DNA of 32,244 nt. Origin: Calidithermus chliarophilus DSM 9957 (GTDB lineage: Bacteria > Deinococcota > Deinococci > Deinococcales > Thermaceae). Shown piece by piece: positions 1 to 32,244 of the stretch (positions are counted from its first letter, which is position 1; every line of letters starts with the position of its first letter). Where the stretch lies: NCBI RefSeq assembly GCF_000430045.1, contig NZ_KE387023.1:2315229-2347472 (forward strand). Reading direction: 5' to 3'. Made by a program: the position numbers and the translations under genes. A model generated the notes under the pieces. The model searched no databases. It saw nothing but the letters and a program-made list of their open reading frames with translations, and was not told the DNA's origin.

Positions 1-1
1 C

Positions 2-1393
2 GCCGGGCAACTGGCCCAGGCCGCGCGGGCCCACCTGGCCGTGGGCCGCAAGCTGCGGGTCGGGCCGCTGGGCCGCACCGCGCTCGTGCACTACACCAAG
101 GCGCTCGAGCTCATGGGCCCCATGGCCCCGCCCCAGGAGCGCTTCCAGGTGCTGGCCGAGTGCGCCGAGCTCAAGCTGGCGCTGGGCGACCAGGCCCAGG
201 CCGAGCGCCTGGAGCTCGCCCGGCTCTCCAGCGAGGTGCCGGAGGAGCGCTTCCGGCTTTTCCTGCTCGAGGCCGAGGCCGCGGTGCAGTCCGGGCAGGT
301 GGCCGAGGGCACCCAGACCGCGCGGCGGGCCCTCGAGCTCGCCCGCACCGCCTGGCAGAAGGGGCAGGCCCTGTTCCGGCTGGCCTGGCTCGAGTACCGC
401 GGCGGCGACCCCGACGCCCAGCTCGAGCCCCTCACCGACTCCATCCGCTACTTCGAGATCTCGGGCGACCGCCCCATGGAGGCCCACGCCCTGCGCAACC
501 TGGCGGGCTACTACTCGCGCATCGGCGACCACGCCAGGGCCCGCGAGGCCTACAACAAGGCGCTGGTGCTGGCCGAGGGCCTGGCCGACGACCTCCTGCT
601 GCGCCGCCTCAAGGCCGACGGCGCCATCGTGGACTTCGTGCGCGGGGCCTACCACCTCAGCATCGCCGCCGGGGAGACCCTGCTGGCCGAGGCCCGCGAG
701 CGCGGCGACCTGTGGGCGGTGTGGGACGCGCTGCACATCTTGAGCCTCAACGCCGGGGCGGTGGGGCTGAGCACCGGGCTCGAGCAGGCCCTGCGCCAGG
801 CGCTGCAGGAGGCCGAGGCCGTGCGGGCCTACCGCGACGTCTCGATCCTGCGCACCTCGCTGGGTACCGCCCTGATGGTCGAGAACCGGCTGGGGGAGGC
901 CGTGGATCAGTTGCAGCAGGCCCTGCGCGTGATGGAGGACCTGGGCGAGCAGGCCACGTTGGGCTACGCGCTGTTCTCGCTGGGCTTCACCCAGGTCGAG
1001 CAGGGGCGCTACGAGGAGGGCGAGGAGGTGCTGACCCGCGCCGCCGAGCACTGGGGCGAGCGCCGGCAGGGCCGCGACCGCGCCCGCGCCCTGGCCGGGC
1101 TGGCCCTGTCCTACCTGCGCCGGGGCGAGCGCGAGAGGGCGCTCGAGGCCTCGAGGCTGGCCTACGAGGGCCGCGAGGAGTGGGCCGAGGGCATCTTCGA
1201 CCTGCCGTTCATCCTGTACGCCCGGGCCCGGGCCCTGGGGGAGGACGCCGGGGCGGAGCTGCTGGGGCGCACCCAGCAGCACCTCATCGCCCTCTCCGAG
1301 CGCCTGCCCCCCGACCTCTCGGCGTACCTGCTCAACAACCGCTTCGTGCGGTGGGCCCTGAGGAAGGCGGCTAGGAAGCCGGCTCTCCCGTAA
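2..1393 (+). CDS. TPR-rich protein, C-terminal part (5' truncated by window edge)
   Basis: The frame is open from base 2, so the start lies outside the window; the stop is TAA at 1391-1393. The visible 463 residues are all-helical, with the spacing of tetratricopeptide repeats (for example the A/L-rich helix pairs around KALVLAEG, QLQQALRVMEDLG and EEVLTRAAEHWG). No catalytic motif is visible. The opening residues (AARAHLAVGRKLR, then KALELMG) resemble the region that follows the ATPase module in large BTAD/AAA TPR regulators such as the one beginning at 30235. I infer the C-terminal sensor part of a similar regulator. A free-standing TPR protein remains possible because the N-terminus is missing. 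Confidence 0.75.
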   Translation, partial: AGQLAQAARAHLAVGRKLRVGPLGRTALVHYTKALELMGPMAPPQERFQVLAECAELKLALGDQAQAERLELARLSSEVPEERFRLFLLEAEAAVQSGQVAEGTQTARRALELARTAWQKGQALFRLAWLEYRGGDPDAQLEPLTDSIRYFEISGDRPMEAHALRNLAGYYSRIGDHARAREAYNKALVLAEGLADDLLLRRLKADGAIVDFVRGAYHLSIAAGETLLAEARERGDLWAVWDALHILSLNAGAVGLSTGLEQALRQALQEAEAVRAYRDVSILRTSLGTALMVENRLGEAVDQLQQALRVMEDLGEQATLGYALFSLGFTQVEQGRYEEGEEVLTRAAEHWGERRQGRDRARALAGLALSYLRRGERERALEASRLAYEGREEWAEGIFDLPFILYARARALGEDAGAELLGRTQQHLIALSERLPPDLSAYLLNNRFVRWALRKAARKPALP

Positions 1394-1582
1394 TACCGGA
1401 TTCAAAAAGATAATCGTCCAAATCCAAAGAGCCCAGGGGCTATCTTTTCGGACCCCAGAGCACACCCCTCCCTGACGGTCGGCGGAGAAAGCGCATCCCT
1501 TCCAAAGGGCGGCACCGCCCTCCGCCACGCGGATAACTCCGGCCCTTTCAGTCCGGCGCCGGACTGACCGAAGCTGGTGCAG
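1393..1582. repeat. palindromic intergenic repeat, apparently split copy
   Basis: An 18-bp perfect palindrome, CAGTCCGGCGCCGGACTG (1549-1566), is followed by ACCGAAGCTGGT. This matches the right half of the hairpin element at 17670-17716 at about 29 of 37 positions by eye. The matching left arm, ATACCGGATTC, is at 1393-1403, so about 145 bp separates the two parts of what is contiguous in the other copy. The rest of the 1394-1746 gap holds no convincing gene. Confidence 0.45.
1405..1448 (+). terminator. possible terminator hairpin after the TPR gene
   Basis: An outer perfect inverted repeat, AAAAGATA (1405-1412) with TATCTTTT (1441-1448), encloses an inner AGCCC (1430-1434) / GGGCT (1437-1441) stem. 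The outer right arm supplies the T-rich tail after the inner stem. It lies 12 bp after the TPR stop codon. Confidence 0.45.
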
Positions 1583-1746
1583 CCCCTGTACCCGGGTCTC
1601 CCGCGAGGAACGCGAATTCCACGAGGGCGTGGCCGGATAAGGCTCAGCAGCCGCGTATTGAGCCCCTCCCCACCGTAACGGGGATTTAACACCGCCGTTG
1701 TTACCCTTCGCGTAGCCTGACCAAGGGGTCAGTCGCAGGAGGGAAT

Positions 1747-3294
1747 ATGAAGCGATGGGGTCCTATGTCGAGGATGCTGTTAGGCTCGTTGCTCTTGCTG
1801 TTGCTGGTGGCGTGCCCGGGTGGAGGGGCGCCCAAGCTGACGGTTTCTCCCAAGACGCAGACCGTCGTGGCCGGGGGCGCGCCGGTCAACTTCACCGCGA
1901 CGCTCACGGGGGCCTCGGGCACCATCACCTGGAGCCTCAGCGGGCCGGGCAGCATCTCCACGACCACCGGCGCCGGCACCACCTACACCCCGCCCGCCTC
2001 CGTGGCGAGCCCCCAGACCGCCACCCTCACCGCGACCTCCGGCTCGCTCTCCGACAGCGCCACCATTACCATCAACCCGCCTGCCAGCATCACCGTCTCG
2101 GGCAAGGTGATCGATTTCTACGGCCAGGGAGCGGGCGGGCTCGCCGTCAGGATCGGTAGCACTACCACTACCACGGCCTCGGACGGGACCTTTAGTATCT
2201 CGAACGTCACCACCCCCTACGACGCCGTGGTGTTCAACAGCACGACCAAGGTCGTCAACTACTACAAGGGGCTGACGCGTTCGGACCCCAGCCTGACGGC
2301 CATCAACCTTGCGTCCGTCACCCCGCCCAAGTCTGCCTCTTTCTCGGGCAACCTCTCCGGCGGCGCCGGCTTCCCCAACCCTGCCAACCACACGACCCGC
2401 GTGTTCTTTGGCTCACCCGAGACTTTGCAGAGCGGCAGCAGCGTCACCGGTCCCGCCTACGGCCCGGTGAACGCCGCGTGGTTCGGCCCGGACAGCACCT
2501 CGGGCAACGTGTACGCCTTGCAGTGGCAAGTTGACCCGGGCACCAACTTCCCGATCGACTACAAGGGCTTCGGGAGCAAGGCCCTGACCCTGAGCAACGG
2601 CGGCACGTTCAACAACCAGGACGTGACTTTGGGCAGCCTGGCCGAGGACAACCTCAGCGGGAGCGTCACCGTCCCGGCGGGGTATGCCCTGAACCAGCGT
2701 AGGGTCAACCTGCGGGTAGCCCCCGGGTCGGGCACGGCCCTGCTCACCGACGCTTCGGCCGCCGCCAGCTTCAGCTACGTCACCCCCAGGATCACCGGTG
2801 CGACCGTTTCGCTCGTGGCGACGGCCAGTAGCGGGGCCAGGTCGTCTTTGGCCTGGAAAGCCGGGGCCGCGACCAACGCCTCCGGGGTCAGTGTCAGCCT
2901 GACCGCCGCCCCCGGCCTGACGGTGCCGGTCAACAACGCCACGGGCGTCACCATCAACACCGATTTCCAGACCACCGGTTTCAGCGGCGGGGTGAACGTC
3001 TTCTACTTCAAGCACCTGGCCGGCTCCAACCCCGACATCTACGTGATCACCACCGCGAACACCACCAAAATTCCCGACCTGAGCGCGATCGGCCTGGGTC
3101 TGCCCACTTCCGGGGCCGTCAGCTACTCGTGGCAGGTCATCGGGGTTGCGCCCTTCACCTCCACCGACCTCGCGGCGGGGTCCGGCGGCTTCCTGAAGGA
3201 TTACATCAAGGTTGCCCTGCTCGGCAGCGGCGCGGGGCCCGACGCGGACGGCGGGATTGGCGTGTCGGAGACCTTTAACTTCACCACTCCGTGA
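1747..3294 (+). CDS. secreted lipoprotein with Ig-like and carboxypeptidase-regulatory-like domains
   Basis: 515 aa, ATG start with a strong ribosome site (GGAGGG) about 6 nt upstream. The N-terminus is a lipoprotein signal: Lys/Arg, then a run of leucines, then LVAC with the lipidated Cys at about residue 23, followed by PGGG. Residues about 31-110 look like a bacterial Ig-like domain (LTVSP..TVVAGG..VNFTATL, ending SDSATITI). Residues about 112-165 look like a carboxypeptidase-regulatory-like beta sandwich (VSGKVIDFYGQGAGGLAVRIG..SDGTFSISN). The remainder is Gly/Ser/Thr/Asn-rich beta sequence without recognisable catalytic motifs. Probably a surface-anchored structural or binding protein; function unknown. 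It is monocistronic, converging on sodA. Confidence 0.8.
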   Translation: MKRWGPMSRMLLGSLLLLLLVACPGGGAPKLTVSPKTQTVVAGGAPVNFTATLTGASGTITWSLSGPGSISTTTGAGTTYTPPASVASPQTATLTATSGSLSDSATITINPPASITVSGKVIDFYGQGAGGLAVRIGSTTTTTASDGTFSISNVTTPYDAVVFNSTTKVVNYYKGLTRSDPSLTAINLASVTPPKSASFSGNLSGGAGFPNPANHTTRVFFGSPETLQSGSSVTGPAYGPVNAAWFGPDSTSGNVYALQWQVDPGTNFPIDYKGFGSKALTLSNGGTFNNQDVTLGSLAEDNLSGSVTVPAGYALNQRRVNLRVAPGSGTALLTDASAAASFSYVTPRITGATVSLVATASSGARSSLAWKAGAATNASGVSVSLTAAPGLTVPVNNATGVTINTDFQTTGFSGGVNVFYFKHLAGSNPDIYVITTANTTKIPDLSAIGLGLPTSGAVSYSWQVIGVAPFTSTDLAAGSGGFLKDYIKVALLGSGAGPDADGGIGVSETFNFTTP

Positions 3295-3323
3295 AGCGTC
3301 TCGAGACCAGCGAACGAAAGGAG

Positions 3324-3347
3324 GAGGCCGGGGATCCCCCCGGCCTC
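3324..3347. terminator. bidirectional terminator-like hairpin between lipoprotein gene and sodA
   Basis: A perfect 10-bp stem, GAGGCCGGGG (3324-3333) with CCCCGGCCTC (3338-3347), has a 4-nt ATCC loop. It sits in the 70-bp space between two convergent stop codons. There is no long T-tract on either strand. Confidence 0.6.
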
Positions 3348-3364
3348 GGTGCTCGCGCTCGAGC

Positions 3365-3970
3365 CTAGAACCGCTCGGCCACCTTGTCCCAGTTGATCAC
3401 GTTCCAGATCGCCGCCAGGTAGTCGGGGCGGCGGTTCTGGTACTTGAGGTAGTAGGCGTGCTCCCACACGTCGATGCCCAGCAGCGGGGTGTGGCCCTGC
3501 ATGAGGGGGGAGTCCTGGTTGGGGGTGGAATACACGTGCAGCTTGCCCTCGCCGTCCTTGACCAGCCAGGCCCAGCCCGAGCCGAAGCGGGTCGCCCCGG
3601 CCTGGGTCATCTTGGCCTTGAGCTCGTCGAAGGAGCCGAAGGCGGCGTCGATGGCCTCGGCCAGGCGGCCGGTGGGCCGCTGGGAGCCGCCCGGGGTGAG
3701 GATGTCCCAGAAGAGGGTGTGGTTGTGGTGGCCGCCGCCGTTGTTGATGACGGCCTGGCGGATGGATTCGGGCACTTCCGTGATGCGGCCGAGGAGTTGC
3801 TCGAGGCTCCAGCCCTGGATCTCGGGGGCCTTCTCCAGCGCGGCGTTGAGGTTGTTGACGTAGGCCGCGTGGTGCTTGCCGTGGTGAATCTCCATGGTCT
3901 GCGCGTCGATGTGGGGCTCGAGGGCAGCCTTGTCGAAGGGAAGGTCGGGCAGTTTGAAAGGATAACTCAT
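3365..3970 (-). CDS. sodA: superoxide dismutase (Mn type)
   Basis: 201 aa, the usual length for Mn/Fe superoxide dismutases, which convert superoxide to hydrogen peroxide and oxygen in the cytoplasm. The metal ligands are in place: His29 (MEIHHGKHH), His84 ([11 protein letters not shown]), Asp167 and His171 ([15 protein letters not shown]). Gln152 in STPNQDSP and the GGGH segment point to manganese rather than iron. The sequence reads close to the Thermus enzyme from end to end. The ATG at 3970 is preceded by a strong ribosome site (GGAGGTGG). A TAGAAT -10 candidate lies on the minus strand at 3990-3995, without a convincing -35. It appears monocistronic. Confidence 0.97.
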
Positions 3971-4038
3971 GCTTCCACCTCCAAGGCCGATTCTAATTCA
4001 CTGCCCCCCCCGCAAAGGGCAGGGCACCACTTTTGGCG

Positions 4039-5970
4039 CTACTCCGGCGCTCCCTCCTCCAGCATCCCCTGGCGGATGACCTCCAGGCACGCGCGCACCA
4101 CCGCGGGGTCGAACTGCCGCCCGCCCTGGCGCTCCAGCTCCTCCACCGCCCGCTCCAGCGGCCACGCCGGCTTGTAGGGGCGCTCGTTGAGCAGCGCGTC
4201 GAGCACGTCGGCCACGGCCACGATGCGGGCCGAGAGCGGGATCTGCTCGCCGGCCAGGCCCAGCGGGTAGCCGGTGCCGTCCCAGCGCTCGTGGTGGGCC
4301 AGGGCGATCTCCTGGGCCATCTGCAGCAGCTTGGAGTTGCCGCCCGAGAGGATCTGCGAGCCGATGTGGGTGTGCTGGCGCATGAGGGCGAACTCGGGGG
4401 GGCTGAGGCGGCCGGGCTTGAGCAGGATGGCGTCGGGGATGCCGATCTTGCCCACGTCGTGCAGGCGGGCGGCCGACTGGAGGAGCGCGACGTCGGGATC
4501 GGGCCAGCCCAGGGTGCGGGCGATGAGGGCCGAGAGGCGCCCCACGCGGCGGGTGTGCTCGCCGGTGGCGTCGTCGCGGTACTCGGCGGCCAGCGCCAGG
4601 CGGTTGACGACCTCGAGGTGGGCCTCCTCGAGCTCGCGGGTGCGCTCGCGCACCTTGGCCTCGGCCTCCTCGCGGGCTTTCTGCTCGAGCTCGGTGCGCA
4701 GGCGGTACATCTCGGCCTCGTTGCGTGCGCGCTGGAGGTCGAACTGCACGCTGAGCTGCCGGGTGCGGCGCTCGCTCTCCTCGTTGAAGACCTCGCGCTC
4801 GAGGCGGTGGAACTCCTGGTGGTGCTCGAGGGCCTGCTCGAAGCGCCCCAGCCCCCGGTGGGCCTCGCACAAGCACTCGTGCGCCTCGTAGGCCGAGCGG
4901 CGGTTGCCCAGGCTCTGGGCCAGGCTCAGCGCCTCCTGGAGGGGCCCCAGGGCCTGCTCGAAGCGGCCCATCGCCAGGTGGCTGCGCCCCAGGTTGAGCA
5001 GGGCGTCTACTTCCCCCTCGCGGTCGCCCAGGGTCCGGGCGATGCTGAGGGTTTGGGCGTGGGTGCGTAAGGCCTGCGGGTGCTGGCCCAGCGCGGTGTA
5101 GACCTGCCCCAGCCCGTCGAGGTTATCGACCTCGAACTGCCGCAGGCCGAGCTGCCGGGCCTTGCTCAGCGCCCTCTGGAAGAGCGTGCGCGCCTTGGCC
5201 CACTCGCCCTTGCCGAGGTAGAGGTTGGCCAGGTTGTTGAGCACGGCGGTCTGGGCGAGTTGGTCGCCCGCCTCGCGGCTGGCGGCGAGGGCCTGCTCGA
5301 AGAGCTCGAGCGCCCGGGCGGAGTCGCCCAGCCGCTGGTAGAGCATGCCCAGGTTCACCAGGTTGCTGATGCTGCCCCGCGAGTTCAGGCCCAGGCTGCT
5401 GAAGAGCTCGTAGGCCGCCTTGAGGTGCTCGAGGGCCCGCGCGTAGTCGCCCAGGGCGAGGTGCACCTGGCCGGTGTTGTTGAGGATGTTGGCCTGGGTC
5501 TCCGCCAGCCCCAGGCGGCGCGCGGCGGCCAGCCCCTCGCCCAGGCACTCCAGGGCCCGCGCGTGCTCGCCCTGGATGCTCAGCACGCTGGCCTCGAGGT
5601 TGAGCGCCTCGACCACCGCCTTGTGGTTGCCCGCCTGGCGGGCGAGGGAGGAGGCCTGGGCGAACTGCTGCACGGCCTTCTCGAGCTGCCCCAGGTCGCG
5701 GTAGACCCGCCCTTGCGCCAGCAGGCACTGCGCCAGAGGCGCCAGGTGCCCCAGCGCGAAAAAGCCCTGCTGGGCCTGGGTCAGGACCCTGATGGCCTCG
5801 CCCAGGCTCCCCTGCCGGTAGAGCGCCAGGCCCTCCTCGAGCCGCGCCGCGGCCTGCTCGGCGGTGAGCAGGGGAGAGCCCGGCGTGAGGGCGGCGGGCT
5901 CGAGCTGCGCCACGTCGCCCTCGCCGGGGGTACTGCCGGGCGGGGGGCTGGCTTCGTTCACGTCGTTCAC
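4039..5970 (-). CDS. TPR protein with C-terminal HD-GYP domain (c-di-GMP phosphodiesterase-like)
   Basis: 643 aa. Residues about 35-410 are successive TPR units of the 40-residue type ([46 protein letters not shown]). Residues about 415-465 are a charged coiled coil. The C-terminal 170 residues are an HD-GYP domain with its signatures intact: HDVGK at 504-508 and [11 protein letters not shown] at 559-569, so metal binding and hydrolysis of cyclic di-GMP are expected. There is no receiver or transmembrane domain, so the TPR array is the likely input module. The GTG at 5970 is only 10 nt after the upstream protease stop, which suggests one transcript; a second in-frame GTG at 5961 is an alternative start. 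Confidence 0.88.
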
Positions 5971-5980
5971 CCCCGGGGCC

Positions 5981-7366
5981 TCAGTCGTCGAGGACGTTGC
6001 GCAGGAACTCCTCGAGGTCGAGGCGTCCTTTCCCCACCTGGTCTTTGTAAGCCTCGTTGAGGCCGTTGTTGTAGATGTCGCTCGAGCGCACCCGCAGCTC
6101 GTCGGCGAGGTTGGCCGCGGGGACCTCGAGCTTCTGGCCCAGCGCCAGGGCCAGCGCCCCCGAGGCCATGGGCGCGGCCATCGAGGTGCCGGTCCAGGCG
6201 GCCTTGCGCGGCTCGGGATTCCCGGGGGCCGGGCCGTAGACGTTCTCGCCCGGGGCGGCCAGCTCGACGCTCTTGCCGTAGGTCGCGAAGCTCGACTTGA
6301 CGTCGGAGAGGTTCACGCTGGTGACGCTCAGGCGCTTCCAGCCGTTCTTGTCGTCGGCCATGGTCGAGGCGGGGAAGGTCACCTTGTCGTCGCCGGTGTT
6401 GCCGGTCGAGGCCACCACCAGCACGCCCTTGCCGTTGGCCGCGCGGATGGCCTGCTCGATGGCGTCGTGCTTCTGGTCGCTGCCCAGGCTCAGGTTGATG
6501 ACCTTAGCGCCCTTGGCCACGGCCCAGTCGATGGCCGCGGCCACCGCCGCCACGTCGCCGTAGCCGTCGGAGCCCAGCACGCGCAGGGGCAGCAGGGTGG
6601 CGCGGGGCGCGACCTGGCGGATGATGCCCGCGACGTTGGTGCCGTGGCCGTAGCCGCCCTGGCCCAGATCACCCACTTCCTGCGGGACGGGGTCGTTGTC
6701 GTAGAAGTCCCACCACTCGCCCGCCGGGGCCAGGGCCTCCTTCAGGGCCGGGTGCTCGAGGTCTACGCCGGTGTCGATCACGGCGACTTTCACCCCGTAC
6801 CCGAGCCTCGGGGCCAGCCTGTGGCCCTGCTCGAGCCGGATGCGCTTCCAGGTCTCGGTGTTTTCGGGCATCCAGGCAAAGACCCCCCCGGCCCAGATGG
6901 CCGAGGAGCCACCCGCCCAGATCGCCGAACTCCCCCCGGCCCAGATCGTGGAGGAGCCGCCCGCCCAGATCGTGGAGCTGCCGCTCATCCAGGCCGCCTG
7001 GCCGCCCGAGAGGAAGCTACGGGCGTTGGGCTCGAGGGTGAGGTTGTCGGCCGCGATCACGTCCTTCTTGGCCTCGGCGGTCCGGCTGTCGAGCCCCAAC
7101 ATGGCGTAGCTGCCGCTCTCCCAGACCAGGGCCTTGCCCCCGTACCGCTCCTCGAGGCTCGAGCGGCTCTCCGAGCCCGACAGCGGCACGGTCAGCACGA
7201 AGTCGGCGCGGGGCTGGTTCGCACTCAGGGGGACGTCTCCCGTCGCGGGCGGGGGCGCGGGGTTGCACCCGGTGACCAGGGCCAGCGGGAGCACCCACGC
7301 GAGGAACCGGCCCAACAGCTCATGCGGGATCCGGCCGTGGAGGGGGTGGGAAGGATTAGGGGTCAT
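5981..7366 (-). CDS. subtilisin-family (S8) serine protease, lipoprotein with GGSSxIWA repeats
   Basis: 461 aa. The signal peptide ends in a lipobox, LVTGC, with Cys34 as the anchor. Residues about 50-120 look like a propeptide. Residues 128-160 are four tandem copies of an 8-residue unit GGSS(T/A)IWA. The catalytic domain follows with Asp198 ([13 protein letters not shown]), His241 ([11 protein letters not shown]), oxyanion Asn323 (ASTGNTG) and Ser395 ([14 protein letters not shown]), so an active, membrane-anchored extracellular protease is expected. The gene is first in a probable two-gene transcript with the HD-GYP gene. Upstream, a TATATT at 7442-7447 (minus) may be a -10, but no good -35 is seen. 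Confidence 0.93.
6887..6985 (-). repeat. 24-bp coding tandem repeat in the protease gene
   Basis: Four consecutive 24-bp units encode GGSS(T/A)IWA between the propeptide-like region and the catalytic domain. The units are closely similar at DNA level, differing mainly at a few codon positions and at the Thr/Ala codon, so copy number could change by slippage or recombination. Confidence 0.8.
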
Positions 7367-7537
7367 GGTTCGGGCCTCGTCTCGCCACCACGTTGAGCTG
7401 CTACTCCCTTAGTGAACGCCTGAATAGCGATTACAGAGCAAATATATCCGCTCCCCTTGCCGTCGCAGGCGGGAAAATGACCAAGGCCCGGTTAATGTAA
7501 CGAAGTTCACGGGGCGGTTTTCCCGATCCCCAAGGGA

Positions 7538-7564
7538 AATCCCCGCCCGAGCAAGGCGGGGATT
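7538..7564 (-). terminator. terminator-like hairpin after fumC
   Basis: A perfect 10-bp stem, AATCCCCGCC (7538-7547) with GGCGGGGATT (7555-7564), has a 7-nt loop. It lies 22 bp beyond the fumC stop on the minus strand. The tail is only weakly T-rich. Confidence 0.6.
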
Positions 7565-7586
7565 GTTGCCAGGACACGGAAAAGCT

Positions 7587-8987
<1,401 letters not shown>

Positions 8988-8999
8988 GGCTTTGCCATT

Positions 9000-10220
9000 T
9001 TACCGGCTGGGCCGGGGGTCGAAACGGCGCAGCGCGCGGTAGGCAATCCCTAAGCCGAGCGCCACGCAGAAGGCCCCGGCGAAGAAGGGGGCGCCGGGCA
9101 GCTCCGCCACCGCCTGCGGCCCGATGAAGCGGCTGAAGAGGTAGGTGCCCGCCACCGGGCCCACGACGCCCATCAGGCTGCCGACGGTCGCCAGGGCGCC
9201 CTGCACGGTCCCCTGCTCGTCGGACCGGACGCTGCGGCTGATGAGGGCCTGCAGCGCGGGCTCGTCCACCGCGCCCAGCGTGGCGACCACCAGCACCGCG
9301 AAGAGCATCCAGGGGGCGCTGGCGAGGCCGTAGAGCACGAGGCTGAGCGCGCTCACGACCAGGCCCAGCACGACGGCCCGCCGTTCCCCCAGCCTCGGGA
9401 CCAGCCAGGGCACCACCAGCCCCTGCCCCAGGGCGGTCATCAGCCCGAAGGCCGCCAGGGTGAGGCCGTTCTCGGCGGGGCCGAAGCCGTAGCGGTAGGC
9501 GACGTAGGGGATCCACACCGCGACCAGCATGTTCATCGCCAGGCCGTTGAGCAGGATGGTCCAGGCCAGCGAGCGCAGCAGGGGGTACCGGCCCAGGGCG
9601 GCCAGCGCCCCGAAGGGGTTGGCCTCGAGCCAGCGCAGCGTTCGCTTGCGCTTTTCCGCCTTCAGCGACTCGGGCAGCAGCGTCAGGGCCAGCGTGAAGG
9701 TGAAGGCCGAGAAGCCCGCGACGATCCAGAACGGCACCCGCAAGCCCCAGTCGCCCACCAGGCCGCCCAGCGCGGGCCCGATCACGAAGCCGACGCCGAA
9801 AACGGCCCCGACGAGGCCGAAGTTGCGGGCCCGCTGTTCGGGGGGCGAGACGTCGACCAGGTAGGCGTTGATCACCACCAGGTTGGCGCTGGTGGCCCCC
9901 GCGACGACGCGGCCCAGGAAGTAGAGCTCGAGGCCCGGCGCGAGCGCGGTGAGCAGGTTTCCCGCCGCCGCCCCCGCCATTGACAGCAGCAGGACGGGTT
10001 TGCGCCCGTAGCGGTCGGAGAGCATCCCCCACACCGGGGCGAAGAACAGGGTGAGCGCCGCGTAGAGGGCCAGCGACCAGCCGTAGAGGCGGGCCGCCTC
10101 CTGCACGGTGCCGCCGCCCAGGGCTTGCAGGAAGCTGGGCGTGATGGGGTAGACCAGCCCCTCGCCCGCGACGTCCACGAACAGGATCGCCAGCACCACC
10201 AGCAGGCCGGAGCGCGCCAT
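9000..10220 (-). CDS. major facilitator superfamily drug exporter-like protein (TetA-like)
   Basis: 406 aa with about 12 hydrophobic segments. MFS motif A (GMLSDRYGRKPVLL) is at about residues 65-78, and the antiporter motif C (GAVFGVGFVIGPALGG) at about 138-153, marking a proton-coupled exporter of the DHA1/Tet type. The substrate cannot be read from the sequence. The gene is divergent from a MarR-type regulator 100 bp away, the usual arrangement for a repressed efflux pump. The ATG at 10220 is 6 nt downstream of a near-consensus -10, so the message is probably leaderless. Confidence 0.88.
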   Translation of the reverse strand: MARSGLLVVLAILFVDVAGEGLVYPITPSFLQALGGGTVQEAARLYGWSLALYAALTLFFAPVWGMLSDRYGRKPVLLLSMAGAAAGNLLTALAPGLELYFLGRVVAGATSANLVVINAYLVDVSPPEQRARNFGLVGAVFGVGFVIGPALGGLVGDWGLRVPFWIVAGFSAFTFTLALTLLPESLKAEKRKRTLRWLEANPFGALAALGRYPLLRSLAWTILLNGLAMNMLVAVWIPYVAYRYGFGPAENGLTLAAFGLMTALGQGLVVPWLVPRLGERRAVVLGLVVSALSLVLYGLASAPWMLFAVLVVATLGAVDEPALQALISRSVRSDEQGTVQGALATVGSLMGVVGPVAGTYLFSRFIGPQAVAELPGAPFFAGAFCVALGLGIAYRALRRFDPRPSR

Positions 10221-10226
10221 GGGCTC

Positions 10227-10255
10227 ACTCTAGCCGCGAAGGTTTGGCTTGTCAA
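10227..10255 (-). promoter_or_regulatory. promoter of the MFS exporter gene
   Basis: On the minus strand there is a perfect -35 TTGACA (10250-10255), a 17-bp spacer and -10 TAGAGT (10227-10232). The start codon begins 6 nt after the -10, which implies a leaderless transcript. Confidence 0.7.
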
Positions 10256-10263
10256 ACTGTTTG
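10253..10263. promoter_or_regulatory. candidate MarR operator overlapping the MFS -35 box
   Basis: A perfect palindrome with one central base, CAAACTGTTTG (10253-10263), overlaps the -35 of the exporter promoter. Binding there would block polymerase. Confidence 0.45.
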
Positions 10264-10278
10264 GTCAATCGTAAATAG

Positions 10279-10293
10279 CGGTTCGCCGAACCG
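10279..10293. promoter_or_regulatory. second palindrome in the MFS/MarR intergenic region
   Basis: CGGTTCG (10279-10285) and CGAACCG (10287-10293) are perfect inverted arms around one C. It lies about 28 bp before the regulator gene start, near where that gene's promoter should be, and could serve for autoregulation. Confidence 0.4.
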
Positions 10294-10320
10294 TTCGCCC
10301 TTTTGGCCTAAGATGGGGGG

Positions 10321-10773
10321 GTGGACGCCCTACGGCAGGAGTTGGCCCAGGCCCTGTGGCGGCTGAGCGAGGTGGCCTTCGCCGACTGGACCGGGCAGAT
10401 GACCGAGATGGCCCAGATCCACGGCCTCACCCTGCGCGAGATCAACACGCTCTACGAGTTGGGCGTGAACGAGTCGCTCAAGGTCTCCGAGGTCGCCGCG
10501 CGCACCGGGCTCTCCAAGGCGGCGGCCAGCCAGATGGTCGAGCGCATGGTGCGGCAGGGGCTGCTCGAGCGCGCCGAGAACCCCGCCAACCGCCGGGAGA
10601 AGCAGGTGCGGCTGAGCCCCCAGGGCCGCACGATCACCCGGCAGTTCGACCAGGCCGCCCTCGAGCAGATCGTCAAGGTGCTCTCGCGTGTCCCCGACGA
10701 AAAAATCCGGCCCCTCCTCGGGGCCGTGAACGCGGTGCTGGAGGAGCTCGAGACCAGCCCGCCCGGGGGGTAA
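10321..10773 (+). CDS. MarR-family transcriptional regulator
   Basis: 150 aa, typical MarR length. The winged helix-turn-helix spans about residues 36-105: a probable recognition helix at 65-79 (SKAAASQMVERMVRQ) and the wing at about 84-99 (RAENPANRREKQVRLS), including the conserved LSPQG after the wing. N- and C-terminal helices form the usual dimer interface. The start is GTG at 10321, 6 nt after a TAAGAT -10 candidate (10309-10314), consistent with leaderless expression. From its divergent position, it probably represses the neighbouring exporter gene and responds to a small ligand. Confidence 0.9.
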   Translation: MDALRQELAQALWRLSEVAFADWTGQMTEMAQIHGLTLREINTLYELGVNESLKVSEVAARTGLSKAAASQMVERMVRQGLLERAENPANRREKQVRLSPQGRTITRQFDQAALEQIVKVLSRVPDEKIRPLLGAVNAVLEELETSPPGG

Positions 10774-10780
10774 TTGCCGG

Positions 10781-11533
10781 CTACTCCTTCGTCTGCTCGT
10801 AGGGCTGGTGAAGCTGCACCGGCTTGGCCTTGGTGCGGCTGCCGGCGCGGATGTTGAGCCACTCGGTGAAGACCGCGAAGGCGATGGCGAAGTAGATGTA
10901 GCCCTTGGGGATCTTCTGGCCCAACCCCTCGGCGATGAGGCTCACGCCGATGAGCAGCAGGAAGGACAGCGCCAGCATCTTGACCGCCGGGTGGCGGTTG
11001 ACGAAGCCGTAGATGCCCTTGGAGGCGAAGAGCATGATCGCCACCGCCACGATCACCGAGGCCATCATCACCGGCACGTAGGGGGTCATGCCCACGGCGG
11101 TGATCACCGAGTCGATGGAGAAGACCAGGTCCAGCAGCAGGATCTGGCCGATCACCGCGGCGAAGGTGGGGGCGACGCGGGCGCTGGCGTGGCCCTCCTC
11201 GCCCTCGAGCTTCTCGTGGATCTCCTTGGTGGCCTTGTAGATCAGGAAGAGCCCGCCCAGCATCAGCACGATGTCCTTGCCGGAGATGTCCTGCCCCAGC
11301 ACCGTGAAGAGCGTGGCCTTGAGGCCGATGATCCAGCCGATGGCCAGCAGGAACAGCAGCCGCATGCCCGCGGCCAGCAAGAGCCCGGTCTGGCGGGCGC
11401 GGTCCTGCTGCTCCTTGGGCAGCTTCGCGGCCAGGATCGAGATAAAGATGACGTTATCCACGCCCAGCACGATCTCGAGCACGGTCAGCGTGACGAGCGC
11501 GGTCCAGATTTCGGGGTTGGCGATCCACTCCAT
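10781..11533 (-). CDS. TerC-family integral membrane protein
   Basis: 250 aa with about seven hydrophobic segments. It carries the paired acidic motifs of TerC/Alx proteins: LEIVLGVDNVIF (Glu20, Asp26) in the first segment and LLLDLVFSIDSVIT (Asp135, Asp141) later. Members of this family are linked to tellurite resistance, manganese efflux and metalation of exported proteins; which applies here cannot be told. Its stop faces the MarR-type gene stop 7 bp away. The ATG at 11533 lies about 9 nt after TAAGCT (minus, 11543-11548), a weak -10 candidate. Confidence 0.9.
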   Translation of the reverse strand: MEWIANPEIWTALVTLTVLEIVLGVDNVIFISILAAKLPKEQQDRARQTGLLLAAGMRLLFLLAIGWIIGLKATLFTVLGQDISGKDIVLMLGGLFLIYKATKEIHEKLEGEEGHASARVAPTFAAVIGQILLLDLVFSIDSVITAVGMTPYVPVMMASVIVAVAIMLFASKGIYGFVNRHPAVKMLALSFLLLIGVSLIAEGLGQKIPKGYIYFAIAFAVFTEWLNIRAGSRTKAKPVQLHQPYEQTKE

Positions 11534-11710
11534 ACATGCACAAGCTTAGAGCACTCTTCGTAACGGCTGAACCTCTCACTGCCTCGGTTTTCGCGTGCTG
11601 TACAGAACAGTTGCCCCCGTGAGAACGCGAATGCGTCCGGGGGGCGACGCCCGTGAGGGGTGCGACAGGGGAGAGCGGCGCTTCCGGATCGGCGCGGCCC
11701 ACGCTTCCCG

Positions 11711-11726
11711 GGGGAACAGTTTCCCC
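11711..11726. promoter_or_regulatory. palindrome upstream of the YpdA-like gene
   Basis: GGGGAA and TTCCCC arms surround CAGT (11711-11726), directly before a TAAGCT -10 candidate (11727-11732). A possible operator; no regulator is identified. Confidence 0.25.
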
Positions 11727-11744
11727 TAAGCTCGGCCCTGTAGC

Positions 11745-12737
11745 ATGGGGGGCATGTGGGATCTGATCGTCGTGGGGGCCGGCCCGGTGGGGCTCGCTGC
11801 CGCCATCGAGGCCAAGCGGCACGGGCTGTCGGCGCTGGTGCTCGAGAAGGGGCCCCTGCTCAACACCCTCTACCGCTGGCCCCGCGAGACCGTGTTCTTC
11901 TCCGAGGCCCGCAACCTCGAGATCGGCGGGCACCCCTTCCCCTCGCTCGCCCCCAAGCCCACCCGCCGCGAGGCCCTGGCCTACTACCGCCGGGTGGCCG
12001 AGGTCGAAGGCCTCGAGGTGCACACCTACGCCCAGGTCACGGGCATCGCCGGGGCACAGGGCAACTTCACGGTCGGCTACCGCGGACGCGACGGAGAAGG
12101 CAGCCACCGCGCCCGCTTCGTGGTCGTCGCCACGGGCTACTACGACAACCCCAACCGCCTGGCGGTGCCCGGGGAGGAGCTGCCCCACGTGCGCTACGGC
12201 ATCGACGAGACGCTGGGCTACTGGCGGCAGGAGGTGGTGGTGGTCGGCGGCTCCAACAGCGCGGTGGAGACCGCCCTCGAGCTCTACCGGGGCGGGGCGA
12301 GGGTGACGGTGGTCCACCACGCCGCCGAGATCCGGCCCAGGGTCAAGTACTGGCTCAAGCCCGACTTCGAGAACCGGGTCAAGGAAGGCTCGATCCGGCT
12401 CCTGCTGAGCGCGAAGGTGCGCGAGATCGGGCCGCGCACCCTCACCGTCGAGCGGCCCGGGGGCCTCCAGACCCTCCCCGCCGACTTCGTCGTGGTGCAC
12501 ATCGGCTACCGCGCGGTGGACCACCTGCTGCGCCAGGCGGGCATCCGCTTCGACGAGCACGGCGACCAGCCCGTGCTCTCCGCCGCCTACGAGACCTCCT
12601 TGCCGGGGCTGTTCGTGGCGGGCTCGGCCGGCTTCGGCTCCGACACGCGCACCGTGTTCATCGAGAACGGCCGCGAGCACGCCCGCGTCGCGGTGGCCGA
12701 GATCGCGCGGCGGCTGGCGCCCGCCCCCCGCGCCTGA
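11745..12737 (+). CDS. ypdA: YpdA-like FAD/NAD(P) oxidoreductase (putative bacillithiol disulfide reductase)
   Basis: 330 aa. There are two dinucleotide-binding folds: GAGPVG near the N-terminus (residues 11-16) and VVVVGGSNSAVE at about 165-176. The thioredoxin-reductase redox Cys pair is absent, as in YpdA (Bdr), the enzyme that recycles oxidised bacillithiol in Firmicutes and Deinococcota. The VATGYYDNPN and RYGIDE segments fit that subfamily. The stated start is ATG at 11745; the second ATG at 11754 (MWDLIVVGAG) matches family N-termini better and may be the true start, as neither has a good ribosome site. It stands alone between TerC (divergent) and the sugar-dehydrogenase-like gene. Confidence 0.82.
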   Translation: MGGMWDLIVVGAGPVGLAAAIEAKRHGLSALVLEKGPLLNTLYRWPRETVFFSEARNLEIGGHPFPSLAPKPTRREALAYYRRVAEVEGLEVHTYAQVTGIAGAQGNFTVGYRGRDGEGSHRARFVVVATGYYDNPNRLAVPGEELPHVRYGIDETLGYWRQEVVVVGGSNSAVETALELYRGGARVTVVHHAAEIRPRVKYWLKPDFENRVKEGSIRLLLSAKVREIGPRTLTVERPGGLQTLPADFVVVHIGYRAVDHLLRQAGIRFDEHGDQPVLSAAYETSLPGLFVAGSAGFGSDTRTVFIENGREHARVAVAEIARRLAPAPRA

Positions 12738-12837
12738 GGCTGGGTAAAGGAAAATTCACGCAGCCCTACTAAAGCAAAAATGCGCGGGGGATAAACCTGG
12801 GCGAGGAACGGAAGAGCCCGCGAAGGAGGAATTCTCG

Positions 12838-14283
12838 ATGAACCGCACGACCGCGTTGCCCCTACTGCTGTTGTTGGCCGTAGGCTGCCAGAAACCCGGC
12901 CAGGCCCTCCAGCCCCCGGCCGGCTTCCAGGCCGCTGCCGTTTCGGCCAACGCCATCAAGCTCGACTGGCAGGCCGTCCAAGGCGCGACCGGGTATGTCC
13001 TCGAGCGCAAGACCGGCAGCGCCGCCTACGCCGAGGTCGCCCAGCCCGCCGACACCACCTACACCGACGGCGGCTTGCAGCCCAGCACCACCTACAGCTA
13101 CCGCCTCAAGGCCACCAACGGCGCGGCGAGCAGCGGTTGGGTGGAGGCCTCGGCCAAGACCGCCGACCCCGTGCCCGCCGGGGGCTACAAGGTCGAGCTG
13201 GTCAAGGACGTGAAAGCCGGGACCATCTGGAGCCTCAACTTCGGCCCCGACGGCAGGCTCTACTTCACCGACCGCGACCAATCGAGCGTCAAGCTCTCGG
13301 CCCTCGAGCTCGCCTCGGGCAACGTCACCACCTACGCCTCCTCGGCCGCGGTGCGCGACGAAGGCGAGGGCGGGGTGATGGGCCTGGAGCTCGACCCCGA
13401 CTTCGCCGCGAACAAAAAGGTCTACGTCTGCTACTCCTACTGGAAAAACGGCGATTCGAGCAAGGAGGAGAACGCCCGCAACCGCCTCTCGAGCTTCGTG
13501 ATCTCGGGCTCTGGCCTCACCGGCGAGGTCAAGCTCCTCGACGACATGCTGGGCTGGTGGAACCACAACGGCTGCCGGGTGCTGCTCTCGCCCGACAAAA
13601 AGCACCTCTTCGTCACCATGGGCGACGCGGCGGCGGCCCCCTCCAACGTCCCCGGCGAGCCCGGCAGCGACGCCAAGGCCCAGAGCAAGAAGCTGCTGGC
13701 CGGGAAGATCTTCCGCATCAACCTCGACGGCTCCATCCCCACCGACAACCCCTACTACAACGACCCCGACGTGCCCGGCGCGGTCAAGGCCATGTGGAGC
13801 ATCGGCCACCGCAACCCGCAGGGCCTGGCCTTCGACCCCGCCACCGGCAAGCTGTGGTCCACCGAGCACGGCCCCGACGTCAAGGACGAACTCAACCTGA
13901 TCAAGCCGGGCTATAACTACGGCTGGCCCGAGTGCAAGGGCGAAGACCCCTGCGACCGCCCCGACCGCCAGCCCTACCAGCCCGCCACCAAGGCCTACTA
14001 CGCCGACCGCACCGTCGCCATCTCCGACATGACCTTCTACAACGCCGACGCCTTCCCCGCCTGGAAGGGAAGCCTCTTCTTCGTCACCCTCAAGACCGGG
14101 CGCATGTACCGCCTCGAGCTCAGCGGCGAGACCGTCGCCAAGGAGGAGCTCATCATCGGCAAGCTGAGCGACTCGTCCGGCCCCTACGGCCGCTTGCGCG
14201 ACGTGACGGTAGGCCCCGACGGCTTCATCTACTTCTCCACCGACGACAGCAAGATTTACCGTGTCGTGCCGGATGGTCGGTAG
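12838..14283 (+). CDS. lipoprotein with fibronectin III domain and PQQ-type glucose/sorbosone dehydrogenase propeller
   Basis: 481 aa; ATG with a strong ribosome site (GAAGGAGGAA). The signal peptide ends LAVGC (Cys about 18), so it is lipid-anchored outside the membrane. Residues about 25-108 form a fibronectin type III domain (KLDWQAVQGATGYVLERKTG..YTDGGLQPSTTYSYRLKATN). From about 112 to the end is a six-bladed propeller of the soluble glucose/L-sorbosone dehydrogenase family (Asd/YliI type), with LYFTDRD, GVMGLELDPDF, GHRNPQGLAFDP (about 323-334) and STEHGPDVKDELNLI, NYGWPE. These enzymes oxidise aldose sugars using PQQ; cofactor use here is inferred. The FN3 domain probably acts as a spacer or carbohydrate contact. 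Confidence 0.88.
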   Translation: MNRTTALPLLLLLAVGCQKPGQALQPPAGFQAAAVSANAIKLDWQAVQGATGYVLERKTGSAAYAEVAQPADTTYTDGGLQPSTTYSYRLKATNGAASSGWVEASAKTADPVPAGGYKVELVKDVKAGTIWSLNFGPDGRLYFTDRDQSSVKLSALELASGNVTTYASSAAVRDEGEGGVMGLELDPDFAANKKVYVCYSYWKNGDSSKEENARNRLSSFVISGSGLTGEVKLLDDMLGWWNHNGCRVLLSPDKKHLFVTMGDAAAAPSNVPGEPGSDAKAQSKKLLAGKIFRINLDGSIPTDNPYYNDPDVPGAVKAMWSIGHRNPQGLAFDPATGKLWSTEHGPDVKDELNLIKPGYNYGWPECKGEDPCDRPDRQPYQPATKAYYADRTVAISDMTFYNADAFPAWKGSLFFVTLKTGRMYRLELSGETVAKEELIIGKLSDSSGPYGRLRDVTVGPDGFIYFSTDDSKIYRVVPDGR

Positions 14284-14520
14284 TCGATAGCCGATAGCCG
14301 AACGCCGACCGCTAAACGCCGAACGCCAAACGCAAGACGCAAAACGCAAGACGCCTTGTTCCCCTCTTAGCAAGAGGGGCCGGGGGGATAAACCCTCCCC
14401 GCACGCGGGGAGGGCGGGGGAGGGGTTCCCTTCACCACGAGCCACTAGCCACGTGCTTATCGCTGATGGCTGACTGCTGACGGCTGACCGCTGAAGGCTG
14501 ACCGCTCACCGCTTGCTGCC
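14284..14520. repeat. repeat-rich intergenic block with two GC-rich hairpins
   Basis: No gene is seen here. The left end has tandem GATAGCC/AACGCC-type units (14284-14353). Next come a perfect hairpin CCCCTCTT (14361-14368) / AAGAGGGG (14372-14379) and a 10-bp hairpin CCCTCCCCGC (14393-14402) / GCGGGGAGGG (14405-14414). Degenerate GCTGAxGGCTGAC units run from about 14461 to 14517. Similar GATAGC-type units recur at 21581-21650 and 26172-26240. Confidence 0.6.
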
Positions 14521-14526
14521 AATTCC

Positions 14527-14553
14527 GAAGGGGCCCCTTGCCGGAGCCCCTTC
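14527..14553. terminator. terminator-like hairpin after the small membrane protein gene
   Basis: GAAGGGGC and GCCCCTTC form an 8-bp stem with an 11-nt loop, just beyond the stop at 14571 on the minus strand. The tail is TTCTTCGT on the plus strand and not T-rich on the minus strand, so the direction is uncertain. Confidence 0.4.
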
Positions 14554-14570
14554 TTCGTCCTCGGTGGTCG

Positions 14571-14828
14571 TTACTGGTCGGTCGCTAGCTGGGCCGGGGC
14601 CTGCTGCTGGCGGGCTTCGCGGGGCGGGAACTGCTTGAGGATGACCGCCAGGGCCGCAATGATCTGGCCCACGAACATCACGATCCCGGCCACCAGCCGC
14701 ACCGTGTCGGTCCCGCCTTGAAGGGTGAGCAGGAGCCCGACGACGCCGACGAACCACAGGACGGCTCCCGTGGCGAACACCGAGTAGACGGTTCGCAGAT
14801 GTTTATCAGTATTGGTATTTCTGCGCAT
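14571..14828 (-). CDS. small two-helix membrane protein, unknown function
   Basis: 85 aa. A basic N-terminus (MRRNTNTDKHLR) is followed by two hydrophobic segments at about residues 13-35 and 42-64, then a hydrophilic Gln/Ala-rich tail. The strong ribosome site AGGAGGTGG (minus, 14832-14840), three bases before the ATG, makes the gene credible. I recognise no family. It is transcribed divergently from the helicase gene and stands alone. Confidence 0.7.
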   Translation of the reverse strand: MRRNTNTDKHLRTVYSVFATGAVLWFVGVVGLLLTLQGGTDTVRLVAGIVMFVGQIIAALAVILKQFPPREARQQQAPAQLATDQ

Positions 14829-14955
14829 GAACCACCTCCTCGAGAGCCAAGGGTAGCAAGCGGGGGCGCGGCCGCTGGTTCAAAAGCGCCTCCCGATCGT
14901 TACCTTTTCGGCGGGTTAAGCGGGGATAAGAGTTAACGCCGGGTCACAAAGGGGG

Positions 14956-14975
14956 CCTTCGGGCGCGCCCGAAGG
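14956..14975. terminator. 20-bp perfect palindrome, hairpin
   Basis: CCTTCGGGCG followed by its exact complement CGCCCGAAGG, then TGCATTTTCT on the plus strand. It lies between the divergent small membrane gene and the helicase gene, where no transcript needs to end, so it could instead be a protein-binding site. Confidence 0.35.
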
Positions 14976-15023
14976 TGCATTTTCTACAGCCATTCTGTTA
15001 TTTATTGATCGTGATCTGCGAAT

Positions 15024-15052
15024 TTGTGTTTTAACAGATCGGGGGCTATGGT
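15024..15052 (+). promoter_or_regulatory. possible promoter of the helicase-nuclease pair
   Basis: TTGTGT (15024-15029), a 17-bp spacer and TATGGT (15047-15052), ending 9 nt before the ATG at 15062. GATCTG/CAGATC inverted arms flank this region. The -35 is poor. Confidence 0.3.
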
Positions 15053-15061
15053 GGAACTCCC

Positions 15062-16492
15062 ATGGCGGTGCTGCGTTTCGACCGGGGAACCCTCCTGCTG
15101 GAGGGCTTCACCAGCCTGCCGCCCGCGCCCTTCGAGTTCGACCCCCGGGTGGAGGCGTACCGGGCTCCGGCCATCAGCTACCCCGAGGTGATCCGGGTTT
15201 TGCGGGACCAGATCCGGGAGAACCGGGCGCCCGCGTACGGGAAGCTCGAGCTCGAGTTCACCCCGCCGCACACGCTCTACCCGCACCAGCAGGCGGCCCT
15301 CACGGCCTGGAAGCGGGCCGGGGGGCGCGGGCTGGTGGTGCTGCCCACGGGGGCGGGGAAGAGCCTGGTGGGGCTCTCGGCCATCGCGTGGGCCTCGAGG
15401 AGCGCGCTGGTGGTGGTGCCTACCCTCGACCTCATGCACCAGTGGTACGCCCACCTCCGCGCCGCCTTCCCCGGCGCCAACGTCGGGCTGATCGGCGGGG
15501 GCTACCACGAGGTGACGGAGCTCGCCGTCGCCACCTACGACTCGGCGGCCATCCACGCCGAGAAGCTGGGCAACCGTTACGGCACGCTGGTCTTCGACGA
15601 GGTGCACCACCTGCCCACCGACTTCTACCGCGCCATCGCCCTGTTCTCGCTCGCGCCCTACCGCCTGGGCCTCACCGCCACCCCCGAGCGGGCCGACCTG
15701 CGCCACGAGGAACTGCCCGAGCTGGTGGGGCCGCTGGTCTACCGCCGTCACGCCGCCGAGCTGCAGGGTGACGTGCTGGCGGAGTACCGCATCGAGCGCA
15801 TCTACACCGACCTCAGCCTGGCCGAGCGGCAGGCCTACCACCAGGCGCTCGAGGAGCGCAACCGCTTCCTCGACGAGCACGGGCTGGGGCTGGGCACGCT
15901 GCAGGGCTGGCAGCGCTTCGTGATGGTCTCGGCCCGCTCGGAGGCCGGGCGGCGGGCCATGCGCGCGCACCGCGAGGCCGGGCGCATCGCCGCGGCCACG
16001 CCGGGCAAGCTGCGGGCGCTCGAGGTCATCCTCGCCCGCCACGCCGGCGAGAAGATCCTGATCTTCACCGCCGACAACGACACCGCCTACGCCGTCTCCC
16101 GCGCCTACCTCGTCCCCTGCCTCACCCACCAGACCCGCGTGAAGGAGCGGCAGGAGTTCCTCGAGCGCTTCCGCGACGGGACCTACCGCGCCATCGTCAC
16201 CAGCAAGGTGCTCAACGAGGGCGTGGACGTTCCCGACGCCAGCGTGGGCGTGGTGCTCTCGGGCTCGAGCGTGCCCCGTGAGCTCGTGCAGCGCCTGGGC
16301 CGCATCCTGCGCCGCTCGGAGGGCAAGCGGGCCGTGCTCTACGAGATCATCGCCAGGGAAACCCGCGAAGAACGGGTTTCAGAGCGGCGAAGGGAGGGGG
16401 TACGGCTCGATCCGGGGGGTAGCGGTTCGCGGCTCGAGAACACCGTCTTCTCCGACCAGCCCATCCTCTGGGACGACCTGGGGGAGGACTGA
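15062..16492 (+). CDS. XPB-like superfamily 2 DNA helicase
   Basis: 476 aa. After an N-terminal damage-recognition-like region (about 1-75) come the SF2 motifs: PTGAGKS with Lys100, VVVPTLDLMHQW, FDEVHHL (Asp179-Glu180, a DEVH box), LGLTATPERAD, then in the second RecA domain IVTSKVLNEGVDVPDASVG and QRLGRILRR at about 409-418. Length and motif set fit the archaeal/bacterial XPB helicases that unwind DNA in repair. Its stop overlaps the start of the Bax1-like gene (TGATG at 16490-16494), the gene pairing known for archaeal XPB and its nuclease partner Bax1. Confidence 0.9.
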   Translation: MAVLRFDRGTLLLEGFTSLPPAPFEFDPRVEAYRAPAISYPEVIRVLRDQIRENRAPAYGKLELEFTPPHTLYPHQQAALTAWKRAGGRGLVVLPTGAGKSLVGLSAIAWASRSALVVVPTLDLMHQWYAHLRAAFPGANVGLIGGGYHEVTELAVATYDSAAIHAEKLGNRYGTLVFDEVHHLPTDFYRAIALFSLAPYRLGLTATPERADLRHEELPELVGPLVYRRHAAELQGDVLAEYRIERIYTDLSLAERQAYHQALEERNRFLDEHGLGLGTLQGWQRFVMVSARSEAGRRAMRAHREAGRIAAATPGKLRALEVILARHAGEKILIFTADNDTAYAVSRAYLVPCLTHQTRVKERQEFLERFRDGTYRAIVTSKVLNEGVDVPDASVGVVLSGSSVPRELVQRLGRILRRSEGKRAVLYEIIARETREERVSERRREGVRLDPGGSGSRLENTVFSDQPILWDDLGED

Positions 16493-17670
16493 TGCTCCCC
16501 TCCGAACTGCTGCACTACACCGTGCGCGGCGGGCGGGCCACGCCCCGCTTCACCCGGCCCGAGAAGGGGTTGCCCTGGGCCGAGGGCGTGCTGCGGGTCA
16601 TCGGCGAGCACCTGAGCCGGCGGCGGGGGGAGCTCGAGGAGGCCCTGCTCGCGCTCGAGGGCGACTCCCCCGACTACAGCCTGGTGCGCGGCCTGGCCCA
16701 CTTGGCCCTGAACGAGGCCACCTTCGAGGTGCGCTCGCTCGTGGAGCCCGAGTTCCTGCGGCGCAAGGCCTTCACCCTGGCCGCCGGGCGCGGCTACGGC
16801 GAGCGCGAGGCCCTGGCCGTGCTGGGCGAGCTGGGGGAGGAGTTCAAGCTGGAAGGGGAGGTCCTGCGCGACGCCCTCTACGCCGACCTCCCCGAGAACC
16901 ACGTCCTGGTGTCGGTCCCCGACCTCACGCCCCAGGGGCTGCTCGAGCGCTACAACCTCGCCCAGGCCCAGGGGCTGCTGTACTACGCCACCGAGCTTGT
17001 CATCCAGGCCCACCGCAACACCTCGGGGCAGTACAAGCGGCTGTTCCGCTACCTCAAGTTCTACCGGCTGATGTGGGTGGTGGAGGGCGACCTCGACTCG
17101 GGCTACCGCGTGCACGTGGACGGCCCCAGCTCGCTCTTCGCCCAGACCCGCCGCTACGGCGTGCAGATGGCCGCGCTGCTGCCCGCCCTGCTCCACGTGA
17201 GCCAGTGGGAGCTGCTGGCGCGGCTCAACCTCCACGGCCAGGAGGTCGAGTACGCGCTCAGCTCGCGCAACAACCTCGTCTCGCACTACCCCAAGCCGCC
17301 CGAGTTCGACTCGATGCTCGAGGCCACCTTCGCCAAGCGTTGGGAGAAGCTGGGCAGCGAGTGGGCGCTCGAGCGCGAGGTGGAGGTGGTGGACCTCAAG
17401 GGCACCGTCTTCCTCCCCGACTTCGCCCTGCGCCACCCCGGCGGGCGCACCGTCTACGTCGAGATCGTGGGCTTCTGGCACCCCGAGTACCTGCGCCGCA
17501 AGTTCGAGAAGGTGCGAAAAGCGGGCCTGGACAACCTCGTGCTGGCCGTCTCCGAGCGGCTAAAAGTCAGCCGCGACGACCTCGAGGGCATCCTCGGCCC
17601 CGTGGTCTGGTTCAAGGGGCAGCTCGAGCCCAAGGCGGTGCTGGGGGTGCTGGGGGAGATGGGCCTGTGA
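16492..17670 (+). CDS. DUF790 / Bax1-like nuclease, partner of XPB helicase
   Basis: 392 aa. The N-terminal three quarters fits the DUF790 family (LLHYTVRGG..P.F, YNLAQAQGLLYYA, KRLFRYLKFYRLMW). The C-terminus has a PD-(D/E)xK-like nuclease core: PD at 309-310 (FLPDFALRHPGG) and Glu324 in VYVEIVGFW, followed by Lys-rich YLRRKFEKVRKAG and NLVLAVSE. Bax1 proteins bind XPB and cut DNA near bubble junctions in archaea; the same role is inferred here. Translational coupling through the TGATG overlap suggests equimolar synthesis with the helicase. Confidence 0.85.
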   Translation: MLPSELLHYTVRGGRATPRFTRPEKGLPWAEGVLRVIGEHLSRRRGELEEALLALEGDSPDYSLVRGLAHLALNEATFEVRSLVEPEFLRRKAFTLAAGRGYGEREALAVLGELGEEFKLEGEVLRDALYADLPENHVLVSVPDLTPQGLLERYNLAQAQGLLYYATELVIQAHRNTSGQYKRLFRYLKFYRLMWVVEGDLDSGYRVHVDGPSSLFAQTRRYGVQMAALLPALLHVSQWELLARLNLHGQEVEYALSSRNNLVSHYPKPPEFDSMLEATFAKRWEKLGSEWALEREVEVVDLKGTVFLPDFALRHPGGRTVYVEIVGFWHPEYLRRKFEKVRKAGLDNLVLAVSERLKVSRDDLEGILGPVVWFKGQLEPKAVLGVLGEMGL

Positions 17671-17716
17671 TACCCGATTCGGGTTAGTCCCGCGCCGAAC
17701 TGACCGAATCGGGTGT
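17670..17716. repeat. palindromic intergenic hairpin element
   Basis: Arms ACCCGATTCGG (17672-17682) and CCGAATCGGGT (17704-17714) are perfect complements; extended to 13 bp they carry one mismatch. The 21-nt centre also largely self-pairs. It begins immediately after the nuclease stop and may act as its terminator. A related, interrupted copy lies at 1393-1582. Confidence 0.6.
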
Positions 17717-17744
17717 AACGCGCTCGGGCCTCGAGCCGGGCGGC

Positions 17745-17774
17745 TTGACACGGTATACCAAAGCCCCGTAGACT
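17745..17774 (+). promoter_or_regulatory. promoter of the ilv-leu operon
   Basis: Perfect -35 TTGACA (17745-17750), 18-bp spacer, -10 TAGACT (17769-17774). The expected transcription start is about 17781-17785, at or just before the leader peptide ATG, so the leader is probably translated from a leaderless or near-leaderless end. Confidence 0.75.
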
Positions 17775-17784
17775 CACAGACAAG

Positions 17785-17859
17785 ATGCCTGCGAGCCTCG
17801 CCCTAACCCTAGTCGTAGTAGGCCTAGTAATTATTGGGCCTACCGGGGATAGGGTGTAG
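17785..17859 (+). CDS. ilvL: ilv operon leader peptide, rich in Leu/Val/Ile
   Basis: 24 codons, too short for routine gene calling. The product contains LALTLVVVGLVII: 4 Leu, 4 Val and 2 Ile within residues 5-17, the three end products of the pathway downstream. The regulated codons include CTA (three), GTA (three) and ATT (two), which are scarce in the neighbouring genes. No ribosome site is visible, but the ATG begins about 11 nt after the -10, fitting leaderless initiation. Stalling here should control termination at 17886-17916. Naming it ilvL is by role, not by sequence homology. Confidence 0.85.
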   Translation: MPASLALTLVVVGLVIIGPTGDRV

Positions 17860-17892
17860 CTGTACGAGCTTAAGCGCATCGCGAACCCCCGG
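17818..17892 (+). promoter_or_regulatory. ilv attenuator: pause hairpin and antiterminator pairing
   Basis: Segment 1, GTAGGCC (17818-17824, inside the Val-Gly-Leu codons), pairs exactly with segment 2, GGCCTAC (17837-17843). The adjoining CCGGGG (17843-17848) is complementary to CCCCGG (17887-17892), the 5' arm of the terminator. A ribosome stalled on the Val/Leu/Ile codons would cover segment 1, free 17843-17848 and break the terminator. Confidence 0.75.
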
Positions 17893-17916
17893 ATACTTCC
17901 CGGGGGAGTTTTTTTT
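17886..17916 (+). terminator. attenuator terminator before ilvB
   Basis: Perfect 7-bp stem CCCCCGG (17886-17892) / CCGGGGG (17900-17906) with a 7-nt loop, then AG and eight T residues (17909-17916): a strong intrinsic terminator 15 bp before the ilvB start. Confidence 0.92.
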
Positions 17917-17931
17917 GGAAGAGGAGCGTGT

Positions 17932-19620
17932 ATGAACGGAGCGGCGGCAATCCTGAAAGCGCTGGAGAAGCAGGGGGTGACCACCATCTTCGGGCACCCC
18001 GGGGGCACCATCATGCCCACCTACGATGCCCTCTACGACTCCCCCATCCGGCACATCCTGGTACGGCACGAGCAGGGCGGGGTCCATGCCGCCACCGCCT
18101 ATGCCCGCGCCAGCGGCAAGGTCGGCGTGGTGATGGCGACCTCGGGGCCAGGAGCCCTCAACCTCGTCACCGGGCTGCAGGACGCGCTGATGGACTCCAC
18201 CGCCGTCGTGGCCATCACCGGCAACGTCCCGCAGGCGCTCATCGGCACCGACGCCTTCCAGGAGGCCGACGTCTGCGGCATCACGCAGCCCGTCACCAAG
18301 CACAACTTCCAGATCCGCGACGTGCGCGACATCCCCCGCGTCATCGCCGAGGCCTTCTACATCGCGTCAACGGGCCGCCCGGGGCCGGTGCTGGTGGACA
18401 TCCCCAAGGACGTGCAGCTCGCGCCCTTCACCGGCAGCTTCGACGCCGAGATCGACCTCCCCGGCTACAAGCCCACCTTCAAGGGGCACCCCCGCCAGAT
18501 CGAGCGGGCGCTGGAGGCGCTCGAGAAGGCCCGCAAGCCCATCCTGATGGTGGGGGGCGGGGCCCAGCACGCCTCGAAGGAGGTCGTCGAGTTCGCCGAG
18601 AAGTCGGGCATCCCGGTGATCCCCACCCTGATGGGCCTGGGCGCTTTCCCCGGCACCCACCCGCAATTCCTGGGCATGCCCGGCATGCACGGCTCGGTGG
18701 CGGCCAACCGCTCCATCCAGTACGCCGACACCATCCTGGCCATCGGCCTGCGCTTCGACGACCGCGTCACCGGCAAGATCTCGCGCTTCGCCCCCAACGC
18801 CCACACCATCATCCACGTCGACATCGACCCCGCCGAGATCGGCAAGCTGGTCAACACCGCCATCCCCGTGGTGGGCGACGCCAAGTGGGTGGCCGCCGAG
18901 CTCGCCAAGGGCGCAAAGAAGCTGCGCCTGGACGAGTGGTGGCAGGAGGTGGACGCCTGGCGCACCCAGCACCCCTTTAGCTGGAAGCCCCAGCCCTACC
19001 TGCAGAGCCAGGAGGTCATCCACGCCTTCTGGGAGGCCACCGGGGGCAAGGCGGTGGTGACGTCGGGGGTGGGGCAGCACCAGATGTTCACCGCGCAGTT
19101 CTTCAAGTTCGACAAGCCCCGCTCGTGGATCAACTCCGGCGGGCTGGGCACGATGGGGGTGGGCCTGCCCTTCGCCATCGGCGCGGCGCTGGCGAGGCCG
19201 GGCGAGACCGTCATCGACTTCGACGGCGACGGCTCCTTCCAGATGACCCTGCAGGAGCTGGCCACGGTGAAGAAGTACAACCTCCCCGTCAAGATCGTCA
19301 TCCTCAACAACGGCTTTTTGGGCATGGTGCGGCAGTGGCAAGACCTCTTCCACGCCAAGCGCTACAGCGAGGTCTACCTCGCCGACTCCAACCCCGACTT
19401 CGCCAGGCTGGCCGAGGCCTACGGCATCAAGGGCGTGACCCTCGAGGACAAGTCCCGGCTGGCCGAGACCGTGCGGGAGGTGCTGGAGCACGACGGCCCG
19501 GTGCTGCTGGAGTGCCGCGTGCACCACGAGGAGGGCGTGTTCCCCATGATCCCTTCGGGCGGGGCCGCCGAGGACATGATCATCGAGAACCCGCGCGAGA
19601 CCGTCGAGGCAGGGGGCTAA
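17932..19620 (+). CDS. ilvB: acetolactate synthase, catalytic (large) subunit
   Basis: 562 aa. A ThDP- and FAD-dependent enzyme that condenses two pyruvates to acetolactate, or pyruvate with 2-oxobutyrate to acetohydroxybutyrate, the common step for valine, leucine and isoleucine. The activating Glu47 is in RHEQGGVHAATAYAR; GDGSFQMTLQELATVKKYNLP followed by ILNNGFLGMVRQWQ is the ThDP-Mg motif. The ATG at 17932 has a GGAAGAGGAG ribosome site. First structural gene after the attenuator. The separate regulatory subunit gene ilvN follows after an inserted cupin gene. Confidence 0.97.
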   Translation: MNGAAAILKALEKQGVTTIFGHPGGTIMPTYDALYDSPIRHILVRHEQGGVHAATAYARASGKVGVVMATSGPGALNLVTGLQDALMDSTAVVAITGNVPQALIGTDAFQEADVCGITQPVTKHNFQIRDVRDIPRVIAEAFYIASTGRPGPVLVDIPKDVQLAPFTGSFDAEIDLPGYKPTFKGHPRQIERALEALEKARKPILMVGGGAQHASKEVVEFAEKSGIPVIPTLMGLGAFPGTHPQFLGMPGMHGSVAANRSIQYADTILAIGLRFDDRVTGKISRFAPNAHTIIHVDIDPAEIGKLVNTAIPVVGDAKWVAAELAKGAKKLRLDEWWQEVDAWRTQHPFSWKPQPYLQSQEVIHAFWEATGGKAVVTSGVGQHQMFTAQFFKFDKPRSWINSGGLGTMGVGLPFAIGAALARPGETVIDFDGDGSFQMTLQELATVKKYNLPVKIVILNNGFLGMVRQWQDLFHAKRYSEVYLADSNPDFARLAEAYGIKGVTLEDKSRLAETVREVLEHDGPVLLECRVHHEEGVFPMIPSGGAAEDMIIENPRETVEAGG

Positions 19621-19624
19621 CCCC

Positions 19625-19983
19625 ATGCAGGAAAAGGTCGTCAACCTGGCACAGAAGTTCTCCCTGTTCTCCGAGCATTGGTCCCCCAAGCTCGTGGCCC
19701 GCATGAACGATTACGAGTTCAAGCTGGTCAGGATTCAGGGCGACTTCGTGTGGCACAAGCACGAGGACACCGACGAGGTGTTTATCGTTCTCGAGGGAGA
19801 GATGCGCATTGACTTCCGCGATGGGCCGGTACACCTCAAAGCCGGGGAGTTGCTCGTGGTGCCCAAAAACGTCGAGCACAAGCCCTACGCCGAGCAGGAG
19901 TGCAAGGTCATGCTGGTCGAGCCAGTGGGCGTGGTGAACACCGGCGATGCCGGGGGCGCGTTGACCGCCGAGGTGGAGGCGAT

Positions 19984-19987
<4 letters not shown>
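19625..19987 (+). CDS. cupin-domain protein inside the ilv operon
   Basis: 120 aa single-domain cupin. Motif 1 is complete (Gly39, His44, His46, Glu51, Gly58) and motif 2 carries Gly74, Pro80 and His85, so a bound divalent metal is likely. It starts 5 bp after the ilvB stop and its stop overlaps the ilvN start (ATGA at 19984-19987), so it is co-translated with both synthase subunits. Similar small cupins are annotated only by domain. A role in metabolite binding, isomerisation or protection of the synthase is conceivable, but nothing in the sequence fixes it. Confidence 0.88.
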
Positions 19988-21580
<1,593 letters not shown>

Positions 21581-21583
<3 letters not shown>

Positions 21584-21650
21584 TAGCTCATGGCCCATGG
21601 CCGATAGCCCGATAACCCCTGCCATGAGCGATTCGCTATCGGCCATGAGC
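21581..21650. repeat. GATAGC/CATGAGC intergenic inverted repeats between ilvC and leuA
   Basis: CATGGCCGATAGC (21596-21608) and GCTATCGGCCATG (21635-21647) are perfect 13-bp complements. GCTCATGGC (21586-21594) also pairs with either GCCATGAGC copy (21621-21629 or 21642-21650), so alternative hairpins are possible. No T-tract follows, so it is not an obvious terminator. Confidence 0.7.
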
Positions 21651-21667
21651 GGAAACCGGAGGTTTCC
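21651..21667 (+). promoter_or_regulatory. leuA: hairpin enclosing the leuA ribosome-binding site
   Basis: GGAAACC (21651-21657) and GGTTTCC (21661-21667) are perfect complements around a GGA loop, immediately before the leuA ATG at 21668. The ribosome site GGAGG (21658-21662) spans the loop and the start of the 3' arm. Confidence 0.5.
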
Positions 21668-23227
21668 ATGAGGCACATCCGAATCTTCGACACCACGCTT
21701 CGGGACGGGGAGCAGTCGCCCGGCGTAGCCCTTTCCCTGCAGCAGAAGCTCGAGATCGCCCACGCCCTGGCCCGGCTGGGCGTGGACATCATCGAGGCGG
21801 GCTTCCCGGTGAACGGGGCGAGCGAGTTCGAGTGCGTGCACAAGATCGCCCGCGAGGTGCGGGGACCGGTGATCTGCGGGCTCGCCCGCACCCACAAGCT
21901 CGACATCGAGCGGGCCGCCGCCGCGCTCGAGCCCGCCGAGAAGCGCCGCATCCACGTCTTCACCAGCGCCAGCCGGGTGCACCTGGAGTACATGCTCAAG
22001 AAGACCCCCGAGCAGATCCTCGAGCTCACCGACGAGATGGTGCGCTACGCCCGCAACTTCACCGACGACGTGGAGTTCAGCGCCCAGGACGTGATGCGCG
22101 CCGACTTCGACTTCGTGCTGCGCCTCTACGAGACCGCCATCGCCGCCGGGGCCACCACCATCAACATCCCCGACACCACCGGCTACGGCACGCCGCTGGA
22201 GTACGGCGCCCTCATCAAGCGCATCCACGACGAGGTGGTGCGCGGGCGCGACGTGCACATCTCCGCCCACTGCCACGACGACCTGGGCATGGCCACCGCC
22301 AACAGCCTGGCGGCGGTGGAGAACGGCGCGACCCAGATCGAGTGCACCGTCAACGGCATCGGGGAGCGGGCCGGGAACACCGCTTTGGAGGAAGTGGTCA
22401 TGGCGATCTACACCCGCCGCGACCACTACCAGGCCGAGACCCGGATCAACACCCGCGAGATCTACCGCGTCAGCCGCATGGTCGAGCGCTACACCGGCAT
22501 GGTGGTGCAGCCCAACAAGGCCATCGTGGGCGACAACGCCTTCGCCCACGAGTCGGGCATCCACCAGGACGGCGTGATCAAGAACAAAGAGACCTACGAG
22601 ATCATGAACGCCGAGATGGTCGGGCGCGAGGCCGCCGTGCTGGTGCTGGGCAAGCACTCGGGCCGAGCCGCCGTCAAGAAAGCCCTGCAGGACCTGGGCT
22701 ACGAGCTCGGCGAGAGCCAGATGCAGGCGGTGTTCCAGCGCTTCCGCGAGATCGTCGACCGCAAGGGGCCCATCAGCACCGAAGAGCTGCGGGCCTTGGT
22801 CGAGAGCGAAACCGCGCCCACCGCGCACCTGTTCAGCATCGAGCAGCTCCAGTTCTTCTCCGGCTACGGCATGCTGCCCACCGCCACCGTGCGCCTGAAG
22901 ACCCCCGAGGGCGAGGTGACCACTACGGCCATCGGCGACGGGCCGGTGGACGCGGTCTACAAGGCGCTCGCCGAGGCCATCGAGATCCAGCCGGAGCTCG
23001 AGCTCTACCGCGTGGAGGCCGTCACCGGCACCACCGAGGCGCTGGGCGAGGTCACGGTCAAGCTCAAGCTGGGCGAAGTCCTCGCCACCGGCCACGGCAT
23101 CTCGCCCGACATCATCGAGGCTTCGGCACGCGCCTACCTCGACGCGGCCAACAAGCTGGTGGCCGGGCAGGCGGCCAAGCACCCGCCGAGCCTGGACGAG
23201 GTGCAGATCAAGGGCATCGTCCGGTGA
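21668..23227 (+). CDS. leuA: 2-isopropylmalate synthase
   Basis: 519 aa, the usual length for bacterial LeuA. Condenses 2-oxoisovalerate with acetyl-CoA, the first committed step to leucine. The catalytic TIM barrel opens with FDTTLRDGEQSPG (Arg12-Asp13); the metal-binding pair is His201 and His203 (AHCHDDLGMA), followed by CTVNGIGERAGNTALEEV. A subdomain and a C-terminal LeuA dimer domain (from about 390) are present, the site of leucine feedback inhibition. The Leu/Val/Ile attenuator upstream and the ribosome-site hairpin are the visible controls. Confidence 0.96.
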   Translation: MRHIRIFDTTLRDGEQSPGVALSLQQKLEIAHALARLGVDIIEAGFPVNGASEFECVHKIAREVRGPVICGLARTHKLDIERAAAALEPAEKRRIHVFTSASRVHLEYMLKKTPEQILELTDEMVRYARNFTDDVEFSAQDVMRADFDFVLRLYETAIAAGATTINIPDTTGYGTPLEYGALIKRIHDEVVRGRDVHISAHCHDDLGMATANSLAAVENGATQIECTVNGIGERAGNTALEEVVMAIYTRRDHYQAETRINTREIYRVSRMVERYTGMVVQPNKAIVGDNAFAHESGIHQDGVIKNKETYEIMNAEMVGREAAVLVLGKHSGRAAVKKALQDLGYELGESQMQAVFQRFREIVDRKGPISTEELRALVESETAPTAHLFSIEQLQFFSGYGMLPTATVRLKTPEGEVTTTAIGDGPVDAVYKALAEAIEIQPELELYRVEAVTGTTEALGEVTVKLKLGEVLATGHGISPDIIEASARAYLDAANKLVAGQAAKHPPSLDEVQIKGIVR

Positions 23228-23252
23228 GCGTACGAGCCAGGGAGGCCGGGTC

Positions 23253-23552
23253 GTGATCTTCGAGGTGGCGGATCTTCGCGTGAAGGATGAGCTGACGACC
23301 GAGTTCGAGTCGGCGTTGGCACACTTGGCGCAGCGCTTCTCGAGCCTTCCCGCCTACCTGGCCCACGAGCTCCAGCGTAGCCTCGAGGGCAACCGCTACC
23401 TCTTGCTGCTCGCCCTCGGCAATGAGCGGGACAAGCCGGCTTTCCTCGAGGCTTTCGCGCCCGTGGCTGCCGTGCTCGAGACCTTTCTGGAAGCGCCTCT
23501 GCGCCTCGAGTCCTTCAAACGTGTCCTTCTGTCCGGCCCGGGAAATGGGTAG
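23253..23552 (+). CDS. small ABM-like (ferredoxin-fold) protein, unknown function
   Basis: 99 aa; GTG start at 23253 with a GGGAGG ribosome site. Pattern of a dimeric alpha-beta barrel protein (ABM-like): strand IFEVADLRV, helix DELTTEFESALAHLAQRFSSL, strand AYLAHELQRSLEGNRYLLLLALG, helix FLEAFAPVAAVLETFL. It resembles the second small protein at 23778 in layout, but key residues differ. The assignment rests on secondary-structure pattern only. 25 bp after leuA, probably co-transcribed. Confidence 0.65.
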   Translation: MIFEVADLRVKDELTTEFESALAHLAQRFSSLPAYLAHELQRSLEGNRYLLLLALGNERDKPAFLEAFAPVAAVLETFLEAPLRLESFKRVLLSGPGNG

Positions 23553-23560
23553 AACCCGTT

Positions 23561-23770
23561 ATGGTTGCCCTAGAAGAACTCAAGGCCACCGTCCTTCGCA
23601 TGGAGCAGCGGCTGAATGCCCTGAAAGACGCGCGGGTCGAGGAACTCATGAAGGCTTACCGCGAGTTGGTGCCACGTTTCGAGCGGGACTTCGAGGACGA
23701 ACGTGAACGACTGCTCTCGCGGGGCGGGGCGCTGATGCTGGTGCAGCAGGCGTGGAAGGAAAGGGCCTAG
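23561..23770 (+). CDS. small helical protein, unknown function
   Basis: 69 aa, ATG start 8 bp after the previous stop. Almost entirely charged helix (LEELKATVLRMEQRLNALKDARVEELMKAYRELVPRFERDF), likely coiled coil. No family recognised. Its placement between two ABM-like genes and short spacings suggest the three are made together. Confidence 0.6.
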   Translation: MVALEELKATVLRMEQRLNALKDARVEELMKAYRELVPRFERDFEDERERLLSRGGALMLVQQAWKERA

Positions 23771-23777
23771 GGAGGCT

Positions 23778-24071
23778 ATGGTCCTCGAGTCCGCCTACCT
23801 CAGCGTCAAGCCCGGCCAGGAGCCGGAGTTCGAAGCCGCTTTCGCCCGGGCGTCGGCCCTGATCGCCTCGACCTCCGGCTACCGCTGGCACCGGCTGCAC
23901 CGCACCCTCGAGGACCCCAGCCTCTACCTGCTGCTCGTGGAGTGGGACACGCTCGAGGCCCACACCGTCGGCTTCCGGCAGTCGCCGCGGTATCAGGACT
24001 GGAAAAAGCTGCTCCACCACTTCTACGAACCCTTTCCCACCGTATGGCACCACACCCAGGTATACCCGTGA
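23778..24071 (+). CDS. ABM-domain (antibiotic biosynthesis monooxygenase-like) protein
   Basis: 97 aa with GGGAGG ribosome site. Typical ABM domain order: VLESAYLSVKPGQEPEFEAAFARA, then GYRWHRLHRTLEDPSLYLLLVEWDTLEAH, then a C-terminal helix/strand ending FYEPFPTVWHH. Such dimeric barrels include cofactor-free oxygenases, heme-handling proteins and proteins of no known activity; the substrate is not evident. Its stop overlaps the GTG start of the acetyltransferase (GTGA at 24068-24071). Confidence 0.8.
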   Translation: MVLESAYLSVKPGQEPEFEAAFARASALIASTSGYRWHRLHRTLEDPSLYLLLVEWDTLEAHTVGFRQSPRYQDWKKLLHHFYEPFPTVWHHTQVYP

Positions 24072-24589
24072 CCATCCGCCCGGCCCGCCCCGACGACGCC
24101 CCCGCCGTCGCCCGCGTCCACGTGGACTCCTGGCGCGAGACCTACTCAGGTCTGGTCCCCGGCGACTTCCTGGCCTCGCTCTCCTACGAGCGGCGCGAGC
24201 AGATGTGGCGCAGCGGGCTCGAGCACCCCGGCTGGAAGGGCGTGCTGTTCGTGGCGGAAGACCCCGAACACGGGGTCGTGGGCTTCGTGGCCGGTGGCCC
24301 GCCGCAAGAGCCTGATGGGGAGTTTTCCTGCGAGCTGTGGGCCATCTATCTCCTGCGGGCACACCAGGGAAAGGGAACCGGGGGGCAGCTCTTCCGGCGC
24401 TTCGTGGAGGAGATGGCCTCGAGGGGCCATTCCTCCATGCTGCTGTGGGTGCTGGCCGAGAACCCGACCACGAACTTTTACGAGCACATGGGCGGGGTGA
24501 GGGTGCGCGAGAGGGAGATCGAGGTCGGGGGGAAGAAGCTGGTGGAGTGGGCGTACGGCTGGCGCGACCTGAGGGGGAGTGAGGCGTGA
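24068..24589 (+). CDS. GNAT-family N-acetyltransferase
   Basis: 173 aa from the GTG at 24068, which overlaps the upstream stop. A GNAT fold begins TIRPARPDDAPAVARVHVDSWRETYSGLVP. The acetyl-CoA pyrophosphate loop is ELWAIYLLRAHQGKGTGGQLFRRF (Q/R-x-x-G-x-G/A = HQGKGTG), then LWVLAENPTTNFYEHMGGV. The longer in-frame reading from 23942 would run over the ABM gene and is not used. The substrate (small molecule or protein) cannot be told. It also overlaps the cimA start (GTGA at 24586-24589), so translation is coupled through three genes. Confidence 0.87.
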   Translation: MTIRPARPDDAPAVARVHVDSWRETYSGLVPGDFLASLSYERREQMWRSGLEHPGWKGVLFVAEDPEHGVVGFVAGGPPQEPDGEFSCELWAIYLLRAHQGKGTGGQLFRRFVEEMASRGHSSMLLWVLAENPTTNFYEHMGGVRVREREIEVGGKKLVEWAYGWRDLRGSEA

Positions 24590-26172
24590 TCGAAATTCTG
24601 GACACCACACTGCGAGACGGCACCCAGGGGCAGGCCGTGAGCCTCTCCAGCGACGACAAGGTGGCCATCGCCCGGCGGCTGGCGGCCTTCGGCGTGCCCC
24701 TCGTCGAGGGCGGCTGGCCGGGGTCGAACCCCAAGGACGCCGAGTTCTTCGCTCGCATGAAGGGCGTGGACCTGGGCCAGACCCGGCTGGTGGCCTTCGG
24801 CTCGACCCGGCGCAAGGGGCTGAGGCCACAGGACGACGCTTCGGTGCAGGCCATGCTGGGGGCCCGCACCCCGGTGGTCACGGTGGTCGCCAAGTCCTGG
24901 GACTTCCACGTGAGGGAGGCGCTCGAGGTGAGCCTGGAGGAGAACCTGCGCATGATCGAGGAGACCTACGCCTACCTGGTGAGCCAGGGACGGCGGGTCA
25001 TCCACGACGCCGAGCACTTCTTCGACGGCTTCAAGGCCAACCGGGGCTACGCCCTCGCGACGCTCGAGGCCGCCGTGCGTGGCGGGGCCGACACGCTGTG
25101 CCTGTGCGACACCAACGGCGGCAGCCTGCCCGAGGAGGTCGCCGAGATCACCCGCGCTGTCGTGGAGGCCTTCCCAAGCGTTCGCATCGGCATCCACCCC
25201 CACAACGACGGGGAACTGGCCGTCGCCAACGCGCTGGCCGCCGTGCGAGCCGGGGCGACCCACGTGCAGGGCACCATCAACGGCTACGGCGAGCGCTGCG
25301 GCAACCTCAACCTCACCAGCACCATCCCCAACCTGATCCTCAAGTACGGGCTCGAGCTAGAGGGCATCAGCCGGGAGAAGCTCTCGGAACTGCGCGAGGT
25401 CTCGCACTACGTGGACGAGCGGGCCAACCTCACCCCCAACCTGCGGGCGCCTTACGTGGGCGACGCGGCCTTCGCGCACAAAGGCGGCATCCACGTCTCG
25501 GCGGTGCTGAAGAACCCGCGCACCTACGAGCACGTGCCCCCCGAGGCGGTCGGCAACACCCGCCGGGTGCTGGTCTCCGACCTCTCGGGCCGAAGCAACC
25601 TGCTCGCCAAGTTGGCCGAGGCCGGGGTGCAGGTGCCTAAGGAGACGGCGGGGGCGCTCTTGGAGGAGGTCAAGCAGCTCGAGCACGCCGGCTACTCCTT
25701 CGAGGGCGCCGAGGCGAGCTTCTACCTGCTGGCTCACCGGCTGCGCGGTGGCAAGCTCCCCTTCGAGCTGATGGGTTTCAGCGTGTTCATGCACGCCAAC
25801 GACGACCGCCCCGACACCCCCACCTGGGCCGAGGCCACGGTGCGGGTGAAGGTAGGGGAGAGCGTGCAGCACACGGCGGGGGAGAGCAAGTTCGGCCCGG
25901 TCTCGGCGCTCGACGTGGCCTTTCGCAAGGCGGTGCAGGCCTTCTACCCCGAGATCGGCGAGATCGAGCTCTCCGACTACAAGATGCGCATCCTCAGCGG
26001 GCAGGAGAGCGGCACCTCGAGCGGGGTGCGCGTCATGATCGAGATGCACCGCGCCGGCGAGCGCTGGACCACCGTAGGCGCGAGCCGCAACAGCCTCGAG
26101 GCCTCCCTCAAGGCCCTCACCGACGGCTACGCCTACGCGCTGGTGAAAGCTCAGCCGGTGCCGCAGGATTGA
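24586..26172 (+). CDS. cimA: citramalate synthase (LeuA-like)
   Basis: 528 aa from GTG at 24586. Condenses pyruvate with acetyl-CoA to (R)-citramalate, the threonine-independent entry to isoleucine. The LeuA-type barrel opens with LDTTLRDGTQGQAVSLS (Arg10-Asp11); metal ligands are His204 and His206 (GIHPHNDGELAVAN), followed by GTINGYGERCGNLNL. The segments GGWPGSNPKD, HDAEHFFDGFKANRGYA and CDTNGG distinguish the CimA group from LeuA and homocitrate synthase. A C-terminal regulatory domain is present (from about 385). Terminal gene of the operon, converging on the glycosyltransferase gene. Confidence 0.9.
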   Translation: MIEILDTTLRDGTQGQAVSLSSDDKVAIARRLAAFGVPLVEGGWPGSNPKDAEFFARMKGVDLGQTRLVAFGSTRRKGLRPQDDASVQAMLGARTPVVTVVAKSWDFHVREALEVSLEENLRMIEETYAYLVSQGRRVIHDAEHFFDGFKANRGYALATLEAAVRGGADTLCLCDTNGGSLPEEVAEITRAVVEAFPSVRIGIHPHNDGELAVANALAAVRAGATHVQGTINGYGERCGNLNLTSTIPNLILKYGLELEGISREKLSELREVSHYVDERANLTPNLRAPYVGDAAFAHKGGIHVSAVLKNPRTYEHVPPEAVGNTRRVLVSDLSGRSNLLAKLAEAGVQVPKETAGALLEEVKQLEHAGYSFEGAEASFYLLAHRLRGGKLPFELMGFSVFMHANDDRPDTPTWAEATVRVKVGESVQHTAGESKFGPVSALDVAFRKAVQAFYPEIGEIELSDYKMRILSGQESGTSSGVRVMIEMHRAGERWTTVGASRNSLEASLKALTDGYAYALVKAQPVPQD

Positions 26173-26177
26173 TGCCG

Positions 26178-26235
26178 ATAGCTGATAGCCGATAGCTCAT
26201 AGCCCAGAACCCTTGGCTATTCGGCTATCAGCTAT
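26178..26235. repeat. GATAGC-type inverted repeat between convergent genes
   Basis: ATAGCTGATAGCCG (26178-26191) and CGGCTATCAGCTAT (26222-26235) are perfect 14-bp complements with further GATAGC/CATAGC units between. It lies between cimA and the glycosyltransferase gene, whose stop codon (26228-26230) is inside the right arm. May work as a bidirectional terminator, though no T-tract is present. Confidence 0.65.
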
Positions 26236-26950
26236 GGGCTTTCTCCGCCGCGCGCACCAGCCGCACGAATTGGAGCAGGCGGGGGAAGCGCCCCCAGCGC
26301 TTGTGGTCGCCCGCGATGCGCACCAGCCACTCGAGCTTCAGCCGCTGGGCCAGCGGGTGCACCCGCTTGACCTCGCCCGACAGCACGTCCAGCACCCCGC
26401 CGACGCCGATGGCGACCTTGGCCCCCAGCCGGGCCTTGTGGCGGTGAATGAACAGGTCCTGGCGCTCGCCCATGCCCACCAGCAGCAGGTCGGGCCGGGC
26501 TTGGGCGATCCGCTCGACCACCGGGGCTTCGTCTTTGAAATAGCCGTCCTGGACGCCCGCCACCTGGATGCCCCAGCGGGCCCGGGCGTTCTCGGCGGCC
26601 TTCTCGGCCACGCCGGGCTTGGCGCCCAGGAAGAATACCCGCAGCCTGGGGCCGAAGCGCTCGAAGAGGGCGGGGGTCAGGTCGGCGCCGGTCACGCGGC
26701 CGGGCAACTGCTCGCCGGTGAGGCGGCGCACCGCCCACACGATGCCCACACCGTCGGCGGTGACCAGCTCGCTCTGTCGGGCGGCCCGCACGAGCTCGGG
26801 GTCGCTCTGGGCCCGCACCACGTACTCGGGGTTGAGGGTGATGACCTGGTGGGTGCCGGGCGAGTCCAGCATCTTCCCGATGCGCTCCACGGCCTCCTCG
26901 AGGCCCACGAGGTCCACCGGCAGCCCTAGGATTTCGGCCCTTCGCATCAT
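26228..26950 (-). CDS. WecG/TagA/CpsF-family glycosyltransferase
   Basis: 240 aa, the family length. Conserved segments are present in order: TLNPEYVVRA (about 38-47), ADGVGIVWA (about 65-73), RVTGADLTP, FFLGAKPGVAEKA, PDLLLVGMGERQDLF and GVGGVLDVLSGEVKR. These enzymes transfer N-acetylmannosamine-type sugars to lipid-linked precursors at the inner membrane face during surface polysaccharide assembly; the exact donor is not readable. The first of two adjacent ATGs (26950) overlaps the upstream ComB-like stop, so translation is coupled. The 3' end runs into the GATAGC repeat. Confidence 0.9.
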   Translation of the reverse strand: MMRRAEILGLPVDLVGLEEAVERIGKMLDSPGTHQVITLNPEYVVRAQSDPELVRAARQSELVTADGVGIVWAVRRLTGEQLPGRVTGADLTPALFERFGPRLRVFFLGAKPGVAEKAAENARARWGIQVAGVQDGYFKDEAPVVERIAQARPDLLLVGMGERQDLFIHRHKARLGAKVAIGVGGVLDVLSGEVKRVHPLAQRLKLEWLVRIAGDHKRWGRFPRLLQFVRLVRAAEKAHS

Positions 26951-27687
26951 TCCCCCCGGCGGCCAAAGCGGTAGACGGGCCGGTCCTTGGTCAGGCCGTA
27001 TTCCTGAGCCCCCAGCACCCGCACCTCCTTGAGCTCGGGGATCACGCCCTCCACGCTGATCAGGCTGGCGAGGGCCAGGTCTTCGCTACGGCCCATGCGG
27101 TAGAGGCGTTGTCCCACGGCGCTGGCGAAGAGCCCTTCCTGGGGGTCGGGGAAGGCCCTGAGCAGGCTCGAGGCCAGCAGGGCGCCCTCGAGGTGCTCGG
27201 CCTTGGCGAGCTGCTGGATGCGCTTGGCCAGGAAGCCGGCGGCCAGGATGTTCCCCAGGCTGGGCTCCCCGCTGGCGTCGGAGGCGCACACCAGCGCCAC
27301 CTCGTGGGGGGCCTGGAGGTTGGCCTCCACCACCGCGCGGGCGTTGCGGAAGTAGCCCAGCATCACCCGCGTGTCGGTGGGGGCGAGCGCCTTGCACAGC
27401 GTGTAGGCGAAGACGACCGCCCGCTGCCCGGAGAAGTCGATCTTGAGGAGGTCCCGCAGGGAGAGGCTGTGGTGAAAGCCCTCGGGCGGGATGCCCTCCT
27501 CCTCGCCCAGCAGGACGTCACCGGGGCGGGCCAGCAGCCGGGCCGAGCGGATGCTCGGCGCCACCCAGACCTCGCTGGCCCCCTGGTTGAGCAAAGCCCC
27601 GACGACGCTGCCGTGGAACACGGCCACCACGATCACTTGGTCGGGGTAGGCGTTCTTGTTTCGCTGAAGGTCAACCCGCAAACGCAT
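26947..27687 (-). CDS. divergent ComB (2-phosphosulfolactate phosphatase)-like protein
   Basis: 246 aa. The overall order of a ComB-type protein is visible: VIVVAVFHGSVVGALLNQGASEVWVAPS, LLGEEEGIPPEGF, GQRAVVFAYTLCKAL, VMLGYFRNARAVV, then ALVCASDASGEPSLGNILAAG. The family signature segments (an Asp-x-x-Arg-Ala-Thr near the N-terminus, GNSP, and TTNGT) are replaced by AVFHGS, HHSL and AYTLC, so classical phosphatase activity is doubtful. The ATG at 27687 is chosen over GTG 27690 because it lies 6 nt after a TAATAT box. It sits between scpB (34 bp upstream) and the glycosyltransferase (overlap). Confidence 0.65.
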   Translation of the reverse strand: MRLRVDLQRNKNAYPDQVIVVAVFHGSVVGALLNQGASEVWVAPSIRSARLLARPGDVLLGEEEGIPPEGFHHSLSLRDLLKIDFSGQRAVVFAYTLCKALAPTDTRVMLGYFRNARAVVEANLQAPHEVALVCASDASGEPSLGNILAAGFLAKRIQQLAKAEHLEGALLASSLLRAFPDPQEGLFASAVGQRLYRMGRSEDLALASLISVEGVIPELKEVRVLGAQEYGLTKDRPVYRFGRRGE

Positions 27688-27693
27688 CACGGC

Positions 27694-27699
27694 ATATTA
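27694..27699 (-). promoter_or_regulatory. -10 box of the ComB-like gene
   Basis: TAATAT on the minus strand, 6 nt before the ATG at 27687, as expected for a leaderless internal promoter. No good -35 is seen, partly because scpB coding sequence lies upstream. Confidence 0.4.
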
Positions 27700-27721
27700 T
27701 CAGGGATCGGCGGGCCGGGGC

Positions 27722-28240
27722 TTAGCCGCGCAGCAGCAGCACGGGGCCTTCCTCGAGCTCGGGCAGGTCGTCGAGGCTCTCGAGCCCGAAGATCTCCAGG
27801 AAGCGGTCGGTGGTGCCGTAGAGCTTGGGCTTGCCCACGCTGTCCTTCTCGCCCACCACCCGCACCAGTTCGCGCTCGAGCAGCCCCTCCAGCACCCCGT
27901 CCACGTTGCGCCCGCGCACGGCCTCGAGCTCGGCGCGGGTGATGGGCTGCTGGTAGGCGATGATCGCCAGCACCTCCAGGGCCGCCCGCGAGAGCCGGGG
28001 CGGGTTGGGCCGCAGGACCCGCTCGACCGCGTCGAGGTGGTTGGGGTGGACCACCAGCCGCCACCCGCCGGCCACCCGCTCGATCCGCACGCCGATGGGG
28101 TGCTGCTCGAGCCAGTGCTCCAGGCCCACCAGCTCCCGCAAGACGGTCTCCTCCGGGGCCAGGGCGGTGAGCTCGCTCAGGCCTACGGGCCGCCCCGCCG
28201 CGAAGAGCACTGCCAACAACTGTGCCTGTGCTGCGTTCAT
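27722..28240 (-). CDS. scpB: chromosome segregation and condensation protein ScpB
   Basis: 172 aa, usual ScpB size. Two winged-helix domains: the N-terminal one in LLAVLFAAGRPVGLSELTAL, and the second with the family core LSRAALEVLAIIAYQQPITRAELEAVRGRNVDGVLEGLLERELVRVVG, followed by GKPKLYGTTDRFLEIFGLESLDDLP. It pairs with ScpA and SMC to compact and segregate the chromosome. No scpA is adjacent within this window: the gene on the other side is pilC, divergent, 63 bp away. Confidence 0.94.
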   Translation of the reverse strand: MNAAQAQLLAVLFAAGRPVGLSELTALAPEETVLRELVGLEHWLEQHPIGVRIERVAGGWRLVVHPNHLDAVERVLRPNPPRLSRAALEVLAIIAYQQPITRAELEAVRGRNVDGVLEGLLERELVRVVGEKDSVGKPKLYGTTDRFLEIFGLESLDDLPELEEGPVLLLRG

Positions 28241-28291
28241 GATGTCTTGAGCCAGGGTGGAAAACGGACACCTCCGCCCTTCAACCCTGGC

Positions 28292-28297
28292 TATACT
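28292..28297 (+). promoter_or_regulatory. pilC: -10 box of pilC
   Basis: TATACT, five of six consensus bases, lies 6 nt before the ATG at 28304, giving a leaderless message. No clear -35 box. Confidence 0.5.
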
Positions 28298-28303
28298 ACC
28301 AGT

Positions 28304-29524
28304 ATGCCGAGTTTCAACTATAAAGCTCGCGACCGCGAGGGGCGTGTGATCGCCGCGGTGATCGAAGCCGAGGACATCCGTACGGCTGCCCGCTCACTCC
28401 GCGACAAGGGCTTTTTCGTGGCCGAGATCAAGGAGCAGGGCAGGGGTTTGCAGGCCGACGTCAAGCTCCCGGGGCTCGACCGGGGCCCCAGCCTCAAAGA
28501 CCTCGCGGTGTTCAGCCGGCAGCTCGCCACCATGCTCTCGGCGGGCCTGCCCATCGTGCAGTCGCTGGCGATCCTCGAGAAGCAGACCGAGAACAAGAAA
28601 TTCCGCGAGATCATCAAGGAGATCCGCACCGAGGTCGAGGGCGGCACCACCTTCAGCGACGCGCTCTCCAAGCACAAGCTCTTCTCGCGCCTGTACGTCA
28701 ACCTGGTCAAGGCGGGGGAGACCTCGGGCACCCTCGACGCCATCCTCGACCGGCTGGCGACCTTCCTGGAGAAAGACCTCGAGCTGCGCGGCAAGATCCG
28801 CTCGGCGCTGACCTACCCCGCGATCGTGTTCGTCTTCGCGATCGGCGTAACCTACTTCCTGCTGACCGGCGTGGTGCCGCAGTTCGCGGGGATCCTGTCG
28901 GGCCTCGGCTCGGAGCTGCCGCTGCTGACGCGCTTCCTGATCGCCATCTCTGACGCGCTGCGGGCAGGGACGCCCTTCCTCATCCTGCTGGCCATCGCGG
29001 GCTACTTCGCCTACCGCGCCTATTACCGCACCGAACAGGGCCGCAGGGTGGTCGACCGCATCAAGCTGCGGATGCCGGTGTTCGGCAACCTGAACAAGAA
29101 GAGCGCGCTGGCCCGCTTCTCGCGCACCTTCGGGCTGCTCATCACCAGCGGCGTCAACATCGTCGAGTCGCTCGACATCACCAAGGGCACGGCCGGCAAC
29201 GCCATCATCGAGGACATCCTCGAGGAGACCAAGACCACCATCCAGGCCGGTGAGCCCGTCTACGCCACCATCCAGGCCTACCCCCAGGTCTTCCCGCCCA
29301 TGGTGGGCTCGATGATCGCCATCGGGGAGGAGACCGGGGCGCTCGACGTGATGCTGCAGAAGATCGGCGACTTCTACGAGCGCGAGGTGGACGAGGCCGT
29401 CAGCAGCCTCACCGCCGCCATCGAGCCCGTCATGATCGTGTTCCTGGGCGGCGTGGTGGGCCTGATCGTCGCGGGCATGTTCCTGCCGCTGTTCCAGATC
29501 ATCAACACGCTCTCCGCCCAGTGA
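28304..29524 (+). CDS. pilC: type IV pilus / type II secretion inner membrane platform protein PilC (GspF family)
   Basis: 406 aa from the ATG at 28304. Two T2SS-F domains: the first begins FSRQLATMLSAGLPIVQSLAILEKQ (about 65-90), the second ARFSRTFGLLITSGVNIVESLDI (about 268-290). Three membrane segments (about 165-190, 215-240, 375-400) are placed as in PilC. It anchors the pilus assembly ATPases in the inner membrane, for twitching and DNA uptake in this group. A longer in-frame extension to 28037 is rejected because it would overlap scpB and ignore the -10 box. Confidence 0.95.
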   Translation: MPSFNYKARDREGRVIAAVIEAEDIRTAARSLRDKGFFVAEIKEQGRGLQADVKLPGLDRGPSLKDLAVFSRQLATMLSAGLPIVQSLAILEKQTENKKFREIIKEIRTEVEGGTTFSDALSKHKLFSRLYVNLVKAGETSGTLDAILDRLATFLEKDLELRGKIRSALTYPAIVFVFAIGVTYFLLTGVVPQFAGILSGLGSELPLLTRFLIAISDALRAGTPFLILLAIAGYFAYRAYYRTEQGRRVVDRIKLRMPVFGNLNKKSALARFSRTFGLLITSGVNIVESLDITKGTAGNAIIEDILEETKTTIQAGEPVYATIQAYPQVFPPMVGSMIAIGEETGALDVMLQKIGDFYEREVDEAVSSLTAAIEPVMIVFLGGVVGLIVAGMFLPLFQIINTLSAQ

Positions 29525-29567
29525 ACGGCCCGGGGGGTGTGCCCGGACATACAGCCTTCTGAACCGT

Positions 29568-29592
29568 AGGGGCGGCTCTCGTGGCCGCCCCT
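29568..29592 (+). terminator. terminator-like hairpin after pilC
   Basis: Perfect 9-bp stem AGGGGCGGC (29568-29576) / GCCGCCCCT (29584-29592), 7-nt loop, 44 bp past the pilC stop. No T-tract follows. Confidence 0.5.
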
Positions 29593-29792
29593 GATCGTCG
29601 AACGGAAGGCGGCAGGGTGCCTACCCGGCACGGGGGAGATGCTCGAGGCCGTCGCCCAGGGGTACGGTCGTCACATCGGCGACGCCTGGGCAGAAAGCGT
29701 AGGACGACGCGTGTTTGGGCGCCTTTGGGGAAGGCGCCGGTGCCGCCCAGCGAAACACGGGGCCCGAAGGTACGGGCCGCGCGGCTTAAGTA

Positions 29793-29850
29793 GCTCGGGC
29801 GTGAGCCTGTCAGGGTGGCAAACTCACGCCCGAGCCCTTGTTCTTCCTTC
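29793..29850 (+). terminator. strong hairpin with T/C-rich tail
   Basis: 13-bp perfect stem GCTCGGGCGTGAG (29793-29805) / CTCACGCCCGAGC (29823-29835) with a 17-nt loop, followed by a pyrimidine-rich tail (CCTTGTTCTTCCTTC). It could end a transcript made from the preceding structured segment. Confidence 0.45.
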
Positions 29851-30177
29851 GGTCGGGGTGACTTTGTCAAAAGTCACCCTGGAGAAACTTGGTCGGGGCC
29901 GAGCCTCCTCGGCCCGTGTGGGTTCCTCGCAGCCAGGCCGGAGGCGAAAAGGGTGATCAGGCAAATAGCGAGCAGCCTCGCCAGTGCCACGCTCGCGTGG
30001 GAGGGACCACCTGCAAGCAGCGCATGGTTGGCCGAATACATCCCGTTCACCCCGTTCCGTCCCCGGCCTGTGCCCCGAGGATGGCCCCAGCCTAGGGCCC
30101 GGGCGCAACGAAAACGCAATGCCTCGAGGCGAGGGCGGGTCAGGTCCCACACCCATCGCAAAAACGGGGTATTAGCG

Positions 30178-30183
30178 TAAAAT
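30178..30183 (+). promoter_or_regulatory. -10 candidate for the BTAD regulator gene
   Basis: TAAAAT, five of six consensus bases, 51 nt before the GTG at 30235. No convincing -35 box. Confidence 0.3.
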
Positions 30184-30234
30184 GAGAGGGGCATCTAAGC
30201 CACCTGCCATATCCCCCACCGGAGGCCCGGCGCA

Positions 30235-32244
30235 GTGCCGTCGAAACGCAGTCCCAGACCAACTCCCCTCGAGATCGCCCTCCTCGGCAGGCCCGAGTTT
30301 CGGGCCGGGGGGGTGCGTCTGGGCTTGCTGCCGCGCAAGGCCGTGGCCCTGCTGGCCTACCTGGCGGTGGAGGGGCGGGCGCAGTCGCGCGAGCACCTCG
30401 CCGAGTTGTTGTGGCCCGCGGGCAACCGGGCCTCCAGCCGCGCCGCGCTGCGCAACCTCCTGGCCCAGCTCAACAAGGCGCTGGGGGCGGCCGGGCTCGA
30501 GCCGTTGCGCTCGGACACCGACTGGATCGCCCTCGCCCCCGAGCAGCCGCTGTGGCTCGACCTGTCCGAGCTCGAGGCCGTGCTGCGCCTGCCCGAGGGC
30601 CACGCCGCCCTGCTCGAGCGCCTCGAGGCCGTGATCCCGCTGTGGCGGGGGGAATTCCTCGAGGGGCTGGGGTTCGCCGACGCCCCGGACTTCGAGGACT
30701 GGGTGGCCCTGCGGCGGGAGGCGCTGCGGCAGCAGATGACCCAGGTGCTCGAGCGCCTGGCCGCGGCCCAGGCCGAGGCGGGCCAACTGCACAAGGCGCT
30801 GGAGAGCACCGCGCGCCGCATCCAGCTCGAGCCCCTCGACGAGGCCGCGCACCGCCAGCTCATCACCCTCTACCTGCGCGCGGGCAACCGGGGCAAGGCG
30901 CTGGAGGCCTACCAGTCGTTGTGCGACCTGTTGCGGCGCGAGGTCGGGGTGGAGCCCGCCCTCGAGACCGAGCTGCTGGTGCGGCCCCTGCTGCGCCCGA
31001 GCCGCCCCGAGCCCGGCCCGGGCCCCCTGGGCGACGTGCGCGCCCGGACCCGGATGCTGGTGGGGCGGGAGGGGGAGCTGGAGGCCCTCGAGACGGCGTG
31101 GAATGCCGGGAAGCTGATCTTCATCACCGGCGAGCCGGGGGTGGGCAAGTCCCGCCTGGCGAGCGAGTTCGCGGCCGGGATGGGGACTTTTGCCTGCGCC
31201 GAGGCCTTCCCCACCGACGCCGACATCCCCTACGCCACCCTGGCCCGCCTGCTGCGCCGCCTGCTCGAGCGCCACCCCGGCTCGCTGCTGCCGCTGTGGG
31301 TGCGCCGCGAGCTCTCGCGCATCCTGCCCGAGCTCGAGGCCGAGCCCCTGGCCCTGGAGCGCATCGAGGGCGAGGAGGGCAAGCTGCGCTTCCTCGAGGC
31401 CTGCGCCGAGCTGATGCGCCGGGCCGGGCCCGGGCTGGGCACGCTGATCCTCGACGACCTGCACAACGCCGACCTCGCCAGCTTCGAGGCCGCCATCTAC
31501 GGGCTCAACCGGGTGCTGGAGGGCGGGCTGCGGGCGGTGTTCATCTACCGCCGGGGGGAGCTCAAGCCGGCGGTCGAGGCGCAGGTCCGGGCCCTGCTCG
31601 AGCGCGAGGCGGCCGTGCGCCTCGACCTCCACCCCCTCCCCCCCGACGGGGTGCGGCGCTTGCTGCTGGCGCTCGGCCGCGCCGACCTCGAGCCCCTGGC
31701 CGAGGCCTTCAGCCGCTTCACCGGGGGCAACCCGCTGTTCGTGCTCGAGACCGTGCGGGCCATCGACGAGGCGGGCGGCCTGACCGCCCACGGCGAGGCC
31801 CGCCTGCCGCGCTCGCCCACCGTCACCACCATCATCGAGCGGCGCCTGGAGCGCCTGCCGCACACCGCGCGCGAGCTGGCCCGCCTGGCCGCCGTGGCCG
31901 ACGAGGTCTTCTCCCACGAGCTGGCCGCCGCGGCCCTGCGCCTCGACCCCCTCGAGCTCAGCGCGGGCCTGGAGGCCCTGGCCGAAGCCCGCGTGCTGCA
32001 GGGCCTGCGCTTCAGCCACGACCTATGGCGCGAGACCGTGAAGCACGGAATCTCCCCGGGAGTCGCGCAATTTTTGCACCTGCGGGTGCTGGAGTTCCTC
32101 GAGGCCAGCCCCGGCCCGGTCTCGCCCGCGCTCAAGGCCCGGCACGCCGAGGGGGCGGGGAAGGGGCTGGAGGCGGGGCGCTACTGGCTGCAGGCGGGCG
32201 ATCAGGCGGTGAAAGCCTACGCCTACGCCGACGGCGTGGCGCAC
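30235..32244 (+). CDS. winged-helix/BTAD transcriptional regulator with ATPase module (3' truncated by window edge)
   Basis: The frame is open from GTG 30235 to the window end (670 codons). GGAGG at 30221-30225 supports the start. Residues about 10-105 are a winged-helix DNA-binding domain (LEIALLGRPEFRAGGVRLGLLPRKAVALLAYLAVEG..LAELLWP). About 110-255 is a bacterial transcriptional activator (BTAD) helical domain (AHRQLITLYLRAGNRGKALEAYQSLCDLLRREVGVEP). An ATPase domain follows: Walker A GEPGVGKSRLA (about 299-309) and Walker B-like LILDDLH at about 403-409, then GGNPLFVLETVRA. The visible end is starting a helical TPR-like region. The ligand and target genes are unknown. No downstream operon is visible. 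Confidence 0.9.
   Translation, partial: MPSKRSPRPTPLEIALLGRPEFRAGGVRLGLLPRKAVALLAYLAVEGRAQSREHLAELLWPAGNRASSRAALRNLLAQLNKALGAAGLEPLRSDTDWIALAPEQPLWLDLSELEAVLRLPEGHAALLERLEAVIPLWRGEFLEGLGFADAPDFEDWVALRREALRQQMTQVLERLAAAQAEAGQLHKALESTARRIQLEPLDEAAHRQLITLYLRAGNRGKALEAYQSLCDLLRREVGVEPALETELLVRPLLRPSRPEPGPGPLGDVRARTRMLVGREGELEALETAWNAGKLIFITGEPGVGKSRLASEFAAGMGTFACAEAFPTDADIPYATLARLLRRLLERHPGSLLPLWVRRELSRILPELEAEPLALERIEGEEGKLRFLEACAELMRRAGPGLGTLILDDLHNADLASFEAAIYGLNRVLEGGLRAVFIYRRGELKPAVEAQVRALLEREAAVRLDLHPLPPDGVRRLLLALGRADLEPLAEAFSRFTGGNPLFVLETVRAIDEAGGLTAHGEARLPRSPTVTTIIERRLERLPHTARELARLAAVADEVFSHELAAAALRLDPLELSAGLEALAEARVLQGLRFSHDLWRETVKHGISPGVAQFLHLRVLEFLEASPGPVSPALKARHAEGAGKGLEAGRYWLQAGDQAVKAYAYADGVAH

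Follow-up and report, generated by a model that had tools for sequence, protein, structure and literature searches.

Why does a cupin gene stand between the genes for the two subunits of acetolactate synthase? In the window (the whole 32,244-nucleotide stretch that was analysed), a reading frame at 19625-19987 on the + strand, with an ATG start, lies between ilvB, the large-subunit gene (17932-19620, +; 562 aa; TIGR00118, 779 bits; three TPP-enzyme domains), and ilvN, the small-subunit gene (19984-20496, +; 170 aa; TIGR00119, 205 bits; ALS_ss_C/ACT_AHAS_ss). It encodes a single-domain cupin of 120 aa. Does this protein belong to the synthase, does it serve the pathway in another way, or is it a guest in the operon?

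The gene, its protein and the ilv operon

The ilvB stop codon (TAA) ends at 19620 and the cupin ATG follows after 4 nt (CCCC). The preliminary description, correct in the coordinates of the gene and in placing it directly downstream of ilvB, had counted this spacing as 5 bp. At the other end the cupin TGA overlaps the ilvN ATG in an ATGA at 19984-19987, as had been noted. Single copies of ilvB, of ilvN and of the cupin family are present in the window's genome (4.69 Mb in 9 contigs, grouping with the 50 Thermaceae genomes searched), the runner-up cupin match being 39% identical over 44 residues (E 0.001). The reading frame is a real gene, because another Thermaceae genome (G011) carries an 83% identical copy at the corresponding position, with a dN/dS of 0.08.

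The protein is a member of the cupin superfamily (Cupin_2, PF07883, 50.7 bits against a Pfam cut-off of 27.2), and a double-stranded beta-helix is predicted (AlphaFold2 pLDDT 92.2; Z 18.4 to PDB 3d82, whose family it shares). The metal site is complete, in agreement with the preliminary description: H44, H46, E51 and H85 form the HxH...E...H motif. Among 31 aligned relatives, F41, W43, H44, H46, D50, F53, G58, P80, H85, E99, T106 and T114 are invariant, and E51 is conserved in at least 90%. The invariant residues would represent the full metal site together with others that seem to mark the active site or the C-terminus of the family. Which enzyme might this be? Pfam returned only generic cupin families and NCBIfam no named enzyme; acetolactate decarboxylase and other named enzymes were thus set aside. 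NCBIfam matched only 3-hydroxyanthranilate 3,4-dioxygenase (NbaC), which was rejected because the scores of 23.8 and 22.5 bits fall far short of the cut-offs of 220 and 145.95, respectively. The cupin is probably a metal-dependent small-molecule enzyme.

Upstream of ilvB is a promoter-like site, TTGACA-18-TAGACT (17745-17774, +; 10 of 12 matches, mean of 0.3 in shuffled sequences), the only one found within 17650-23300; in several relatives a similar site was seen by eye 5' of ilvB. Next comes a candidate leader peptide of 24 residues rich in Leu, Val and Ile, MPASLALTLVVVGLVIIGPTGDRV (17785-17859, +), with many CTA codons, and then a hairpin resembling an intrinsic terminator (17886-17916, +; 7 G-C pairs) with a T-run in its tail, AGTTTTTTTT, which lies between the leader and ilvB; terminator-like sites in the region number 4, against 3.0 in shuffles. 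A comparable leader frame precedes ilvB in eight of ten Thermaceae upstream regions as judged by a script filter, which G005 and G001 failed, and such leaders occur whether or not the cupin is present. Within 17600-21700, the leader region 17745-17916 included, no match attained the cut-off of an Rfam family, and the open-access literature gave no report of leader-peptide attenuation of branched-chain genes in Thermus. Co-expression of the cupin with ilvBN is well supported, because the one promoter-like site and the ilv-type leader and terminator lie upstream; the genes would be co-transcribed, and the cupin may come under ilv attenuation control. Tight spacing, the sole promoter-like site and the ATGA overlap, which is kept in both carriers, thus uphold the earlier claim that synthesis of the cupin keeps pace with that of the enzyme complex.

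Downstream of ilvN are ilvC (ketol-acid reductoisomerase; 20561-21583, +; profile search) and leuA (2-isopropylmalate synthase; 21668-23227, +; HMGL-like and LeuA_dimer domains). About 1.4 kb beyond leuA lies a citramalate/2-isopropylmalate-synthase-like gene with the same domains (24586-26172, +), called cimA here from its domains and position. Two small genes resembling antibiotic-biosynthesis monooxygenases (23253-23552 and 23778-24071) are present between leuA and a GNAT acetyltransferase gene with an RVHV.SW.ETY-like motif, which adjoins the cimA-like gene (the pair spanning 23942-26172). A GNAT with a similar motif is also found near a cimA-like gene in two Deinococcota of other families (L121:7573-10916 and L122:2863-5485).

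Distribution and age of the arrangement

The preliminary description had suggested that the cupin may be an accessory part of the synthase or regulate it, and that related genomes be searched for a conserved ilvB-cupin-ilvN order. The order was found in only two of 50 Thermaceae genomes, the window's and G011, and ilvB and ilvN are present in all 50. The absence from close relatives was therefore borne out, one of the two points that were to count against the suggested role, and that role is not supported. In the other 48 (including G042, with a partial ilvN match), the alignments of ilvB and ilvN overlap by as much as 7 bases or lie up to 124 bases apart, which leaves no room for a cupin; G003, of the same genus, has a gap of 25 bases. 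Cupin matches at E <= 1e-5 occur in three of the 50 genomes, the third being a weak one (40%) located elsewhere in G001, and at the phylum level the family is present in 12 of 111 genomes (E <= 1e-15). The ilvB-ilvN gaps of 13 relatives that lack the cupin, when scanned for remnants of it, gave only matches of chance length (7-10 bases). A cupin together with ilvB and ilvN was not found reported in the open-access literature. The second carrier is a metagenome-assembled genome (contig JADMIM010000081.1 of MAG015) in which ilvN is split over two contigs; its cupin is without an in-frame ATG near the start, where TTG or ATT are possible start codons.

How old is the arrangement? Between the two carriers the cupins differ at silent positions as deeply as ilvB: pS is 0.61 and fourfold identity 23/42 for the cupins, against 0.48 and 158/262 for ilvB. 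By comparison, ilvB of the window's genome and of G003 have a fourfold identity of 230/290 (0.79), against 0.55 for the carriers' cupins. The dN/dS is 0.08 for the cupin and 0.12 for ilvB. Because the silent divergence is as deep as that of ilvB and the dN/dS so low, the ilvB-cupin-ilvN order is old and maintained under purifying selection. A recent transfer between the two carriers was rejected, as the synonymous divergence of the cupin equals or exceeds that of ilvB and is far greater than the ilvB divergence between the window's genome and G003; the cupin value is near saturation and drawn from 42 sites only. The two Thermaceae cupins pair with a support of 96 in a tree of 57 rows and of 61 as a group in one of 126 rows, where the columns are few and many forks open. 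In the host tree the sister of G011 is G005, and the nearest relatives of the window's genome are G002 and G003, all three without the cupin. On the host trees the order would have arisen either by an ancestral insertion that was later lost four to five times, or by two gains of the same cassette.

Base composition has a bearing on this. In the window the GC3 of the cupin is 0.86, against 0.95-0.97 for ilvB, ilvN, ilvC and leuA; in G011 it is 0.74, close to the 0.79 of ilvB. A recent arrival was considered from the low GC of the window's cupin, which is a weak sign because the dip is largely at second positions (0.29), an effect of protein composition.

If the cupin were bound to the synthase, traces of adaptation might be expected in the subunits. 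Residues private to both carriers number none in IlvB and one in IlvN, in a comparison that could miss a small interface; five control pairs gave 0-1 in IlvB and IlvN, and IlvC and LeuA also gave 0-1.

Operon contexts of the family and the role of the cupin

In what neighbourhoods are relatives of the cupin found? The 126 distinct loci compared comprise 12 from Deinococcota, 45 from a genome scan of other phyla and 69 from three sampled phyla (loci fetched per matches: 30/34 in the phylum of G111, 12/12 in that of G112 and 30/58 in that of G113). Neighbouring reading frames come from an in-house script, which misses some genes, among them the window's cupin and the start of its ilvN. Outside Deinococcota, none of 114 loci has ilvB, ilvN, ilvC, leuA or cimA near the cupin; the flanks covered reach 5 kb at most in 45 of them and about 1.5 kb in the other 69. 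Within the phylum, G056 and G057 have a cupin of another clade next to a cimA-like gene, a GNAT gene being present too, and the G056 locus also holds ilvC and leuA. Two cupin clades would thus have used branched-chain loci in Deinococcota, ilvBN in one case and leuA/cimA in the other, and this hints at a link with the pathway.

Elsewhere the family enters other core operons. Of the 30 actinobacterial loci fetched (from 34 matches in 396 genomes), 14 have the order purL-cupin-purF; both flanks were identified by NCBIfam in L146, where purL is cut by the end of the locus and falls below its cut-off, and in the remaining loci the assignment is by blastp clustering. In L160 purF is the second gene after the cupin, 426 bases away, and L214 shows by eye the run purC, purS, purQ, purL, cupin. 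The purL-cupin-purF order is stable in a group of Actinomycetota (L214, L139, L141, L143-L152, L154 and L160), and the cupin frequently overlaps purL by 4 bases. A Marinimicrobia genome has purF-cupin-purD (L024). The cupin lies between the pyruvate dehydrogenase E2 gene and lpd in L203, where this was confirmed, and also in L206 as read by eye, and L195 has E2 upstream. In the wider 15 kb views L208 (5800-8879) and L209 (5582-8646) it is located between E2 and E3 genes, with E1 upstream and lipA downstream. There are also ispF-cupin-gltX in L140 (confirmed), similar loci with ispD and gltX in L142 and L153 (by eye), and argD-cupin-argF' (N-acetylornithine carbamoyltransferase) in L039, both flanks of which score somewhat below NCBIfam cut-offs. 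In the open-access literature no report was found of a cupin in purF/purL operons or in pyruvate dehydrogenase or purine contexts.

By the script's count, the sister clade has 27 of its 48 members embedded between two same-strand genes less than 100 bases away, the window's clade 10 of 51 and the remaining loci 1 of 27. With only 10 of 51 so placed (25 are embedded on neither side), the window's clade shows little of the operon habit, which belongs mainly to the sister clade. Many proteobacterial members of the window's clade are instead preceded by a regulator of the AraC type (a cluster of 12 loci, three of them checked with Pfam). In L178, L184, L189, L190, L191, L196 and L197 this regulator has a cupin-like sensor domain of its own. 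Since the purine and branched-chain contexts recall those of RidA, a replacement of RidA was considered, and rejected: RidA (PF01042) is present in all eight Thermaceae genomes tested, both carriers included.

What, then, is the cupin doing? We think it somewhat probable that it is a free-standing, metal-dependent single-domain cupin and a guest in the ilvBN operon, not a subunit or obligatory partner of the synthase. A co-expressed guest is the more likely because nearly all close relatives are without it and the family sits in unrelated operons elsewhere. The gene would have been captured a single time, long ago, between ilvB and ilvN, either in a Thermaceae ancestor or in an early donor. 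Purifying selection may have kept it there in two lineages because the site offers strong, amino-acid-responsive and translationally coupled expression. The protein would work apart from IlvBN and profit from the expression of the operon, in keeping with what appears to be a habit of its family, whose members elsewhere have settled within operons of core biosynthesis (pur, pdh, isp, arg). Against this reading weigh the few embedded members of the window's own clade, the two branched-chain loci of Deinococcota and the gains or losses that the host trees demand.

That the cupin binds IlvBN and tunes or stabilizes it, as a subunit or allosteric partner, is very improbable. Its position exactly between both subunit genes, translationally coupled in both carriers, is what this idea would predict, but it is opposed by the rarity and dispensability of the gene in Thermaceae, by an IlvB and IlvN that show no more shared residues than control pairs do, and by relatives whose genes separate subunits or steps of other, unrelated enzymes. 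A regulator of IlvBN that is dispensable and peculiar to these lineages is a possible variant. Could the cupin instead be a neutral hitch-hiker, acquired horizontally, that landed compatibly in the operon and has no relevant role? This is quite unlikely: the sporadic distribution and the GC3 of the window's copy agree with it, but the low dN/dS at such a depth of silent divergence, the intact metal site and family motifs, and a GC3 close to that of ilvB in G011 do not.

The best rival is an accessory that is co-regulated with ilvBN but does not bind the enzyme, and that acts on acetolactate, on a spontaneous breakdown product such as diacetyl, or on a side product of pyruvate chemistry. It is the best because Deinococcota used branched-chain loci twice and because the sister clade is found in the operon of pyruvate dehydrogenase, also a pyruvate enzyme; the tight coupling, the shared leader and terminator and an arrangement both old and selected are in its favour as well. 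Still, we consider it unlikely, given the 48 Thermaceae without the cupin at this junction, the lack of ilv, leu and cimA genes around it in other phyla, and purine, arginine and isoprenoid operons that have no such metabolite. The action on an unstable acetohydroxy acid that the preliminary description had offered as an alternative would likewise not be needed, as family members occur in purine, pyruvate dehydrogenase, isoprenoid and arginine operons. A more general thought is that 3d82-type cupins form a metabolite-repair or metabolite-protecting family, posted independently by different phyla inside core operons, which deals with an intermediate or cofactor, shared across primary metabolism, that is unstable or has been damaged. 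This would fit all contexts, with no common substrate evident, and is put forward as a rather doubtful proposal.

The guest reading carries a caution: a gene between two subunit genes need not encode a subunit. Repeated placement in different core operons names concrete pathways in which to look for a substrate, and a thermophile with the ilvB-cupin-ilvN order offers a compact deletion test.

Comparison with known cupins and with ilv attenuation

The closest structure is PDB 3d82, the cupin-2 protein sfri_3543 of Shewanella frigidimarina, a structural genomics entry with no function assigned. It is 61-62% identical to the window's cupin (Z 18.4; rmsd 1.0 A over 101 residues), but the solved chain has 102 residues and the window's protein about 20 more at the C-terminus, with a conserved NTG motif. 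PDB 2i45 (NMB1881 of Neisseria meningitidis), also from structural genomics and without a function, has the same fold and belongs to the same family (36-37% identity, Z 15.8); its metal motif is partly altered in the alignment (WHTHGYSDKV versus WHKHEDTDEV in the window's cupin), so it may not bind metal alike. For the 3d82 family solved structures were thus found, but no function, and the open-access literature yielded nothing on the 3D82 cupin. In such a family a tightly coupled placement in operons gives functional leads.

Single-domain cupins with metal chemistry and a known function include TM1459 (Mn), KdgF, hydroquinone 1,2-dioxygenase PnpCD and DddK. They share the double-stranded beta-helix (Z about 11-12.5) but are only 12-22% identical to the window's cupin, and a common fold by itself shows no function. 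Control of the ilv operon through a leader peptide is the classical mechanism of attenuation, and the window has the same order of elements: a leader frame rich in branched-chain codons, then a terminator-like hairpin, then ilvB.
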